From positions 2,604,001 through 2,668,000 of the forward strand of contig NZ_CP126446.1 of NCBI RefSeq assembly GCF_030166655.1: DNA of 64,000 nucleotides, read 5' to 3'. Below the pieces are notes generated by a model. That model saw only the letters and a program-made list of their open reading frames with translations, did not search any database and was not told the DNA's origin. This stretch comes from Pontibacillus chungwhensis (GTDB lineage: Bacteria > Bacillota > Bacilli > Bacillales > BH030062). The translations under genes and the position numbers were made by a program. Below, piece by piece: positions 1 through 64,000 of this stretch. Each line of letters begins with the position of its first letter. Positions within the stretch are counted from its first letter, which is position 1.

Positions 1-332
1 CGCTCAGAATCAAGGCTCATCAGGGCATTGAAATACCGCTTCTTTCCACTGAAATAAAACACTCTCTCCCAGTGCACTTGTTCCTCTCCATTATCTCCTG
101 TTAAAGGCTGATGCTGAATGGTAAATGGGATGAATACTCCACTCTCAGGAAATAGAAGCTTTCTTCTTGTTCCCAAAAACATCAGTGGATACATCCACTT
201 CGGCCCTCTTGTTATTTTCTTCATGACACCTGACCCTCTATATGGACCTTTCTCAAGCTGCTTGTATCGCCGCTTTAGCATCGGGTGTAATCGATTAAAT
301 CGATCTCCTAACACTTGTGAATAGATCGGCAT
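1..332 (-). CDS. DUF4166-type protein, C-terminus cut by window edge
   Basis: The reverse complement is open from an ATG at 332 to the window edge and begins MPIYSQVLGDRF. It continues with a basic stretch and a segment of the form FIPFTIQHQ...VHWERVFYF. This matches my recollection of DUF4166 proteins, which often sit beside DoxX-like genes in Bacillus; that is recalled, not searched. An ATG at 338 overlaps the upstream stop as TGATG but lies only 2 nt from the GGAAGGAG ribosome site. The ATG at 332 has the better 8-nt spacing. The gene is probably translationally coupled to the DoxX-like gene upstream. At least 110 residues are visible; the function is unknown. Confidence 0.6.
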   Translation of the reverse strand, partial: MPIYSQVLGDRFNRLHPMLKRRYKQLEKGPYRGSGVMKKITRGPKWMYPLMFLGTRRKLLFPESGVFIPFTIQHQPLTGDNGEEQVHWERVFYFSGKKRYFNALMSLDSE

Positions 333-337
333 TCCCA

Positions 338-1246
338 TCACTCCTTCCTCTTCCTTTTGCACGTCTTAGCTGTTGGCACGTCCCGACTTATAGTCAATCC
401 GATTAAGGACAATAGAAATAAACTACTATTGTAAGGGAGAGGACTGAAAGGATGAGTAAGCGTACCCGGGTCTGCTACAATAGCTGAGAGAGTGAGAATC
501 GGAATAGCCCATGCTTGAATCAAATGCAGCCACTTCCGTCTACCAACAAACCACCACGAGAGACCAAAGAGCAATTCTCCACTGCCCATGACGAGTACAA
601 CATTAGGTGCTGACACTCCATCAGGCAAGAGACTCTCTGCCATCGCTACTTCCTCTGGATGTTGAAATAAAATCTTAGGAATTAGCCCATGATAGATCCA
701 TATAAAAGAAAAGAAAAAGGCGAGCATCCAATAAACAAAGAATTGGATGTACTGAGACTTAGGTGTGACCCCTTTCTCAAGCCAACGTTTAAGCACATCA
801 AAGCTAAGTGCTGTTGCCCATCCAATCATCGGACGAAAGATAAACCGGTCGAATAAAGCTCCCACCTTACCAAACCTCGTTTGGTAATCGTATTGAGTGA
901 GGAAGGTTAAATCCTTATCGTTTCGAATATATTTCCAATATCCTCTTCCCTCTGTAATAATGGATATCCTTTGATCTGTTCCAAAATGAAGAGAAGAAGT
1001 CCTCGAACCATCCTTACCATTATGGGTTCCTTTACTTCTCCCCCACCCTTCAATTGAAAGACCTAGACCTATATTTGTCTTATATGTAAAGTCTTGCGGA
1101 TCCTCTTCCTGTTCTTTAGGTTGATAAATAATAGATGAAAAGCGGAGGTCCCATTGCTCGTGTTGATCGGGTATCTGGGAAGCGTTCCAAAGATCTTCCA
1201 TATCCGCTTCTATTCTAGTTTCCACATAAATCGGCTCTCTTTTCAT
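338..1246 (-). CDS. DoxX-like membrane protein with N-terminal SRPBCC-like domain
   Basis: The protein is about 302 residues. Roughly residues 1-140 look like a START/SRPBCC lipid-binding fold: it opens with an YVETRIEADMEDLW-type segment, as in polyketide-cyclase-like domains. Residues about 165-295 form four hydrophobic helices of the DoxX_3 type. An in-frame GTG at 1264 adds six residues. The ATG at 1246 sits 3 nt behind GGGGGAGG, tight but usable, so the exact start is uncertain. Its stop overlaps the start of the DUF4166 gene, so the two are almost certainly cotranscribed. The role is unknown; an envelope function is only inferred from the membrane segments. Confidence 0.7.
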   Translation of the reverse strand: MKREPIYVETRIEADMEDLWNASQIPDQHEQWDLRFSSIIYQPKEQEEDPQDFTYKTNIGLGLSIEGWGRSKGTHNGKDGSRTSSLHFGTDQRISIITEGRGYWKYIRNDKDLTFLTQYDYQTRFGKVGALFDRFIFRPMIGWATALSFDVLKRWLEKGVTPKSQYIQFFVYWMLAFFFSFIWIYHGLIPKILFQHPEEVAMAESLLPDGVSAPNVVLVMGSGELLFGLSWWFVGRRKWLHLIQAWAIPILTLSAIVADPGTLTHPFSPLPYNSSLFLLSLIGLTISRDVPTAKTCKRKRKE

Positions 1247-1433
1247 CGTCCTCCCCCTTCTCACCTATTATTTTATCAGTTCTCAAAATAATGTGGTAAC
1301 AACGAAAAGCCAACAGGCTATTCCAGGTGCATACTCCTCTAATACACTACATAACTCTCCAAACCTTATAGATTCCTACGATTGTACATAAAGAATCCCC
1401 CAAACAGCCCTTTCTTGCTGCGAAGGACCCAAT

Positions 1434-2051
1434 CTATAAAGAACCCTTAATTCTTCTTACTACCTCTCGATAAAATGAACCATCGTGAGCTACAAAATCT
1501 TCTCGACCGATTCGCTCTTCAAAAGATTGACTTCGTCCATCAACACCGATTTTAAACCCACACGCTTTAACTTGATCTGCCTGATGGGACCAAAGCTGTT
1601 CAAAGTCATTCAACTTCACCCGAATCATACCCGTTACTTCTTCGACCTGCAATTTAAAATCATCGAACTGGAGTCTACTATTTAATAAGAATACATTCGC
1701 AAACTCTTTATCAATGATTGTGTCATTCTCAACCTGATAGGAGAGAGTATCCAACGAAGTCAGATCCTCATACTGAACGGAAATCCCTAGTTCCTCCTCA
1801 ACCTCTCTTATTCCATCTTCAACGGATTCATCAGCAAGAAGGTGCCCTGCAGCTGTTATATCATAAAGGCCCGGATAGTCTTTCTTAAAGGGACTCCGTA
1901 GTTGCAAATACACATAATACTCATCCTCAATTAGCGTTATCATCCAACAATGGAACACTTCGTGCCAGTATCCATAGTGGTGAACGTCTCTTCGTGAGGC
2001 TACACCAATTGGATGCTTGTTTTGATCGAAAATTCTTAGCTGTTCTTCCAT
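1434..2051 (-). CDS. Nudix hydrolase, isopentenyl-diphosphate isomerase-like subgroup
   Basis: The 205-residue protein has a Nudix box at about residues 69-90, from GHLLADE to REVEEELGI. It is one residue shorter between the first Glu and the Arg than the classical GX5EX7REUXEEXGU, a variant I associate with Nudix proteins close to isopentenyl-diphosphate isomerase. A TTG start at 2066 would touch its ribosome site directly. The ATG at 2051 lies 5 nt behind GAGG and is preferred. It follows the lipoprotein gene by 18 nt, so the two are probably cotranscribed. It should hydrolyse a nucleoside diphosphate derivative in the cytoplasm; the substrate cannot be told. Confidence 0.85.
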   Translation of the reverse strand: MEEQLRIFDQNKHPIGVASRRDVHHYGYWHEVFHCWMITLIEDEYYVYLQLRSPFKKDYPGLYDITAAGHLLADESVEDGIREVEEELGISVQYEDLTSLDTLSYQVENDTIIDKEFANVFLLNSRLQFDDFKLQVEEVTGMIRVKLNDFEQLWSHQADQVKACGFKIGVDGRSQSFEERIGREDFVAHDGSFYREVVRRIKGSL

Positions 2052-2069
2052 AATCGCCTCTTCCAACTC

Positions 2070-2666
2070 CTATTCCTTTTCCACTTCTTCTTTAAAGCGT
2101 TCAATTAAGTTCCCATCAGAAACTTCATCGTACTTCTTCCTCAATTCTGGGAGGAGCTTTTCATATAGGACAGCCATTTCATAATGATCGCGGTCATAGG
2201 TGTGGTTGAATTCTTCTGGCGTCATACCAATCGCCTCCGCAGCTGCCTTCTGCTCCATCACATCCAATTGATCTGGACCTTCTTCGATATAACGATCTAC
2301 TTCCTCTTCTGTTACCTGCACTCCATAGGTTTCTTGAGCGTACCTTTTCCTATCTTCTTGTTGCTGAAGAGCTTCCTTTGCTTGTTCAAGCACCGCTTCT
2401 TCTTTGACGTTATCATTTCCATTCCGTTTAGATTGATAAATTGTTCGAGCGATCCATTTCTCTAAGTTATCCTCCTGAACCTCAAATGCTTCCGCTTCTG
2501 AGACAGAATCTTTAAACATCGCCTTATAATCTTCAAACGTATAGTCTTCTACTTGGTCGACGACCTGGTTCTCGGTTTGTGACCCTTCTACTCCTTCATC
2601 TGCTGAGGACTGACAGCCTGATAGTAAAAGAATAGCAACAATGGAGCAAGTTGCGATTATTTTCAT
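2070..2666 (-). CDS. Lipoprotein with SurA-N-like helical region
   Basis: The 198-residue product begins with a lipoprotein signal peptide ending in LLSGC (Cys18), so it should be lipid-anchored outside the membrane. The mature part is very acidic and helical, with no visible catalytic motif. The spacing of helices and the conserved-looking TPEEF and YEKLLPELRKKY segments recall SurA N-terminal chaperone-like domains of Bacillus lipoproteins, but without a PPIase domain. That assignment is tentative. The gene lies immediately upstream of the Nudix gene in the same direction. Confidence 0.75.
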   Translation of the reverse strand: MKIIATCSIVAILLLSGCQSSADEGVEGSQTENQVVDQVEDYTFEDYKAMFKDSVSEAEAFEVQEDNLEKWIARTIYQSKRNGNDNVKEEAVLEQAKEALQQQEDRKRYAQETYGVQVTEEEVDRYIEEGPDQLDVMEQKAAAEAIGMTPEEFNHTYDRDHYEMAVLYEKLLPELRKKYDEVSDGNLIERFKEEVEKE

Positions 2667-2836
2667 AGCGACACGCCCTTCATCTTATTAAAGTTCGTTC
2701 CATTCCAACCAATTATTTCAAAGAGAGCTAGATTTCTCAACTTGATCTAGATAAAAACATTCAAAACATTTGGTTACTATATTTAGACCAACTAGCTAAT
2801 CATGTACACTATATTCTCTACACTACTTTAAACCAA

Positions 2837-2867
2837 AAAGGTCAGGGGGAGACTCCCCTGACCTTTT
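2837..2867 (-). terminator. Intrinsic terminator of the aldehyde dehydrogenase unit
   Basis: A stem of AAAAGGTCAGGGG against CCCCTGACCTTTT with a 6-base loop ends in a T run on the minus strand. It overlaps the last base or two of the aldehyde dehydrogenase stop region. Confidence 0.9.
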
Positions 2868-4296
2868 ACGTTAACTTTATTCCATAAAACTTCATCTCGG
2901 TCATATCCTCAATGGCATACTTCACACCTTCTCTTCCAATACCGCTTTGCTTGACACCCCCATAAGGATGGTTATCCTGGCGATAGGTTGAGATTTCGTT
3001 GATCCACACGCCGCCCATTTCAATCTGATCTGCCACTCGAAAGGCTCGGTTAATATCTTTCGTAAATATACCTGCTTGTAGTCCATAAATCGAATCATTA
3101 GCGGCCTGGACCACTTCTTCTTCTGTTTCAAATGGAATAATCGACACAATTGGAGCAAATACTTCTTCAGCGATGATCTTCATATCACTTTTGACATTTG
3201 TCATAATGGTTGGGGTTAAGATCGTGCCTCTTTGTTCTCCCCCTGTTTCAATTGTCGCTCCATTCTTCACAGCATCGTCGATCCAGGTTTTTGCCCGTTC
3301 AGCAGCTTCCTCTGTAATCATCGGACCGAAATCTGTACCTTCATCAAGGGGATCGCCGATCGTTAAGGATTCGGTTTGTGATTTGTATTCTGCTAAGAAC
3401 GATTCATAAAGAGACTGGTGTACATATACGCGCTGGGCTGAGATACAAACTTGCCCCGAAAAAGCAAAAGCCCCCTTCACTAAATCCGTCACTACATCGT
3501 TAACGTCATTATCTTCAAATATAATATTGGGTGAATTTGAACCAAGTTCAAGGGTAACTTTTTTAAATCCGGCTTTTTCCCTAATTCTTCTTCCGACCGG
3601 AAGACTTCCTGTAAAAGTGACTTTATGCACCTTTTCATGCTCCACTAACGGATCACCTAGCTCTTCACCTGTCCCGAGCACAAGGTTTAGCGCACCTTGA
3701 GGTAATCCCGCTTCGTGGAGTAACTTTACAAGCATATAAGCAGACACAGGAGTTTTCTCGGCAGGCTTAAACACCACCGTATTTCCCGCTGCAATCGCAG
3801 GGGCTAGTTTATGAAGAGAAAGGTTTAAAGGAAAGTTAAACGGCGTAATCGCTGCCACAATCCCTAGTGGCACTCGTTTTGTAAAGCCTAATCGGTTCTC
3901 TCCACCTATGGCTGCGTCCATCGGAATAACTTCCCCGTTGATATCTTTCGCTTGTTCAGATGCAAAGCGAAGTACTTGGACAGAACGTTGCACTTCTCCT
4001 CGACTGAATTTCAAAGGCTTCCCTGCCTCTTTCGAAATAATTTGAGCAAAGTCATCCTCGCGTGCTTCTAATAGATCAGCAGCCTCACGCAGAATGTCAC
4101 CCCGTTTATGAGCTGGCATCTTCTTCATCGTGTTATGAAAAACTTCATAACTTTCTTCTATCGCTTCCTGTAATTCACTCACGTTCGCTAGAGCAATTTC
4201 CGCTACAAGTTCATCATTGTAGGGGTTCCTGACAGAAAGGGTCTCTCTATCTTCTTCTATATATTCTTGACCATTTATAATCGATCCGATTCTCAT
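2866..4296 (-). CDS. NAD(P)-dependent aldehyde dehydrogenase
   Basis: A full-length 476-residue member of the aldehyde dehydrogenase superfamily, oxidising an aldehyde to the acid or, in some subfamilies, to a CoA thioester. Visible motifs are TPFNFP with Asn154, the nucleotide-binding FTGS segment near 228, the general base Glu250 in LELGSNSPN and the catalytic Cys284 in GQVCISAQR. It resembles the lactaldehyde/phosphonoacetaldehyde/glyceraldehyde-3-phosphate group more than the betaine-aldehyde group. It starts 9 nt after the stop of the TPP enzyme, and its ribosome site (GAGGTG) lies in that gap. The pair therefore form an operon and may act in sequence; the substrate is unknown. Confidence 0.9.
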   Translation of the reverse strand: MRIGSIINGQEYIEEDRETLSVRNPYNDELVAEIALANVSELQEAIEESYEVFHNTMKKMPAHKRGDILREAADLLEAREDDFAQIISKEAGKPLKFSRGEVQRSVQVLRFASEQAKDINGEVIPMDAAIGGENRLGFTKRVPLGIVAAITPFNFPLNLSLHKLAPAIAAGNTVVFKPAEKTPVSAYMLVKLLHEAGLPQGALNLVLGTGEELGDPLVEHEKVHKVTFTGSLPVGRRIREKAGFKKVTLELGSNSPNIIFEDNDVNDVVTDLVKGAFAFSGQVCISAQRVYVHQSLYESFLAEYKSQTESLTIGDPLDEGTDFGPMITEEAAERAKTWIDDAVKNGATIETGGEQRGTILTPTIMTNVKSDMKIIAEEVFAPIVSIIPFETEEEVVQAANDSIYGLQAGIFTKDINRAFRVADQIEMGGVWINEISTYRQDNHPYGGVKQSGIGREGVKYAIEDMTEMKFYGIKLT

Positions 4297-4305
4297 GGTG
4301 TCACC

Positions 4306-5940
4306 TCATTCACACGTGATATTGTTTAGCTTCTCTGTTAACTTCATATTCTCTTTATAATCCACTGGACAATCGATTAATACAGGGCGTTTCATGGCAA
4401 CAGCTTTCTCCAAAGCTGGCTTTAAATCTTCTGCACGGTCCACTCGCATGCCTTCCATTCCAAACGACTCTGCAAACTTTAAGAAGTCAGGGTTCCCAAA
4501 ATCAATATGAGCGGGTCGATCAAATTTCTTCATCTGATGCCATTCAATCAGACCGTAGCCCTCATCTCTCCATAATAGAATAACAATCGGTACATTTAGG
4601 CGAACCGCTGTTTCAATGTCTGCTCCTGTCATGAGGAATCCCCCATCCCCACAAACGGCCACAATCGTTTTGTCACGATTGGCCAGCTTCGCACCAATTG
4701 CCCCTGGGACGGCTACTCCCATTGAAGCCAATCCATTTGATATGAGACATGTATTCGGCTGTGCTGTATGATACATCCGAGCAATCCACATTTTATGAGC
4801 ACCGACGTCAGAGATCACAATATCCTCATCTCGTAACACATCACGCAGGTCCGCAATAATCTTCTGTGGTTTCACAGGGAAGCCAGAGTCTTGCTTATAG
4901 GAATCTAGTTCATCGAGCGCTTTCTTACGAATTGACTTGGCCCAATCCAAATTCCTTTCCTGCTCTGGAACCATCTTCATTAACTGTTCAAGATTTTGCT
5001 TGATATCTCCAACCACGTTAAGAGCGACAGGATAGTAGGCATCAATCTCTGCCTCTTCTGTGTCAATATGAAGGATAGGGGTTTCGCCGTTTGGGTTCCA
5101 GTTTCTTGGAGGTGTCTCTGCCATGTCAAATCCAATCGTAATAATCAAATCCGCTTGATTGAACCCACACGTAATGTAGTCTCCACCACTAAGTCCTGCT
5201 GTCAGAAGACTTAATTCATCTTTCCAAGAAACAGCCCCTTTGCCCATAAAGGAATGAACGACAGGAATTTGTGTCTTCTTAACAAACTCACGAAGCTTCT
5301 TACTCCCCCCACAACGCGTTACACCGTTTCCGGCTAAAATCAAAGGCGTTTTCGCTTTAGAAATCAACATTGATGCTTCCTTTAAAACATGCTCACCAGC
5401 CTGAGGTCGTTTATAATCCGTTATGTAAAGAGGATCAAGATCCACTTCCATCTCAGCAACGTCTTCTGGTAAATCAATATGCGTGGCACCCGGCTTCTCG
5501 CCTGCAGCTAATTGATAGGCTTTTCGAACCACCTCAGGTACAATTTCTCCTGTTTTAATCTGTGCATTCCACTTCGTAACTGGCTCATAAATGTCTACAA
5601 GGTCATAATATTGATGAGAAATCTTATGCTGGCGATTTAAGCCGGCCTGTCCTGTTATGGCAATGAGTGGACAGTGATCCATATTTGCATTCGCAACCCC
5701 GGTTAACAAATTCGTTGCACCAGGTCCAAGAGTCGCCAAACAAACTCCAGGTTTACCCGTTAACCGGCCATACGTTCCTGCCATAAAGGCAGCACTCGTT
5801 TCATGACGTGTCGTAATAAATTCAATCTTAGACTCTTTAATAGCGTCCATTACATCGATGTTCTCTTCACCAGGAACACCAAAGATATATTCTACCCCTT
5901 CATGCTCTAAACATTTTATTAACAATTGAGCAACATTCAT
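4306..5940 (-). CDS. Thiamine-diphosphate enzyme related to catabolic acetolactate synthase (AlsS-like)
   Basis: The 544-residue protein has the TPP-enzyme order: Pyr domain with the activating Glu47 in RHETSAAFMAG, a central domain near 185-340, and a PP domain with GDG at 431-433. The second metal ligand position is Asp459 (WRDEGYG), where many family members have Asn. AlsS also has Asp there, and the C-terminal part is strikingly AlsS-like. No alsD decarboxylase gene is nearby; the partner is an aldehyde dehydrogenase gene. An ATG at 5946 is only 1 nt from GGAGG, whereas the ATG at 5940 has 7 nt, so I start there. Either acetolactate formation or a related 2-oxoacid carboligation/decarboxylation is possible. 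Confidence 0.85.
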   Translation of the reverse strand: MNVAQLLIKCLEHEGVEYIFGVPGEENIDVMDAIKESKIEFITTRHETSAAFMAGTYGRLTGKPGVCLATLGPGATNLLTGVANANMDHCPLIAITGQAGLNRQHKISHQYYDLVDIYEPVTKWNAQIKTGEIVPEVVRKAYQLAAGEKPGATHIDLPEDVAEMEVDLDPLYITDYKRPQAGEHVLKEASMLISKAKTPLILAGNGVTRCGGSKKLREFVKKTQIPVVHSFMGKGAVSWKDELSLLTAGLSGGDYITCGFNQADLIITIGFDMAETPPRNWNPNGETPILHIDTEEAEIDAYYPVALNVVGDIKQNLEQLMKMVPEQERNLDWAKSIRKKALDELDSYKQDSGFPVKPQKIIADLRDVLRDEDIVISDVGAHKMWIARMYHTAQPNTCLISNGLASMGVAVPGAIGAKLANRDKTIVAVCGDGGFLMTGADIETAVRLNVPIVILLWRDEGYGLIEWHQMKKFDRPAHIDFGNPDFLKFAESFGMEGMRVDRAEDLKPALEKAVAMKRPVLIDCPVDYKENMKLTEKLNNITCE

Positions 5941-6035
5941 TGTCATACCTCCACATCTTCATATTTTTAGGTTGTGTAATGTAAGGCGTTCTTATGAGCG
6001 GAAGGTTTATGAGCATTACCGAGGGATAAGAAAAA

Positions 6036-6064
6036 GGGAAGCCACGTATTATACATGGCTTCCC
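6036..6064 (-). terminator. Intrinsic terminator downstream of the small sigma-G-type gene
   Basis: GGGAAGCCA pairs with TGGCTTCCC around an 11-base loop, followed on the minus strand by TTTTTCTT. Confidence 0.85.
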
Positions 6065-6084
6065 TCCTGTAAAAATCTTATTGT

Positions 6085-6240
6085 TTATTTTTTATTTGCT
6101 TGTCTTCCACTCTTTTTCTGACTCTGGTGTTTAGCATTTCCGATTTGTACATCCTCTGCTAACTCCGCTTCAAATTGCTTGTTCTTTTTTGCGATCTCAG
6201 CAGATTTTTGATTATGTTTGGATGGGCCTTTTTGAGACAT
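6085..6240 (-). CDS. Small Lys/Gln-rich protein, candidate forespore (SASP-like) protein
   Basis: The 51-residue frame begins MSQKGPSKHNQKSAEI and ends SGRQANKK. It is hydrophilic, rich in Lys, Gln, Ala and Glu, with no Cys or Trp and no membrane segment. GGAG lies 9 nt before the ATG. A close match to a sigma-G promoter is placed to start transcription about 25 nt upstream, and a terminator follows the stop, so this is a complete monocistronic unit. Composition and promoter point to a minor small acid-soluble spore protein; I do not recognise a specific named family, so function is inferred. Confidence 0.75.
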   Translation of the reverse strand: MSQKGPSKHNQKSAEIAKKNKQFEAELAEDVQIGNAKHQSQKKSGRQANKK

Positions 6241-6270
6241 GAGCATCTACTCCTTTAATAAAGTTACCTT

Positions 6271-6301
6271 TAGTATGCTTCACTTCTAAAGGAGATATGT
6301 T
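6271..6301 (-). promoter_or_regulatory. Sigma-G-like forespore promoter
   Basis: On the minus strand AACATA, 18 nt, CATACTA. The -10 matches the sigma-G consensus CATACTA exactly and the -35 matches four of six positions of TGMATA. It sits about 30 nt upstream of the small-protein start. Confidence 0.65.
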
Positions 6302-6430
6302 AGAGACAAACAAACCCTGGGCCTCGCCACGGTAAAGCATGAAACGTTTCAATTCGTGAAAAGCGAGTGATTTTCAGAACTACCTTTATCTCCAATTAAA
6401 GGAAACAGAAACATTCACTCATAAAAAATA

Positions 6431-6458
6431 AAGGGAACTTCCTTTTGGAAGCTCCCTT
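6431..6458 (-). terminator. Intrinsic terminator of the SDR gene
   Basis: AAGGGAACTTCC pairs imperfectly with GGAAGCTCCCTT over a TTTT loop, followed on the minus strand by ATTTTTTAT. Confidence 0.85.
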
Positions 6459-6462
6459 CAAC

Positions 6463-7221
6463 TTATTTAGTAGAGCGCTCAACATAAGGATAGATTGGAT
6501 CCTTTAAGTGAAACTCATATGTTTCTCCGTCCACAATTCCAACAACTTTGTTGCTATCATATAGATCTAGTAAAAAGTGAGCCATTTCTTTTGCAGTATG
6601 GTACTGAGCCACATTGCCTTCGTAAGAAACGTCCTCCACATCAAGGGAACGCTTCATAAATTCTGTTTCGGTTGCGGCAGGGGCCAGCACTTTCGCTCTC
6701 ATCTTCGCCCCTTTTCCTTCAAGTTCTTGCGCAAGGCCTTCGGTGAACGCACTTACGTAAAACTTCGTCGAGCAGTAGGTCACTGCACCGCCAACGATAT
6801 TGTACCCGCCAGCTGATGAGATATTTAAGAGTTGAGTTCCTTCCTTGTTCTCATAATCACGTACAAATAGAGTAGAAAGAACCGTTAACGCTTCGATATT
6901 TAAGCGAAGCATTTTCTGGATCTTACCAAGATCTTGCTCAGCTACTGGATCAAAGTTCCCGAATCCAGCGTTATTTACAAATGTCTCTAACGGATAGGAC
7001 TTAATCTCTTCGTATAGAGCATGAACACGTTCAGGCTCTGCGAGGTCTGCTGTTTTAACAACGACGTTCACACTGTGTTGTTTTTCTATCTCTGCTTTCA
7101 ATTCCTCTAACTTTTCTTCACGACGCGCAACAAGAATCAGATCTTTCCCTCTCTCTGCGAAAGCGATTGCTGCTTCATATCCAATTCCAGAACTTGCTCC
7201 CGTAATAACTGTGTATGCCAT
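6463..7221 (-). CDS. Short-chain dehydrogenase/reductase
   Basis: A 252-residue classical SDR: the NAD(P)-binding TGASSGIG at 7-14, NNAG at 83-86 and the catalytic Ser136, Tyr149, Lys153 triad (TYCSTK). An Arg pair right after the second strand (VARREEK) favours NADPH over NADH. It resembles the DltE/YqjQ-type general reductases. The start has AGGAGG upstream. It is transcribed away from a MerR gene, and a MerR-type operator occupies its promoter, so it is very probably that regulator's target, plausibly in detoxifying a carbonyl compound (inference). Confidence 0.92.
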   Translation of the reverse strand: MAYTVITGASSGIGYEAAIAFAERGKDLILVARREEKLEELKAEIEKQHSVNVVVKTADLAEPERVHALYEEIKSYPLETFVNNAGFGNFDPVAEQDLGKIQKMLRLNIEALTVLSTLFVRDYENKEGTQLLNISSAGGYNIVGGAVTYCSTKFYVSAFTEGLAQELEGKGAKMRAKVLAPAATETEFMKRSLDVEDVSYEGNVAQYHTAKEMAHFLLDLYDSNKVVGIVDGETYEFHLKDPIYPYVERSTK

Positions 7222-7256
7222 ACATGATCCTCCTCTTTATTATGTGATACACTATA

Positions 7257-7287
7257 AGCCTATCCATTAAAGTGCACTTGAAGTCAA
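7257..7287 (-). promoter_or_regulatory. MerR-type promoter/operator with 19-bp spacer
   Basis: On the minus strand TTGACT, 19 nt, TAGGCT. Inside the overlong spacer lies the near-perfect dyad TTAAAGTGCACTTGAA at 7267-7282 (one mismatch between half sites). A 19-bp spacer with a central dyad is the hallmark of MerR-activated promoters. It drives the SDR gene and lies just upstream of the divergent merR-type gene. Confidence 0.85.
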
Positions 7288-7323
7288 GCATTCATGCGCT
7301 CAATACTCTCAAGAGGAGGCTCA

Positions 7324-7683
7324 ATGATGTATTCTATAAGTGAAGTCGCATCTCAACTCAATATAAAACCTCATACCCTTCGTTATTATGAACAAGAAGG
7401 GATTTTAGAATCCAGCCGTAATCAAGCTGGGGTTAGGAACTATTCCGATCAACAAGTTCAGTGGCTTCGTTTTGTTTTGAAACTACGCGAAACCCATATG
7501 CCTGTTGCCACGATCCAACAATATGTAAAGCTCCTGCAAGAAGGAGAGCATACCGTTCATGAACGATTGCAGTTATTAGAAGACCACCAGGCTTCAATTC
7601 AAAATCAAATCCAAGAATTGAAGGAAACAGAACAAATGCTTGAGAAAAAAGTAACGACCTACAAAGATATGATGAACAAGTAA
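7324..7683 (+). CDS. MerR-family transcriptional regulator
   Basis: The 119-residue protein starts at tandem ATGs (7324, 7327) 4-7 nt behind AGAGGAGG. An in-frame ATG at 7294 lacks a ribosome site. The N-terminal winged helix (YSISEVASQLNIKPHTLRYYEQEGIL) and wing are followed by a dimerisation coiled coil ending near Met116. The effector region is minimal and contains no Cys, unlike the thiol-sensing AdhR group and the metal-sensing members. It is divergent from the SDR gene and probably controls it and itself through the shared 102-bp region. It converges on the YdcZ gene with only 9 nt between stops. Confidence 0.92.
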   Translation: MMYSISEVASQLNIKPHTLRYYEQEGILESSRNQAGVRNYSDQQVQWLRFVLKLRETHMPVATIQQYVKLLQEGEHTVHERLQLLEDHQASIQNQIQELKETEQMLEKKVTTYKDMMNK

Positions 7684-7692
7684 AGGCAGCGA

Positions 7693-8127
7693 TTATTTCT
7701 TCGTGTATAAAATAACAGCTATAATCATTAGAATCATACCCGCAATTCGGGATGAGTCAAGTGGAATCTGTTTTAACCCAAACCAACCAAAATGGTCAAT
7801 TAAGGAGCTAGCAATTAACTGAGCCGATACCAGTGTAAAGATTGCAGCTCCTACACCAATACGAGGCACAGCAAGTACCATTGCGGATACGAAGAAAGCT
7901 CCAAGCATCCCCCCGATTAATTGCCATTTTGGTACATGAAATACTTGAACAATGTTCCCTTTCCCAAAGAAAAGCATCACCATAAAGAGAGTGACCGTCC
8001 CAACCAAGAATGAGACAAATGCTCCTTCAAATACCCCAATTTTCTGACCTAACCCTCCATTCACAGAAGACTGAACAGCCACACCAATCCCACCTACGAA
8101 AACCATTAACATAATTAAAAATTGCAT
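7693..8127 (-). CDS. YdcZ/DUF606-family small DMT transporter
   Basis: A 144-residue, five-helix membrane protein of the DUF606 (DMT_YdcZ) family, about half an EamA transporter. The family signatures seen are the opening helix, VQSSVNGGLGQ after it, and the final SRIAGMILMIIAVILY helix. Such half-size proteins normally act as homo- or heterodimers. Two further paralogues occur at 19.3-20.8 kb. The substrate is unknown. It lies tail to tail with the MerR gene and has no obvious operon partner. Confidence 0.88.
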   Translation of the reverse strand: MQFLIMLMVFVGGIGVAVQSSVNGGLGQKIGVFEGAFVSFLVGTVTLFMVMLFFGKGNIVQVFHVPKWQLIGGMLGAFFVSAMVLAVPRIGVGAAIFTLVSAQLIASSLIDHFGWFGLKQIPLDSSRIAGMILMIIAVILYTKK

Positions 8128-8242
8128 ACCATCAGACCTCTTTCGTTCTATAAGTTTAGTAAGATTTTGGATAGAATTTCATTATCAATATTATTTCAGA
8201 ACCACATTATTTTCTCAATTCATACAACCTGCACAATAAAAA

Positions 8243-8262
8243 CCATCCGCTTTACCGGATGG
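8243..8262 (-). terminator. Intrinsic terminator of signal peptidase gene
   Basis: CCATCCG and CGGATGG with a 6-base loop, followed on the minus strand by TTTTTATTG. It lies just after the gene's stop. Confidence 0.9.
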
Positions 8263-8270
8263 CTTTGTAC

Positions 8271-8888
8271 TTAAAACGTTTTAATATGGTCAAATGGATA
8301 AAAGCGCAAGAAGACCTGACCCACCAGGTGATCGATCGGAATAGCTCCCACTGCACGGCTATCATGACTGTTATTGCGATTATCCCCCATCACAAATACA
8401 TGCCCCTCTGATACAACCACTTTATCAAATGAACCAATCATATCTTCTTTAATATAGTCTTCTTGAATAACTTCTCCGTTTCGATAAAGCTTACCATCTT
8501 TAGATTCTAGAGTATCACCAGGCTTCCCGATTACGCGCTTCACCCAATAATTGTCTTGGCTTTCACTTCCTAGAATCATGCTTACGACTGGACTTTCCAG
8601 CACTTTATCTTTAAGTGTTCTCTCTTCATCCAAGCGGTTATCGACTACAATGATATCTTTGTAGTCAGGCTGTTGACCAAGCGTATAAGCACTCTTAAAC
8701 ACCCAAAGCCGATCGCCTTTCATGTCCCCTTCTTTAAGGTCCATTCCATCTAACGTCGGTTCCATTGATTGGCCACTTACTTTGAAGGGTTGTAATAGAA
8801 ATGTCGTAATCGCCACGGAAAAGACGAGTACAAATACGATCACCTTACTCCAACTAATGACTTCTTTTGCTATTTCATTTTTGCTCAT
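8271..8888 (-). CDS. lepB: Type I signal peptidase
   Basis: A 205-residue Sip-type signal peptidase that removes signal peptides from secreted proteins at the outer membrane face. One N-terminal membrane anchor (about 14-34) is followed by box B with the nucleophile Ser41 (SGQSMEPTL), box D with the general base Lys117 (YWVKRVIGKPGD) and box E (MGDNRNNSHDSR). The Lys base, instead of the His of ER-type SipW, places it with SipS/SipT. Between them is an acidic insertion (about 85-112). It is monocistronic with its own terminator; several exported proteins in this window would be clients. Confidence 0.95.
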   Translation of the reverse strand: MSKNEIAKEVISWSKVIVFVLVFSVAITTFLLQPFKVSGQSMEPTLDGMDLKEGDMKGDRLWVFKSAYTLGQQPDYKDIIVVDNRLDEERTLKDKVLESPVVSMILGSESQDNYWVKRVIGKPGDTLESKDGKLYRNGEVIQEDYIKEDMIGSFDKVVVSEGHVFVMGDNRNNSHDSRAVGAIPIDHLVGQVFLRFYPFDHIKTF

Positions 8889-8965
8889 ATGCAGGTTCCT
8901 TTCCTATGTAAAAATCCATTATTCATCACAGATTGGATGCGAACTCTAGGTATATATCCCAACCT

Positions 8966-9370
8966 TTAGATCCCTTTATTCTCTCGCAGTTCAATAAGTG
9001 TTCCTTCTGGTGCGTACACCTTCGAGAGACGACCTCCCTCAACGTCATATATTTCTTTACCATTTTTACGTTTAAACTTTACTCCTTTTTCTTTTAACTC
9101 TGTCACGATCTCCTCTATATTTTCTACCCACAAGCAGAAATGGACCATGCCCTGAACTTCTTTAGAAGGCTCAGATAGAACGTCATTCCCTTTTCCTGTT
9201 TGTAATTCAATATAGAAGTCTCCTAGTTGTAACCATGAGTTATAAGCACGGCCATGGAAATTAGGATGTTCACGCGCAAGTGTGAACCCTAATAATTTTG
9301 TGTAAAAATCAAGGGATTGTTTATAACGATTTGTTTGAATACAGATATGATGGAATGCTGAATTGGCCAT
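8966..9370 (-). CDS. VOC-family (glyoxalase/bleomycin-resistance fold) protein
   Basis: The 134-residue protein starts at the ATG at 9370, with AGAGGAG four bases upstream; the 14-residue in-frame extension lacks such a site. Two beta-alpha-beta-beta-beta units are visible, beginning FHHICIQTNRYKQSLDFYTKLLGF and ending APEGTLIELRE, with metal-ligand candidates His5/His6, Glu53 or Glu54 and the closing Glu. This is the glyoxalase I-like arrangement, but substrate and reaction cannot be told. No operon partner is clear; a divergent or separate promoter upstream is likely. Confidence 0.85.
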   Translation of the reverse strand: MANSAFHHICIQTNRYKQSLDFYTKLLGFTLAREHPNFHGRAYNSWLQLGDFYIELQTGKGNDVLSEPSKEVQGMVHFCLWVENIEEIVTELKEKGVKFKRKNGKEIYDVEGGRLSKVYAPEGTLIELRENKGI

Positions 9371-9472
9371 ACTTCTCCTCTTTTCCTTTATTCTATTATA
9401 TGACGGTGACAAACCCTACTATGTTTCAAGTTTACTAAAAAAGTATACACCCAGAGCCACAGAAAAATAAAG

Positions 9473-9492
9473 GCATCCCTAAAAAGGAATGC
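9473..9492 (-). terminator. Intrinsic terminator of the PadR-HAAS-DUF3784 unit
   Basis: GCATCC pairs with GGAATGC across a short A-rich loop, with TTTATTTTT following on the minus strand. Confidence 0.8.
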
Positions 9493-9493
9493 A

Positions 9494-9793
9494 CTATTCT
9501 ACCATATTCTTCTGAACATAGAGTATCATCCCTAGATGAGCAACGAGAATAATAGGAACCAAAATCCCCATAACGATTTCAATCGAAGTAGGGGGCGTTA
9601 ATAGCCCTGAAAGGATTAAAACAAGACCCGTGGATAAATCTAAATGACCAACCAATCTTGATAGCTTTTCTTTGTCCCGTACACGGTGTTGGTTAAACCC
9701 GCTTAATAACCACGTCTGCTTTTTGACCCCTACCATAAACGCAAACAACAACAAAATAATCCCTATTGCTAAAGGTGCTGTATTCAAATACAT
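9494..9793 (-). CDS. DUF3784 small membrane protein
   Basis: A 99-residue protein with three hydrophobic helices (about 6-22, 52-64, 70-90). The cytoplasmic KKQTWLLSGFNQHRVRDKEKL segment between the first two matches the DUF3784 pattern of an aromatic/Leu-Ser-Gly-Asn core followed by a charged helix. The function of the family is unknown. It is the last gene of a three-gene unit behind PadR and a HAAS-domain protein, and a terminator follows directly, so it may be part of the membrane module under PadR control. Confidence 0.75.
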   Translation of the reverse strand: MYLNTAPLAIGIILLLFAFMVGVKKQTWLLSGFNQHRVRDKEKLSRLVGHLDLSTGLVLILSGLLTPPTSIEIVMGILVPIILVAHLGMILYVQKNMVE

Positions 9794-9809
9794 GAACTTC
9801 CTCCTCTCT

Positions 9810-10328
9810 TTATGGTAGCCACCATTCCATGTAGAAGAAGGCTAAACCTAAGCTCACACAAAAGCTTGTATATACCCAAAAAGGGCCCTTTTTATAAACC
9901 TTAGAAGGTCTCTTCTTATAGTAAGAAAACAAAAAGGGGTGCTTTGTTAAGACAGCGTACAAAGATATAAACAGAAACAATAGTCCAATAGGTGCGTAGT
10001 GAAAAGGTGTGAACATCGCTAAGGCTATACAAGAGAGACTAGTGACTAATGGAAGATACCTTGTAACCTGATCTGAGTTTCTTCTATATGCGGAAACTAG
10101 TTCAAGGTCTTTCCACTGTTTCGCTACTTCTTCAGGAGTCCCAAATTCTTTTTTCACCGCACTTAATAGAGCAGCTTTTGTATTGGTTTCAGAAGCGACA
10201 TCCACAACAAAACCGTACACATGACTTTTGAATTCTTCCCAATCAGAAGATAAAGAGGGTATTTTGCTCATATGTCTCTCAATCTCGTTTGTATATTCTT
10301 CATAGACCTCCTCCACCACTCTACTCAC
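9810..10328 (-). CDS. HAAS/DUF1700-type membrane protein
   Basis: The 172-residue protein has an N-terminal helical domain (about 1-75) ending in FGTPEEVAKQWKDL, the signature helix pair of HAAS or DUF1700 proteins that accompany PadR regulators. Three to four membrane helices follow (about 90-170). It overlaps the padR-type gene upstream by 4 nt (ATGA), implying coupled translation. In other Bacillaceae such pairs control or sense membrane stress, but that is only family background; the role here is open. Confidence 0.8.
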   Translation of the reverse strand: MSRVVEEVYEEYTNEIERHMSKIPSLSSDWEEFKSHVYGFVVDVASETNTKAALLSAVKKEFGTPEEVAKQWKDLELVSAYRRNSDQVTRYLPLVTSLSCIALAMFTPFHYAPIGLLFLFISLYAVLTKHPFLFSYYKKRPSKVYKKGPFWVYTSFCVSLGLAFFYMEWWLP

Positions 10329-10660
10329 TCCTTTGTCGGTTGATCGAATGACCTTAAGGCTTCAAACATTTTCTCATAGACCTCCATCCGTTCTTTCGCT
10401 GTCTCCCCCCCTTTCTTTGAAAGGTAATAGTATTTCTTGGCTGGTCCCTGTTCTGAATCTTCCCAGTAATAACAAATAAGCTCCTGGTCTTGCATGCGCT
10501 TAAGTACAGGGTAGATGGCTCCACCTCCTATACTTAATTCGTCCGTTTCTTTCAACCTATTCGTAATCTCGTATCCATACATCGGCCGCTCCTTTAATAA
10601 AAGCAAAATCGCTAGTTCATAGCTTCCTTTCCTTAACTGCATCAGCCACTTATCCTTCAT
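10325..10660 (-). CDS. PadR-family transcriptional regulator
   Basis: The 111-residue protein starts MKDKWLMQLRKGSYELAIL; an upstream in-frame extension to 10738 looks noncoding. It shows the PadR winged helix: MYGYEITNRL, the GGGAIYPVLKRMQDQELI recognition segment and a wing with KKYYYLSKKG, then a short dimerisation helix. PadR proteins are repressors relieved by small ligands. The 4-nt overlap with the HAAS gene and the short gap to the DUF3784 gene define one transcript. The ribosome site (GGCGTGG) is weak, fitting low regulator expression. Confidence 0.88.
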   Translation of the reverse strand: MKDKWLMQLRKGSYELAILLLLKERPMYGYEITNRLKETDELSIGGGAIYPVLKRMQDQELICYYWEDSEQGPAKKYYYLSKKGGETAKERMEVYEKMFEALRSFDQPTKE

Positions 10661-10936
10661 AATGTCCACGCCTTTACCAGTTCGTTTCTCACTATATCGC
10701 AATCCTATATAGTATGTGGAAAGAAAGCGAGCATCCATAGAAGCTCACTACTATCCTATTACCGAAAATGATTAGCCTTAACCTTATTTTACCATTTAAT
10801 TTTTATTTTTCCATTTTATTGATAAATAAGGAAAAACCACTTCCCCATCATAATCAATTTCTCAAACGATACAATTATCCTAAATAGTATGATAGGATGA
10901 CCATTAAATCAGATTAACACTTAATAAGGAGTTATT
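10661..10936. other. Intergenic region between divergent units
   Basis: About 275 nt of AT-rich sequence. It carries AAGGAG just ahead of the 10937 gene, and presumably the padR promoter on the other strand. I find no convincing dyad operator, RNA gene or further small gene. Confidence 0.5.
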
Positions 10937-11143
10937 ATGGGGGATAAAAAGGAAACAGCTAAAGAAAGACGAAAACGATTAACAAATGGGAGTAATTACG
11001 ATATGACGGCTGAAAGGAAAGAGAGCTATTCAAATGAAGACCTCTTTAGTTTAGGTCACTTGGTAAACAAATTGGGTTGGAAAGGGACGGGAGTTCTTAC
11101 CATCGCACTGATCGTCGCCTATATCCTCTATACACTCATATAA
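10937..11143 (+). CDS. Small single-pass membrane protein
   Basis: The 68-residue protein has a basic hydrophilic N-terminal half (KKETAKERRKRLTNG) and one C-terminal membrane helix (about 48-67), so the N-terminus probably stays in the cytoplasm. AAGGAG is 5 nt before the ATG and a strong terminator follows the stop, so the unit is complete. I do not recognise a named family. Tail-anchored small proteins of this form are common in Bacillaceae and usually uncharacterised. Confidence 0.75.
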   Translation: MGDKKETAKERRKRLTNGSNYDMTAERKESYSNEDLFSLGHLVNKLGWKGTGVLTIALIVAYILYTLI

Positions 11144-11147
11144 AAAA

Positions 11148-11169
11148 AGACTGCCGTTTCCGGCAGTCT
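11148..11169. terminator. Bidirectional intrinsic terminator
   Basis: AGACTGCCG and CGGCAGTCT with a TTTC loop, flanked by A and T runs. It serves both the small membrane protein gene and the converging cold-shock gene. Confidence 0.92.
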
Positions 11170-11191
11170 TTTTTATCGCTTATCGCAGTTA

Positions 11192-11389
11192 TTACTTTTG
11201 AACGTTAGCAGCTTGTGGGCCACGGTTACCTTCAACAATTTCAAATGAAACTGTTTGGTTTTCTTCTAACGTTTTGAAACCTTCGTCTTGAATAGCAGAG
11301 AAATGAACGAATACATCGTCTTGACCTTCTACTTCGATAAAACCGAAACCTTTTTCAGCGTTGAACCATTTAACTGTACCTTGTAACAT
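11192..11389 (-). CDS. Cold-shock protein (CspA/CspB family)
   Basis: A typical 65-residue single cold-shock domain that binds single-stranded RNA/DNA and acts as an RNA chaperone. RNP1 (KGFGFIEV) and RNP2 (VFVHFSAI) are intact, as is the opening [20 protein letters not shown] lies at the right distance upstream. It is preceded by a roughly 125-nt leader behind a good sigma-A promoter, as usual for cold-shock genes, where the leader folds differently in the cold. Which B. subtilis paralogue (CspB, CspC or CspD) it matches best cannot be decided by eye. Confidence 0.96.
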
Positions 11390-11516
11390 AATTGTTACCT
11401 CCTGCGTGGATCAAGTCCACATTGTATTACTATTATTGCTCTGCATATTCGTTCCAGACGAAAGCGACTGATCAGTTACTTTTTTCTTTCACTCGTAAAC
11501 GAACAAGAATAATTAA
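11390..11516 (-). promoter_or_regulatory. Long 5' leader of the cold-shock mRNA
   Basis: The stretch between the predicted start point and the csp ATG has no reading frame of its own. Long structured leaders are characteristic of csp mRNAs. I infer a regulatory role from position only. Confidence 0.5.
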
Positions 11517-11521
11517 CTCTT

Positions 11522-11550
11522 ACTATACCAGTTGAAAACCCTTTCTACAA
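11522..11550 (-). promoter_or_regulatory. Sigma-A promoter of the cold-shock gene
   Basis: Minus strand TTGTAG, 17 nt, TATAGT. No other good -35/-10 pair lies nearer the gene. Confidence 0.7.
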
Positions 11551-11639
11551 GCATTTATTTAAAAGATTTCAAGTTATTTTTTTCCTAACCCCTATTACTC
11601 ATTCAAATAAGGGCTTGTTCTTAGCAATAAACGTGAAAA

Positions 11640-11665
11640 GAGCCACCCTTTTAAAAGGGCGGCTC
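11640..11665 (-). terminator. Intrinsic terminator of aldehyde dehydrogenase gene
   Basis: GAGCCACCCTT and AAGGGCGGCTC form the stem, with TTTTCACG after it on the minus strand. Confidence 0.88.
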
Positions 11666-11684
11666 GCAATATTTACGATCTAGT

Positions 11685-13109
11685 TTATGATGGATATCCT
11701 AGGATGGCTTTCTTCTCAAGGTACTCTTCGATACCAAAGTCACCCCACTCACGACCAATACCAGATTGCTTATACCCACCAAATGGTGCTGCAAAGTCGT
11801 GAGCAGCATCATTCACCTTGATACGTCCAGCTCGGATAGATGTTGCTACCTTTTTAAGAGTTTCAGGATCTTTACCGTATACATAGCCAGCTAGGCCGTA
11901 TACAACATCATTTCCAATTTCAATCGCATGGTCAATATTATCATACGTAATAATACTCATGACTGGTCCGAAGATTTCTTCCTGAGCAATAACCATGTCA
12001 TTGGAAACGTCAGTGAAAATGGTTGGCTTAGCGTAATACCCTTTATCTAAACCATCCGGAAGACCTGTACCACCGGCAATCACATTAGCTCCTTCTTCGA
12101 TACCTTTTTCAATATAAGATTGAACCGTATCCCATTGCTTTTTCGATACAAGTGGTCCAATATAATTTCCTTCACGAGGATGACCTACTGGAAATTCAGG
12201 TAGTACGTCAAGAACTGCTTGTTCGAATTCCTCTTTCTTAGAAGCTGGAACAATCATTCTTGTAGCTGCTGAGCAAACTTGCCCTGTATTGGTTGCGATA
12301 TTACTTACTGCATTACGTGCTGCGTCTTTCATATCGGCATCTTCAAGAACGATTAACGGAGACTTCCCGCCTAGCTCTAGAGCCACATTCTTAATTGTTT
12401 CAGACGCATTTTGCATAACTTTGGCACCTACACCTGCAGAACCAGTGAAGGATACAAAGTCGATGTCAGGATGAGAACTAATGCCATCCCCAATTGTTTC
12501 ACCTGTACCATTGACTAAGTTAAATACGCCTTTAGGCACGCCTACTTCATCAAAGATCTCTGCTAACATAATAGCCGCAAATGGCGTCATTTCAGATGGC
12601 TTTAAGACAACAGGACTACCTGCTGCGAAGGCACTAGCAATTTTCGTTGAAGCTTGGTTTGTCGGGAAGTTCCATGGTGTGATAAGACCACTAACCCCAA
12701 CAGATTCCTTCACAAGAGTATGATCGCCGCGGTCTTCCATAAATTCTATGGATTTAAGAGATTCAGCGGCCTGAGCAAAATGATTATAGCCCATGCTATA
12801 ATGAACTTTTTCTGAAATTTTAAGAGGTGCTCCTAGTTCATCTGTCATCACTTCAATGAATTCATCTTTACGTCTGGCATAGGCTTCAGCGATGTTCTCA
12901 AGCATTTCTACGCGTTCTTCTTTGGACGTTTGAGAGAAACTAGGGAAAGCGTCACGGGCTGCTTTTACCGCTTTATCTAAATCTTCTTTGGTACCCAAAC
13001 TAATTTGGCCCATCGGCTCTTCCGTTGCCGGGTTGATCACATTGTATGTTTCATTACCAGTTGATTCAATCCATTCTCCATTAATGTAATGTTTTAAGTT
13101 CTTACGCAT
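11685..13109 (-). CDS. NAD-dependent aldehyde dehydrogenase
   Basis: A full-length 474-residue aldehyde dehydrogenase: Asn147 in TPWNFP, FTGS near 221, Glu245 in LELGGKSP and catalytic Cys279 in GQVCSAATR. The C-terminal KQSGIGREWGDFGIEEYLEKK is typical of broad-specificity aldehyde dehydrogenases of the AldA/DhaS group. It is only distantly similar to the enzyme at 2.9-4.3 kb. It is monocistronic, with its own terminator, and divergent from the yoxD-like gene, so the two may share regulation. The natural substrate is unknown. Confidence 0.92.
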   Translation of the reverse strand: MRKNLKHYINGEWIESTGNETYNVINPATEEPMGQISLGTKEDLDKAVKAARDAFPSFSQTSKEERVEMLENIAEAYARRKDEFIEVMTDELGAPLKISEKVHYSMGYNHFAQAAESLKSIEFMEDRGDHTLVKESVGVSGLITPWNFPTNQASTKIASAFAAGSPVVLKPSEMTPFAAIMLAEIFDEVGVPKGVFNLVNGTGETIGDGISSHPDIDFVSFTGSAGVGAKVMQNASETIKNVALELGGKSPLIVLEDADMKDAARNAVSNIATNTGQVCSAATRMIVPASKKEEFEQAVLDVLPEFPVGHPREGNYIGPLVSKKQWDTVQSYIEKGIEEGANVIAGGTGLPDGLDKGYYAKPTIFTDVSNDMVIAQEEIFGPVMSIITYDNIDHAIEIGNDVVYGLAGYVYGKDPETLKKVATSIRAGRIKVNDAAHDFAAPFGGYKQSGIGREWGDFGIEEYLEKKAILGYPS

Positions 13110-13225
13110 ATTCGAGGTCTCCTTTATTTATAATTTAATTTGTAAAAAGTTGTCTGCTTGTGCTTACGTAACATGTATTACCGCTAAATCCACTATTGAA
13201 ACATCTCGAATAGAAAGCAATTCTT

Positions 13226-13254
13226 TTGAGATTGTTCTAGGTTGCGCTTACACT
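13226..13254 (+). promoter_or_regulatory. Probable sigma-A promoter of yoxD-like gene
   Basis: TTGAGA, 17 nt, TACACT, ending about 25 nt before the start codon. This argues against the longer reading frame that begins at 13150. Confidence 0.55.
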
Positions 13255-13278
13255 ATTGATAAAGAAAGGATGATAACA

Positions 13279-14004
13279 TTGGCACAAGAAGTTAAAGGAA
13301 AAGTGGCTTATATTACTGGAGCTGGTAGTGGCATTGGACGTGCGACAGCGATTCAGTTTGCTAAAGAAGGCATTCACGTAGGACTTATTGCAAGAACAGA
13401 GAGTAAACTTAAAACGGTCAGAGATGAAGTTATTTCTTATGGCGTAAAAGCATCTTATGCGGTAGCCGATATTGCCAATCTTGAAGAAGTAGAAAGAGCT
13501 GTAGAGCAGTTAAAGCAAGAAGTTGGTCCAGCCAATATTTTAGTAAACAACGCTGGAATTGGATTATATGGTTCGTTCCTTGAATTAGAGCCTGAAGAGT
13601 GGAAGCGTACTTTTGAGGTTAATGTGTATGGAACCTATCATGTTACAAGAGCTGTCCTCCCTCATATGATTGATGAGAATCAAGGGGATATTGTAAACAT
13701 TTCCTCAAGTAATGGATTGAAAGGAACTGCTGGCTCTACTTCTTATAGTGCATCGAAATTTGCAATTCAAGGGATGACAGAAGCCCTTATGCAAGAAGTT
13801 CGTCGTCACAATGTTCGAGTCTTCACCCTAAACCCTAGCCTTGTGGCTACAGAACTAGCTTTTGGTGACAATTTTGATGAAAAACAGGATAGAGAGAAGT
13901 ATATGCAGCCAGAAGACATTGCAGAGTATATGACGGCGCAGCTAAAACTGCATCCGCGCATCTTTATTAAACAATCCCTTCAATGGGCAACGAACCCTTT
14001 TTAA
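13279..14004 (+). CDS. yoxD: YoxD-like short-chain dehydrogenase (3-oxoacyl reductase family)
   Basis: The 241-residue SDR has TGAGSGIG, NNAG and a Ser...Tyr-Ser-Ala-Ser-Lys active site (SYSASK). Its C-terminal MQPEDIAEYMTAQLKLHPRI closely matches B. subtilis YoxD as I remember it. AAAGG lies 9 nt before a TTG at 13279, whereas the ATG at 13270 touches it directly; I prefer the TTG. The upstream frame back to 13150 crosses the promoter. YoxD-type proteins are annotated as 3-oxoacyl-ACP reductases, but their true substrate is not established. Confidence 0.85.
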   Translation: MAQEVKGKVAYITGAGSGIGRATAIQFAKEGIHVGLIARTESKLKTVRDEVISYGVKASYAVADIANLEEVERAVEQLKQEVGPANILVNNAGIGLYGSFLELEPEEWKRTFEVNVYGTYHVTRAVLPHMIDENQGDIVNISSSNGLKGTAGSTSYSASKFAIQGMTEALMQEVRRHNVRVFTLNPSLVATELAFGDNFDEKQDREKYMQPEDIAEYMTAQLKLHPRIFIKQSLQWATNPF

Positions 14005-14086
14005 TGCTGATCCACAACCGCCCCTTCTGTTTGTGAACCCTCTCCTCAGGGTACATAAGTTATAACTTTTTAGAGGAGGCGTGGAC

Positions 14087-14773
14087 ATGGATTTTGATCA
14101 TTTAGTTGTACTGGCGAAATCTCCTGAAAAATCTCAGCAAGATATGAAAGGTAAACACGGAATACGCGGGCAAAAGGGGGGCGAGCATAAGGAATGGGGA
14201 ACCTATAACCACTTAGCATTCTTTGAAAATGGTGCCTACATAGAATGGATTGGGATTACAGATTACGAGAAAGCCTCACAGTCTGATAATCCACTCATTC
14301 AACAAGCTTTAGAGACCCATGACCAAGAAATCGAAGGACCCTTTACGTTTGCACTGAGGACTTCCCAAATGGACGAGCTCATCGAACATTGGGAAGCAGA
14401 AAACCTGAATTACGAAGGGCCTTTCAAGGGAAGTCGTACGACCCCGGATGGTCAAGAGCTTAGCTGGCGCATGTTATTTCCTAAAGCCGAGAGCGCTTTC
14501 CCCCTTCCTTTTATCATTGAGTGGGGAGAGAAACAGAACGGACCAACTGATCCACAGGACTTAAACTCAATACCGTTTGAAACCATTCATGTGGGAGTCC
14601 AGGATTTAGAAGCTGCCCTTCATCAATGGACCTTATTCTATCAGCTCGGGGAGCCCGAACATTCACAAGACTTAGCGGGTAATCCTTCCTATGAATGGAA
14701 GCTCGGCAACGGAACCCTTTCCTTATCAGAAGGGGAAGGCATTAACGGGAAGTTTGGTCACATTAATTTGTAA
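14087..14773 (+). CDS. VOC-type (Glyoxalase_3-like) protein
   Basis: The 228-residue protein contains two VOC-like units, the first opening MDFDHLVVLAKSPEKSQQDM and the second around ETIHVGVQDLEAALHQW. This is the layout of Glyoxalase_3-like proteins of Bacillus. AGAGGAGG is 7 nt from the ATG at 14087, and the GTG at 14081 is too close. His4 and Glu52 are possible metal ligands. It lies downstream of the yoxD-like gene in the same direction with an 82-nt gap and ends in a strong terminator. No substrate can be assigned. Confidence 0.8.
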   Translation: MDFDHLVVLAKSPEKSQQDMKGKHGIRGQKGGEHKEWGTYNHLAFFENGAYIEWIGITDYEKASQSDNPLIQQALETHDQEIEGPFTFALRTSQMDELIEHWEAENLNYEGPFKGSRTTPDGQELSWRMLFPKAESAFPLPFIIEWGEKQNGPTDPQDLNSIPFETIHVGVQDLEAALHQWTLFYQLGEPEHSQDLAGNPSYEWKLGNGTLSLSEGEGINGKFGHINL

Positions 14774-14778
14774 ATAAA

Positions 14779-14815
14779 AGCAACCAGCCTGTTCATCAGA
14801 CTGGTTGCTTTTTTA
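14779..14815 (+). terminator. Intrinsic terminator
   Basis: AGCAACCAG and CTGGTTGCT separated by 13 bases, followed by TTTTTTATTTT. Confidence 0.92.
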
Positions 14816-14877
14816 TTTTCACGAAGCCATCCAATTCACATAGTTTAATAGAAATATGATTAAACAGGAGAATAGTG

Positions 14878-15573
14878 ATGACGAACCATTATCTAGATTT
14901 ATTAGCGTACTTCGGCATAGGCGGGGCTCATCCAGGTGGATTTGAGCTGAGTAAACAGATCTTTAACGGAGAGAAGTTAACTAGTGACCTCCATGTTTTA
15001 GACCTTGGTTGTGGAACAGGGCAATCCTCAGAATATATCCGAGATACATTTGGATGTGAAGTAACGGGGATTGATCAGCATCCAATCATGATCCAAAAAG
15101 CTAATGAGCGACAAGCAGATGTTACATTTTTAGAAGGCGATGCTGAAGACTTGCCTTTTCCTGACCATAGCTTCGACTTTATCTTCACAGAATCCACCAT
15201 TGCTTTTACAGATATGCCTAGAACTCTTGAAGAAATAAGACGTGTCCTTACCCCAAAAGGCACCGTTTTATTTCTTGAGATGACTGCAGAACACCCCATT
15301 CCTGACTCTTTGAAAAAACAAATTATGAATCTCTATCACATCCAAGCTATTTATTTAGAGTCCGAGTGGAAAGAAGAATTAAATCGAGCAGGATTCACAA
15401 ATATTGAATGTTTAAACATTCCGTCTAATTTAAATGAAAGTGCTCTATCCGATATGAATTTAAGCCCTAACATCCCTGAATCTCTATATGATTTATGGGA
15501 CCAACACGCTGAGCTTGTTGAAATCAGCAAGAAACACCTTGGATTTCGAACTTTTAGATGTCATTTAGGATAA
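14878..15573 (+). CDS. Class I SAM-dependent methyltransferase
   Basis: The 231-residue protein has motif I VLDLGCGTGQSS (about 41-52), the acidic end of strand 2 (GIDQHP), motif II GDAEDLPFPDHSFDFI and the post-motif RRVLTPKGTVLFLE. These are the Methyltransf_11 hallmarks. CAGGAG is 7 nt before the ATG at 14878; a GTG three bases earlier is a weaker choice. The LLAYFGIGGAHPGGF opening is unusual and may shape substrate binding. Acceptor unknown. It is a single-gene unit with its own terminator. Confidence 0.9.
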   Translation: MTNHYLDLLAYFGIGGAHPGGFELSKQIFNGEKLTSDLHVLDLGCGTGQSSEYIRDTFGCEVTGIDQHPIMIQKANERQADVTFLEGDAEDLPFPDHSFDFIFTESTIAFTDMPRTLEEIRRVLTPKGTVLFLEMTAEHPIPDSLKKQIMNLYHIQAIYLESEWKEELNRAGFTNIECLNIPSNLNESALSDMNLSPNIPESLYDLWDQHAELVEISKKHLGFRTFRCHLG

Positions 15574-15587
15574 CTTTTATTATTCAA

Positions 15588-15621
15588 AAAAACTCTCCCC
15601 CTTGATAGGAGGAGAGTTTTT
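15588..15621. terminator. Bidirectional terminator between converging genes
   Basis: AAAAACTCTCC pairs with GGAGAGTTTTT. It serves the methyltransferase gene and, read on the other strand, the DUF2268 gene, whose stop lies inside it. Confidence 0.9.
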
Positions 15622-16462
15622 ACAATTGGCTTTTAACAAATGAGGACTCTTTGATGACTTCTTCAGCAGAAACTTGAAATAGATCGCTAAGATCATGCAA
15701 ACCTTTAGTCCTGCAATATGCATTCACTAGGTGATAAGCCGCATTATACCCTACCCATTTGGGGGGGCGACCATGTTTCTTTCCATACATTAGTTTCATG
15801 TTCTGTTCATGGTCTGTCGATTCTAATAATGGAAGAATGTACTTTCCCCAATAAGACTTGCATTCTTTTTCCTTATACACTGAAGTCCAAGGAGCGAGCC
15901 ATTCCTTTCCATAGATCCTCTTTACAGCTTGTTCTGCGGTCCCCTCTAAGACTAACAGATCCTCCAAGCGCAAGGTTTCTTCGCTTAGACCCTGTGCGGT
16001 CATTCTACAGACATGGTGGTATTCATGTGCCAATATAGCCCGCAGCTCCTGTTGTTTATGCGAGGCAGTAAGGAAAAGAAAAACAGCTCCTTTTATCGCT
16101 AATCCATTCTTATTTTTAACTTGCCTTTTTTCATAACCACGCGTGATAGGAAATATATAAACCGGTATGTCTGGTCCCTTCCATTGATCTTTTAACTGTA
16201 CAAATTCATGCTCAATCGTCTCCCATATTCCCCGGTCTTTCATGTCACCTACCAATCGTTTCATCTTCCGCCATTCTCCAGGCTGAAATAAACCATGCTG
16301 CTGTAAATGGTACGTAACCTCTTCAGGACTTGAAGACGGGAAGTGGTGACTGACCGGCACCCCGATCTTGTTTAACTGTCCCTCATATAAATCTTGAGAT
16401 CGCTTCTCCTCATAATCTCTTAAAAGCTCTTCTACCCATTCATCTGTTCTCACAATTCCCAT
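15620..16462 (-). CDS. DUF2268 predicted zinc metalloprotease
   Basis: The 280-residue protein carries HEYHH at 146-150 (HExxH zinc site) and a downstream helix with LVLEGTAEQ whose Glu is the likely third ligand. This pairing defines DUF2268, the family of B. subtilis YjaZ as I recall it. The ATG at 16462 follows AGAGGGGG; an 11-residue upstream extension is unlikely. No signal peptide is seen, so it should act in the cytoplasm. Its target is unknown. Confidence 0.85.
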   Translation of the reverse strand: MGIVRTDEWVEELLRDYEEKRSQDLYEGQLNKIGVPVSHHFPSSSPEEVTYHLQQHGLFQPGEWRKMKRLVGDMKDRGIWETIEHEFVQLKDQWKGPDIPVYIFPITRGYEKRQVKNKNGLAIKGAVFLFLTASHKQQELRAILAHEYHHVCRMTAQGLSEETLRLEDLLVLEGTAEQAVKRIYGKEWLAPWTSVYKEKECKSYWGKYILPLLESTDHEQNMKLMYGKKHGRPPKWVGYNAAYHLVNAYCRTKGLHDLSDLFQVSAEEVIKESSFVKSQL

Positions 16463-16599
16463 AAAAGTCCCCCTCTTCCCTCTCTGGTTATTCACCTATT
16501 CTGTCATATCTAGTAGATCCGTCTAGTCCAACCAAAACGCTTTTGCATAAGTTATGACTACATACTGATATGTATATCAGGAAAGGAAGGAGGATATGT

Positions 16600-16845
16600 A
16601 TGTCTCATAACATGTATAACCGTTGTTGCCGTTATAAAGGAAGAGTCGTGCGCTTGGAATCCAGAGGACGTGTTCACGTTGGGGAAGTCACACGCGTATC
16701 AAGAAGCCATGTATGGATTCGACCTGTCGGCGGTCCAAGAGGATTAGGTTGGGGATATTACGGATTTGGTTACGGAGGATTCGGTGTTCCATTTGCACTA
16801 GGTGCCATTACAGGTATTGCATTAGCAGGAGCATTCCTTTGGTAG
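16600..16845 (+). CDS. Small Gly-rich protein with SH3-like N-terminus
   Basis: The 81-residue protein starts at the ATG at 16600 behind AAGGAGG. Residues about 5-45 (RCCRYKGRVVRLESRGRVHV) look like a small beta-barrel of SH3/KOW type. It is followed by a Gly/Tyr-rich segment (GWGYYGFGYGGFG) and a hydrophobic C-terminal helix. Composition and position beside two YjcZ-type genes suggest a sporulation or spore-surface role; that is inference. No named family was recognised. Confidence 0.75.
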   Translation: MSHNMYNRCCRYKGRVVRLESRGRVHVGEVTRVSRSHVWIRPVGGPRGLGWGYYGFGYGGFGVPFALGAITGIALAGAFLW

Positions 16846-16990
16846 AGGGCTAGGCAAACACCCAAATACAGATTATTTTCACAGGAATAGGGATGCACCT
16901 ACACACCTTTTCCCTAATTCCATATGATGAGATAGTGTAAGGTCCACGAAGTGGATTATACAACATTTAGTAAGGAAAGGAGATGTTTGT

Positions 16991-17107
16991 ATGTCATACG
17001 GTTGTGGTTATGGTGGTGGCTACGGCGGTGGATACGGTAGCAGCTTCGTATTAATCGTTGTATTGTTTATTCTGCTTATCATCGTTGGAGCTTCTTTCGT
17101 TTACTAA
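16991..17107 (+). CDS. YjcZ-type sporulation-associated small membrane protein (copy 1)
   Basis: A 38-residue protein: a Gly/Tyr head ([18 protein letters not shown]) and one hydrophobic helix, [15 protein letters not shown]. It matches the YjcZ family of very short Bacillus proteins, often annotated as sporulation proteins. AAAGGAG is 8 nt upstream and a terminator hairpin follows. The single Cys near the N-terminus is absent from copy 2. Its function, probably membrane-bound in the spore or mother cell, is unknown. Confidence 0.9.
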
Positions 17108-17115
17108 TATCCTAC

Positions 17116-17140
17116 ACCTGACCTTTTGTATAGGTCAGGT
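17116..17140 (+). terminator. Intrinsic terminator after yjcZ-type copy 1
   Basis: ACCTGACC and GGTCAGGT with a 9-base loop, then TTTACCTTTTC. Confidence 0.8.
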
Positions 17141-17228
17141 TTACCTTTTCTTTACGTACCATTGTTTGGCGTCGTCCAGTACAACGTTACACATAAAGAA
17201 TAGCTTGATACAGAAGGGAGTTGAAGTT

Positions 17229-17342
17229 ATGTCTGGAGGATACGGCGGAGGATATGGCGGAGGTTTCGCGCTAATCGTTGTTCTATTTATCTTGCTTATC
17301 ATTGTTGGAGCAGGAGCATTCAGCGGTGGCTACGGCTACTAA
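17229..17342 (+). CDS. YjcZ-type sporulation-associated small membrane protein (copy 2)
   Basis: A 37-residue paralogue of the previous gene: Gly-rich head, an almost identical [15 protein letters not shown] helix, and a Gly/Tyr tail (GAFSGGYGY) that copy 1 lacks. GGGAG is 8 nt upstream. The near-identical helices indicate a local duplication. Each copy has its own leader and terminator, so they are separate transcripts. Function unknown. Confidence 0.9.
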   Translation: MSGGYGGGYGGGFALIVVLFILLIIVGAGAFSGGYGY

Positions 17343-17351
17343 TTAAAAGCA

Positions 17352-17383
17352 CCGGGAACCTCCATTCTCTTGGGGGTTCCCGG
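17352..17383 (+). terminator. Intrinsic terminator after yjcZ-type copy 2
   Basis: CCGGGAACC and GGTTCCCGG form a 9-bp stem, followed by ATCTTTATAT. The T tract is weak, so some read-through into the PLA2-like gene 20 nt on is plausible. Confidence 0.7.
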
Positions 17384-17410
17384 ATCTTTATATTGGAGGA
17401 GGGCACAACA

Positions 17411-17674
17411 ATGCCAATAAAGTTTTGTTTATTCCCTGGTTATAAATACTGCGGTCCAGGATGCAAAGGGCCTGGTGCCCCCGTAAATGCTGTTGATGCG
17501 GCTTGTAAGGCTCATGACGATTGTTATGATCGCGGCGGTGCCCCTTGCGAATGTGATCAACAGTTCATGAGACGGTTATCTGCGTTACAGAACCCCTATA
17601 CTCAAGAAGGACGTCACGCAAGGATGATGTATAATTACATGCGACTTCAAACTTTTTTCACGTGCAAAAGATGA
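17411..17674 (+). CDS. Phospholipase A2-like small Cys-rich protein
   Basis: The 87-residue protein carries a phospholipase A2 core: Ca-binding-loop-like YCGPGC at 13-18, the catalytic pair His35-Asp36 in KAHDDCYD, and Cys residues at 6, 14, 18, 32, 38, 46 and 48 that could form the usual disulfides. It lacks a signal peptide, so export or release (for example from the mother cell or spore) is unexplained. GGAGG is 8 nt upstream of the ATG. Its 3' end overlaps the converging HAD gene by 28 bp. It probably hydrolyses sn-2 ester bonds, but activity is inferred from motifs only. Confidence 0.8.
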   Translation: MPIKFCLFPGYKYCGPGCKGPGAPVNAVDAACKAHDDCYDRGGAPCECDQQFMRRLSALQNPYTQEGRHARMMYNYMRLQTFFTCKR

Positions 17675-18321
17675 GAGGACGCCACGTCCGTCACACGACT
17701 CAAATCTTCTATCACCAGATCCGCTCCATCCAACTCCCCTTCCTGCGAGAAATCAAACTTACAACCTACTGCAGTGAGGCCATTGGATTTGGCAGCTTTG
17801 ATGTCAGACCTACGATCCCCTACTACCATTCCCCGGGAAATGTTATGGTCTATCATGAGCTTACGAATAAGGTCCCCTTTGTTTCCTCCATTTATAGATT
17901 GAATACTATAAATATCCTCAATAAATTTCTCTAGTCCAAAATGTTGAACGATTGTATGTAAGTACTTCTCTTCTCCATTACTTGCAATAAACACAGAAAA
18001 GGATTGCTCCGTAAGGGCTTGCAGGACATCTTTGGTATGTGGGTATAATGCCCCTTTGTTTCTATGGATGACTTCAACTAGATATTTTTGGAATGACTCA
18101 TTAGCAGCTTCACGTTCCTCTTCAGTATGGTTAGGCAACAACGTTCTCCATACTTCAGGAAGTGAGACCCCCATAATAGATCGATAGCTTTCTAGTGGTG
18201 TTTCAGAATCCCAAAGATTTTCTTCTCTCAATTGATTAAACGTTTCCTCTAAAGCAGGTTCAAGTATAAGATCTGTTTGAAAAAGCGTACCATCCATATC
18301 GAAAATAACAGCCGGATTCAT
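17647..18321 (-). CDS. HAD-superfamily phosphatase (phosphoglycolate phosphatase-like)
   Basis: A 224-residue HAD hydrolase: motif I DMDGTLFQTD at 8-17, motif II FIASNGEE near 110, motif III Lys in GGNKGDLI and motif IV VGDRRSDIKAA. A helical cap between about 18 and 90 makes it a subfamily IA phosphatase of the Gph/PpaX group. The substrate is unknown. It converges on the PLA2-like gene and overlaps its end by 28 bp, with no terminator between them. It is one of the few overlapping convergent pairs in the window. Confidence 0.9.
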   Translation of the reverse strand: MNPAVIFDMDGTLFQTDLILEPALEETFNQLREENLWDSETPLESYRSIMGVSLPEVWRTLLPNHTEEEREAANESFQKYLVEVIHRNKGALYPHTKDVLQALTEQSFSVFIASNGEEKYLHTIVQHFGLEKFIEDIYSIQSINGGNKGDLIRKLMIDHNISRGMVVGDRRSDIKAAKSNGLTAVGCKFDFSQEGELDGADLVIEDLSRVTDVASSHLLHVKKV

Positions 18322-18377
18322 AGATAGCCTCCTTAAAATATACCCTGGTATTTATAAATTTTATGCCTTTGATGAAT

Positions 18378-19031
18378 TTAACTTTCTACCTTAACGAACA
18401 CATGATCTGGATCAACTAGTGTAAATGTAATGACTTGGTCAAAAGTAAAATTAGGATTATAGATCGCCTCAAACATCTTTGAATCATCCTTTTCGTCTAA
18501 CAACTCCTGAAGAGTATTGTAGTTTTCAGAAGGAAATTGAAATGTGACCGTTGTCTCTTCCGCTAATTTTTTGGCCTGACCAACAGGTAGGGCTCTTCTT
18601 AATGGCTTATCCCCTTTGACGCTAATTGATTTCGTATAGGAATAAGTACCAGTTAGTTCTTTCTCCCATTCTTCTTCAAGGACCCGTACCCCCTCTCCAG
18701 CTTCGACACTAAACTGAAGTGGAACAGCTTCCCACTCATCCCCTTTTTCTTTGATTTGGAATGTCATTTTAGGTTTAATGGTGACACCTGTTGCCACCCC
18801 TCCATATGTAACCTGCTTCTCACCATCATGGGCTTCAAGTCTATAAGACGTTACCCCTTCTTCGGTGGATTCATCAAAGGTTTTCAAAAAGTCCTTCCCC
18901 TCTGAATTCGATTCGGATGTCTCATGAAACACTTTCTCTGTTGTATTAATAGGATCTCGCTTAGGTTCCAGGACAAATATGACAAAAAGGATGACTAATG
19001 TAAGAACAGCTATAGCTCCTATTTTTTTCAT
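18378..19031 (-). CDS. Membrane-anchored exported protein of unknown function
   Basis: The 217-residue protein starts MKKIGAIAVLTLVILFVIFV, an N-terminal anchor, with GGAGAGG upstream; the frame 15 residues longer has no ribosome site. The extracellular part is rich in beta-strand patterns and has no Cys and no catalytic motif I recognise. It lies 56 bp upstream of the HAD gene in the same direction and may be cotranscribed with it. I cannot assign a family. Confidence 0.7.
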   Translation of the reverse strand: MKKIGAIAVLTLVILFVIFVLEPKRDPINTTEKVFHETSESNSEGKDFLKTFDESTEEGVTSYRLEAHDGEKQVTYGGVATGVTIKPKMTFQIKEKGDEWEAVPLQFSVEAGEGVRVLEEEWEKELTGTYSYTKSISVKGDKPLRRALPVGQAKKLAEETTVTFQFPSENYNTLQELLDEKDDSKMFEAIYNPNFTFDQVITFTLVDPDHVFVKVES

Positions 19032-19215
19032 ATAACCCTCTCCATTCTCACTCCATTTATTTACACATTTTACCATGCTTTCCTTGATAATTCCTATGTA
19101 TTTCTATAATTTTATAAGAAAACACGTATCATTCCAGTCTCTTTCTCTAAATAGACGCCCCATCCTTTCCAAAAGTTTCAATAAATGTGCATCATTCTAC
19201 ATCATTATATAAAAA

Positions 19216-19240
19216 AGCCCGCTCCAATAAGGACAGGCTT
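19216..19240 (-). terminator. Intrinsic terminator of the YdcZ-Crp-YdcZ unit
   Basis: AGCCTGTCC pairs with GGAGCGGGCT using two G-T pairs, followed on the minus strand by TTTTTTATAT. Confidence 0.65.
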
Positions 19241-19258
19241 AAGGTTAAAACAATTTAA

Positions 19259-19687
19259 TCATTTCATCTTGAAAACAACAATACCTACTACCATTACACA
19301 TAACCCCACTAATTTCGAGATACTAAATGGAATGACCTCACTTCCGAAGAGGCCAAAGGTATCAATAATGAGCGCCAATAATAGTTGTGCCACGAGGACA
19401 ATGGAAACCGCATAGGCGGGACCAAGGGCTCGTATTCCCCTCATTATGCTATATACGATGCCCACTCCGAAGAGTCCGCCTGTCATATAAAGGAGATTAA
19501 CCTTTTCAAGGTGAAAGAGTGAACCTTCTCCCACTAGTAGAAAGACAGGGATCGCGACTACAAGTCCTACAACAAACACTAAGGTCGTTGTAGCCCATAA
19601 ACCGAACCTCTCACTGACTCTTGAATTGAATACTGTTTGTAAACTAATAAATACGCCGGCAATGACGGAAAGAATGATGCCTTGCAT
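19259..19687 (-). CDS. YdcZ/DUF606 half-transporter, second of the pair
   Basis: A 142-residue, five-helix protein opening MQGIILSVIAGVFISLQTVF, with AGGAGGAG upstream of the ATG at 19687. It is a paralogue of the gene at 20.4-20.8 kb (same MQGI opening, FNSR/FNAR after helix 1, VVGIVVFK ending). DUF606 proteins in pairs are thought to form antiparallel heterodimers. Together with its partner and the Crp/Fnr gene between them it forms one transcript. Substrate unknown. Confidence 0.88.
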   Translation of the reverse strand: MQGIILSVIAGVFISLQTVFNSRVSERFGLWATTTLVFVVGLVVAIPVFLLVGEGSLFHLEKVNLLYMTGGLFGVGIVYSIMRGIRALGPAYAVSIVLVAQLLLALIIDTFGLFGSEVIPFSISKLVGLCVMVVGIVVFKMK

Positions 19688-19703
19688 ATGCCTTCTCCTC
19701 CTG

Positions 19704-20402
19704 CTATTCGTAGATGTTTCCGTGAGCTCGCTCCCGCAGCAAGTCATGGTCTTTTATGTAAATACGCTTCCCTGTCTTTTCAAGAATTCCTTGCTCACAC
19801 AAGTCTTTAATGACACGGTTTAAATGCCTGTAGCTCGTTCCGATAAGGTCAGCGATATCCTTTAAATTGGTGGTCTTCATTTCCTGATAGAATAACGTAC
19901 TCTTTTCGGTTGTAGCAGTCGAGAGAAAATAACTAGCTAAACGCGTTTCAACGGAATTTAAATGGTTCAGAGTCGAAGCATTAGATTCCGTATAGAACTT
20001 GTGTGTTACTTCATGAAGAAGGAATTGAAGGAATGGCGGGTAATCATAAGCCAGTCGAGTAATATCATCATAAGAAATCCCTAGCACGGAGCCATCTGTA
20101 ACCGCTTCGACTGTGTTAAACACACGATTTCTCTTAAGGTATTCTACATCGCCAACAATATCTAAAGGATTCTTAAACCTTAGCAACCGAGAATTCCCTT
20201 CAGCGGAAACGGTAAAAATCTTCAACTTTCCTTTTACAAGAAAGTACATCTGGGTAAGCTCTTCCCCTTCGGTACAAATCCTTTCTCCCTTTTCAAACTG
20301 ATATAAGCGAATGCGTTCTTGTAAGGATTCCGGAAAAGTATGTTGCAATTCATGTTGATCTAGCAAAGCCCGAATTTTAAAACGATCGATTACTTGTTTC
20401 AT
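19704..20402 (-). CDS. Crp/Fnr-family regulator
   Basis: The 232-residue protein has a cyclic-nucleotide-binding-like beta roll (about 30-130) and a C-terminal Crp-type helix-turn-helix (LKDIADLIGTSYRHLNRVIKDL). The key cyclic-AMP contacts are not obvious, and the Fnr Cys cluster is missing (single Cys residues at 43 and 208 or so). The ligand is therefore unknown; the domain plan recalls E. coli YeiL. It lies between two YdcZ genes, 12 nt after the first and 16 nt before the second, and probably regulates them. Confidence 0.9.
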   Translation of the reverse strand: MKQVIDRFKIRALLDQHELQHTFPESLQERIRLYQFEKGERICTEGEELTQMYFLVKGKLKIFTVSAEGNSRLLRFKNPLDIVGDVEYLKRNRVFNTVEAVTDGSVLGISYDDITRLAYDYPPFLQFLLHEVTHKFYTESNASTLNHLNSVETRLASYFLSTATTEKSTLFYQEMKTTNLKDIADLIGTSYRHLNRVIKDLCEQGILEKTGKRIYIKDHDLLRERAHGNIYE

Positions 20403-20414
20403 CCTTACACCTCT

Positions 20415-20846
20415 CTATAATTTAAAGATAATAATACCCAGAACCATAATAGCAATTCCAGCTATACGGTTACCGCTAAAGTGGATTTTCTGCATTCCGA
20501 ACAACCCTTTTGAATCAATTAAAAAAGCAAACATTAGCTGAGAGACTAACAAAAGAGAAACAGCAAAGCTTGCTCCAAGTAAAGAGATCCCCATTAGCTC
20601 TCCAAAGACAATTAAAACCCCAAATGCTCCCCCTAATAAATACATGGGTTGCACATCTCTAATTTGTTTCACATGACCATCTTTCACAAACAAGAAGATC
20701 GTGCCAGAGAGCAGTAAACCTACTGTATGTACAATAACCGTTGTATGCCAAACTCCAATTGTTTCTCCAAGGCGAGCGTTAAACACCCCTTGAATCGTAA
20801 TAAAAAGCCCAGCGATTAACGAGAATAAAATTCCTTGCACTTTCAT
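20415..20846 (-). CDS. YdcZ/DUF606 half-transporter, first of the pair
   Basis: A 143-residue, five-helix membrane protein, first gene of the YdcZ-Crp-YdcZ unit. The ATG at 20846 is only 2 nt behind GGAGG; a GTG at 20840 has the ideal 8 nt and gives the same MQGI opening as the paralogue, so GTG may be the true start. Helices end in IAIMVLGIIIFKL. The matching pair suggests a heterodimeric transporter under the Crp/Fnr-type regulator. Confidence 0.88.
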   Translation of the reverse strand: MKVQGILFSLIAGLFITIQGVFNARLGETIGVWHTTVIVHTVGLLLSGTIFLFVKDGHVKQIRDVQPMYLLGGAFGVLIVFGELMGISLLGASFAVSLLLVSQLMFAFLIDSKGLFGMQKIHFSGNRIAGIAIMVLGIIIFKL

Positions 20847-20961
20847 AACCTCCAAACGTTGTCATTCACTCCTCTTATTAAAATACAACAACGCTCGCTA
20901 CCAAAAGGACATATGTCCCAAAATCTTAAAAATCCCCCTTTCCTTCGCTAATGCAGGAAAG

Positions 20962-20974
20962 GGTGTCAGACACC
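20962..20974. repeat. Short intergenic palindrome GGTGTCAGACACC
   Basis: A perfect palindrome of two 6-bp arms. The same motif and its GGTGTCAGGCACC variant are, as I recall, dispersed in intergenic regions of several Bacillaceae genomes. Confidence 0.5.
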
Positions 20975-20997
20975 AATCAGTGCTTTAAAGCACAAAA

Positions 20998-21037
20998 GAC
21001 AGGGAGGATTCGTCCCGAGCACTGAATCCTCCCTGTC
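20998..21037 (-). terminator. Intrinsic terminator of RNase H-like gene
   Basis: GACAGGGAGGATTC and its perfect complement GAATCCTCCCTGTC around a 12-base loop, then TTTTGTG on the minus strand. Confidence 0.88.
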
Positions 21038-21042
21038 TAAAG

Positions 21043-21696
21043 TTATGTTTCAATTGTACTGGAGACTTCCACGCCTTTTAATGCTTGTGTGGCCAGTCGG
21101 TCAGGTTCTTGATTTTTCTTACGAGAGACCGCTTTATATTCCGGTTGTATATTCAAGCTTTTCAACTTCTCTTCAATTCGATCAGCCCAGCTTGATAAGG
21201 ACTCTTCATAACAAGGCCATTCATCAAGAAGTTGATGGATCACCACGCGTGAGTCTCCTATTATCGTAATAGGCATATGGTGAACACCAAGCGCTTCCAC
21301 TTCTTGTAGAGCTAAATGGAGAGCAGCATATTCCGCTTCGTTGTTGGACTCTAATTCTTCTACTTTCGCATTCTTTCTTAAACGATAAGACTTTCCATTC
21401 TGTTCATAATAAACCACACATCCAAGACCTGCCATCTTCGTTCCAAGATCAAAGCCACCGTCGAAATAAACCGTAATATTATGCGGTTCTGTTTCGTATT
21501 CCTTCATATATTCTTTTAATTTCTTCAGGCCCCATTCCTGCTCGTACATATCCACAAACTTAATGGATTTCACACGACCGGTCCGTTCAAAGTCCTCTGC
21601 GATTAAGAGCGCATGAGCGCCTTGAAGAGATTCTGAAGTAAATACGGCCTCTGCTCCTTTTGACGTTTTATATATAACTTCTATATGTACCTTCAT
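21043..21696 (-). CDS. RNase H-like protein with N-terminal extension
   Basis: The 217-residue protein has an RNase H fold from about residue 73: acidic residues Asp79 (VYFDGGF), Glu120 (SNNEAEYAAL), Asp148 (IGDSRVV) and Asp199 (EPDRLAT) match the four catalytic positions. The first 70 residues form a separate small domain, as in the Bacillus YpeP/YpdQ-type RNase HI relatives. It would cut the RNA strand of RNA-DNA hybrids if active. It is a single-gene unit ending in a strong hairpin. Confidence 0.88.
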   Translation of the reverse strand: MKVHIEVIYKTSKGAEAVFTSESLQGAHALLIAEDFERTGRVKSIKFVDMYEQEWGLKKLKEYMKEYETEPHNITVYFDGGFDLGTKMAGLGCVVYYEQNGKSYRLRKNAKVEELESNNEAEYAALHLALQEVEALGVHHMPITIIGDSRVVIHQLLDEWPCYEESLSSWADRIEEKLKSLNIQPEYKAVSRKKNQEPDRLATQALKGVEVSSTIET

Positions 21697-21859
21697 AATG
21701 GATCTCCTTTACTTGTTAGATCTGTAACTAATAGCATGCCCATTCGCCTTCATTACCTATTCTGAGATAACGGGGCCATCCTTCTACAAACGATCCGGAT
21801 TATGATATGTACCCTTTCTAAGTATACGTCAACCTCCATGTATAGATTGAAGCAAAAGG

Positions 21860-21899
21860 TGCAACTTAGTTGTACAAATTGTCCTAGAGCATCTATAAT
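21860..21899 (+). promoter_or_regulatory. Promoter with dyad overlapping -35, upstream of SDR gene
   Basis: TTGTAC, 18 nt, TATAAT, with an imperfect dyad TGCAACTTAGTTGTA at 21860-21874 covering the -35. The dyad suggests repression; the regulator is not identifiable here. Confidence 0.6.
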
Positions 21900-21933
21900 G
21901 ACGACCAATGCCCAGATAAAGGAGAACACCATT

Positions 21934-22677
21934 ATGCCAGATTTAAAAAAACAAGTTATCATCGTTACAGGAGCCAACAGAGGTCAGGGAAAAGCGATTG
22001 CCGAACATCTTACTTCTTGCGGAGCTACTACAATTGTGGCTGCCAGAAAACTTGAAGAAGCAGAGCGAACAGCAACAGAAATTGGTCCTTTAGCTTATCC
22101 AGTCCAATTAGATGTTGCCTCAGAAGAACAGTGGGCCTCTGCTATTGGAATTGTTGTTGAAAAGTTTGGCCGAATAGACGGCCTTGTCAACAACGCAGGG
22201 GTCCTGGTCCGAAAGCCTTTTATAGAAATGAGCATGAAAGATTACCAACAAATGATTGAAGTGAATCAGTTAGGTGTATTCCTCGGAATGCAAGCGGTTA
22301 TTCCACAAATGGAAAAGCAACAAAAAGGATCCATCGTTAATAATGTATCCATATCCGCTTTTGCCCCCATTCAAAAATCCTCTGCCTATGCTGCAACAAA
22401 GGCGGCTGTTGTAGCCATGTCGAAATCAGCTGCAATTGAACTAGGTCCAAAAGGAATCCGAGTCAATATGGTGCATCCGGGAGGTATAGAAACGGAGATG
22501 GCAACAGAAGGACAAGGAATCCCAAGCTTTTATAATTCAGTGCCACTCGGTAGAATCGGACAACCAAACGAAATCGCCAAAACGGTAGCTTTTCTCATTT
22601 CTGATGAGAGCTCTTACTGCACAGGGGCAGAAATTGTGGTCGACGGGGGCATGACTTTAGGGACGGCAGATCAATAG
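21934..22677 (+). CDS. Short-chain dehydrogenase (glucose/hydroxysteroid dehydrogenase-like)
   Basis: The 247-residue SDR starts at the ATG at 21934 behind AAAGGAG, 35 nt after a clear promoter; the upstream frame to 21802 is not coding. Motifs: TGANRGQG at 12-19, NNAG at 86-89, Asn136, Ser139, Tyr152, Lys156, and the C-terminal VDGGM typical of classical SDRs such as 3-oxoacyl reductases and hydroxysteroid dehydrogenases. It stands alone between terminators. Substrate unknown. Confidence 0.92.
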
Positions 22678-22756
22678 CGTCTGCTTTCCACTAAGATTCA
22701 GCTCAAGAGCCGTAAAGCAGAAAATGGATTAAGAAACCTTTAAACAAAACTATAAT

Positions 22757-22792
22757 AAAACCGCTTGGATCACTTATGATCCAAGCGGTTTT
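22757..22792. terminator. Bidirectional terminator between SDR and swrC
   Basis: AAAACCGCTTGGATC and GATCCAAGCGGTTTT form a perfect 15-bp stem with a 6-base loop. Confidence 0.95.
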
Positions 22793-22836
22793 GTTTGTTT
22801 TTCTTTTAACACACCTCTGTGTTCATGGAGTGTGAA

Positions 22837-25800
22837 TTACGCTTTCTTTTTCTTACGTCCGATTTTACTAAGCATTTCATAAACAACTGGTACGATTAGA
22901 AGTGTTAGAAGCGTGGAGCTTGCTAATCCTCCGATAACCGTAATACCAAGTCCTTTACTAATGATAGAACCACCTTCAAAGCCTAGTGCTAATGGCAATA
23001 GTGCACCAATTGTAGCCAGGGCTGTCATTAGAATTGGACGAAGTCGTGTTGCACCAGCATCTAATAAAGCTTCACGCGTAGAAATTCCTTCTTTCTCACG
23101 CTGAATCACGCGGTCAATTAATACAATACCGTTTGTAACAACAATACCGATTAACATAAGCGCACCAATCATAGCAGAAATACTAAGCGTTTCTCCACTT
23201 ACTAATAATCCAAGTACGGCACCGATGATCGTAAATGGTAAGGAGAATAGAATGGCGAATGGTGCTAAAGCTCCGCCAAAGAAGATGACAAGAACCACAT
23301 AAACGATTGCAATAGCTGCTAGCATAGCAATACCAAGCTGACTAAATGATTCATTAATATCTTCTGTTACTCCGCCAATCTTCAGATCAATGGAAGCAGG
23401 GTGATCGATTTCATCCAGTTCTTTTTGAACATCGGCAGATACTGTACCGATATCGTCTGTCGTGGATTTGGCACTTACACTTGCATATACCTTGCTATTC
23501 TGACGCGTAATGGTATCTTCTGTAGTACCTTCTTTCACCTCAACAAGTTCACTCAATGGAACGGATTGACCAAGTGGAGTCTGAATTTCTTTATCCGTTA
23601 ATTCATCAATATTATTATATTGGTCTTTCTTCACCTCAAGGTACACTTGAAGCTCTTCTCCGTCTTCTTGAATCGTTGTAACTTTCGGGCGTTCACGGTT
23701 CGGACTTAGCTCCATACCGATCTGACCTGCTGTTAAACCTAGCTGACTTAACTTCTTCTGGTTGGCAACGAGCGTGTACTCTTCATAAGACTCAGAAAGA
23801 CTGGAATCAGCATCACGTAAATCTTCTTGATCGTTCAAGATCGTCTTCACTTCATCTACATATGGTTTAATGTCATCCATGGTCTCTCCAAAGACCTGAA
23901 CCTGAATCTCATTGCTTGATCCAGTGGCAGAGAAGTCCTGACTTGCCCATTCACCTTTTTCTGTCATGGCTTTCAAGTCATCAATAACCTTTTGCTTCTC
24001 TTCGTCGAAGTTCTCCGTATCTTCGTCATATTCAACAAAGAATGCCGCCTGGTTACTTGCTCCAGGATTCATCGGATTTTCGCCACCTACTGAATATTGG
24101 ATCGTCTTAACCCCTTCACGACCGTCAAAATATTCATGTGCGTCTTGAGCGATTTCTTCTACATCTTCAATCGTTTGCCCTGGTGCTGGGCTGTATGTTG
24201 GCATGACCATTTTCTCACCTTCAGATGGCAAGAAACTCGTTCCTACAAGAGGGACAAGAGCAATACTTCCAACTAAAATCCCGATTGCCACGATCGATGT
24301 GATAATCTTATGATTTAGAACGCTATCCAATACAGAACGGTATGCGTTGGCTAGTTTACCAGGACCTTCATGATGACTCTTCATCGCTTGTTTCTTATTG
24401 AGTAACGAATGAGACATCATTGGTACGATCGTAATCGCTACTACAAGAGAGGCCAATAATGCAAATACAACCGTTAGGGCAAATGGTAAGAATACTTGAC
24501 CAACCACTCCTTGCACTAAGCCAAGCGGAAGGAATACTGCAATAGTTACAATAGTAGAAGATAGAATCGGCATAAACATCTCTTGTGTGGCAGCACGAAC
24601 CAATTCTTTTCCTTCAAGCTTCTCATCTTGCAAGGACATTCGTCTGTATATATTCTCCACTACAACAATGGAGTCATCCACGACACGTCCTATGGCTACG
24701 GTCATAGCTCCGAGTGTCATAATGTTTAATGTAATACCCATTTGATTTAGGATCAAAATAGCGATTAATAGAGATAATGGAATGGATACGACTGAAATGA
24801 GCGTTGTTCTAAAGTTACGTAAGAACAACAGAATCACGATAATCGCAAATAATCCACCAAATAGCGCTTTATTCAACATTGTACTTACTGATTCCTCGAT
24901 AGGTTCTCCCTGATCAAAGGAGTACACAAATTCTACGCCATCAAGATCTTCTTCAAAATCAGCTGCTCGGTCTTTTACTGCATTTACAACATCAACTGTG
25001 TTTGCTTCTTGAGATTTTACGATTTGAATCGATATGGAATCTTCTCCATTTGTGCGAGAGATCGATTCAGCTTGCCCTACAATCTCTAAATCCGCAATTT
25101 CTTGCAACTCAACTGTCGGAATTCCCTGAGCTTGAGCTTGGGCACTCCCTTGAGTTTGGGCGTTCCCTTGTGCTTGCCCTTGCGCAGTTCCCTGAGGTTG
25201 CTGGCTTCCTGGTGCTTGTTGTGCGGCTTGAGATGGTGCACCTTGGGATTGGGATGGAATCATTGGGATTTGTAATTGCTTTAGATCTTCAAGCGTTGCA
25301 ATGTTTCCGTCCATCACTACTGATTTCTGAGTATCATCGAAGTTGTATAAACCTAATGGGAACGTTACGTTTGACCCTTTGATTAGATTCTGAACGGTTT
25401 CCTTATCCATTCCACGCTCGGCGAGCGCTTCTTCATTGAAACTCATTTGAACTTCTTTCACTTGTTGACCGGATACTTGAACAGAAGCCACACCTTCTAG
25501 CCCTTCAAGCTCAGGAACAATTTGATCTTCAACTGTGGTGGTAAGTTCTTCTAAACTACCATCCCCATTTAAAACACTCATGCTTATTACTGGAAATGCA
25601 TTGAAATTAATACGTGAGACATCTGATTCTTGTGCGGCATCAGGTAGTGCTACTGAACTCACCGCTTCTTGGAGTTCATCTTCAGCCTCATCTAAGTCTT
25701 TACTGTAGCTATATTCTAATTGTAAGTTTGATGCATTCTGGAATGAACTTGAGCTAACGGTCTTCACTCCACTTAAATTCTGCACCTGCTGTTCAATAGG

Positions 25801-25998
25801 TTCTGTTATCTCATCAGCTACCTCCGCAGGAGTGGCTCCTGGATAAACGGTTGTCACCGTAATAATGGGAGGATCAATATCTGGTATCGTTTCTAATTTC
25901 ATGTTTAATCCCGAATACAAGCCTGCTACGGTCAAAATAATGGTCATCAACCATACAGCAAACTTATTGTTCATCGAGAAATTAATAATTTTCTTCAA
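22837..25998 (-). CDS. swrC: RND-family efflux transporter (SwrC/YerP type)
   Basis: The 1053-residue protein has the full RND layout: one N-terminal helix, two large extracellular domains and two blocks of membrane helices. The proton-relay acidic pair is Asp441-Asp442 (GRVVDDSIVVVENIYRR). It is the SwrC-type single-component exporter of Gram-positives, known in B. subtilis for surfactin resistance and swarming. Odd: residues about 249-292 are an insertion of Gln, Ala and Gly (codons mostly CAA/CAG, GCA, GGA) in the first extracellular domain. It is transcribed away from the TetR gene next to it. Confidence 0.95.
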   Translation of the reverse strand: MKKIINFSMNNKFAVWLMTIILTVAGLYSGLNMKLETIPDIDPPIITVTTVYPGATPAEVADEITEPIEQQVQNLSGVKTVSSSSFQNASNLQLEYSYSKDLDEAEDELQEAVSSVALPDAAQESDVSRINFNAFPVISMSVLNGDGSLEELTTTVEDQIVPELEGLEGVASVQVSGQQVKEVQMSFNEEALAERGMDKETVQNLIKGSNVTFPLGLYNFDDTQKSVVMDGNIATLEDLKQLQIPMIPSQSQGAPSQAAQQAPGSQQPQGTAQGQAQGNAQTQGSAQAQAQGIPTVELQEIADLEIVGQAESISRTNGEDSISIQIVKSQEANTVDVVNAVKDRAADFEEDLDGVEFVYSFDQGEPIEESVSTMLNKALFGGLFAIIVILLFLRNFRTTLISVVSIPLSLLIAILILNQMGITLNIMTLGAMTVAIGRVVDDSIVVVENIYRRMSLQDEKLEGKELVRAATQEMFMPILSSTIVTIAVFLPLGLVQGVVGQVFLPFALTVVFALLASLVVAITIVPMMSHSLLNKKQAMKSHHEGPGKLANAYRSVLDSVLNHKIITSIVAIGILVGSIALVPLVGTSFLPSEGEKMVMPTYSPAPGQTIEDVEEIAQDAHEYFDGREGVKTIQYSVGGENPMNPGASNQAAFFVEYDEDTENFDEEKQKVIDDLKAMTEKGEWASQDFSATGSSNEIQVQVFGETMDDIKPYVDEVKTILNDQEDLRDADSSLSESYEEYTLVANQKKLSQLGLTAGQIGMELSPNRERPKVTTIQEDGEELQVYLEVKKDQYNNIDELTDKEIQTPLGQSVPLSELVEVKEGTTEDTITRQNSKVYASVSAKSTTDDIGTVSADVQKELDEIDHPASIDLKIGGVTEDINESFSQLGIAMLAAIAIVYVVLVIFFGGALAPFAILFSLPFTIIGAVLGLLVSGETLSISAMIGALMLIGIVVTNGIVLIDRVIQREKEGISTREALLDAGATRLRPILMTALATIGALLPLALGFEGGSIISKGLGITVIGGLASSTLLTLLIVPVVYEMLSKIGRKKKKA

Positions 25999-26034
25999 TG
26001 TTTATATCCCCTTTCCTTACTTCGAACACGTCCG

Positions 26035-26090
26035 TTGACTAGTTAGTCAGTACGATATACAATATACATGACCAGTCAGTCAGCGGTCAA
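26035..26090. promoter_or_regulatory. Overlapping divergent promoters and TetR operators of swrC/yerO
   Basis: Plus strand (yerO): TTGACT at 26035, 17 nt, TACAAT. Minus strand (swrC): TTGACC at 26090-26085, 18 nt, TATATT. The two -10 elements overlap. GACTAGTTAGTC (26037-26048) and a second TGACC...GGTCA dyad with repeated AGTCAGTCAG (26069-26089) cover both -35 regions, as expected for TetR binding. Confidence 0.75.
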
Positions 26091-26128
26091 GAAATAAATA
26101 TAGCTTTCTTCAGAAAGGAGGCTTTCAA

Positions 26129-26974
26129 ATGGATCAAAAGAAAGTAAACATTATCGAGAACGCCATCACTTTATTTGCCCAAAAGGGCTTTAGCTCAACC
26201 TCTGTCCAGGAAATAGTTAAAGCAAGTCAGATCTCTAAAGGAGCTTTCTATCTCCATTTCAATTCCAAGGATGAGCTTCTCCATGAACTATTTGAATATT
26301 ATTGGCGTCGCATGCAAACCCGTATAAATGAAGTATCATCAAAGCCTTTGGATCCTAAAGAAAAGTTTACAGATCAACTTAAGGTAACAATAGAAGAAAT
26401 CGCTACACATCGGGATTTCATCATTATGCAAGTCAGAGAACAAGCCATTCCCTTTAATGAGACGATTGAACATTTCATCCGACGAATGCGCTATCATTCT
26501 ATCCTTTTTTATAGAAATCATTTACTCGGCATTTATGGCCAGGGAATTGAACCTTATGTATGGGAAGCAAGCGTCATGGTACAAGGCCTTTTAAAAAGCT
26601 ATATGGATTTAATCATTGTCGACAATGTGGAATTTGATTATTACTTATTAGCTCAATCGATTACCAATAGAGTTGATTCACTAATAGAAGGGTATGCGAA
26701 TAAAAATGACCCACCAGTCATTACAGAAAACGTCATTCAACAATTGACACCTTCCACCTATAATATGCATAACTTAGACGATCTTTTGGAGCAATTAGAA
26801 CTGATCGCTTTAAGTGACCCTGAACCAGCCATCAAAGAAACCATTGATGTTTTAATACAAGAATTAAAATCTCCATCTCCAAGAAAAGTCATCATTACAG
26901 GAATGGCTCACCATTTAGAAAAATATGAACGATACACAGACCTGGCTTCCTTGCTCAGGGCTTACTTTATGTAG
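26129..26974 (+). CDS. yerO: TetR-family regulator of swrC (YerO type)
   Basis: The 281-residue protein has a standard TetR DNA-binding domain (about 5-55: AITLFAQKGFSSTSVQEIVK, then SQISKGAFYLHFNSKDELL) and a long C-terminal ligand domain. This is longer than most TetR proteins but like B. subtilis YerO, which also neighbours the swrC homologue. AAAGGAGG precedes the ATG. Operator-like dyads between the two divergent genes imply repression of both. The inducer is unknown. Confidence 0.9.
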   Translation: MDQKKVNIIENAITLFAQKGFSSTSVQEIVKASQISKGAFYLHFNSKDELLHELFEYYWRRMQTRINEVSSKPLDPKEKFTDQLKVTIEEIATHRDFIIMQVREQAIPFNETIEHFIRRMRYHSILFYRNHLLGIYGQGIEPYVWEASVMVQGLLKSYMDLIIVDNVEFDYYLLAQSITNRVDSLIEGYANKNDPPVITENVIQQLTPSTYNMHNLDDLLEQLELIALSDPEPAIKETIDVLIQELKSPSPRKVIITGMAHHLEKYERYTDLASLLRAYFM

Positions 26975-26976
26975 AG

Positions 26977-27003
26977 GGAATCCAGTATTGGGTTCCTTTT
27001 TAA
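26977..27003 (+). terminator. Intrinsic terminator of yerO
   Basis: GGAATCC and GGGTTCC around a short loop, then TTTTTAATG. Confidence 0.75.
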
Positions 27004-27127
27004 TGAGCAGGGCATAACTGCTCTTATCAATTGTTTCAAAACTATGGATATAATTCAAAATATAAGGGGTTAGCTAGAACATGTTTAAACTTCCTGAGAT
27101 ATTTTGCTGCAAGGGTTCAGGGATTCT

Positions 27128-27357
27128 GACATTTTATGGTTTATACGGACACTCTTGATAGTAGTCTTGTCACTCTCCCGGCTTATCTCGACACTTCACA
27201 GCGGCGTTCTGGCACCATTCAGGCTCATTCGGACGCTTCCATCCTTCGTTCCGACACTCTCCAAGCTCGTTCTGATACTTTCGCCCTTCGTCCTGACATT
27301 CTCCTAGCTCGTTCGGACACTTCCATCTTTCGTTACGACACTCCCCTGCTTTATCTA
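27128..27357. repeat. Degenerate 21-bp tandem repeat array, about 11 copies
   Basis: The anchor GACAC or a close variant recurs at 27148, 27169, 27190, 27211, 27232, 27253, 27274, 27295, 27316 and 27337, always 21 bp apart (the first gap, from 27128, is 20). The consensus is roughly GACACTCTCCAAGCTCGTTC plus G. Read on the minus strand it encodes heptads containing Val-Ser-Glu-Arg, interrupted by stops. I treat it as a decayed, probably noncoding, repeat. No other gene lies between 27004 and 27439. Confidence 0.85.
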
Positions 27358-27386
27358 GTTATCCTAAAAATCTATGTTTAAAAAAA

Positions 27387-27410
27387 GAACCTTCCCAAAC
27401 GGAAAAGTTC
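27387..27410 (-). terminator. Intrinsic terminator of the DUF3951-like gene
   Basis: GAACTTTTCC pairs with GGAAGGTTC, followed by TTTTTTTAAA on the minus strand. Confidence 0.85.
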
Positions 27411-27439
27411 TTCCTCGTTGCTATCTTCTTTCTTGTACC

Positions 27440-27658
27440 TTAACGATCTTTATCGTCTCCCTCATCTTCTTCCTCTTCCTGTTCATCCTCTTGACGTTCT
27501 TCATGAAACTCGTCAATCGATTGTCCTGCAATGTGATCAAAGGGAGTATAGTAGTTACTAGGGCGTTCTTTTTTGATCATGACCTTATAAACTACAATAC
27601 CGATTAAGAGGGCAAAGAGTAGTGTAAATAAGCTTGATGAATAGAATAAGTAATCCAT
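27440..27658 (-). CDS. Small membrane protein, DUF3951-like
   Basis: The 72-residue protein has one N-terminal helix (about 8-25), then KKERPSNYYTPFDHIAGQ and a run of Glu/Asp to the end. The YTPFDHIAG motif matches what I remember of DUF3951. GGAG is 8 nt before the ATG at 27658; the GTG 9 nt earlier is less likely. Very acidic tails of this kind may bind cations or a basic partner. Function unknown. Confidence 0.75.
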   Translation of the reverse strand: MDYLFYSSSLFTLLFALLIGIVVYKVMIKKERPSNYYTPFDHIAGQSIDEFHEERQEDEQEEEEDEGDDKDR

Positions 27659-27739
27659 ACCGACCACTCCTACCCTTTTATTATTTCAAAGTTTTTCCAT
27701 GACCGCAACAGGATAGGTTATACGCTTTTATCTGTCTAT

Positions 27740-29137
27740 TCACCTCGCTTCTAGCCCTTTCCATTGGGTGTAACTATGATAGATTGTCCCCATAAATCCA
27801 TCGGCATCTAATTCCTTAAAGTATCGTCTTACTTCCGCTAGCTCATATTCCATTTCTTCATAACTCTTATCGTCAAAACTGACATAATCTAAATAATGAG
27901 GTTGTAATTCGATCCCGACCTCTACTTTAGCAGAATTGGCATATAGCACTTCATTTTGTGATAACGAGGTTATACTATTCGAACCAAGAGCTGTATTCCG
28001 GTAAGCCATAACTGTTACGTAATCCTGGCGATCGATCATATCTTGATAAAACTCTGGGTCATAAGGTGCTACACTAGGGCCATCCGTCCAGAATGGCAAA
28101 TCGCTTCCGACAATAAAACCGTTGTCCTTTGCGTATTGAACATAGGTTTCGGATGCCTTTGACCACTGAGTGATAACGCCCTCGCGGTTCGTATCCCATT
28201 CATCTAGAACATGAGGTTCAATATCGAAGTGAATCCCTTTAAACCTTTCCCCCTCTGCAACTTCTGCATTATAGGCCATCACGCGGTCCATCCTATGTTT
28301 CCCTTCAGGTATATTCTCTTCTAAACCCCAGTGAGGTGCTCCCATTAACGCATGGACTGTAATCCCTTTTTGACTCAAAGAAGAAATAAAGTAAGGATAG
28401 TAATCTTCCACTAAAGGATTGTAGTGAAGATACACATGATTTATATGGTGACTTGATAGAAATTGAATCGTTTCATCCGCTCGCTCAGAGATCGCCTTAC
28501 TATCCCAAAGCCATACACTTTTACGTGTAGTATATTCGTTCAAGGCATCTTGGATAGCTTTCCCGTAGATCTGAAACTGATCTGAAGCATCATGCGCCGT
28601 AACTGAAGATAAAGAGGTTAAGTCAGCCTCTGTAAAAAATCCCCGTGCTTGCCCCTTTGTATAGGTAATTGATACTTCTTGTCCCATTTCAGAATCTACC
28701 ACTACGTTAGCTGTGAACCCATTGCGTTCTAAATGGGTTCTTAATAGAGCTAATAATCGTTGATTATTTCCTTTTAATGTTGTCTCTACCTCATCACCTT
28801 GTTTACCAAGAATGGAGATGACCTCACTAACTGGACGGCTAACGGTCGCCTCTGTTTCAATTTGTGTGGCTGATTCGGTTACATCCGATAGGTTGTAATA
28901 GTTATACATCTTCCCTGCAGCATCTCGTGCTAGAAGTGTCGACACAGGCAAAAACTTTCCTTCCTCTTTACCATTAATAAATACTTCCGATCCTTGATCG
29001 ATATAAGAGAAGGACCAACAGCTTTCACACATAACTTCATCTTCTGTCACTACGGCCCCTTCACCAAAAACCGTACCTCCGATCCATACTCCCATAAACA
29101 CACTAGCCATAACTAACACGAACAGCTTACTCTTCAT
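27740..29137 (-). CDS. Secreted GH18-like (DIEP-motif) TIM-barrel protein
   Basis: The 465-residue protein has a signal peptide (MKSKLFVLVMASVFMGVWIG...). Residues to about 195 are an unrecognised domain with a CESC pair. The rest is a TIM barrel with FKGIHFDIEPHV (positions matching the DxxDxDxE motif of GH18 except one His), GAPHWGLEE, VMAYRNTALGSN and VGIELQP. The same motifs occur in the SLH-anchored protein at 54.5-56.0 kb, so the two are paralogous in this domain. A role in cell-wall or polysaccharide hydrolysis is inferred. A GTG at 29221 would precede the signal peptide and is less likely. Confidence 0.75.
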   Translation of the reverse strand: MKSKLFVLVMASVFMGVWIGGTVFGEGAVVTEDEVMCESCWSFSYIDQGSEVFINGKEEGKFLPVSTLLARDAAGKMYNYYNLSDVTESATQIETEATVSRPVSEVISILGKQGDEVETTLKGNNQRLLALLRTHLERNGFTANVVVDSEMGQEVSITYTKGQARGFFTEADLTSLSSVTAHDASDQFQIYGKAIQDALNEYTTRKSVWLWDSKAISERADETIQFLSSHHINHVYLHYNPLVEDYYPYFISSLSQKGITVHALMGAPHWGLEENIPEGKHRMDRVMAYNAEVAEGERFKGIHFDIEPHVLDEWDTNREGVITQWSKASETYVQYAKDNGFIVGSDLPFWTDGPSVAPYDPEFYQDMIDRQDYVTVMAYRNTALGSNSITSLSQNEVLYANSAKVEVGIELQPHYLDYVSFDDKSYEEMEYELAEVRRYFKELDADGFMGTIYHSYTQWKGLEAR

Positions 29138-29318
29138 AGATGGTCGTCTCCTTGTCGTTTTCGAATTTTCTTTAATATCGAAACGAATGACATCTAATTT
29201 AAGGCGTTCATAAGGATTCACCCTTTAAGACCTAGCACGGCATGTAATAACCGGAACATCCGACCTATATATTGGAATTTTGTGTTATTATGAAACAAAT
29301 TAGTAAAGGGTTGATGAG

Positions 29319-29528
29319 ATGGATTTTTTAAGCTGGTACGATTGGATTACGCCCACGACTCCTAAAGCTTCTTTTTTTATTTGCACCATTTTAACCTTTT
29401 TGATTGGTGTCTTCGTTTGGTTTGAAACGAAGAAGAAATCTAAAGTTGCCGCATCTATGGGTGGTAGTTTAATTGCCTCTTGTATAATTATTTATCTTTT
29501 ACTGCGACTTGGCTACTATTCTTCCTAA
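29319..29528 (+). CDS. Small two-helix membrane protein
   Basis: A 69-residue protein with two hydrophobic helices (about 17-35 and 45-66) joined by the basic loop ETKKKSKVAAS, so both ends probably face outward. The ribosome site AAAGGG is moderate. I recognise no family; the compact length and clean hydrophobic profile argue that it is real. Confidence 0.6.
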   Translation: MDFLSWYDWITPTTPKASFFICTILTFLIGVFVWFETKKKSKVAASMGGSLIASCIIIYLLLRLGYYSS

Positions 29529-29580
29529 CTACAACTAAGACATTTACCCTTTATTTTTTCTAAAATATACCTTTAAAAGA

Positions 29581-29639
29581 TTGACTTTCCTAAAAATAAA
29601 CGATATATTTCATTTATCGATATATCATTAAATGATATA
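29581..29639 (+). promoter_or_regulatory. Promoter and PadR operator
   Basis: TTGACT, 17 nt, TATATT, then directly downstream the perfect inverted repeat TATATCATT-A-AATGATATA (29621-29639). Two CGATATAT motifs flank the -10 region. The arrangement implies autorepression by the PadR product of the next gene. Confidence 0.75.
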
Positions 29640-29663
29640 AAATTAACGTAAGGGAGTATTTTT

Positions 29664-29999
29664 ATGGCAAGAAGCGATACCCTTGAAGCTGGTGAACTGA
29701 CAGATACCTCTTTCTATATATTACTTTCTCTTACAGAAGCGAGGCATGGCTATTTAATCATGCAGAGGATTGAAGAACTCACGAATGGAAAAGTATCTAT
29801 TGGTCCTGCATCTTTGTATACCACGATTAAGAAATTGCTTTCTGGCGGATTCATTGAACAACAAGGTGAAGGTACAGGAAAGCGTAAAACGTATATCGCG
29901 ACAGAGCGAGGAATCCATTTATTAAAGAAAGATATGGAACGCCGAGAGAATATTCTCGCACATGCGAGATTGGTTCTGAATGAGGAAGGAGAACAATAA
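29664..29999 (+). CDS. PadR-family regulator of the DUF2812 genes
   Basis: The 111-residue PadR protein has HGYLIMQRIEELTNGKVSIG and GPASLYTTIKKLLSGGFIEQ, the PadR recognition region, then a wing and a short C-terminal helix. It is separate from the PadR at 10.3 kb (different sequence, different neighbours). Its stop abuts the next start (TAAATG), so the two are translated together. A perfect operator-like repeat lies in its own promoter region. PadR-DUF2812 pairing is common in Firmicutes. Confidence 0.92.
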   Translation: MARSDTLEAGELTDTSFYILLSLTEARHGYLIMQRIEELTNGKVSIGPASLYTTIKKLLSGGFIEQQGEGTGKRKTYIATERGIHLLKKDMERRENILAHARLVLNEEGEQ

Positions 30000-30539
30000 A
30001 TGAGGAAAACAAAATATATTGCAAGCGGCGGCCTTGCCTTTTCCGAAGAAGAAGACATGAAAAAACTATCTTCTCTTTCTGAAGAAGGTTGGATTGCTAA
30101 GAAGTTAGCTCCATTTGGTTATGTGTGTAAGCGCGGCGAGTCAAAATCGCTTCAGTATGCTGTTGATTATCGAAAAGATGCAGATGATGAATACTTTGCC
30201 TACTTTGAAGAAGCTGGATGGACTCATGTTTCAACAGCCGTTAATTACATTCATTTATTTAGCGCTCCTGAAGGGACAACCCCTATCTATACGGACAAAC
30301 CATCAACCATTGAGAAATACGAAGCAGAGAAAAGAGTCATGGGAAGGGCAGCTTTACCTACATTGCTCATCACGATCGCTCTCTTTATGCTATACCCATT
30401 AAGTGATTTAAATTGGATGGCCGATATATTCGGTGAAGTTGGCATTGTTTTAGGCTACGTATCTATGATTGTGCTCGTTTTTACAGGAATGCCTTATCTT
30501 GGTTTTAGAAGAAAAGTTCATAAACTACGAAAATCTTAA
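30000..30539 (+). CDS. DUF2812 membrane protein (copy 1)
   Basis: The 179-residue protein has a soluble N-terminal domain (about 1-100: a GWIAKKLAPFGYVCKRGE strand pattern, the EYFAYFEEAGWTHVST motif) and two C-terminal membrane helices. This is the DUF2812 plan, with the AGW motif in the middle. It starts right at the PadR stop. DUF2812 genes regularly follow PadR genes; the function is unknown. The signature repeats in copy 2. Confidence 0.85.
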   Translation: MRKTKYIASGGLAFSEEEDMKKLSSLSEEGWIAKKLAPFGYVCKRGESKSLQYAVDYRKDADDEYFAYFEEAGWTHVSTAVNYIHLFSAPEGTTPIYTDKPSTIEKYEAEKRVMGRAALPTLLITIALFMLYPLSDLNWMADIFGEVGIVLGYVSMIVLVFTGMPYLGFRRKVHKLRKS

Positions 30540-30558
30540 GAAACCAGGGGGGATTCTG

Positions 30559-31083
30559 ATGAGCAAGCAAGTATTTAAACTATTTCCAGCATGGAAAGAT
30601 GATCAAGAAGAAAATTGGTTAAGCGAGATGGCTCAAGATGGATGGAGATTGTCTTCTTATAGGTTAGGTATATATTCTTTTGAACCATCTTCTTCAATCG
30701 AAGAAGTCTATAGGCTAGATTATAAAGGGAGTTCAGACCGAGATTTAGAAGATTATAAATCTTTATTTGAAGATGCAGGATGGGAGCATGTCACCCGCTT
30801 CCACGGTTGGCACTATTTTCGAAAACCACTATCAGATGGTCAAGATACCTCTGTTATTTACACAGACCAGGCCTCAGAAGGGGCTAAATACAAACAGTTG
30901 CTAACTTTATTGCTTCCGTTATTTCTCTTAATCATAGGTAGCGTTACATCTCTTCAAGCTCAACCTGGTTATACGTTCGTCTCAATTATAAAATGGATCT
31001 TCTTTTCTCTAATTGCTTTTTACATTTATGCCATGTTAAGGGTTTATATCAAAATGAAGAAAGTTCAGAAAACACAACTATAA
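30559..31083 (+). CDS. DUF2812 membrane protein (copy 2)
   Basis: The 174-residue protein starts MSKQVFKLFPAWKDDQEENW behind AGGGGGG at 30559 and has the same plan as copy 1: soluble domain with LFEDAGWEHVTRFHGWHYF, then two membrane helices. It is 19 nt after copy 1. The tandem pair behind one PadR operator suggests a hetero-oligomeric membrane module; substrate or signal unknown. Confidence 0.85.
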   Translation: MSKQVFKLFPAWKDDQEENWLSEMAQDGWRLSSYRLGIYSFEPSSSIEEVYRLDYKGSSDRDLEDYKSLFEDAGWEHVTRFHGWHYFRKPLSDGQDTSVIYTDQASEGAKYKQLLTLLLPLFLLIIGSVTSLQAQPGYTFVSIIKWIFFSLIAFYIYAMLRVYIKMKKVQKTQL

Positions 31084-31134
31084 ACTACTCCGACATAAAG
31101 CTTCCTATCACAGAGAACCCAATCATTACATAAA

Positions 31135-31167
31135 AGAGCATTCAGAATTATAGATTCTGAACGCTCT
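31135..31167. terminator. Bidirectional terminator
   Basis: AGAGCATTCAGAAT and ATTCTGAACGCTCT with a short loop; the minus strand reads on into TTTTATG. It serves the amidase gene and the DUF2812 unit. Confidence 0.85.
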
Positions 31168-31190
31168 GATTTATTTCGTATTAAAGTTTA

Positions 31191-32792
31191 CTAGAAATAG
31201 TTCACGATCCCGTTAACCAGATTCTTTACAAACTTTTCTTTATGAGCCTCATCTTTAATATTTGATAGATCAGACCAATTAGACAGGAAACCTATTTCAA
31301 TTAATACAGAAGGAACTGTATTCTTTCGGTTTACCCGGTAATGATTTGATCCATCGATTCCACGAGGGCTCTCCCCGAATACTCCTTTAATTTCTGACCA
31401 AATAGAGGTCGCTAAGTCTTTGCTTTTTTCCGGGTAGTCATTTTGTTCCCCTTCATCACACCAATCCTCTTGGATGTCACAAGGAGTTGTATTGTAAAAC
31501 AACTCTGACCCACTTACAGAAGCGTCTGCAATCGTATTCGCATGAATGGACAGAAAGATATCGGCATTATGTTCTTCTGACATCGCTGCACGGTCATCTA
31601 GTTCTACATATACATCTGAATCCCGGGTTAAGATGACGGTAGCACCCATTGATTCAAGTTCTTGTTGTAATTCTTTCGAATACTCAAGATTAATATCCTC
31701 TTCCTGGGTCTTATCATCGATTGCTAGAGCTCCGTTGTCATACCCTCCATGACCAGGATCTAGAATAATTCGTTTTCCTTCTAACAATTGACCATTAGAA
31801 GTTTCTTGTATGTAGTCGGTATGAGCCCAACCTTCACTTCCTTCATAGGAAACATAAGCCCATTCACCGCTGTATTTCGTTATCATCACTTTAGTACCAT
31901 AAGGAATCTGATCTTTCACAGATTCACCCGGTGCACTCCGAATGTTTAGTACATCGGCTGTAATCATGCCCTGCGTACTTTCATTTGAAATGTAATCGGA
32001 ATGAACCCAACCTTTTGAGCTTCCGTACCCGATATAGTACCATACACCTTCTGTTTGAAGAATGGACACAGTCGTCCCTTCCGTAATTTGATCTTTCAAG
32101 GAGCCACGAAGTGTGGGCTCAGACCTTACGTTAAGATAATCTGCTACAACCGTTCCATTTCTGATCGTTTCAAAATCTTGTTCGCTTTGACCCTTATAAA
32201 CCCACGAAGGACCTAAATACGTGTTTACTTTATACCAATCGCCTCTTTGCTCCAAAACGTCCATTGTAACAGGTTTGGCTACACCTATTTTTGTACTTTT
32301 ATCAGGTGACTCATAAATGTTGAAGTTTTCTGAAAATGATACTTCACCAATGTACTGGGTCGTTTCTTTCTTAACCCAGGTGTTACCGAGGTAAGTATGT
32401 ACTCTGTACCAATCGCCCCTTTGTTCAAGGACGTCCATACTAGTAGGCTTCGCTGCGCCAATTTTAGTTGATGTGTCTGGACTCTCATAGATATTAAAGA
32501 CTTTATTAAAACTTACTTTCCCAAGGTCCTCAGTTTCTTCGATAAAATTTAAGCTTGACCATCCGATTAAATCTCCAAACTGAACCTTTGCCCAACCTTC
32601 CTGCCGTTCAAGTATTTGAACCTCGCTGTTATCTTGTAAGGATCCAATAATTGTTCCGTCAGTTGGGGTCTCTCGTACGTTTAAGGTCGTATTCACATCT
32701 ACCGTTCCCGTTTCTGCTGCAACATTCATGATAGGGTTTAATAACAAGGTAACGCCCAGTGCTGTTGATGTCATAATCTTTTTGTAGTTCAT
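31191..32792 (-). CDS. Secreted N-acetylmuramoyl-L-alanine amidase with SH3 repeats
   Basis: The 533-residue protein has a signal peptide (about 1-27), five SH3b-type wall-binding repeats (about 30-330, recognisable by LNVRETPT, FNIYESPD twice, LNVRSEPT and LNIRSAPG) and a C-terminal Amidase_3 domain. Zinc-site residues are in ILDPGHGG, the Glu near YSKELQ, SIHAN, and the catalytic Glu in LIEIGFLSN. It cleaves the lactyl-amide bond of peptidoglycan. Repeats 2 and 3 are near-identical, including VLEQRGDWY, showing recent internal duplication. Confidence 0.92.
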   Translation of the reverse strand: MNYKKIMTSTALGVTLLLNPIMNVAAETGTVDVNTTLNVRETPTDGTIIGSLQDNSEVQILERQEGWAKVQFGDLIGWSSLNFIEETEDLGKVSFNKVFNIYESPDTSTKIGAAKPTSMDVLEQRGDWYRVHTYLGNTWVKKETTQYIGEVSFSENFNIYESPDKSTKIGVAKPVTMDVLEQRGDWYKVNTYLGPSWVYKGQSEQDFETIRNGTVVADYLNVRSEPTLRGSLKDQITEGTTVSILQTEGVWYYIGYGSSKGWVHSDYISNESTQGMITADVLNIRSAPGESVKDQIPYGTKVMITKYSGEWAYVSYEGSEGWAHTDYIQETSNGQLLEGKRIILDPGHGGYDNGALAIDDKTQEEDINLEYSKELQQELESMGATVILTRDSDVYVELDDRAAMSEEHNADIFLSIHANTIADASVSGSELFYNTTPCDIQEDWCDEGEQNDYPEKSKDLATSIWSEIKGVFGESPRGIDGSNHYRVNRKNTVPSVLIEIGFLSNWSDLSNIKDEAHKEKFVKNLVNGIVNYF

Positions 32793-32945
32793 TCTGTACT
32801 CCCTTTCCAATATTTATCTATGAAATTACCTTTTTTATCTTTGTTAGGAAATTTCATAGACCCCCTCTTTTTATAATGAGAGCTCTAACAGAAAGGAACA
32901 AGACCTAACCATAAATTCGAAATATTAAATCTATTGAAAATAAAT

Positions 32946-32965
32946 CCTGAATTTCAAACTTCAGG
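32946..32965 (-). terminator. Weak terminator-like hairpin after the AbrB-family gene
   Basis: CCTGAA and TTCAGG with an 8-base loop, followed by ATTTATTTT on the minus strand. Short stem; low confidence. Confidence 0.4.
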
Positions 32966-33001
32966 TTAATTTACTAAAATATAGGGATTATTCACCCGTC
33001 T

Positions 33002-34033
33002 TCAACTATAGGACCTCTTCTCAAGAAACCATTTCAACCCTATCGGCACGATCATAACAACAATTAGAAGTCGAACCAGTTGAAGGGAGCTTACAATAGC
33101 CGGGTCCCCACCTACACTCTGAGCGGTTAATGCCATCTCCAATAACCCTCCTGGAGCCACACTCAATACGCCTGTCGCAAAACTTACCCCCATCCATTTA
33201 CTGAAGAGGTAACCAAAACCAAACGATAAGAGAATAAGCCATAAGGATAACCCGAAGTAAATAAGACAATACTTCCCCGCTTTTCTTATATCCTTAACTG
33301 ATACTTTATGACCAAGGTCGACCCCGAGCGTTACTTGAGCTAATACGAAAAGGAAGGATGGAAGAATGTACATCGGCATTCCAATTGATTGAAGGGTTCC
33401 TACTAGGATCATAGGCACAATAACTAAGGCTGCCGGAATTTTATTATTTAATTTTCGAGCGAGGAAGAAACAAGCGATATAAATGATTAATGTGTACCAT
33501 GCCCCTTCACTAGCATCAGGTAATGAGAACGAACCACTCGAATCCCCTCCAGAGAGGAAATGAGTTGCTATAAAGGGAATAATAAAAAGGACAGCCATTA
33601 GGCGAATCGTATGAAAAATGGTGACCAAAACGGTATTGCTTTCTAGAGCATCACTTAGTGCAATGGATGCAGATAATCCACCTGGTATAGTCGCAAGCAT
33701 CGATGTATCCTTTTGCACATTACTCCACTTCGAAACCAAATATCCGTTTAAAAGACTGATTGAGATGAGCAAAATAGAAAACAACAAATAAGGGAACAAG
33801 TACGGACCAATCTCCGTAAATGTCCCCTTCGTAAAGGCTGACCCAAGCTGGATTCCTAGTAAAGCAAAACTTACTTGCTTTAATATCGGTGAAGAATCTA
33901 AAGATGCGGCAACAGTCACTTTATAAAGTAAAAGCGCAAAAACTGCACCGAGCACCCAGGGAAGAGGCAGTTGAAAGAAATAAAATAGTAAACTTCCAAT
34001 GGAAGCGATTATATATGTTTTTAATAGGGTCAT
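33002..34033 (-). CDS. AbrB-family membrane protein (duplicated five-helix domains)
   Basis: The 343-residue protein has about ten helices built from two homologous halves, each with a Pro-Gly-Gly turn: TIPGGLSASIAL in the first and VAPGGLLEMALT in the second. This is the AbrB (PF05145) membrane family, unrelated to the AbrB DNA-binding protein. It may transport organic acids or ammonium-related compounds, but this is not established. A separate transcript from the HD-GYP unit is implied by the terminator at 34.1 kb. Confidence 0.85.
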   Translation of the reverse strand: MTLLKTYIIASIGSLLFYFFQLPLPWVLGAVFALLLYKVTVAASLDSSPILKQVSFALLGIQLGSAFTKGTFTEIGPYLFPYLLFSILLISISLLNGYLVSKWSNVQKDTSMLATIPGGLSASIALSDALESNTVLVTIFHTIRLMAVLFIIPFIATHFLSGGDSSGSFSLPDASEGAWYTLIIYIACFFLARKLNNKIPAALVIVPMILVGTLQSIGMPMYILPSFLFVLAQVTLGVDLGHKVSVKDIRKAGKYCLIYFGLSLWLILLSFGFGYLFSKWMGVSFATGVLSVAPGGLLEMALTAQSVGGDPAIVSSLQLVRLLIVVMIVPIGLKWFLEKRSYS

Positions 34034-34111
34034 AGTAGCACGTCCTTAGAGGGGGCTTCGATTATAGATTAGTTATTAAACCGCTCATATGGCTATACAC
34101 GGACATGAAAA

Positions 34112-34139
34112 AGCTCTTTATCCATTTGAATAAAGAGCT
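34112..34139 (-). terminator. Intrinsic terminator of HD-GYP/peptide unit
   Basis: AGCTCTTTAT and ATAAAGAGCT with an 8-base loop, then TTTTTCATG on the minus strand. Confidence 0.9.
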
Positions 34140-34146
34140 CGTTCGA

Positions 34147-34239
34147 TTAATTAAAGAATGGAATCGGAACACTCTGTGGTTCGATTACCAATCCAGCTGC
34201 TAAAGCAGTCATCGCTAAGAAATATACCATTTTTTTCAT
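34147..34239 (-). CDS. 30-residue exported peptide, candidate Phr-like signal
   Basis: The frame encodes MKKMVYFLAMTALAAGLVIE followed by PQSVPIPFFN: a lysine start, a hydrophobic core, a short polar tail. It begins 4 nt after the stop of the HD-GYP gene. AAGGGGTG, which itself spans the end of that gene, is 7 nt upstream, and a terminator follows. This is the size and shape of Phr/PapR-type signalling peptides of Bacillus, but no Rap or PlcR-type TPR receptor is visible here. The mature form is unknown. A small signal-peptide-like remnant remains the alternative. Confidence 0.65.
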   Translation of the reverse strand: MKKMVYFLAMTALAAGLVIEPQSVPIPFFN

Positions 34240-34243
34240 CTTT

Positions 34244-35167
34244 TTACACCCCTTGTTTCATTTTACTCCATTCTGGAATTAAATCAATAAATATTTTTAC
34301 AACTTCTGGATGAAACATTGTCCCTGCATTTTCATTTAATTCTTCAATAGCATTTTCCACCGACATCGCTTTACGGTATGGACGATCGGTTGTCATAGCA
34401 TCAAAGGCATCTACTACGCTAACTATATACGCCAGTGGAGAAATCTCATCTCTTTGTAAACCATTGGGGTATCCTTTGCCATCAAAACGTTCGTGATGCT
34501 GTTCCACGATTGTACCAGAAGCCCTCATATAGGGGCTATCTGTCGCTTCCAATAATTCTTTTCCATATGTACAGTGCCGTTTCATTTCTTCCCATTCTTC
34601 TTCCGATAAGGGCCCTTCTTTTAAGAGGATGGACTTAGGAATCATAATTTTACCAACATCATGCAAATAAGAGGCATAATTAAGGGTACACATATCGCCC
34701 GGGGAAAGCTCCATCCTCTCTCCAATAAGCATTGACATTTGCATTATCCGTTTACAATGCTCCGCCGTATACCCATCTTTAAGCGCTACTTCGATCGCTA
34801 ATTCTTGATTTTTCCTTACGATTTCAGAGAAAAACTGAAAAACAGGTTGAGAAGATATATAAATAAATTCTGTCTCTTCTAAAGCTAGAAATACAAGACC
34901 TTGTTTTATAGGAGAAGCAGACACCACGTCACCAGTCGATAGCACTTTTGTCTCCTCATCTACCGTTACCTTCAATGACCCACTAGTGATGAAAATACTC
35001 TCAGAGGCTGTCCAACCTTCTTGGGGCTGCATAGACCATCTTGAACCTTCTTGTAAAGTATGATGAATTACTTCTGTTCCATCACCTGTAGAAAGCAACT
35101 TAACAGTAAGCCCTGCATAGCGGACTGCTTCAATAGGTCTATCTAAGGATGTAAGGTATTCGTTCAA
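34244..35167 (-). CDS. HD-GYP domain protein with N-terminal cupin-like domain
   Basis: The 307-residue protein has an N-terminal beta-rich, cupin-like domain (about 30-110) and an HD-GYP phosphodiesterase domain from about 135: HD at 169-170 (YLHDVGK), HHERFDGKGYPNGL at 224-237 and DAFDAMTTDRPYR. The GYP residues are intact, so cyclic di-GMP or related hydrolysis is likely. It has no membrane or receiver domain. TTG is the start, behind AAGGGA. It lies 4 nt upstream of a 30-residue peptide gene, with which it shares a terminator. Confidence 0.88.
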   Translation of the reverse strand: MNEYLTSLDRPIEAVRYAGLTVKLLSTGDGTEVIHHTLQEGSRWSMQPQEGWTASESIFITSGSLKVTVDEETKVLSTGDVVSASPIKQGLVFLALEETEFIYISSQPVFQFFSEIVRKNQELAIEVALKDGYTAEHCKRIMQMSMLIGERMELSPGDMCTLNYASYLHDVGKIMIPKSILLKEGPLSEEEWEEMKRHCTYGKELLEATDSPYMRASGTIVEQHHERFDGKGYPNGLQRDEISPLAYIVSVVDAFDAMTTDRPYRKAMSVENAIEELNENAGTMFHPEVVKIFIDLIPEWSKMKQGV

Positions 35168-35207
35168 GGTATCCCTTCTTTCATTCTTTCTATTTATAGT
35201 TGGTATA

Positions 35208-35216
35208 ATTATAGCA
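35208..35216 (-). promoter_or_regulatory. Extended -10 promoter of HD-GYP unit
   Basis: TGCTATAAT on the minus strand, 41 nt before the TTG start; no good -35. A small CCTAT...ATAGG repeat (35226-35239) lies where an activator would bind. Confidence 0.55.
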
Positions 35217-35380
35217 AAAAATAAACCTATCCTAATAGGAGGAATACATAAATTTCTTTATTTGTTAACCACTACATCCCATTCTATTTTCTATATCATT
35301 CAATATAAATGGACACATCCCACCCTCTCTTTCTATCTATCGCCAAAATTGAGGAAATCTTTAATTCCGCATTCCTTCAC

Positions 35381-35752
35381 CTATTGAGCCGTTAGCCTTT
35401 TAAACCATTTATCTACAATTGAATACAAGTCCGGTTCCGTGTCATAATAATGCCCATCCACCATCGTTAATGTACATCCGAATACCTTTTTATCTTCATT
35501 ATATAAACGAATAGAATACCTAAATCCGTCTCGCTTTTCTTGATTTTCCTGAGGATGGAACTGAACATCTTCCACTTGGTCTATGAATCGATTGACCCTC
35601 TCAAGATCTTCAATTGATCTCTTTTCCCCGGTCTCCCCGCTCACAATTTCGATTCTAGTTACCTCTCCGCTATAAAATTCAGCGAATGTCTCTGTTTCAA
35701 GTCCGCACCCCACTAAAATCAATAGAAGTATACCAATTACATATTTCCTCAT
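35381..35752 (-). CDS. Small lipoprotein of unknown function
   Basis: The 123-residue protein starts MRKYVIGILLLILVGCGLET with the lipobox Cys at 16. The mature part has a mixed alpha-beta pattern (EVTRIEIVSGETGEKR, YSIRLYNEDKKVFGC) and ends near DKWFKRLTAQ. No catalytic motif is seen. The frame upstream of 35752 crosses a terminator hairpin and is not coding. It stands alone. I cannot name a family. Confidence 0.7.
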   Translation of the reverse strand: MRKYVIGILLLILVGCGLETETFAEFYSGEVTRIEIVSGETGEKRSIEDLERVNRFIDQVEDVQFHPQENQEKRDGFRYSIRLYNEDKKVFGCTLTMVDGHYYDTEPDLYSIVDKWFKRLTAQ

Positions 35753-35829
35753 ACCTATTCCTCTCTTCTCATTTTCCTGTAACAGTCGTTTTACTACTAT
35801 AAAAGTTTCATATGTATAATCATAAAAAA

Positions 35830-35860
35830 AGAATCTTGATGAGTTTCTCTTCAAGATTCT
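35830..35860 (-). terminator. Terminator without an upstream gene on its strand
   Basis: AGAATCTTGA and TCAAGATTCT around 11 bases, then seven T on the minus strand. It lies upstream of the lipoprotein start and no minus-strand gene precedes it, so it may be an attenuator, or end a short leader or an antisense transcript. Confidence 0.7.
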
Positions 35861-35934
35861 AGAGTTAATGCCCATTTTTGTTAATTGGGGTCGTCAGTCA
35901 AACATACTGATCTATCAAAATTCACCTAAATATA

Positions 35935-35943
35935 TGGTATAAT
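35935..35943 (+). promoter_or_regulatory. Extended -10 promoter
   Basis: TGGTATAAT. Transcription would begin near 35950, just before the first in-frame ATG at 35953, which therefore cannot be preceded by a ribosome site. Confidence 0.65.
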
Positions 35944-35973
35944 AGAAGCACTATGAACAAAGTGGGGATGGAT

Positions 35974-36207
35974 ATGAATACAGAGAGAAGTCCTTTAGAT
36001 TATAGCGGCGAACGCTTTCCTGTCTATTTTGAAGTATCTGATTTAGAAGCTGTCTATACGGTTTTAGAATCCCTTCAATTTGTCGGTCAAATTGAAGCAA
36101 GAGAACATGGGTATATTGTTTCTATTGCTATGCAGCAAATACCTGAAGTAGTGCGGACACTTGCCCAAGAGAACATTGCTATTTACGCCGTCATTCCAGA
36201 TGCTTAA
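35974..36207 (+). CDS. Small conserved-looking protein, function unknown
   Basis: The 77-residue protein from the ATG at 35974 (GTGGGG lies upstream) begins MNTERSPLDYSGERFPVYF. It shows a beta-alpha-beta-beta-alpha pattern (PVYFEVSDLEAVYTVLESL, YIVSIAMQQIPEVVRTL) compatible with a ferredoxin-like fold. The start at 35953 is at the transcription start and is less likely. It converges on the quinone oxidoreductase gene with a 4-nt gap. No family recognised. Confidence 0.65.
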   Translation: MNTERSPLDYSGERFPVYFEVSDLEAVYTVLESLQFVGQIEAREHGYIVSIAMQQIPEVVRTLAQENIAIYAVIPDA

Positions 36208-36211
36208 TGTC

Positions 36212-37186
36212 TCATCTATTTACATTTATCACCAGTTTGCCTATGCTTCTACGGGACTCAACCCACGCATGGGCATCCCTTATCTCTTCAAGCGAATATT
36301 GTTTGCTTACAGGTATATGTAATTGTTTGGTCTCAAGCAACCTAAGTACTTCGTGTGCTGCCCCCCTAATAGTTTCCGGTCTTTCTTGTCTGGTGGTACC
36401 TAGACTATAACCTAATATAGATCGGCAGCTTTTATGTAACTGACTCGTTTGGAATTGACCAGTGTGTCCACCAGCATTTCCAAATTGAACTAACCTTCCA
36501 TAGTGAGCGAGACAATTCAAGCTTTCTTTAGAAACTTTCCCTCCCACTGAGTCTAAGACCACATCCACTCCTCCCATTCTAGTGATGACCTCTTCACTAA
36601 ATCGATCGTTAAGAAAAACATGATCTGCCCCTGCTTGATAGGCTATTTCTAATTTATCCTTATGGCCAACCACTCCAACAATCGTTCGCGCTCCCATCTG
36701 TTTCGCTAACCCTATGGCCGTTGTGCCAACACCACCTGCTGCAGCATGAATGAGAACCCGTTCCCCTAACCGTAAGCGAGCAATGTCATGTAACAACTTA
36801 TAAGCAAGAATACCAACAGTCGGACAAGCAGCAGCCGTCTCATCGTTTAAGCGATTAGGAACCTTATACGTCAACGTTTCACTAGCCACAACATATTCCG
36901 CATATGAACCTTCTTTCGGAAACGCAATGACCCGTTGCCCAATTTCGATTTTCGAAACGTTCTGCCCCTTTTCAACGACTACCCCCATCGCATCTAATCC
37001 AGGAGTAAATGGAAAGACACCCTGCGTCCCGCTTCCCTTTCGCTTCTTGATATCGGCGAAGTTCACACTCGCCTTGTTTACTTTTATCAGCACTTCATCT
37101 TCATTGATCTCAGGTAGGTCCGCTTCAACTACGCACATAACTTCAGGTCCACCAAACCTTCTTACTTCAATCTTCTTCACTTCCAT
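36212..37186 (-). CDS. Quinone oxidoreductase-like medium-chain reductase
   Basis: The 324-residue protein is a zinc-free MDR: N-terminal GroES-like domain and a Rossmann domain with AAAGGVGTTAIGLAK at about 148-162. There are no zinc-ligand Cys clusters, as in QOR-type NADPH:quinone reductases. ALDAMGVV-like signature FTPGLDAMGVVVEKG lies near 60-75. It probably uses NADPH to reduce quinones or alpha,beta-unsaturated carbonyls. It is 36 nt after yycE in the same direction. Confidence 0.9.
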   Translation of the reverse strand: MEVKKIEVRRFGGPEVMCVVEADLPEINEDEVLIKVNKASVNFADIKKRKGSGTQGVFPFTPGLDAMGVVVEKGQNVSKIEIGQRVIAFPKEGSYAEYVVASETLTYKVPNRLNDETAAACPTVGILAYKLLHDIARLRLGERVLIHAAAGGVGTTAIGLAKQMGARTIVGVVGHKDKLEIAYQAGADHVFLNDRFSEEVITRMGGVDVVLDSVGGKVSKESLNCLAHYGRLVQFGNAGGHTGQFQTSQLHKSCRSILGYSLGTTRQERPETIRGAAHEVLRLLETKQLHIPVSKQYSLEEIRDAHAWVESRRSIGKLVINVNR

Positions 37187-37222
37187 CCCTCACTTTGCTA
37201 TATAATCACTTCTGAATTTTGA

Positions 37223-37633
37223 TTAAATTCCATTTGTATTCATAAGCACTACACGCCACCCGTCCGGGTCTTCAATCGTTTTTCCTTTCTCCCTCCAATA
37301 AGGATTCTCAGGTTCTACTTCCGCATAGCCCATTTCACCGAGTCGTGCCGTTACCTTACTGATCTCTTCTTCAGAAGGGATATAAAAAACAAGTAAATTA
37401 TCCTGAGTAGGAGCTTTACAAGGACTTCCGTCATCATGTTTAGTGAATTCTAAATGATAGGATAAGCCTGGTAGTCCGAGGATAACTCCATGGTACCCAT
37501 TATGTCCGGAGAATTCGGTTAAGCGCCTCAGCCCAATCCCTTTCTCATAAAAACCTACAACCTCTTCAAATTGATCTGTTGGACGAGCCACTCTTACTTG
37601 CACAGCTGTGAAATCATTAAATTCCATTTTCAT
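37223..37633 (-). CDS. yycE: VOC-family protein YycE
   Basis: The 136-residue VOC protein matches B. subtilis YycE in the segments VRVARPTDQFEEVVGFYEKG, HNGYHGVILGLP and ENPYWREKGKTIEDPDGWRV as I remember them. YycE has a known structure but no established function; bleomycin-resistance or glyoxalase-like folds are its relatives. It is preceded by AGGAGG and lies just upstream of the oxidoreductase gene, so a two-gene unit is probable. Confidence 0.9.
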   Translation of the reverse strand: MKMEFNDFTAVQVRVARPTDQFEEVVGFYEKGIGLRRLTEFSGHNGYHGVILGLPGLSYHLEFTKHDDGSPCKAPTQDNLLVFYIPSEEEISKVTARLGEMGYAEVEPENPYWREKGKTIEDPDGWRVVLMNTNGI

Positions 37634-37794
37634 TCCTCCTCTTCAAGAATAATCTCATTATAAAGGAAGCATGAAACGGTGAATAATACGAGTTTTTTAT
37701 AACATTCGATTACATTTTATTATCACAAAGACTCACAATGCGGACTTAATATGGATAGTATATAGCACTTACAACGGATTGAGGTGGATGGAAT

Positions 37795-38340
37795 TTGCGT
37801 AAATCTCGACACTTTCTTTTTCTTATCTTACTTGTCTTTATCGCTATGACAGATTGGATTGTATGGTTTTTCTACCCGAAACCTATCCACCATACCCTTC
37901 AAGGAGTTCGTTATCAATTAGAAGCTGATAACCCTACGCTAGAATCGATTGAGGTTCATATTGAAGGCACAATCCAAAGAAAACTCACTCTAGAGAAAAT
38001 CTTTAAGGGCACATTTGAGATCGACAAAAACCGGATCCCCCCAAATGTTTCCGGCTCGAATAAATTTGAAATTACACTGAACCTCTTACAAAATCGAGCC
38101 GGTTATATTCCAGATATTAGTCAGAAGCAGAATTCCGATACTTCTGAAAACTATGGTCTACTTTTTGCTAATGATAACTTTACCCAAATCACGATAGTAA
38201 CATTACACAAGACAATTAATGATACAAACCAAGATAATAGAAACATCACTATTATTTCAGCCCCCAGTCCTATGGAAACCAAACCATTAGAGATATCAGA
38301 AAATGTTATAAGAAACCTTTTACATGATCCCATAGATTAG
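37795..38340 (+). CDS. Exported protein of unknown function
   Basis: The 181-residue protein starts at TTG, with GAGGTGG 7-8 nt upstream, and has an N-terminal membrane segment (FLFLILLVFIAMTDWIVWFF). The outer part is beta-rich and ends RNLLHDPID. It has no Cys and no catalytic motif. A terminator follows. I recognise no family. Confidence 0.65.
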   Translation: MRKSRHFLFLILLVFIAMTDWIVWFFYPKPIHHTLQGVRYQLEADNPTLESIEVHIEGTIQRKLTLEKIFKGTFEIDKNRIPPNVSGSNKFEITLNLLQNRAGYIPDISQKQNSDTSENYGLLFANDNFTQITIVTLHKTINDTNQDNRNITIISAPSPMETKPLEISENVIRNLLHDPID

Positions 38341-38349
38341 ATTGATCTC

Positions 38350-38377
38350 AAGGAGACTTCAGCCAAGTTGTCTCCTT
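38350..38377 (+). terminator. Intrinsic terminator
   Basis: AAGGAGAC and GTCTCCTT with a 12-base loop. The T tract is short (TTTCC), so efficiency may be modest. Confidence 0.65.
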
Positions 38378-38606
38378 TCCCATACATGCATTATGATAGC
38401 AAGTTTGGATATGTATGACTTTCATACTCATTTTTGCTTAGTAACGTAATGAAAAAGAAACAGCTCAAAACTACCACACTTTTATATTTGTCATTCTTTT
38501 GTATTAATTTTTTAATACATATTTAAAACGAAAATTACTTTGTCACACATAAAGAAACCCCTTACATTAGCCCTTTCTGCTCACATATCACACCTCCTCC
38601 CTATAA

Positions 38607-38636
38607 TTGACCACAACATCTTCTAAGCTGTAGAGT
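38607..38636 (+). promoter_or_regulatory. Candidate sigma-A promoter of the alpha-glucosidase gene
   Basis: TTGACC, 18 nt, TAGAGT. The -35 is good, the -10 poor. Confidence 0.4.
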
Positions 38637-38684
38637 TATCTCTGCAATACTTATTCTTAAAATTTTTAGAAGAGGTGAAGAATT

Positions 38685-41417
38685 TTGCGTAATTCAAAAA
38701 CAGTTCGAACATTAGCCACAGCCAGTTTGGCAACCAGCTTACTCATCCCTGTAGCCACTCCTTCCCACGTATTAGCTGTTGCAGATGTTTACCCAGAAAA
38801 GGAACTAAACAAGGAAGCCGTTGAAAAGCAAAAATTACAAGTCCAAGAGGTTCAGAAAGTAGAAAATGGTGTTCAACTGACACTTTCGAATAATTACCAA
38901 GCCTTCATCCGATTAAAAGCCGTCGACCTGGCGAAGGTTTCAATCCTAAAGCAAGGTGAGAAGAACGAGGATACAGCTGCTATTAATAAAACTGATTGGG
39001 ATACTCCTTCTTTCCATCTTGAAGAGAACGAAACAAGTATTACTCTTTCCACAGATGAGATCACTGTAAGTATCCATAAAGAACCGTTTGGTGTTAAATT
39101 TATGGACTCAGAAGGAAACGTTATTAATCAAGATAGCATGAAGTATGGATCAGGATATGAAAATGGAAAACCATACGTATTCAAAGACACAAGTAAAAAT
39201 GAAGATTTCTATGGATTTGGAGAACAAGCCGGTAAGCTTAATAAACGCGGAGAGAGCATTGGGATGTGGAATAACGATGCTTATGATTATAGTAAAGACA
39301 CGAAATACTTATATACAACGGTCCCATTCTTTATTGGATTAAAAGATGAAAAAGCGTACGGGATCTTCTTCGACAACAGCCATCGCTCTTATTACGAAAT
39401 GGCAAGCGAAAGCGATGATTACTATTACTTTTATGCAAATGATGGGCAATTAACCTATTACTTTGCCTACGGACCTGAAATTCAAGATGTTGTAAACCGT
39501 TACACAGAGCTCACAGGATCTATGCAACGCCCTCCTAAATGGTCTTTAGGTTTACACCAGAGTAAGTGGGGATACAAAACCGCGGATGAAATTAAAAACA
39601 TTGTTGATACATACCGCGAGAAAGATATTCCTCTAGATGCTGTTCATTTAGATATTGATCATATGAATGGTTTTCGTAACTTTACATGGGGAGAAGACTT
39701 CACTAATGATCCTAAAGCATTCAATGATTACCTTGAGAGCAAAGGGGTAAGTTCCGTTGCTGTAAGTGATCCTGGTATTAAGAAAGACCCTGGGTATTAC
39801 ATGTATGACGAAGGTACAGAAAATGGATACTGGGCGACAAACCCGGATGGAAGTGCCTATGTGGGTGAAGTTTGGCCAGGAGAGTCTGTATTTCCGGATT
39901 TTGCCCGTAAAGAAGTTCAAGATTGGTGGGCTGAGAGCCATGCAACAATCATGGATGCAGGTGTAGACGGAATTTGGAACGACATGAACGAACCAGCAGT
40001 ATTTGATACAGCAACGAAAACCCAACCACTTGATGTTCAATATGGAGATATGGATCATGCTGAATTTCATAATATGTTTGCCCACTACGAAGCTGAAGCG
40101 ACTGATCAAGCCTTCGATGTGAACAAGAATAATACTCGCCCATTTATATTAACACGTGATATGTACGCTGGCTCTCAGCGCTACGCTACTCTATGGACAG
40201 GCGATAACGCAAGTACGTGGGAAGCTTTACAAATGTCTACTCCTATGAACAACAACGTAGGCCTTTCAGGAATTCCTTTCGTAGGAAATGATATCGGTGG
40301 ATTTGCGAAGCGCCCTTCTGGTGAGCTATTTGCTCGTTGGCTTCAAATGGGAATGTTTAACCCGTTCTCCCGCATTCACGCAGATAATGGCAGTACCGTT
40401 GCCTTTGATACTGAAGCGAAGGATATACCAGGTCAAGAACCGTGGCAATATGGTCAAAAAGTCGAAGATATTAGCAAGAAATACATCGAAATGCGTTATA
40501 AACTTATGCCATACCTTTACAATACATTTATACAAGCAAGTATGGATGGTACGCCAATTCAACAGCCACTTGTCTATCAATTCCAAAAAGATGAAAACAC
40601 CCATGATATTGATCAACAGTTTATGTTCGGTGAATCACTAATGGTAGCACCGATCGTTGAAAAAGGCGCTACTTCTAAAGAAGTTTATCTTCCAAAAGAC
40701 GAAAAATGGATTGATTACTGGACAGGCGAAGAATATAAAGGTGGTCAAACCATAACAAAAGAGGCTGACTTGTCTACCATTCCACTTTACGTTAAGAAAG
40801 ATTCGATTATCCCAAAACGTAACGTTCAGCAGTATACAGGTGAGAAACCTCTTGAAAATCTAATCCTTGATACGTATGTCGAGGATCAATCAAACTACAC
40901 ATTCATTGAAGATGACGGAAGCACAGAAGATTATCAAGATGGCGAATTTAATAAAACACAGTTCCATGTCCAGAAACAGAATAAATTCTTATATACATTT
41001 AACCAGGATAAGAAAGTCGAGAGCTATAACTCCGAGCTAACTTCATACACTGTGAAGTTACACAATGTAATGAAACCACATTACATTCGAAAAGGTGATA
41101 AATTCTATCAAGAAGTAAGTAGCAGTCAAGACGTGAAGGAGACACAAGAATCCTATTACTATGATGAAGATAATCATATACTATATACAAATATCCCTTC
41201 AGGTGAGGAAAAAGAAGTTAAAATGCTCGTTGATGGTACTGATAAATCCCAACCACTCGAGAAGAAGATCGAGAAGTTCCATAATGAAGATACCAAGTTA
41301 GAGAATAAGCTCAGCAAAGGTAATAAAAAAGAAAAAGCTCTAGAAAAACTTAAGCAAGTTTCCCAAAGCAAGAAATTAAGAATGGCTCAACAAATCGAGA
41401 AAGCTTCAAACAAATAA
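38685..41417 (+). CDS. Secreted GH31 alpha-glucosidase
   Basis: The 910-residue protein starts at TTG, behind AGAGGTG, and has a signal peptide ending near HVLA-VAD (residue 31). The N-terminal beta domain, catalytic barrel and C-terminal beta domains follow the GH31 order. The nucleophile is Asp433 in GIWNDMNEPA, the acid/base Asp507 in WTGDN. Also seen are FYGFGEQAG and HLDIDHM. It should release glucose from alpha-glucans or oligosaccharides outside the cell. The lysine-rich C-terminal tail (about 860-910) is not part of the fold and may bind the wall. No sugar transporter lies next to it. Confidence 0.93.
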   Translation: MRNSKTVRTLATASLATSLLIPVATPSHVLAVADVYPEKELNKEAVEKQKLQVQEVQKVENGVQLTLSNNYQAFIRLKAVDLAKVSILKQGEKNEDTAAINKTDWDTPSFHLEENETSITLSTDEITVSIHKEPFGVKFMDSEGNVINQDSMKYGSGYENGKPYVFKDTSKNEDFYGFGEQAGKLNKRGESIGMWNNDAYDYSKDTKYLYTTVPFFIGLKDEKAYGIFFDNSHRSYYEMASESDDYYYFYANDGQLTYYFAYGPEIQDVVNRYTELTGSMQRPPKWSLGLHQSKWGYKTADEIKNIVDTYREKDIPLDAVHLDIDHMNGFRNFTWGEDFTNDPKAFNDYLESKGVSSVAVSDPGIKKDPGYYMYDEGTENGYWATNPDGSAYVGEVWPGESVFPDFARKEVQDWWAESHATIMDAGVDGIWNDMNEPAVFDTATKTQPLDVQYGDMDHAEFHNMFAHYEAEATDQAFDVNKNNTRPFILTRDMYAGSQRYATLWTGDNASTWEALQMSTPMNNNVGLSGIPFVGNDIGGFAKRPSGELFARWLQMGMFNPFSRIHADNGSTVAFDTEAKDIPGQEPWQYGQKVEDISKKYIEMRYKLMPYLYNTFIQASMDGTPIQQPLVYQFQKDENTHDIDQQFMFGESLMVAPIVEKGATSKEVYLPKDEKWIDYWTGEEYKGGQTITKEADLSTIPLYVKKDSIIPKRNVQQYTGEKPLENLILDTYVEDQSNYTFIEDDGSTEDYQDGEFNKTQFHVQKQNKFLYTFNQDKKVESYNSELTSYTVKLHNVMKPHYIRKGDKFYQEVSSSQDVKETQESYYYDEDNHILYTNIPSGEEKEVKMLVDGTDKSQPLEKKIEKFHNEDTKLENKLSKGNKKEKALEKLKQVSQSKKLRMAQQIEKASNK

Positions 41418-41428
41418 TATTTAAAAAT

Positions 41429-41453
41429 GCCCTGCCATTTTCTTTGGCAGGGC
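41429..41453. terminator. Bidirectional terminator between alpha-glucosidase and BCCT genes
   Basis: GCCCTGCC and GGCAGGGC with a 9-base loop, T-rich on the plus side. Confidence 0.9.
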
Positions 41454-41458
41454 TTTCT

Positions 41459-43000
41459 TTACTCAGAAGCCGACGTAGCTACTTCTTCCTTCCACTTTTT
41501 TCTTTCCTTTAATTGAGTACCCCTTTTAAATTCTAAATTCACAGCTTTATAGAAGGAACCGCACATCAGAAGGAGAACAACTGAAAATGGGAGGGCTGTG
41601 ATGATTAAAACATTTTGCAACCCTTGCGTACCTCCGAAATAAACAATAATCCCTGCAACAAATGAAAGCATAATCCCCCAAACAATCTTCACCATGCTTG
41701 AAGGTTCTAGAGAACCATTTGAAGTTAACATTCCTAATACAAAAGTAGCGGAGTCTGCTGATGTAATGAAAAATATCGCAATGACAAATACGGTTATGAA
41801 TGACATTAACGTACCAAGAGGGTAATGCTGCAGCATCCCAAAGGTAGCTGTTTCTAATGCATATTGAGAGATCTCAGCTACGCCACTCTGCTCTAATTCA
41901 AGAGCGGACACACCAAATACTGCAAAGAAGACAAAACATACTAATGAAGGCACTATTAACACGCCTGCCATAAACTCTCTCAATGTTCTCCCTTTCGAGA
42001 TACGAGCAATAAAGATTCCAACAAACGGTGACCAGGAAATCCACCATGCCCAATAGAAAATGGTCCATGAATTAATCCATCCTCGGCTCTCCTCGTTTAG
42101 AGGTGCAATCCGAAAGCTCATATCTACAAAGTTGGTAAGATAATTCCCTAGCGAATTTGTGAACATATTCAATATATGTAAGGTAGGTCCAACGATAAAC
42201 AATAGAATTAAAAGCGCGAAGCCAAGACCCATGTTAATATTACTTAAGTATTTAATTCCTTTATGTATTCCTGAATAAGCAGAAATGATAAATAAAATGG
42301 TAGAAATACCTAAAATAATCATTTGCACACGGTAGTTAGACGGTGCCTGAAATAAAAATGATAGCCCCTCATTGATTTGTGCCGATCCGAATCCTAATGT
42401 AGCGGCAACACCAACAACGGTTGCAAACACAGCTAACGTATCAATTAATTTACCGAGCATTCCTCTCATTCTTTGCTCACCTAGAAGCGGAATAAGTGTA
42501 GCACTAATTAGCCCTGGATACCCTTTATGAAATTTGAAATAAGCTAACACAAGCGCCACAATACCGTAAATGGCCCAAGCAGATACTCCCCAATGAAAGT
42601 AGGAATACTGAAGTGATTCTTTAATTGCTAAATCAGAACCAAGTTCAGCATGTGGTGAACTCTTAAATGCATGTGAGATCGGTTCAGAGGTCGTCCAAAA
42701 TACCATCCCCATTCCCATACCTGCACTAAAAAGCATGGCAAACCATGTTGGTAAGCTAAAACTCGGTTGATCATCTTCTGCCCCAAGCTTTAATTTCCCA
42801 AACTTTGAGAAAGTCAAATAAACACAAAATAGAAAAATAACTGCAAATAGTAAAAGGTAATACCAACCAAACCGTTTCGAAATAAATGCAGTAGCCTGAC
42901 TTGATACTGTTTCTAAATTCCCCGGTGCGAAAACACCCCATAATACAAACAAGCTACAAACCGTGACGGCATACCAGAATACCGCTGTTACGCTCTTCAT
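41459..43000 (-). CDS. BCCT-family osmolyte transporter
   Basis: The 513-residue protein has twelve predicted helices and the BCCT signature WTIFYWAWWISWSPFVGIFIA, with the Trp residues that bind trimethylammonium groups. The helix-3 segment reads SAGMGMGMVFWTTSEP. BCCT proteins such as OpuD and BetT use sodium or proton gradients to import glycine betaine, choline or similar osmolytes, consistent with life at high salt. The exact substrate is not readable. The N-terminus lacks the long tail of osmosensing members; the C-terminal 25 residues are charged. AAGGAGGG precedes the ATG. Confidence 0.93.
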   Translation of the reverse strand: MKSVTAVFWYAVTVCSLFVLWGVFAPGNLETVSSQATAFISKRFGWYYLLLFAVIFLFCVYLTFSKFGKLKLGAEDDQPSFSLPTWFAMLFSAGMGMGMVFWTTSEPISHAFKSSPHAELGSDLAIKESLQYSYFHWGVSAWAIYGIVALVLAYFKFHKGYPGLISATLIPLLGEQRMRGMLGKLIDTLAVFATVVGVAATLGFGSAQINEGLSFLFQAPSNYRVQMIILGISTILFIISAYSGIHKGIKYLSNINMGLGFALLILLFIVGPTLHILNMFTNSLGNYLTNFVDMSFRIAPLNEESRGWINSWTIFYWAWWISWSPFVGIFIARISKGRTLREFMAGVLIVPSLVCFVFFAVFGVSALELEQSGVAEISQYALETATFGMLQHYPLGTLMSFITVFVIAIFFITSADSATFVLGMLTSNGSLEPSSMVKIVWGIMLSFVAGIIVYFGGTQGLQNVLIITALPFSVVLLLMCGSFYKAVNLEFKRGTQLKERKKWKEEVATSASE

Positions 43001-43213
43001 AAACTTTCACCCTCCTTTTTCTCTCCAAATTACATAAGAATTGGAATACTACTAGTTACCTCTTTTAAAACACAACAAAACCACTTTTTTCTATTTTTAC
43101 ATAACTTTATTTTTTCTTGAATTACACAAAAAAAGCCTTTAATGTTCAATTTCTGCATTTTAAAACTTTCTTACCATAACATATTATTGTGTTACTTAAA
43201 GAAGAGAAAGAAA
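43001..43213. other. Intergenic AT-rich region before BCCT gene
   Basis: It holds the ribosome site and presumably the promoter of the BCCT gene. I see no clear -35/-10 pair, dyad or RNA element. Confidence 0.4.
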
Positions 43214-43252
43214 AAGTGGCCGCGAATGGTTCTTCTCCATCCACGGCCACTT
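43214..43252 (-). terminator. Intrinsic terminator of the Nramp-like gene
   Basis: AAGTGGCCG and CGGCCACTT with a further inner GGATGG/CCATTC pairing; minus strand continues TTTTTCTTTC. Confidence 0.88.
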
Positions 43253-43273
43253 CCTCTATACTCCCACTCCTAT

Positions 43274-44560
43274 TTAAAAGAACTTTTCGATAATGGAATG
43301 AACAGCTAAAAAGCCAAATAATACGATACAAAGTGATAACACGACATTCGATAGTGCTGTGCTGCGATAATCTGTAGAAATTCGTGAAGAATTTAATAAC
43401 CACAATAAGGTTCCTGAAAGAAATGGCATAAATAATGCGCCGAGTGCCCCATAAATGATAATGAGTTCAACAGGTTTACCAAACAGCAACAACAACATAG
43501 GTGGAAACGTCAGCCAACAAAGATAGGCCCTATAGGCTGGGTCCTGATCTGAGACGGGTGTGTTCCGCTTCTTCTCCGTTTTATAAAACGGACGAACAAA
43601 ATCTGCAAATAAGTAAGGAATCCCATTCCATACTCCAAGTAATGATGAAAAGGCAGCAGACCAAAACCCGATTAAAAATAACCAACGTAACAGAGGATTG
43701 AATTCACTTCCCATTCGGTCCGCTAGCGTAATTAAACCTTGATCCCCATCAATGGAGATGCCTGTCCCAAATAAAAACTGGCTTCCGATAATCAATAGGG
43801 CCAAAGTGAAAAGCGTCGTAATGAAGTAAGCTACTTTCGAATCTAGCCGCATGACGCTCATCCATGAACTCCCTTTCCACCCTTTCTCTTTCAACCAATA
43901 TCCATAGGAAGCCATCGTTATGGTTCCTCCGACTCCCCCTACAAGCCCTAAGGCAAGCATGAGTGATCCATCTGGAATTCTTGGAGCAAATCCTTCAATC
44001 ATTAAATCAAATTCAGGTAAAAATAATAGCGCTGTTCCAATGACTGTAACGAACATAACCCCGATCAGGATCATCATCACTCTCTCGAAAAAGCCGTATC
44101 GCCCTAGCCAAATTAATGAAAATCCAACGACTCCATGAATCATGGCCCATGCCCAAATAGGTAATCCAGGCACCATCGCATTCATCGCCATGGCGGTTGC
44201 CGAGGTTGCTGCTGCCCCGTACACAAAACCCCATATCACAATATAGATGCCAAAATATCCAGTTGTCCATTTACCCAGTGAGCGCCAACCTTGTAAAATC
44301 GTCTGACCAGATGCAAGATTCCATCTGCCAACCCCTTCATTTAAAAAGTATTTCAGTATGGCTCCAACTACAATGGCCCAAATAAACGTAAGTCCATAAC
44401 CTGTCCCTGCTACAAGTGCCGCTACGAGATCACCTGTACCTACCCCTGTTGCAGCTGCTACAAAACCGGGTCCTACCTTTTTCAATCTGCCCATGAAAGT
44501 AGCAGGAGCCGCCAATAGATCTCCATTCCTCTGATTTACCTCCGTTTGCAAGCGAATCAC
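43274..44560 (-). CDS. Nramp-like transporter lacking canonical metal-site motifs
   Basis: The 428-residue protein has eleven helices and an Nramp-like layout (KVGPGFVAAATGVGTGDLVA as helix 1). The metal-binding DPGN of helix 1 is replaced by GTGD (residues 41-44), and the helix-6 MPH motif is replaced by TMASYGYW. It thus belongs to a divergent branch of the Nramp superfamily, and a substrate other than Mn/Fe is likely. Annotations as a divalent metal transporter would be unsafe. It is monocistronic, between terminators. Confidence 0.85.
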   Translation of the reverse strand: MIRLQTEVNQRNGDLLAAPATFMGRLKKVGPGFVAAATGVGTGDLVAALVAGTGYGLTFIWAIVVGAILKYFLNEGVGRWNLASGQTILQGWRSLGKWTTGYFGIYIVIWGFVYGAAATSATAMAMNAMVPGLPIWAWAMIHGVVGFSLIWLGRYGFFERVMMILIGVMFVTVIGTALLFLPEFDLMIEGFAPRIPDGSLMLALGLVGGVGGTITMASYGYWLKEKGWKGSSWMSVMRLDSKVAYFITTLFTLALLIIGSQFLFGTGISIDGDQGLITLADRMGSEFNPLLRWLFLIGFWSAAFSSLLGVWNGIPYLFADFVRPFYKTEKKRNTPVSDQDPAYRAYLCWLTFPPMLLLLFGKPVELIIIYGALGALFMPFLSGTLLWLLNSSRISTDYRSTALSNVVLSLCIVLFGFLAVHSIIEKFF

Positions 44561-44688
44561 CCCTTATTATGTATGCGTTTTCAACTTAATTTCCATTTTC
44601 TTATATTAAAGTAAAAAATTCAATAATATCAGAAAATTTAGTCAAAAACTCCCCTTCACTAATAGGTAGGGTTAAATAGATGCCATAA

Positions 44689-44726
44689 AATAAAGGCCAT
44701 TCCCCCTATAGAGAATAACCTTTATT
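44689..44726 (-). terminator. Intrinsic terminator of the carAB-argF operon
   Basis: AATAAAGG and CCTTTATT with additional pairing inside; the minus strand continues TTTTATGG. Confidence 0.85.
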
Positions 44727-44761
44727 TTTTAATACCTTTATATTTTTTCTGCTTCATCAAA

Positions 44762-45709
44762 CTATTGTTCTTTACTGTCGTTCACTTTCAGTAAATATTG
44801 AAGGATAGCTTTATGAACATGCAGTCGGTTCTCAGCTTGATCATACACTACAGAATGAGATCCATCTATAATATCAGAAGTCACTTCTTCTCCTCTATGT
44901 GCTGGTAAGCAATGCATAAAGATGTAATCTTCTTTCGCTACAGCACACAGGGATTCATTAACCTGATAAGAGGTAAATACTCCTTCACGCTCTAACTGTA
45001 AATTTTCCTGACCCATACTTGCCCAAACATCCGTCATAATTACATCCGCATCTTTTACTGCAAGAAAAGGGTCATGTGTAACAGATACATAGTCGTTGGA
45101 TAAAGCATTCATAACGTCTTCCTTTGGTTCGTAACCTGGCGGAGTGGCCACACACAACTCCATGCCGACTGTACTCGCCGCTTCAATTAACGAATGTGCC
45201 ATATTATTCCCATCTCCCACATAAGCTACTTTCACAGATGGCAATTCACCCTTTATTTCTTCAATCGTCATTAAATCTGCCATCACCTGTGTAGGATGAT
45301 GTAGGTCAGTTAGTCCATTGATAACAGGTACCGTAGCACTCTCTGCAAACTGTTCAATCATGTCATGGGAAAATGTGCGAATCATGATTGCATCTACATA
45401 TCTAGATAGAACCTTCGCTGTATCCTCAATGGTCTCACCACGCCCCAGTTGAAGGTCATTGGAGTTTAAATACAACGCACTCCCACCAAGTTGAAACATC
45501 CCAGCTTCAAAGGATACCCGTGTACGCGTCGACGCCTTCTCAAATAGCATCCCGAGCACTTTTCCCTTTAAGTATGGATGCGGAATTTCTTTTTGCTGCA
45601 AATCTTTCAGGTAATGTGCTTGCTCAAGAACAGATTGAATTTTTTCAAACGTCCACTCTCCAATAGTTAAGAAATCCTTGGTCTGACTAAGATGGTCTTT
45701 TAGATGCAT
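44762..45709 (-). CDS. argF: Ornithine carbamoyltransferase
   Basis: The 315-residue enzyme makes citrulline from ornithine and carbamoyl phosphate. Key motifs: EKASTRTRVSFEAG for carbamoyl phosphate, HPTQVMADL, and HCLPAHRG with the catalytic Cys. The ATG at 45709 is 6 nt behind GAGGAGG; the one at 45715 touches it. It is the third gene of carA-carB-argF, so the carbamoyl phosphate made upstream feeds straight into it. Confidence 0.97.
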   Translation of the reverse strand: MHLKDHLSQTKDFLTIGEWTFEKIQSVLEQAHYLKDLQQKEIPHPYLKGKVLGMLFEKASTRTRVSFEAGMFQLGGSALYLNSNDLQLGRGETIEDTAKVLSRYVDAIMIRTFSHDMIEQFAESATVPVINGLTDLHHPTQVMADLMTIEEIKGELPSVKVAYVGDGNNMAHSLIEAASTVGMELCVATPPGYEPKEDVMNALSNDYVSVTHDPFLAVKDADVIMTDVWASMGQENLQLEREGVFTSYQVNESLCAVAKEDYIFMHCLPAHRGEEVTSDIIDGSHSVVYDQAENRLHVHKAILQYLLKVNDSKEQ

Positions 45710-45722
45710 ACTCATCCTCCTC

Positions 45723-48700
45723 TTATTTTGTGACTACCTTTTCACTAGACTGGTGATACGTTTGTAACGAGGTCACTTCTTGCTCTCGTACACTCGTTTT
45801 CAATTGCATTCGTGATAGTTGATCGATATGCGTCCAGCATGGCAGCCCAAACTTGGTTGCTAGTGCTCTTATTTGAAAGCCTGTACGCAACTTATCCCGA
45901 CCTTTCGTTGGCGTGCAATAAACCATATTGATACACCCCTGCTCCATCAGAGCTTCAATCTCTTTTACATCTCTTGAGACTCGTTGAATCGGTAAGCCTA
46001 ACTTTTCCATATAATCAGATGTCCCAGGGGTTCCGTATAGGTTGATTCCTTGTTTCACAAACCGTTGTAGGTCTTGTAACTGATCTGTATGATCAAGAGA
46101 GCTAAATGAACAAAGGATCCCACCTTCTGTCTGAGCTGCAGTAATTGACTTTGCCAAAGCATCTTCTTTTGTATAAGATAGCCCTAGTATTTCTCCGGTA
46201 GATTTCATTTCAGGACCTAAGAAATGATCAACATTCCCTAGTTTTCCATTTGAAAAAGCTGGTGCTTTGACCGAGAAAAACGGGGGCTCTTCTAATAGCT
46301 CCATCCTGTCATGGACATCCTTTAACGGAATTCCTAGTTGAGCCTGAACGGCCCAATCAATAATCGGAATGCCTGTAACTTTACTTAAAACCGGTACAGT
46401 TCTTGATGCACGCGGATTTACCTCGAGAGGATAAACCGTTCCTCCATCGATGACAAATTGAATGTTAACCATACCAACGATTCCTTGATCCTTCGTCAGT
46501 TTCTTTGTCATTTCTATCATTTTACTTTTCTCTTCCTCAGTCAGGGTTAAAGGCGGAAAGATAGCTGTACTATCACCCGAATGAACGCCCGCTCGCTCAA
46601 TGTGCTCAAAGATCCCTGGGATGATAACGTCTTCCCCATCACAGATTGCGTCCAGTTCACATTCTCTTCCATCTATATACTGGTCTAAAATCATGGGCCA
46701 TACTCGATCTGAAGACAGTTGCAATTGCTTAATATAGGCACGAACATCATCACTGGACCTCAAGATATGCATGGATTCCCCTCCTATAACATAAGAGGGT
46801 CTTACCATTAGAGGGAACGATAAGTCGTCGATGATTTCCTCCATATCTCCCACATTCTTGGCAAACGAGCCCTCAATAGCAGGGAGGTCTAAACGCTTTA
46901 GTATTTGATAGAATCGATTTCGATCTTCCATACCTGATATGGCCTTAACGGGCGTCCCGGCAATATTCACACCATGTTCTTCTAATTGAGCGGCTAAGTT
47001 GATCGCTGTCTGTCCACCGAATTGAATGAATACTAGATTAATCTTCTCCTTTTCTATAACAGAGAGGACATCCTCAAGTGCAAGAGGTTCAAAATATAGA
47101 CGGTCTGCCACAGAATAATCTGTGCTCACGGTTTCTGGATTATTATTCATCACAATCGTTGTATAACCGCTTGCCTTTAAGGCTTTAGCTGCATGAACAG
47201 AACAGTAATCAAATTCAATTCCCTGCCCAATCCGAATGGGGCCAGATCCAAGGACGAGTGCTTTGTCTCTGCTGTCATGGACCACTTCATCGCTACCCGT
47301 CCATGTAGAATAATAATAAGGAGTAACAGCTTCAAACTCTCCTGCGCAAGTATCTACTTGTTTATATCCCGGAAGTACACCTACACTCTTTCTAAAGGCT
47401 CTGAATTCATGAAGGAACATCTTTAAGCAATCAGCTATCCATTGGTCGCTAATGTTGAAGCGTTTAAGTTCCCATAGTTCAGCCACAGATAAGACAGCTG
47501 TTTCTTTTACACGATTTTCTAATGTAACAATGGCACTCATCTTGTATAGAAACCATGGATCAATACTGCTTATAGCGTGAAGCTCCTCTACGGGATATCC
47601 TCTATTGAACGCTTCAGCAAGCAAGAAAATCCGCTCATCAGTTGGATTAGTGATACTCCTCATGAGCTGTTCATTAGAAAGATGGTGAAAACGGGTTGAT
47701 GTTAAACTATGCTGATGAAGGTCAAGAGATCGGATTGCCTTGTTCAAAGCACCTTCAAAGGTACGGTCCATAGCCATTACTTCACCAGTTGCCTTCATTT
47801 GGGTATTCAGCGTTCGGTTCCCTTCTTTGAATTTATCAAAAGGAAAACGAGGCAGCTTTACGACGATGTAATCAAGAGCAGGTTCAAAAGCTGCAAATGT
47901 TTTCTCTGTAATGGGATTTTCGATTTCATCTAAATGGTAGCCAATGGCGCATTTTGTGGCGATTCTGGCAATCGGAAACCCTGTAGCCTTCGATGCTAAG
48001 GCAGACGACCGACTCACTCGAGGATTGACTTCAATGACTTTATACGCATCTGATTGTGGATCTAACCCAAATTGGATGTTGCAGCCGCCCACAATATTTA
48101 ATGCGCGGATTACTTTAATAGATGCTTCTCTTAGTAACTGATACTGACGATCTGATAACGTTTGTGAGGGAGCAACTACTATTGAATCACCTGTGTGGAT
48201 TCCGACAGGATCGACATTTTCCATATTGCAGACAATTGTGCACGTATCATTCGCATCCCGTAGCACTTCATATTCAATCTCTTTCCAGCCTAATATACTT
48301 TCTTCAATTAGTACCTGATTAATGGGGCTTGCATGTAACCCGGACCGCACAATCTGCGCAAGGTCTTCATGGGTATAAGCGATCCCACCCCCTTCTCCCC
48401 CTAATGTATAAGCAGGGCGAATAATGAGTGGAAATCCGACAGTCTTTGAAAACTCGTCTGCTTCTTCTATTTTATGAACTCGAGTTGAGACAGGAATCGG
48501 TTCACTTAATTGAAGCATGAGGTCTCTAAATAAATCTCTGTCTTCTCCTCTCTCAATATTATCAACCGAAGTACCTAACACCTCTACGGTATAGCGATCC
48601 AGCACCCCGGTGTTTTTAAGATCGATAAGCAGGTTTAAGGCGGTTTGCCCTCCAAGAGTGGGCAAGATCCCATCTGGTTTTTCTTTCTCAATAACCTTCG

Positions 48701-48923
48701 TAACGGTATGTACATCCATAGGCTCGATGTATACTTCATCCGCCATAACCGGATCCGTCATAATGGTGGCAGGGTTGTTGTTGATCAGAATGACTTTCAT
48801 TCCTTCTTCTTTTAATGCGAGACAAGCTTGCGTCCCTGAATAATCAAATTCAGCCGCCTGTCCAATCTTTATCGGTCCTGATCCAAGTACGAGTACCGTT
48901 TTCAAATCCTTACGAACTGGCAT
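45723..48923 (-). CDS. carB: Carbamoyl-phosphate synthase large subunit, arginine-specific
   Basis: The 1066-residue protein is a full-length large subunit: two homologous ATP-grasp halves (each with GSGPIKIGQ or GSGPIRIGQ), oligomerisation domain between them, and a C-terminal MGS-like allosteric domain (about 935-1066). It uses ammonia from CarA with bicarbonate and two ATP. Position next to argF and under ArgR boxes identifies the arginine-specific isoform, as opposed to the pyrimidine PyrAB. The ATG at 48923 is 7 nt from AAGGAG and overlaps carA by 14 nt. Confidence 0.96.
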   Translation of the reverse strand: MPVRKDLKTVLVLGSGPIKIGQAAEFDYSGTQACLALKEEGMKVILINNNPATIMTDPVMADEVYIEPMDVHTVTKVIEKEKPDGILPTLGGQTALNLLIDLKNTGVLDRYTVEVLGTSVDNIERGEDRDLFRDLMLQLSEPIPVSTRVHKIEEADEFSKTVGFPLIIRPAYTLGGEGGGIAYTHEDLAQIVRSGLHASPINQVLIEESILGWKEIEYEVLRDANDTCTIVCNMENVDPVGIHTGDSIVVAPSQTLSDRQYQLLREASIKVIRALNIVGGCNIQFGLDPQSDAYKVIEVNPRVSRSSALASKATGFPIARIATKCAIGYHLDEIENPITEKTFAAFEPALDYIVVKLPRFPFDKFKEGNRTLNTQMKATGEVMAMDRTFEGALNKAIRSLDLHQHSLTSTRFHHLSNEQLMRSITNPTDERIFLLAEAFNRGYPVEELHAISSIDPWFLYKMSAIVTLENRVKETAVLSVAELWELKRFNISDQWIADCLKMFLHEFRAFRKSVGVLPGYKQVDTCAGEFEAVTPYYYSTWTGSDEVVHDSRDKALVLGSGPIRIGQGIEFDYCSVHAAKALKASGYTTIVMNNNPETVSTDYSVADRLYFEPLALEDVLSVIEKEKINLVFIQFGGQTAINLAAQLEEHGVNIAGTPVKAISGMEDRNRFYQILKRLDLPAIEGSFAKNVGDMEEIIDDLSFPLMVRPSYVIGGESMHILRSSDDVRAYIKQLQLSSDRVWPMILDQYIDGRECELDAICDGEDVIIPGIFEHIERAGVHSGDSTAIFPPLTLTEEEKSKMIEMTKKLTKDQGIVGMVNIQFVIDGGTVYPLEVNPRASRTVPVLSKVTGIPIIDWAVQAQLGIPLKDVHDRMELLEEPPFFSVKAPAFSNGKLGNVDHFLGPEMKSTGEILGLSYTKEDALAKSITAAQTEGGILCSFSSLDHTDQLQDLQRFVKQGINLYGTPGTSDYMEKLGLPIQRVSRDVKEIEALMEQGCINMVYCTPTKGRDKLRTGFQIRALATKFGLPCWTHIDQLSRMQLKTSVREQEVTSLQTYHQSSEKVVTK

Positions 48924-49989
48924 AGGCATTCTCCTTTACTGTGGATATAAAGCTTTCAATCATAAAGCTTGTGTCAGAAGGACCAGCATGGGCTTCAGGA
49001 TGGAACTGAACACCACAGACAGGCAATGAGGTATGGATAATTCCTTCAACGGTTCGGTCGTTCACATTTTCATGTGTGACCATAAATGGAGTGCGTATTA
49101 AACTGTGGTGCATCACTTCATACCCATGATTTTGAGAAGTCATATAAATTTTATTCGTGACTAAGTCTTTGACCGGGTGATTCCCTCCTCTATGCCCGTA
49201 TAGAAGTTTGGTAGTTGTAGCCCCATGCGCCAAAGCGATTAGCTGATGACCAAGACAAATACCTAAGGAGGGATAAGTTTCTGTTAGTTGTTTAATCACC
49301 GGATAGAACGAGGCTAGTTCTTCAGGATTCCCTGGCCCGTTACTAAATAGGACACCATCTGGCTTTAACGAAGCGATTTGTTCAAAAGTAAAAGAGTAGG
49401 GAACAACCGTCACTTTACATCCTTCTTGTTGCAAAGATGTTCTGATTGACTTCTTGTAGCCATAGTCCACCACAACAATATGGGGCCCACTCCCCTCATA
49501 ATGAATCGCCTTCTTTACAGACACTTTCTCAACAGTAGGACCATTTTTCTGATCTGGCATATAGTCTGAAGCTTTCTTTTGAAGAGAAGCTACCATTCTC
49601 CCGCGCATCGTCCCTTCCTTTCGAATCAACTTCACAAGAGCTCTTGTATCAACACCAGCAAGGCCACTTATATGATGCTTTTTCATATAAGACACGAGAG
49701 AATTTTGAGATTGATAGTGACTAGGAAGATCACACGCCTCTCCAAACACCGCTCCTGATAGGGCGTGCATGTTACTCTCCCCATCTATATCGTTTATCCC
49801 GTAATTACCTATCAGAGGATAACAAAATACGATCACTTGATCCGCATAAGAGGGATCCGTCAGAATTTCCTGATACCCTGTCATGCTAGTATTAAAGACT
49901 ACCTCCCCGTCTTTATCTTTAAAATCGCCTACTTGTACCCCTTCAAAAACGACGCCATTTTCTAATAACAAGTATCCCTTTTCCTCCAT
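48910..49989 (-). CDS. carA: Carbamoyl-phosphate synthase small subunit, arginine-specific
   Basis: The 359-residue glutamine amidotransferase subunit feeds ammonia to CarB. The catalytic Cys245 lies in SLGICLGHQL and the His-Glu pair in FHPEAHAGPSD; the N-terminal domain (about 1-145) is the CarA-specific one. Starting behind GAGGAGG, it is the first gene of the operon. A promoter with two overlapping ArgR boxes lies 90 nt upstream. In B. subtilis the homologues are embedded in argCJBD-carAB-argF; here only carAB-argF remain together. Confidence 0.96.
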   Translation of the reverse strand: MEEKGYLLLENGVVFEGVQVGDFKDKDGEVVFNTSMTGYQEILTDPSYADQVIVFCYPLIGNYGINDIDGESNMHALSGAVFGEACDLPSHYQSQNSLVSYMKKHHISGLAGVDTRALVKLIRKEGTMRGRMVASLQKKASDYMPDQKNGPTVEKVSVKKAIHYEGSGPHIVVVDYGYKKSIRTSLQQEGCKVTVVPYSFTFEQIASLKPDGVLFSNGPGNPEELASFYPVIKQLTETYPSLGICLGHQLIALAHGATTTKLLYGHRGGNHPVKDLVTNKIYMTSQNHGYEVMHHSLIRTPFMVTHENVNDRTVEGIIHTSLPVCGVQFHPEAHAGPSDTSFMIESFISTVKENAYASS

Positions 49990-50067
49990 GCGCCCCGCCT
50001 CCTCTAAAGATCAACATACAAATATTTATTCATTATTTTGTATAAAAAGTGGAATAAAACCTTTAAT

Positions 50068-50105
50068 TACGAATTATTATACATAAAAGAGAATTAATAT
50101 ACAAC
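50068..50105 (-). promoter_or_regulatory. carA promoter with two ArgR boxes
   Basis: Promoter: TTGTAT (50104-50099), 17 nt, TATAAT (50081-50076). The 18-bp box at 50085-50068, TATGTATAATAATTCGTA, fits the ArgR consensus TNTGNATWWWWATNCANA in 11 of 12 fixed positions and covers the -10. A weaker box (9 of 12) at 50105-50088 covers the -35. Arginine repression by ArgR is therefore expected. Confidence 0.75.
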
Positions 50106-50178
50106 TATTTTTCAGCCTTTTTAGCAAATTTATTTTACTTATCATCTTAACAATCAAAAATTTACGCTATGCGCAAAT

Positions 50179-50217
50179 AAAAAGAGCACGTTCTGCTGAA
50201 CAGAACGTGCTCTTTTT
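50179..50217 (-). terminator. Perfect 17-bp terminator
   Basis: AAAAAGAGCACGTTCTG and its exact complement with a 5-base loop. It lies just after the stop of the c-subunit-like gene. Confidence 0.95.
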
Positions 50218-50220
50218 AAA

Positions 50221-50634
50221 TTAATTACCCGTGGCGCTCATCGTAGCTACAGCAGCTACAATAGGAAAAGCAAGTAATAGTGGAAGGCAAACCATAAAGA
50301 GCATTCGAAGTTTCTCTTTCTTTACTTTATCTGCCTCCCCGTACAGACTAAGGTATTCTTTAAACACATGTCCCCCATTAATGACCGTTATCACAGCTAC
50401 AAGGATAAGTGGGGTGATCGGGTTAATGGTGGACTGTTCAAGGGTAGTAAACCCAACGACTACTAACGCAATTGGAATAATTTCTGTTACAGCTACACCT
50501 ATGAATAATTTCGTCTGGATCGATTGAAGGGATTCTGGATGATGGCTAACGTTACGAAGCGCTTTCCGTGAAACAAAACTGATTCCGCTTGTAGCGATTA
50601 GTACAGCTATTACAAAATAATAGATCGGATCCAA
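50221..50634 (-). CDS. Orphan ATP-synthase c-subunit-like membrane protein
   Basis: The 137-residue protein starts at TTG behind AAAGGAGG. Residues 5-65 resemble an F0 c hairpin: helix, polar loop HHPESLQS in place of RQPE, then TKLFIGVAVTEIIPIALVVV with an acidic Glu51 where c subunits carry the ion-binding carboxylate. The Gly-rich pattern of helix 1 is mostly lost, and two further helices (about 72-90, 110-130) are added. No atp genes are nearby. It may be a divergent relative with another role; resemblance is by eye only. Confidence 0.6.
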   Translation of the reverse strand: MDPIYYFVIAVLIATSGISFVSRKALRNVSHHPESLQSIQTKLFIGVAVTEIIPIALVVVGFTTLEQSTINPITPLILVAVITVINGGHVFKEYLSLYGEADKVKKEKLRMLFMVCLPLLLAFPIVAAVATMSATGN

Positions 50635-50689
50635 TCTGATAACCTCCTTTTATTTGAAATGTATGTATGGGCTCCTTCATTATACAAGA

Positions 50690-50732
50690 AAGTCCCGCTC
50701 ACTTTAACTGGAAATTAGAGTGAACGGGACTT
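50690..50732 (-). terminator. Intrinsic terminator of lipoprotein gene
   Basis: AAGTCCCGCTCACT and AGTGAACGGGACTT with one mismatch; minus strand continues TTCTTG. Confidence 0.85.
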
Positions 50733-50738
50733 CAACGA

Positions 50739-51419
50739 TTACTCTGCTAATTCTACAAATCTCGCATAATTGGATCGATCGGTTCCTTCTGCATAGTTAA
50801 ACGAATACTGCTCAAGTACTACACTCACTTTCGCAGTTTCTCCCAATTCAAGATTCGTTGCTTTTTCACCTAATGCCTTTTCTAACTCTTGCTCATTCTC
50901 AAAATGCAAATAAACCTCTTGTTTATCGGCGTTACCTTGAACGTGGGGGACGTTGTTAAGATCCTCATTTATAATGAAGATATATTTATCATCACCCATC
51001 TCATTTAAAGCTAAGTTGCCTTTCCCTGTAAACTGACCTTCAAAGTCAATGAAATAAGCCGTACTCGGGCTTTCTGTATCCACTTCCTTACTCGTAACAG
51101 TAAGCCCCGCTACTTGATCGCCCTTTTCAATAGATTCTGGAGAAAACAGACCAGAAGATTGGTCGGTTGATGTTTCCTTATCTTCCGATTCATTCTCTTT
51201 ATTTTGTTCGTTTGTTTCTTCTCCATCATTTTGTTCTTTATCTTTGTCTTGCTCGGTGAGCTCTTTTACTTGTTTCTGAAGATCTTTATTCTCTTCTTCC
51301 AACTGCTCCATTTTCTGAGTCAGTTCATCCTTCTCTTGTTCTAATTCATCCACCGCATCTCCGTCTGTACAACCAGCCAACAATAATGCAGCGGCAATGC
51401 CTAATCCGATTCGCTTCAT
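50739..51419 (-). CDS. Lipoprotein with coiled coil and DUF4352-like domain
   Basis: The 226-residue lipoprotein has the lipobox LLAGC (Cys17), a coiled coil (about 24-60, heptads of Leu/Glu/Lys), an Asn/Glu-rich linker (about 60-90) and a beta domain at 90-226 resembling the immunoglobulin-like modules of Bacillus lipoproteins. The very acidic linker may act as a spacer through the wall. No function known. It is a single-gene unit. Confidence 0.78.
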   Translation of the reverse strand: MKRIGLGIAAALLLAGCTDGDAVDELEQEKDELTQKMEQLEEENKDLQKQVKELTEQDKDKEQNDGEETNEQNKENESEDKETSTDQSSGLFSPESIEKGDQVAGLTVTSKEVDTESPSTAYFIDFEGQFTGKGNLALNEMGDDKYIFIINEDLNNVPHVQGNADKQEVYLHFENEQELEKALGEKATNLELGETAKVSVVLEQYSFNYAEGTDRSNYARFVELAE

Positions 51420-51706
51420 AGTACCATCCTTCCAATCTTTTCATCTTGCGGAAAATTCACAACGCTCATTATGTCAAATATTACAATCTAGCGCAATCCA
51501 TCTAAAGTTACAGTTCCCTCAATATGAGCGCAAGGTGGGTCTGGAAACCACTCGCTTTCCTGTGGGGAGCTGGTGAGACCTCCTAAACCAACAACGGACC
51601 TTGAGCAGAGTTATACTATGAGGTTGGATTTTCCAGTTGAAAAGGAAAAAGATAGAGTAATAGAGAAAGTGTTAGGTTAGAAAGCAATTTTAAAGGAGGA
51701 TTTTCA
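51420..51706. other. Intergenic region with repeat remnant
   Basis: It contains the promoter area of the lipoprotein gene, the repeat remnant at 51534-51585, and AAAGGAGG before the VOC gene. Confidence 0.5.
51534..51585. repeat. Remnant of a dispersed Bacillaceae intergenic repeat
   Basis: The core CACTCGCTTTCCTGTGGG and the flanking GAGACCTCCT match a family of GC-richer intergenic elements (CACTCGCTTTCCGCGGG...AGCCTCCTC) I know from many Bacillus-group genomes. Only part of the element is present. It stands out from the AT-rich surroundings. Confidence 0.55.
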
Positions 51707-52141
51707 ATGTTCCAAATGCACAGTGCTTTTATCCCGGTAACGAATATCGAGCGTTCTAAGAAATGGTATGATGATCATCTCGGCCTGATTAAAGTGGATG
51801 AATGGGAGTCCGGAACTGATCACGGGGTGGGGTTTGTTTTTCCTAGAGGAAATACAGGGATTGCGTTAATTGAAGTAACGGAACCTCAGTCTACTGTCTT
51901 CACTAGAAAAGGCAATCAACCTAATGTTTATTTCAATTTTTTGTCCGATGATATTGAAAAGGACTATCAAACTTTACAAGATAACCATGTCACCACTACC
52001 CCGATTCGACACTCAGAAGAAGTAAGCACGTTTGACTTTGAAGACCCTGACGGCAATTTATTCAGTGTGGTTCAGGAGGCTTCACATTCGCCCTATCATG
52101 AGCGTCATATAAAAGATCTTCAAACCCAACACGCAGAATGA
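51707..52141 (+). CDS. VOC-family protein
   Basis: A 144-residue single-unit VOC protein: SAFIPVTNIERSKKWYDDHLGL at the start and FDFEDPDGNLFSVVQEA at the end, the usual pair. The His5 and Glu residues could bind metal in a dimer. AAAGGAGG precedes the ATG. A lipoprotein gene follows 24 nt on, in the same direction. Reaction unknown; the family includes glyoxalases, dioxygenases and drug-binding proteins. Confidence 0.88.
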   Translation: MFQMHSAFIPVTNIERSKKWYDDHLGLIKVDEWESGTDHGVGFVFPRGNTGIALIEVTEPQSTVFTRKGNQPNVYFNFLSDDIEKDYQTLQDNHVTTTPIRHSEEVSTFDFEDPDGNLFSVVQEASHSPYHERHIKDLQTQHAE

Positions 52142-52165
52142 CCTAACAGGAAAGAAGGAATTGTT

Positions 52166-52555
52166 ATGGGCATTTCTCAAAAAGCGCTCCTTCCTTTTGT
52201 ACTCATTCTACTAAGTTTATTCGGGTGTGGCGATGACCAAGGAATGTCACAATCTTTTACGACTCAGAACCCTAGACCAGCTGATTTTCTTGACCAGGAA
52301 GACGCAGATATCTTCGTCTTAAATGGCATAGTTTATTCGAATGCTGAGGGTTTGGAATGGGTCAGCGAAAAAGAATACACATTAGGAGAAAAGGTCGGGG
52401 AAATTACAGAGCAAGCCAAAAAAGCAGAGGAGTTTGGGCATGGGACAGCAAGTCAGTTGCCGGTCGGAACAAGTATTTTTAAAACAAACACGGTCATATA
52501 TATTGCTGTCGTTAATCAAAGAGAAATCCGTTACATCCAAATGATTGAAGGTTAG
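52166..52555 (+). CDS. Small lipoprotein of unknown function
   Basis: The 129-residue protein has the lipobox SLFGC (Cys21). The mature part has a mixed pattern: ADIFVLNGIVYSNAEGLEWV, then a helix-like KVGEITEQAKKAEEFG and PVGTSIFKTNTVIYIAVV. AGAAGGA precedes the ATG. Similar short Bacillus lipoproteins are unassigned. Possibly cotranscribed with the VOC gene upstream. Confidence 0.75.
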   Translation: MGISQKALLPFVLILLSLFGCGDDQGMSQSFTTQNPRPADFLDQEDADIFVLNGIVYSNAEGLEWVSEKEYTLGEKVGEITEQAKKAEEFGHGTASQLPVGTSIFKTNTVIYIAVVNQREIRYIQMIEG

Positions 52556-52703
52556 ATTGTCCACTATAAAAGGCACTGTTTAGTTTTCTCAACCAAAAAA
52601 ATTAACAAATTTGTCACTGTTGTGGCGAGTTCAGTAGTGAATCTTGTGTTCATTTTCGCTATACTCGGAAATGAACCATTTATTTTAGAAAGGTTGAGGG
52701 ATC

Positions 52704-53234
52704 TTGCAAATTGAGAAAAATTACAACTATGTACCATGGGTTGTGGGTCTATCTATTGCCATTAACGCCATTGTCGTAGCCCTTTTATTCATACCGGAAA
52801 TTGAAAGCGGGTCAAACTTTGACATTACAATCCTACCGCTATTAAATGCCATATTAAATTCATTTACAACGGTATTCTTGCTCGCTGCTTTATTTATGAT
52901 TATTCGAAAAAATGTCAAATGGCATAAACGCTTTATTTTTGCCGCGTTTACATCAACGGCACTATTCTTAGTTTCCTATCTTACTTATCACTCTATGGCG
53001 AGTTCTACATCCTACGGCGGGGAAGGAATTATTCAGTATGTCTATTATTTCATCCTGATTACCCATATAGTGTTAGCAGCAGTCATTGTACCACTTGCGT
53101 TACTTACGCTTTTCCGTGGACTCTCCATGAAAGTAGACAAACACCGTAAAATTGCACGCTGGACCATGCCTTTATGGCTATATGTCAGTATCACCGGGGT
53201 CATTGTTTATCTAATGATTTCTCCTTATTATTAA
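52704..53234 (+). CDS. DUF420 membrane protein (YozB/CtaM-like)
   Basis: The 176-residue protein starts at TTG and has five helices. Four conserved His residues sit in WHKRF, TYHSM, ITHIVL and DKHRK, the DUF420 pattern. I recall that S. aureus CtaM and B. subtilis YozB belong here and that CtaM is needed for menaquinol oxidase aa3; the His residues could hold haem. If so it supports respiration. No cytochrome oxidase genes are in the window. A strong terminator follows. Confidence 0.85.
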   Translation: MQIEKNYNYVPWVVGLSIAINAIVVALLFIPEIESGSNFDITILPLLNAILNSFTTVFLLAALFMIIRKNVKWHKRFIFAAFTSTALFLVSYLTYHSMASSTSYGGEGIIQYVYYFILITHIVLAAVIVPLALLTLFRGLSMKVDKHRKIARWTMPLWLYVSITGVIVYLMISPYY

Positions 53235-53257
53235 ACTCAGCTAGAGTGTAATCTCCA

Positions 53258-53292
53258 AAAAGGTCAGCTTCCTATATGGAAGCTGACCTTTT
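53258..53292. terminator. Bidirectional terminator
   Basis: AAAAGGTCAGCTTCC and GGAAGCTGACCTTTT with a 5-base loop, between the DUF420 and rsgA genes. Confidence 0.93.
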
Positions 53293-53294
53293 GT

Positions 53295-54308
53295 TTATCT
53301 TTTATGGGCTTTAGGACTGTGTAACATACGGTTCACTCGGTGAGTGCTGTACTGTTCTTTCAGTGCTAAACGATGCAATTCTCTTTTTAATTTCTCATAG
53401 TTTTTTAACCGTTCATGGTCAAGTTCTCCTGCTTCAATGGCTTGCTTCACTGCACAACCAGGTTCACTACGGTGTTTACAATCTCGGAACTTACACTGAA
53501 GGCTCAGTTGTTCGATGTCAGAGAATGTGGCATCTACTGCTTCTTCATTCCCCCACAGCTGCAATTCGCGCATCCCTGGCGTGTCAATTACCGTTGTCCC
53601 ATTTGGAAGAGAAAACAGCTCACGGTGAGTAGTCGTATGGCGACCACGATTATCATCCACACGCACTTGTTGAGTGAGTTGAATTTCCTCACCCATTAAA
53701 CGATTTAAAAGTGTTGACTTCCCTACTCCAGAGGATCCAATGAAAGAAATGGTCTCATCGGGCAGTAATTCCTGCTTCATTTCTTCTATTCCTTCTCCCG
53801 TAAGGTTATTCACCGCATAAACCGGGGCTCCTGGGGCTGTAAGCTCAAGTTTTTGTAATCGTTCATTCACTTCTTCACACAAATCTGGTTTGGTACAAAT
53901 AATGACAGGGAGCGCTCCACTTTCGTACACCTGTAACACATATCGTTCAATCCGTTTGAGATTAAATTCATTCGTCAAAGCAGTAACAATAAAGACTTTA
54001 TCAATGTTGGCAGCAATAATTTGCTCACCATGCGTCTCCCCCGCCCTCTTTCGTGACAATAATGTACGCCGGGTTAAGACACGTTGGATAAGAGCCTTCT
54101 CGTTGTTATCGTAGGGAATAAATACAATCCAGTCCCCTACGGCTGGTAATTCCCTGGGGTCTTCGGCAATATGATACAAGCTTCCAGCAAGACGCCCTTC
54201 TAAGGTTTGATTTTCAGTGAAAACTGTATAATGTCCATGGGTAGCTTTCGCAATACGTCCTACCTTTTCTCCTTCTGCTACCTTGAACTCTTCATTAAAT
54301 CCGTTCAT
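53295..54308 (-). CDS. rsgA: Ribosome biogenesis GTPase RsgA
   Basis: The 337-residue protein has an OB-fold N-terminus (about 15-90), a circularly permuted GTPase with NKxD-like TKPD near 142 ahead of the P-loop GSSGVGKST and DTPG, and a C-terminal zinc site CX4CXHX5C (CKFRDCKHRSEPGC). These are the defining features. It helps mature the 30S subunit. Many Bacillaceae carry a second RsgA-like gene besides yloQ; this could be either. AGGAGG-like GGAGG precedes the ATG. Confidence 0.9.
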   Translation of the reverse strand: MNGFNEEFKVAEGEKVGRIAKATHGHYTVFTENQTLEGRLAGSLYHIAEDPRELPAVGDWIVFIPYDNNEKALIQRVLTRRTLLSRKRAGETHGEQIIAANIDKVFIVTALTNEFNLKRIERYVLQVYESGALPVIICTKPDLCEEVNERLQKLELTAPGAPVYAVNNLTGEGIEEMKQELLPDETISFIGSSGVGKSTLLNRLMGEEIQLTQQVRVDDNRGRHTTTHRELFSLPNGTTVIDTPGMRELQLWGNEEAVDATFSDIEQLSLQCKFRDCKHRSEPGCAVKQAIEAGELDHERLKNYEKLKRELHRLALKEQYSTHRVNRMLHSPKAHKR

Positions 54309-54504
54309 TCCATTCCTCCATTAGATAGGAGGACGCAATCAGAGTTGATGTGCCCTCCATTGATTTTGTTTTTGTAATGGTTGTTTAGAATATAGTCGTA
54401 CGTTTGCCATAACACATCAACTCCTCGCAATTTAGTGTTCCTTTAGTATATCAGAAAATTTCAATAAATCTACTGAATTTCCCAAAACTTGAAGATTAAA
54501 CAAG
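54309..54504. other. Intergenic, no gene
   Basis: AT-rich, about 195 nt, containing the rsgA promoter area. No terminator is evident after the SLH gene. Confidence 0.4.
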
Positions 54505-55971
54505 TTATTCCTTCGCTACTTTCCAATACTCATACGCGTGAACAGCATTGCCGTGGTAACTTGGACGGTCATTAAATTGAGTTTCTGTTTCATCTAGTTC
54601 CTCTTCCATTACTTGCTTACCTTCTTCGTAAAACGAAATGTGCTGATTGGCTTTCATCTGTTGCATTTCTACAGATATGATTAGCTCCTTATCCAGTTTT
54701 TCCGCGAACTCCATTTCTTTCTGAGATACATCAACAATTCCATTTGAACCTGCTGCTGAATCCCTGAATGCCATTAGTGTTGTGTGATCCAATTGACTAA
54801 TAAACCACTCACTGAATGGGAGGTCTTCTTCGCCTGGAGTTTGGTGATCATCAAGCCATATGGCTAAATCAGCGCTTGTCTCAAGGTCTGAATCTTTCTT
54901 CACTTCATCCACAAACGTTTCTATGTTCGATTTCCAGGTCTTTAAGACATCTTCTGATGCACCATCCCAGTTCTTTAAAACATACGGTTCAATATCGAGG
55001 TGAATACCATCAAATCTTTGTCTTGGTGGTACCACTTTTTGATAACTCGTTACATAGTCAATGAACATATTCAGGCGTTCTTCACCTGTTTCAAGAGCCC
55101 AATTTGGATGACCTCCCATAGCGTGTACCTCGATACCTGCGTCATGAGCCTTCTCTACAAATTCGTTATAAACAGTAAAATCTTGCGTTCGATCTAAGCG
55201 AGTGTAGAGTAAGTTAATATTCTTTTCTTTTGCAAAAGCTATAATTTCATCAGGTTCTTCTATAACATTTCCAGCATGCCATATGTAGGTTCCGCGAATA
55301 TCTTCGTTGTCGATCGATTCAAAATCAGGATCTTCTTTCGCGTTAGACAAATAGTTCTTAAATTGGTCATCCATCGCACGAGCTAAAAAGATGGAAAATT
55401 CAGCTCTCGTTGTAGAATCATTAGGTCGGAATGTAGTGTCAGGAAAGCCAACAGATATACGATTTGACGTGACCTCACTCACATATTTCCTATTCCCACT
55501 AACATCTTCAAACTCTTTAGAGATTGGTTCGTTCTCCAGATTATAGGCTCTTGTTAGAATGGCCGCCATTTCAACACGTGTAATATTTCGATCGGGCTCA
55601 AATGTATTCGAATTCGTTCCCTGAATAATCCCTTCATCGACTAAGGTTGCTATATATTTATAATGAGGGTGCTCTTTCGAGATGTCATCAAAATCCGGAT
55701 CTGGACGATTCTCGGTTGATAATCCTAATTCTCTTGTCAGCATAATGGCTGCTTCCATACGGGATACATCCTCTCCTGGACGGAAAGATCCATCTTGGTA
55801 CCCCTTTATAATCTCGTGTTCTGCCAAATACTGAATCTCTTTTTTCCCTGTAATCTCTTCATTTACATCAGGAAATTGTGTTTCACCATGAGCGATTGGT
55901 GTGTTCCAAGCCGCCCCTGCGACTAGGCTTGTTAATAAACCTGCTGTCATTTTCTTTTTAAAACCACTCAC
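54505..55971 (-). CDS. SLH-domain surface protein with GH18-like (DIEP-motif) barrel
   Basis: The 488-residue protein starts at GTG behind AGGAGG and has a signal peptide ending at AHG (about residue 29). Three SLH repeats at about 33-85, 93-145 and 154-200 (each with an FxDV/I opening and FRPGxxxTR-type ending) anchor it to wall polymers. The C-terminal barrel carries RFDGIHLDIEPY with Asp321, Asp326 and Glu328, GGHPNWALE, LMAFRDSAAGSN and ISVEMQQ. Each has a counterpart in the secreted protein at 27.7-29.1 kb. A wall-associated polysaccharide or glycan hydrolase is inferred. Confidence 0.82.
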   Translation of the reverse strand: MSGFKKKMTAGLLTSLVAGAAWNTPIAHGETQFPDVNEEITGKKEIQYLAEHEIIKGYQDGSFRPGEDVSRMEAAIMLTRELGLSTENRPDPDFDDISKEHPHYKYIATLVDEGIIQGTNSNTFEPDRNITRVEMAAILTRAYNLENEPISKEFEDVSGNRKYVSEVTSNRISVGFPDTTFRPNDSTTRAEFSIFLARAMDDQFKNYLSNAKEDPDFESIDNEDIRGTYIWHAGNVIEEPDEIIAFAKEKNINLLYTRLDRTQDFTVYNEFVEKAHDAGIEVHAMGGHPNWALETGEERLNMFIDYVTSYQKVVPPRQRFDGIHLDIEPYVLKNWDGASEDVLKTWKSNIETFVDEVKKDSDLETSADLAIWLDDHQTPGEEDLPFSEWFISQLDHTTLMAFRDSAAGSNGIVDVSQKEMEFAEKLDKELIISVEMQQMKANQHISFYEEGKQVMEEELDETETQFNDRPSYHGNAVHAYEYWKVAKE

Positions 55972-56266
55972 TTAAAATCCTCCTCTTCCTTCTTTACGTT
56001 ACTTCATCACATCATAGATGTTCTGTGATGATTTCATCCGGTTAGAATCTTCGAACAATTCATCTAGTATCATGGGGGTGAAAAAAGACACATTATTTCA
56101 TTAAACTTTCATGCGGAATAAGAAAGACCGTCTTAGAGAGGAATTTGAGAGGGTAAGGAGAAGAAAAAGGTATAAAAATCCTACAAAAGACCACCTCCAA
56201 CTTTATAAGAAGCTGAAAATGGTCTTTCTCTAATCTATAATGTCATTCCATTTTATCTGGTGCCTA
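55972..56266. other. Intergenic region between SLH gene and membrane protein gene
   Basis: It contains the terminator at 56186-56227. A 40-codon plus-strand frame (56111-56233, Lys/Arg-rich) lacks a ribosome site and runs through that terminator, so I do not call it. Confidence 0.5.
56186..56227 (-). terminator. Intrinsic terminator of following minus-strand gene
   Basis: AAAGACCA and TGGTCTTT with a partly paired 26-base loop, then TTTTGTAGG on the minus strand. Confidence 0.7.
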
Positions 56267-56695
56267 TTAACGAAAGGACGTCTTACGTATCCAATAAGCA
56301 AAAACCATCCCTATAACAAGCAGAATAGCGATCAGACTGATCCATCCAACAGGTAAGGCAAACCCATAGTTGTACTCTTTCTCCCAGTTTGCTTTTACGT
56401 AAGTACCGTTTTGATCTTTTACCGCTATAGCTTGATCTGTTGAAACCCCTTCTATGGCGTAATAGTTTGTACCCTTTTTGTAAACGTTACTGAAATTGCC
56501 CCCATACTGTTCCATATCAGAATATCGCGTAACCTGACCAATTCTATCCCCTACATCAGTCACAACTTCATCTGTAACCACATATAAATTATTGTCCCAT
56601 ACCACAAACGGATAAGCCCAAGAAGTCGCCATTGCTTTTGTTGGCACCATTACTAATATCAGAAAAATAATACCTCCCACAAGTAAATGTTTCAT
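56267..56695 (-). CDS. Exported protein with C-terminal membrane anchor
   Basis: The 142-residue protein starts MKHLLVGGIIFLILVMVPTK with GGGAGGG upstream; cleavage after AMA (residue 23) is likely. The outer part is Tyr-, Trp- and Asn-rich (SWAYPFVVWDNNLYVVTDEV). A C-terminal helix (about 118-136) and basic end RKTSFR anchor it, giving an extracellular domain with a cytoplasmic tail. No family recognised. Confidence 0.7.
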   Translation of the reverse strand: MKHLLVGGIIFLILVMVPTKAMATSWAYPFVVWDNNLYVVTDEVVTDVGDRIGQVTRYSDMEQYGGNFSNVYKKGTNYYAIEGVSTDQAIAVKDQNGTYVKANWEKEYNYGFALPVGWISLIAILLVIGMVFAYWIRKTSFR

Positions 56696-56822
56696 CACAT
56701 TCCCTCCCACTTACTATGTCGCTCTAATCACAAGAAGGTTTCAGTAATACTGACATGTAGGCAGGCCGTTATGTTTAATGAGGGGCTCTGAGGAACAACT
56801 AGTTTTAAATTGTAGTGGGTCT

Positions 56823-57260
56823 TTACAATGAGAATAGTTCTTTAGATTGAGCTAATAATACCGCATAACATAGCTCTGCGTCTTTGTATATATTCTTTTG
56901 AATACGTTCTATACAATCATTGACAGGAAGAAAGCTGACCTCAATCGTTTCATGCGCCTCCAATCTTTGTCCGAGTTGTTCAGAAACCTCATTCGTAAAG
57001 AATACATGAGTCACCTCATTAGACATCCAGGGTGCCGGCCACAGCTCACCTATATAGTGTAACTTCCCACAACAAAAGCCTGCTTCTTCCCTAAATTCTC
57101 TTCTTGCTGCATCTTCAAGCTTTTCCCCTTCTTCTACTCCCCCTCCGGGTAATTGTGTAATATTCATGTGAAGAGGTTCTCTATATTGGTTAATAAGGAT
57201 AAAGGTATTCTCTATTTGAGCAAGGACTATTACAGATTCTTCACGATCTTGATTTGTCAT
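56823..57260 (-). CDS. Nudix hydrolase (ADP-ribose pyrophosphatase-like)
   Basis: The 145-residue protein has a perfect Nudix box at 40-62 (GGVEEGEKLEDAARREFREE plus AGF). The QYREP just before it (NQYREPLH) and GELWPAP after it recall ADP-ribose or nucleoside-diphosphate-sugar pyrophosphatases. It is the gene following the acetyltransferase-like gene with a 29-nt gap. Substrate not determined. Confidence 0.88.
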   Translation of the reverse strand: MTNQDREESVIVLAQIENTFILINQYREPLHMNITQLPGGGVEEGEKLEDAARREFREEAGFCCGKLHYIGELWPAPWMSNEVTHVFFTNEVSEQLGQRLEAHETIEVSFLPVNDCIERIQKNIYKDAELCYAVLLAQSKELFSL

Positions 57261-57289
57261 TTTTGTTTACCCCTCACTGATATAAGCGT

Positions 57290-58168
57290 TTAGCTATGAT
57301 TAGAACCCAATTGATATGTAATGAGAACGTCACCTTTCATAAAAGGGAAGGTGTCCATCAGCCACATAGCATAAGGACTAGTCGTATCAAACTCACCCTC
57401 TACCTTTTTTACTCCGGTCCCTTGTGCGAGTGAATATTGTAATTGAATCACATCGTATAACCTATCTATACAATCTATTTCATCTACCCCCAACCATCCT
57501 TGTTCCAAGATATCAGGATCGCCGGAATTGTGAAGAAAAGAAAAGCCGGTTACTCCGTCAGTATCTGGATCAAGTAATACAAAGCTCTCCTTTTTCAACA
57601 CATAATCATTTAATAAAAGTTCCTTCCATTCATAGGGGTTCATATCTTTTACTGGATTTCCTCTATGAGTTTCTTCATATGTTCTTTTAACGAGCATAAA
57701 CAATTGTTTACTTACCCTTGCGTCCCCCAATGCCCATTCAAGCGTTTTAATATAATCAGTCTTCATTTGTGTACCCTTTACTCCTGTTACATCAAGGCAT
57801 GAGAGATAGGTTTTACGTAATTCTATGAATCCCTTCTTTTTAAGTTGGTACCCTTTTTCGTGTTCAGATTCGTCTACTATGATTTGAAAAAAACCTTCGT
57901 CCGAAACAGGCTTCCATAACCCTTCACCTTCAATCTCACTCCATGAATAACGATCGCTCCGAAAGATATTTATATAGGTCGCATAGGGGTGGAGTTCATT
58001 CTTCCATCCAATTAACAAAGCGACTAACTCCTCTTCTATGTATGTTCCATACACCCACTCTAAACCTTGTTGGTTTAAAAGCCCTTTAATCTTCCGCTCA
58101 TCTTTCCATGTAGCTATGAACTTTTGAAGGTTGTGGGATTGGTATATAGGCTCCATTCTAGTAAACAC
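57290..58168 (-). CDS. GNAT-like protein, function unknown
   Basis: The 292-residue protein starts at GTG behind AAAGGAAG. Two halves each show a beta-alpha pattern compatible with a tandem GNAT fold, the second near FVLLDPDTDGVTGFSFLHNSG with a weak acyl-CoA-loop equivalent. The canonical R/Q-x-x-G-x-G/A loop is not clear, so assignment is uncertain. It lies 29 nt upstream of the Nudix gene and is probably cotranscribed. Confidence 0.55.
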   Translation of the reverse strand: MFTRMEPIYQSHNLQKFIATWKDERKIKGLLNQQGLEWVYGTYIEEELVALLIGWKNELHPYATYINIFRSDRYSWSEIEGEGLWKPVSDEGFFQIIVDESEHEKGYQLKKKGFIELRKTYLSCLDVTGVKGTQMKTDYIKTLEWALGDARVSKQLFMLVKRTYEETHRGNPVKDMNPYEWKELLLNDYVLKKESFVLLDPDTDGVTGFSFLHNSGDPDILEQGWLGVDEIDCIDRLYDVIQLQYSLAQGTGVKKVEGEFDTTSPYAMWLMDTFPFMKGDVLITYQLGSNHS

Positions 58169-58218
58169 TTTTCATCTCTTCCTTTCACTTTTACAATCGT
58201 CCCACTTACACAAATATA

Positions 58219-58249
58219 AAGGGCCACTTCTTTAATAGATGCGGCCCTT
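58219..58249 (-). terminator. Intrinsic terminator
   Basis: AAGGGCC and GGCCCTT around a 17-base loop, then TTTATATT on the minus strand. Confidence 0.7.
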
Positions 58250-58257
58250 GTCACTAC

Positions 58258-58365
58258 TTAGTTGTTATCTGACTCCTCTGTGCCCCAATCATACCCAGAC
58301 TTTTTCCAATTGATTAAGAATAAAGCAGGGGCCAAAATCATTAAAACTGCAATCAATAACTGCAT
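58258..58365 (-). CDS. 35-residue single-pass membrane peptide
   Basis: The peptide MQLLIAVLMILAPALFLINW continues with KKSGYDWGTEESDNN: one helix and a short polar acidic end. GGGGGAGAGG lies before the ATG at 58365 and a terminator follows the stop. A frame extending to 58443 has no ribosome site. Peptides of this size often regulate a membrane partner; none is identifiable. Confidence 0.6.
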   Translation of the reverse strand: MQLLIAVLMILAPALFLINWKKSGYDWGTEESDNN

Positions 58366-58625
58366 ACCCTCTCCCCCTTTGACTACCGTAGCATTTATGC
58401 ATAAATCTAGTATTCCAAAAACCCACCAAAACATCAACCACAATATTCCATCTAATTGCTTGAAAAGTTCATTTTCTTTATGTAAGATCCTAAACTTCTT
58501 CTACACTTAATCTGTTTAACTTTACTCTGGTCTATTTCAGAGTCATTAAAAAAGAGCTTTCCTTTTCTGGTTGAAAGACCTATTCCAGTTAAACTACACT
58601 TCCACCTTCATAAGTCCCCACTTCC

Positions 58626-58988
58626 TTACATAAAGCCTGCAAATAAAAGGTCAATATTATATATCGTAAACAAACCAAGGGCCAAATAGACGAGTGTGAT
58701 GATATATTCCTTAGACCCTTTGATAAACATCCACTGCATGAAAGCCTCATACCCAAATTGAATGCCAACAATCGCCATGTAATACCACTTAACCTCTTCA
58801 GGATCTTCAAAGATCGCATAAGTTAACACGCTGATGGCTATGAGTACAGTCATCCCCCTTCCGAAGCGGTCCACGTGTTTTCCCTTGGTATCTGTAATGG
58901 ATTGACGTTCGATCTTAAATTTCTTCCTGAGCAAGTATTCCAAACTTAAAATCAACAGCAATAAAATGACTAAAACAACAAAGGTCAT
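58626..58988 (-). CDS. DUF4181-like membrane protein
   Basis: The 120-residue protein has an N-terminal helix (about 2-19), a short basic segment RKKFKIERQSITDTKGKHVD and three more helices (to about 118). The sequence resembles DUF4181 as I remember it. Function unknown; it stands alone between the small peptide gene and pflB, which is divergent from it. Confidence 0.65.
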   Translation of the reverse strand: MTFVVLVILLLLILSLEYLLRKKFKIERQSITDTKGKHVDRFGRGMTVLIAISVLTYAIFEDPEEVKWYYMAIVGIQFGYEAFMQWMFIKGSKEYIITLVYLALGLFTIYNIDLLFAGFM

Positions 58989-59317
58989 ATACGTCCACCT
59001 CCTACGCGCCTATTATAAACTATTCATAAAAAGCTAAAGTATTAACACTCCTAATTTCTAACCTCGATCTTATGCTCAGAGACTCTAGTACCAAACACTC
59101 AATCCCCACATTTTTCCACACCGCCATTTTATAAATTATTTCAGATTTATCACCGATTTACAACGTAATTGGATAAATTTGAACATTGTAAGAACATTCC
59201 TTTAAAATACTGTTTTTTACATCATACGGGAGTATAATAAAAGTGTAGAAAGATTGTGAAACACTGAGCATAAAGTAACGAAAATCCTATCACTTAACCG
59301 GCGAGGAGGCGTTAGAG
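58989..59317. other. Intergenic promoter region of pflB
   Basis: It contains TATAAT at 59233-59238 preceded by an extended-TG-poor spacer, and GAGGAGG before pflB. A half-site TTGTGAAAC at about 59255 resembles half of a Rex operator but its partner half is missing. Confidence 0.45.
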
Positions 59318-61573
59318 ATGAACACATCTGTCATCACGCAAAGCAGTCCACCATGGAACGGTTTTAAAGAAGGAAAATGGCAAGATTCCATTGATGTTAG
59401 AGATTTTATTTTGCAGAACTACACGCTTTATGAAGGGGATGAAACATTCCTGAAAGGTCCTACATCAAGCTCTGAAATCTTATGGAAGAAGGTCCTGCAT
59501 TTAACAAATGAGGAACGGAATAAGGGCGGTGTCCTTAATTTAGATACACGAACCGTCTCGACTATTACCTCACATGGCCCGGGCTATTTGGATCAGAGTC
59601 TTGAAAAAATTGTGGGGTTTCAAACTGATGAACCTTTCAAGCGGTCCCTCCAACCATTTGGGGGAATCCGAATGGCGGCTGCATCTCTTGAAGCCTATGG
59701 ATATAAACTTGATGAAGAGGTCGAGAAGATCTTCACCGAATTTCGAAAAACCCATAACCAGGGTGTCTTTGACGCCTATACACCTGAGATGAAATTAGCA
59801 CGTAAGGCTGGTATTATTACCGGACTCCCTGATGCTTATGGGCGAGGTCGGATTATAGGAGATTATCGACGTATCGCTCTCTACGGTGTGGACCGCTTAA
59901 TTGAAGAGAAAAAGAAAGATCAAGATAAACTCAGTCAACTAGCTATGACAGAAGAAATTATTCGGGAACGAGAAGAAGTATCTGAACAGCTAAGAGCACT
60001 CGATGAACTAAAAGAACTAGGAACGATTTATGGTTATGATATCTCTACACCGGCTCGTACAGCCCAGGAAGCTTTCCAGTGGCTTTACTTAGGCTACCTG
60101 GCTGCGATTAAAGAACAAAACGGAGCTGCCATGAGTCTTGGGCGCGTCTCTACCTTTTTTGATATCTATATAGAGCGCGATTTGATGGAAGGCAGACTGA
60201 CAGAAGAGGCCGCTCAAGAACTTGTTGATCATTTCGTTATGAAACTGCGGCTGGTTAAATTTGCCCGAACACCTGAGTATAACCAACTCTTCAGCGGAGA
60301 CCCGACCTGGGTTACAGAGTCCATTGCAGGCATGACAGAGGACGGTCGCCCACTAGTGACGAAGAGTTCATACCGATTCTTGCACACGTTAGATAATCTT
60401 GGCCCTGCTCCAGAACCAAATTTAACGATCCTGTGGTCAGTGAATCTCCCCCCTGCCTTTAAGAAATATTGTGCAAAGATGTCTATTAAAACAAGTTCCA
60501 TTCAATACGAGAATGACGACTTAATGAGAGAATACTACGGGGATGACTATGGCATTGCTTGTTGTGTATCGGCTATGGCCATCGGAAAACAAATGCAGTT
60601 CTTCGGAGCTCGTGCTAACCTTGCCAAAGCTTTGCTCTATACCATTAACGGGGGAATAGATGAGGTCCTGAAAGTTCAGGTAGCTCCTCAATATCCAGCC
60701 ATAACATCAGAGTATCTAGACTACGATGAGGTCATGGATAAATATGACAACATGCTAGATTGGTTGGCTGAACTTTACGTTAACACGCTCAACATTATCC
60801 ATTACATGCACGATAAATATAGCTATGAACGAATTGAAATGGCTCTTCACGACCGGGAGATTCTACGCACGATGGCATGTGGCATTGCAGGGTTATCAGT
60901 TGTGGCAGATTCCCTGAGCGCCATCCGTTACGCTAACGTAAAAACGATTAGAGATCAGAATGGCTTAGTCATGGATTACGAAATTGAAGGAGATTATCCG
61001 AAATACGGAAACAACGATCATCGGGCAGATGACATTGCAGTCGATCTTGTGAAGCGTTTCATGAATAAAATTAAAAAACATGAAACCTATCGCTCCTCCA
61101 CACCGACTCAATCGATCTTAACGATTACATCCAATGTTGTCTACGGCAAGCTAACCGGGAATACACCAGACGGACGAAGAGCCGGAGAACCTTTTGCACC
61201 AGGGGCTAACCCTCTTCATGGAAGAGACACGAAAGGATCGCTCGCTTCTTTAAGTTCCGTAGCGAAGCTTCCTTATGAAGATGCGTTAGATGGTATATCG
61301 AATACCTTCTCCATTGTTCCACGGGCACTTGGTAAAGAAGAAGAAACACGTATTGCGAACTTGGTTGGGCTACTTGATGGGTATATGATCAAGAAAGGAC
61401 ATCACCTTAACGTTAATGTTTTTAACCGAGAAACATTACTGGATGCAATGAATCACCCAGAACAATATCCTCAACTAACTGTACGGGTGTCCGGCTACGC
61501 TGTTAACTTTATTAAGCTCACTCGTGAACAACAGATGGATATTTTAAATCGTACCTTCCATGAAAGTCTTTAA
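59318..61573 (+). CDS. pflB: Formate C-acetyltransferase (pyruvate formate-lyase)
   Basis: The 751-residue protein is full length. The catalytic pair Cys415-Cys416 lies in GIACCVSAM and the radical Gly726 in [10 protein letters not shown]. It converts pyruvate and CoA to acetyl-CoA and formate under anaerobic conditions. GAGGAGG is 8 nt before the ATG. The activating enzyme gene follows 115 nt on, so both are needed together. It points to mixed-acid fermentation as a fallback without oxygen. Confidence 0.97.
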
Positions 61574-61688
61574 ATGAGATTATTCTCACCACAAACCATC
61601 GTGTTATAAGTATTTGGAGATATAGAAATTGGGAGAATACGAGAAGAACCGTATTCGTAAACTAAAAATTGATCAGGAGGTGACCTTC

Positions 61689-62432
61689 ATGAAAGGACGT
61701 ATTCACTCTATAGAAACGTGCGGTGCAGTTGATGGTCCAGGGCTTCGATATGTTCTCTTCATGCAAGGTTGCCTACTTCGATGCCAATTCTGCCATAATG
61801 CGGATACGTGGACGTTAAATGGAGGAATTGAAAAGTCTGTAGAAGAAATTGTAGAAGAAGTGAAAGACTTTCTCCCCTTTTTCCAAGCTTCTAACGGAGG
61901 AGTGACGGTAAGCGGCGGGGAGCCGCTCCTCCAGATTGATTTTTTGATCGAACTCTTTAAAGCGTTAAAAACGATCGGTGTTCATACAGCCCTGGATACC
62001 TCTGGAGGATGCTTCCATAGCTCCCCGACCTTTTTAAAGAAGCTGGATGAGCTGCTTATAAACACCGACCTTGTTTTACTTGATTTAAAACAAATTCATT
62101 CTGATAAGCATAAAACGTTAACCGGCATGACAAATAAACACATATTGAAATTCGCCACTCTTCTATCTGATAAGAATGTTCCAGTGTGGATCAGGCATGT
62201 ACTCGTTCCGACACTGAATGATAATCAAGAAGACTTGATTGCCTTGTCTCATTTTATCGGAACGCTTCAGAACGTCGAAAAAATTGAAGTCCTTCCCTAC
62301 CATAAACTTGGAGTTTATAAATGGGAGAACTTAGGTATTCCTTATCCACTCGAAGGGATAGAATCACCATCAAACGAACAAGTATGGGAGGCCACTCAAA
62401 TTCTTAAAAATCCATCACCTATTAGAAATTAA
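61689..62432 (+). CDS. pflA: Pyruvate formate-lyase activating enzyme
   Basis: The 247-residue radical SAM protein has the cluster motif CX3CX2C in [11 protein letters not shown] and starts [20 protein letters not shown], as expected for PflA. SGGEPLLQ and DTSGG follow. It installs the glycyl radical in PflB. CAGGAGGTGA before the ATG at 61689 fixes the start; the frame back to 61629 lacks a site. A strong bidirectional terminator ends it. Confidence 0.96.
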
Positions 62433-62433
62433 C

Positions 62434-62469
62434 AAAGAACACCGAGAGATCCATTATTCGGTGTTCTTT
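62434..62469. terminator. Bidirectional terminator after pflA
   Basis: AAAGAACACCGA and TCGGTGTTCTTT with a 12-base loop, also covering the end of the converging GNAT gene. Confidence 0.92.
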
Positions 62470-63020
62470 CCTTTATTCATCGTGTAAATGAGGTGGTCTG
62501 TCCATTCCCCATCCTCGTATATAAATCTTTCCCTTATACATTCAAACTTCATACCCACTCGTTCTGCTAACCTTTTAGATGCGGGATTGTCAAGATTGAT
62601 ATGAGCTTCAATCCGGTGATAACCTAGCTGATTAAAGGCAAGGCTTAATGCCCCCTTTGTCGCTTCTGTTCCATACCCTTTTTGCCAAAACTGGTTATGA
62701 ATGGTGTACCCGAGTCTTCCCCATTGAAATTCCCCGCGAATGATCGTAGATACATCAACCATGCCAATGTGTTTCTGACTTTCTTTATGAAAAACAGCGA
62801 AAATATAGGAAATGTCTGATAGCGCTAGTTCCTGATGAGTGGATACTAAGCCTTTAAACCATTCCCTGGTGCATTCTGACAGATCCAATTGCCCGTCATC
62901 ATGTCTATTTGTAGAAGGAAAACGTGATTGAAATCCATGAAGCCACTCTTGATAATCGTTTTCCATTAAAGGACGAATGGTTAATCTTTGTGTTTCCAAA
63001 ACGTTGTTGAATTTATCCAA
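62454..63020 (-). CDS. GNAT acetyltransferase (RimJ/RimL type)
   Basis: The 188-residue protein has the RimJ/RimL-type opening LETQRLTIRPLMENDYQEWL, the acetyl-CoA loop QFWQKGYGTEATKGAL (R/Q-x-x-G-x-G/A) and the closing DNPASKRLAERVGMKFE. It transfers an acetyl group, probably to a protein N-terminus or small molecule. It stands alone, upstream of the small-peptide gene, and shares the pflA terminator. Confidence 0.92.
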   Translation of the reverse strand: MDKFNNVLETQRLTIRPLMENDYQEWLHGFQSRFPSTNRHDDGQLDLSECTREWFKGLVSTHQELALSDISYIFAVFHKESQKHIGMVDVSTIIRGEFQWGRLGYTIHNQFWQKGYGTEATKGALSLAFNQLGYHRIEAHINLDNPASKRLAERVGMKFECIRERFIYEDGEWTDHLIYTMNKGKNTE

Positions 63021-63050
63021 ACTCTTTCCTCCAATTATTATGCACTTCTG

Positions 63051-63188
63051 TTAATGATCTTGATCTTTGATTTCTTGTAGTAAATGAATAATCTTCTCAT
63101 TTTGCTCAATCATCGTTTTATTTTGCTGTCGTAACTTTGTGAAATCAAATAAGTAGATTAATAATATGGCTAATACTAAAAAGCCCAA
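63051..63188 (-). CDS. 45-residue membrane peptide with coiled coil, TTG start
   Basis: The frame begins at TTG behind GGGAGGGG (6 nt) and encodes MGFLVLAILLIYLFDFTKLR, one helix, then QQNKTMIEQNEKIIHLLQEI plus KDQDH, a short coiled coil. It starts 16 nt after the stop of the ABC permease gene, in the same direction. The layout matches small type-I membrane peptides of Bacilli that have a cytoplasmic coiled coil. Function unknown; possibly an accessory of the transporter. Confidence 0.65.
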   Translation of the reverse strand: MGFLVLAILLIYLFDFTKLRQQNKTMIEQNEKIIHLLQEIKDQDH

Positions 63189-63204
63189 TGTCTACCCCTC
63201 CCTT

Positions 63205-64000
63205 TTACACTACTTCTCCCATTACAAGTACAAGCCCTGCCGTGAATACGAACAGAAAGACAGCCATAATAATAAAGCCTGGTGTAACCGTTATCCGCTT
63301 CCCGATTTTCATCTTCACTTTAGGGAGTGGCTGATGAGAAGAACTACCTGTCGGGATCCATGGAGCTTTCTGACAGTCAGTTTGGAAATGATTTTGTAAC
63401 CCTCTTGCTAATAACACAAACGAACTTGTAGCAAGAACAAGGGCTACCAAAGGCACCATCAATATGTATTGATTTCCAAAAATATGGCCTCGGGATTGCC
63501 CGATCAATCCTGCCCACTCATTCGTCATAGATAAATAGAGAGTAGGATTCGTTTGCTTAATGGTTCCTCCCATAAATAAGTGGAAAATCCCAAGCTGTCC
63601 CATTACCGTCATAACAAATACAATTTCCATCACGAACATGATGAGTAGCCCCTCTTTTAACTGAGGGAAGATATGCTTCCAGACCAATCTGTTGCGACGA
63701 GCCCCTAGCGTTCTTGCTACATCCACATATTCTTTCTTTACGATTTCCCTCGTTTGTTTCCGAACTGACGCTATTGTGCTGGGCAGACTCAAAATCGTCA
63801 TTAATATGATAAAGATAAAAATCAGTTTCATAGACTCTAAATCTGGATTGATCGTTATCGGTTGAAGAACAAAATATAAAATTAAAAACGCGGGAATGTA
63901 ACTGACTGAATTCTCAACCGCTTTCCACCAGGAGGATTCTGATTTGAGAGTGCCTGCATAAAGTCCAATTATACTCCCAGTCACCATCTTAAGAAGAGCC
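63205..64000 (-). CDS. Peptide/nickel-type ABC transporter permease, 5' end cut by window edge
   Basis: The frame is open at the window edge and at least 264 residues are visible. It has the permease EAA loop (VDVARTLGARRNRLVWKHIF) of the DppB/OppB group. After the core ends near ARGLQNHF, there is an unusual extra segment with another membrane helix (ITVTPGFIIMAVFLFVFTAG). It would form the channel of an importer of peptides or related solutes with ATPase and binding protein encoded beyond the window. The small peptide gene follows it. Confidence 0.85.
   Translation of the reverse strand, partial: ALLKMVTGSIIGLYAGTLKSESSWWKAVENSVSYIPAFLILYFVLQPITINPDLESMKLIFIFIILMTILSLPSTIASVRKQTREIVKKEYVDVARTLGARRNRLVWKHIFPQLKEGLLIMFVMEIVFVMTVMGQLGIFHLFMGGTIKQTNPTLYLSMTNEWAGLIGQSRGHIFGNQYILMVPLVALVLATSSFVLLARGLQNHFQTDCQKAPWIPTGSSSHQPLPKVKMKIGKRITVTPGFIIMAVFLFVFTAGLVLVMGEVV

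Follow-up and report, generated by a model that had tools for sequence, protein, structure and literature searches.

The window analysed here, a stretch of 64,000 nucleotides of Pontibacillus chungwhensis DNA, carries a gene for a protein with a cupin and an HD-GYP domain and, immediately behind it, a very small gene whose product appears to be an exported pre-peptide. The components of the locus are as follows.

34244..35167, minus strand: cupin and HD-GYP gene, 307 aa, TTG start, stop codon TAA at 34246-34244
34844..35134, minus strand: cupin sensor domain, residues about 12-108 (from Foldseek; HxH metal motif absent)
34301..34789, minus strand: HD-GYP phosphodiesterase domain, residues 127-289 (from Pfam HD_5 and PDB relatives)
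34247..34254, minus strand: ribosome-binding site of the peptide gene, AAGGGGTG, inside the 3' end of the HD-GYP gene
34147..34239, minus strand: gene of the putative exported pre-peptide MKKMVYFLAMTALAAGLVIEPQSVPIPFFN, 30 aa, with orthologues in the same place and under purifying selection
34150..34170, minus strand: presumed mature signal VPIPFFN, the last seven codons (from the tails of relatives and tail repeats elsewhere)
34111..34140, minus strand: terminator-like hairpin of 13 pairs with a short T-rich tail, 3' of the peptide stop

The ATG of the peptide gene is at 34239, separated from the HD-GYP stop by four bases (AAAG), and its stop is at 34147. The ribosome site (34254-34247) overlaps the final HD-GYP codons K-Q-G-V-stop. 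A sequence-only reading of this DNA had described a 30-residue frame 4 nt past the HD-GYP stop, with its ribosome site inside the end of the larger gene and a terminator after the pair, and the window sequence agrees with that description throughout. The same spacing of 4 nt before a conserved peptide, an identical ribosome-site sequence and a similar palindrome 3' of the peptide are found in L033 (P. chungwhensis) and L034 (P. salipaludis).

The cupin-HD-GYP protein

The Pfam match of the 307-aa protein to HD_5 is strong (4.8e-34), and the one to Cupin_2 is weak (5e-5), with a score of 23.3 that is below the gathering score of the family. The assignment to the cupins was nevertheless settled by fold comparison. 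In an AlphaFold2 model made with 29 aligned relatives (mean pLDDT 89.5), Foldseek matched the N-terminal part to KdgF and RmlC-like cupins (TMt about 0.8, of the target) and the HD-GYP part to 4mcw, 4r8z and the c-di-GMP-bound 9rbz; the PDB relatives of the latter domain also include 5z7c. What had been taken from the letters as a cupin-like sensor domain can now be described more precisely, from Pfam, the model and Foldseek, as a true cupin fold.

The HD-GYP domain of the window protein has H137, H169-D170, H198, H224-H225-E226 and GxGYP. The catalytic residues are kept in 60 of 60 sequences that are paired with a small gene and in 28 of 28 control sequences (with one gap, at P234), and the HD and HHExxDGxGYP metal and substrate motifs are conserved throughout the alignment of relatives. 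Judging from these residues the active site is apparently intact, and c-di-GMP phosphodiesterase function is predicted. Since the genome encodes 9 GGDEF proteins and six HD-GYP-type matches, c-di-GMP signalling is probably present in this Pontibacillus.

The cupin metal ligands HxH...E...H are absent from alignment A1 (compared by eye, not by structure superposition), where the place of motif 1 reads GWxALE, so that the domain looks like a metal-free ligand sensor. A set of residues (H36, W44, G51-W52, P86, F101, Y103, S106) is conserved in the proteins that have a partner and seldom occurs in the control sequences; these positions are candidate peptide contacts and the cupin a candidate peptide-binding domain. 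The secondary structure of the model has no evident transmembrane segment, and the protein has therefore been taken as cytosolic.

Pairing of the two genes across the Bacilli

HD-GYP relatives were drawn from named genomes, from 399 genomes of the order and 400 of the class, and from a further 250 genomes of the order that holds Paenibacillus, and the DNA past the stop codon of each was read for a partner. The close set consists of 68 distinct loci (at least 219 bits against the window protein, duplicates removed). A small exported protein adjoins the HD-GYP gene in 60 of them, in many genera of Bacilli, which answers positively the question, raised with the sequence-only reading, of whether the small frame is conserved in relatives with the same HD-GYP gene. 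The partner mostly shares the strand of the HD-GYP gene and lies 4-30 nt downstream of it or has a 4-nt overlap with it; in a few loci it is roughly 50-240 nt downstream and in five Paenibacillus-type loci it is convergent. The eight close loci with no visible partner are L053, L127, L128, L139, L145 and L161-L163; each of the last three belongs to a genome that already has another, partnered copy. L127 and L128 are borderline-close and are followed by a putative CheW-like gene, a neighbour that suggests a different input or output link.

The specificity of the association was assessed with a fixed rule that asks for a ribosome site, a signal-like N-terminus, a length of 25-130 aa and a position on the same strand within about 60 nt, and that is blind to the C-terminus of the small frame. 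It was passed by 51 of 74 close loci (duplicates included), as against only 1 of 30 loci of the distant cupin-HD-GYP subfamily, which is without a partner in this sense, and 2.9% of shuffled downstream DNA. The partner label is strongly clustered when 97 HD-GYPs are placed on a tree, with 6 changes versus a shuffled mean of about 30. Comparison of the loci thus demonstrates both the pairing and its specificity. In four loci of the distant set that have no peptide (L056, L058, L153, L155), a Nudix-like (MutT-like) gene was noticed by eye shortly downstream.

A search in the opposite direction, with a profile of 26 long partners (alignment A2) against 399 genomes, gave 14 full-length matches, and all 14 lie directly beside an independently found HD-GYP gene. 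Two other matches were a decayed orphan and one at chance level, the latter (in G113, E 1e-3, inside a 310-aa frame) being rejected. The orphan (L205, G060:C5:43376-43534) is a long precursor that ends ILAVDPPNPAF and has no HD-GYP relative within 3 kb, a case of precursor decay where the receptor seems to be missing.

Pairs were also found elsewhere. On the 898-kb megaplasmid of Pontibacillus sp. ALD_SL1 (NZ_CP062975; L214:73-1146), a 57%-identical HD-GYP is followed by MMKKLIVSLLTVLMLTLGFSANAALADGEETAPSNDVETQNVPVTLFN, a precursor of 48 aa annotated as hypothetical protein WP_207531051; it has a different leader and pro-region and the tail VPVTLFN, and was found after the hypothesis had been formed. 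In Peptoclostridium acidaminophilum and a Halanaerobiales MAG the HD-GYP protein is accompanied by another kind of carrier, with the endings VEIDPMTVH and VAIDPLHVYSW. From Clostridia just two pairs emerged. The small protein belongs to no family in Pfam, NCBIfam or PHROGs and has no match in phages.

A conserved tail on a variable precursor

The tails of the 60 partners, in an alignment with a few anchors set by hand, follow the motif P-P-x-[PVA]-[ML]-[FY]-(N), 6-7 residues at the extreme C-terminus. The window version is VPIPFFN and its relatives have VPIPLFN, VPVPLF and VPVTLFN; aligned from the proline, the range extends over PPVPLYN, PPLPMY, PPHPMF, PPVVMY, PPIVMD, PPAPWVN and PPHPMVN. 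Position 1 is P in 53/60 and position 2 in 45/60, position 4 is mostly P, V or A, position 5 mostly M or L, position 6 mostly Y or F, and position 7, when present, usually N. From the letters the last 10 residues had been set apart; the conserved unit is the last 6-7. The motif is a poor description of the L141-L149 group (PPYPASYPTL, DPWPVS). In L114, L118, L043 and L045 a few further residues, mostly basic, come after the terminal N of the heptapeptide (RGR, RK, KKK, RPKT; for example PPKPYFN-RGR and PPIALIN-KKK) and are possibly trimmed by a carboxypeptidase.

The strongest evidence for regarding the tail as a unit comes from its tandem repetition. L117 (G160; L117:2392-2508) encodes MKKLLSSALLTPPAPWVNRHQPPAPWVNKTQPPAPWVN, in which PPAPWVN appears three times with the spacers RHQ and KTQ, and L112 (G313) ends SVPPVVMYGANSIPPVVMY, with PPVVMY twice. 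The copies differ at 1 to 3 codons and every difference is synonymous. The HD-GYP relatives nearest to L117 on the tree have full-length precursors, one of them ending PPHPMVN. The triple-heptapeptide precursor itself has only about 10 leader residues, fewer than a usual signal peptide needs, and no convincing signal peptide is seen in it. Conservation and repetition of the C-terminal unit are both evident from the comparison. This unit is very likely functional and linked to the HD-GYP protein.

The rest of the precursor is more variable. Short partners (28-57 aa) have just a leader, a short linker and the tail, while others reach 70-116 aa, many of them 90-116 aa. The long ones (about 90-111 aa) share a domain ending ...DHYYIWLTVNGxxVLGIDP, with the D-P invariant, and then a short tail; in most of them an AxA-like cleavage region precedes this soluble domain. 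The exported domain (L041:5895-6218, A2) has about 70 residues, with helices and a beta hairpin. In the AlphaFold2 model of a long precursor the core is well folded and the tail (101-107) is at pLDDT 63; Foldseek finds no PDB relative of the 100-aa form (best E 1.5). Signal peptides were called with a simple rule of charge and hydrophobic stretch, with which nearly all partners comply and L117 does not. Leader and middle differ freely among partners and the tails survive in the short precursors. The long or short state needs 5-6 changes on the HD-GYP tree, and comparison therefore shows that the middle domain has been lost or replaced several times.

Selection on the small frame, another check suggested with the sequence-only reading, was found to be purifying (pooled NG86 ratio ~0.2). 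Nei-Gojobori dN/dS over ten close pairs was about 0.21 for leader and middle, 0.17 for the last eight codons (rough, with so few codons) and 0.10 for the HD-GYP gene. Low figures such as these, even if rough, disfavour a neutral reading frame. We have also compared distances: those of the tail correlate with those of the cupin when corrected for the HD domain (partial r 0.45) and hardly with those of the HD domain when corrected for the cupin (0.04). The leader, for which no receptor contact is expected, behaves alike (partial r 0.41 against the cupin), so that the covariation is not decisive; it was rejected as proof of a link between tail and cupin and is only suggestive as a sign of contact.

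A proposed peptide signal and its relation to known systems

The reading that we favour, with fair confidence, is a two-gene cassette in which an exported, clipped and re-imported peptide gates the breakdown of c-di-GMP. The small gene would encode a precursor for Sec export, with the signal in its last 6-7 residues (VPIPFFN in the window) and with the leader and any middle domain as a carrier, removed by cleavage outside the cell. Once free, the peptide would re-enter through an oligopeptide permease (the genome encodes 7 Opp/Dpp-type binding proteins) and bind the metal-free cupin of the neighbouring cytosolic HD-GYP protein. Binding would switch the phosphodiesterase, and the level of c-di-GMP would follow the concentration of the peptide, that is, cell density or confinement. 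Cleavage, import, cupin binding, the sign of the effect and the output are steps that we infer. A diffusible peptide signal is likely, and direct binding to the cupin that gates hydrolysis is a step to which we give an even chance. Of the two interpretations offered from the letters, a peptide-coupled cyclic-nucleotide switch and a small membrane modulator, the first is thus favoured, since the tail is conserved and repeated in tandem while the rest is exchanged or lost and the pairing is specific to one subfamily; in this reading the peptide would bind the cupin and change c-di-GMP hydrolysis.

The alternative that survives best, although we consider it unlikely, is an exported surface or matrix factor that is merely co-expressed with the HD-GYP gene and whose C-terminus binds an extracellular partner with no return to the cytosol. 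The folded and conserved exported domain of about 70 residues in many members would suit such a role, and co-expression alone could explain adjacency. This sits badly with the repeated loss of that same domain while the tail stayed, with the tandem tails, with the convergent Paenibacillus placement, which keeps the pair without an operon, and with the finding of all 14 full-length profile matches beside a cupin-HD-GYP gene.

Less probable still is that the nascent or membrane-held small protein modulates the HD-GYP protein from inside, before export or without it. The Pontibacillus genes lie very close together and could be translationally coupled, the short members are only leader and tail, and L117 has hardly any leader. 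On the other hand, it is the tail and not the hydrophobic stretch that is conserved, the hydrophobic parts varying freely; most long homologues have an AxA-like, cleavable-looking leader region and a soluble domain, and partners 200 nt away or convergent are ill suited to co-translational coupling. The membrane modulator of the sequence-only reading is for these reasons disfavoured.

A bacteriocin or RiPP-like product, with the HD-GYP neighbour as its regulator or modifying enzyme, seems very improbable. A leader followed by a C-terminal core, with cores in tandem, does resemble RiPP precursors, and the cupin and HD folds include oxygenases; but the conserved active site is that of cyclic-dinucleotide phosphodiesterases, the cupin has no HxH metal motif, no dedicated transporter or immunity gene is evident adjoining the pair in the window, and the small gene is under purifying selection. 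A chance reading frame, for which only the length of 30 codons speaks, has been rejected as hardly credible given the position, ribosome site and tail conserved in relatives, the purifying selection and the ALD_SL1 tail VPVTLFN.

Among the major means by which bacteria choose between group behaviours are peptide pheromones and c-di-GMP. We know of no cytosolic c-di-GMP enzyme that is the receptor of its own neighbouring pheromone, and in the open-access PMC literature we have found no description of an HD-GYP protein with a peptide pheromone or with a cupin in such a sense. As far as the literature searched reaches, the evidence points to an undescribed system of cell-to-cell signalling. If the proposed cassette is true, it would join pheromone and c-di-GMP in two genes, yield dozens of predicted pairs of receptor and peptide, each with its specific 6-7-mer, and mean that TPR-based searches miss a class of receptors, a TPR detector being blind to such pairs by design. 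Because the carrier domain has been lost and replaced in nature, the family would also allow ideas on the evolution of pheromone precursors to be tested.

The separate parts of the pair have well-known counterparts. Small cupins (KdgF, RmlC-like proteins, the Cupin_2 domain of an XRE regulator, 6b8w) have the same barrel fold; here, in contrast, the HxH metal motif is not seen, there is a group-specific aromatic and histidine set (H36, W44, Y103), and the domain is fused to HD-GYP. The known HD-GYP phosphodiesterases (PmGH 4mcw, PA4781 4r8z, DvhD 9rbz) share the catalytic domain and residues, but their input is a receiver, PAS or similar domain instead of a cupin with a gene-adjacent exported peptide.

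As a system, the pair is closest to RRNPP(A) quorum sensing (Rap-Phr, NprR-NprX, PlcR-PapR, Rgg-SHP, PrgX, AimR-AimP), with which it shares the layout of two adjacent genes, one for a presumed receptor in the cytosol, of about 300 aa, and one for a small precursor, here putatively of Sec type. The RRNPP signature is a small propeptide exported by Sec and an adjacent receptor of 250-500 aa with TPRs; validated propeptides have 21-50 aa, the message usually lies in the C-terminal 4-10 residues, and intragenic propeptide duplications occur (PMC10075063). Four of these five features are present or plausibly so: the propeptide is small, as measured against 10-100 aa (30 in the window, 28-57 in short forms, 70-116 in others), a putative export signal is called by the charge and hydrophobicity rule in nearly all partners, the presumed receptor has 292-319 aa among close relatives, and the genes are adjacent in 60 of 68 distinct close loci and in all 14 full-length profile matches. 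The Phr/PapR-type shape noted at the outset is supported to this extent, as the two-gene layout of Phr, PapR, NprX and AimP without a TPR receptor. TPR repeats are not found, Pfam and Foldseek giving only cupin and HD-GYP, and the pair is for this reason not a member of RRNPP. Unlike in RRNPP, the presumed receptor is a cupin-HD-GYP enzyme with neither TPRs nor HTH, the output would be hydrolysis of a second messenger, and the precursors are often of 90-116 aa with a folded domain, a length beyond that of the validated propeptides which counts against the pheromone reading. Whether this is a quorum-sensing class outside RRNPP, in which a C-terminal hexa- or heptapeptide is taken back up, binds the cupin of a c-di-GMP phosphodiesterase and sets c-di-GMP directly, could in our estimate fall either way. 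So could its further terms, with no transcription factor or phosphorelay and a spread on unrelated carriers over Bacilli, a Clostridium relative and a Halanaerobiales genome. The pheromone-like precursor tied to a cupin-HD-GYP enzyme is real and conserved and has a fair chance of being a separate class, and by analogy the pair probably works like an RRNPP system.
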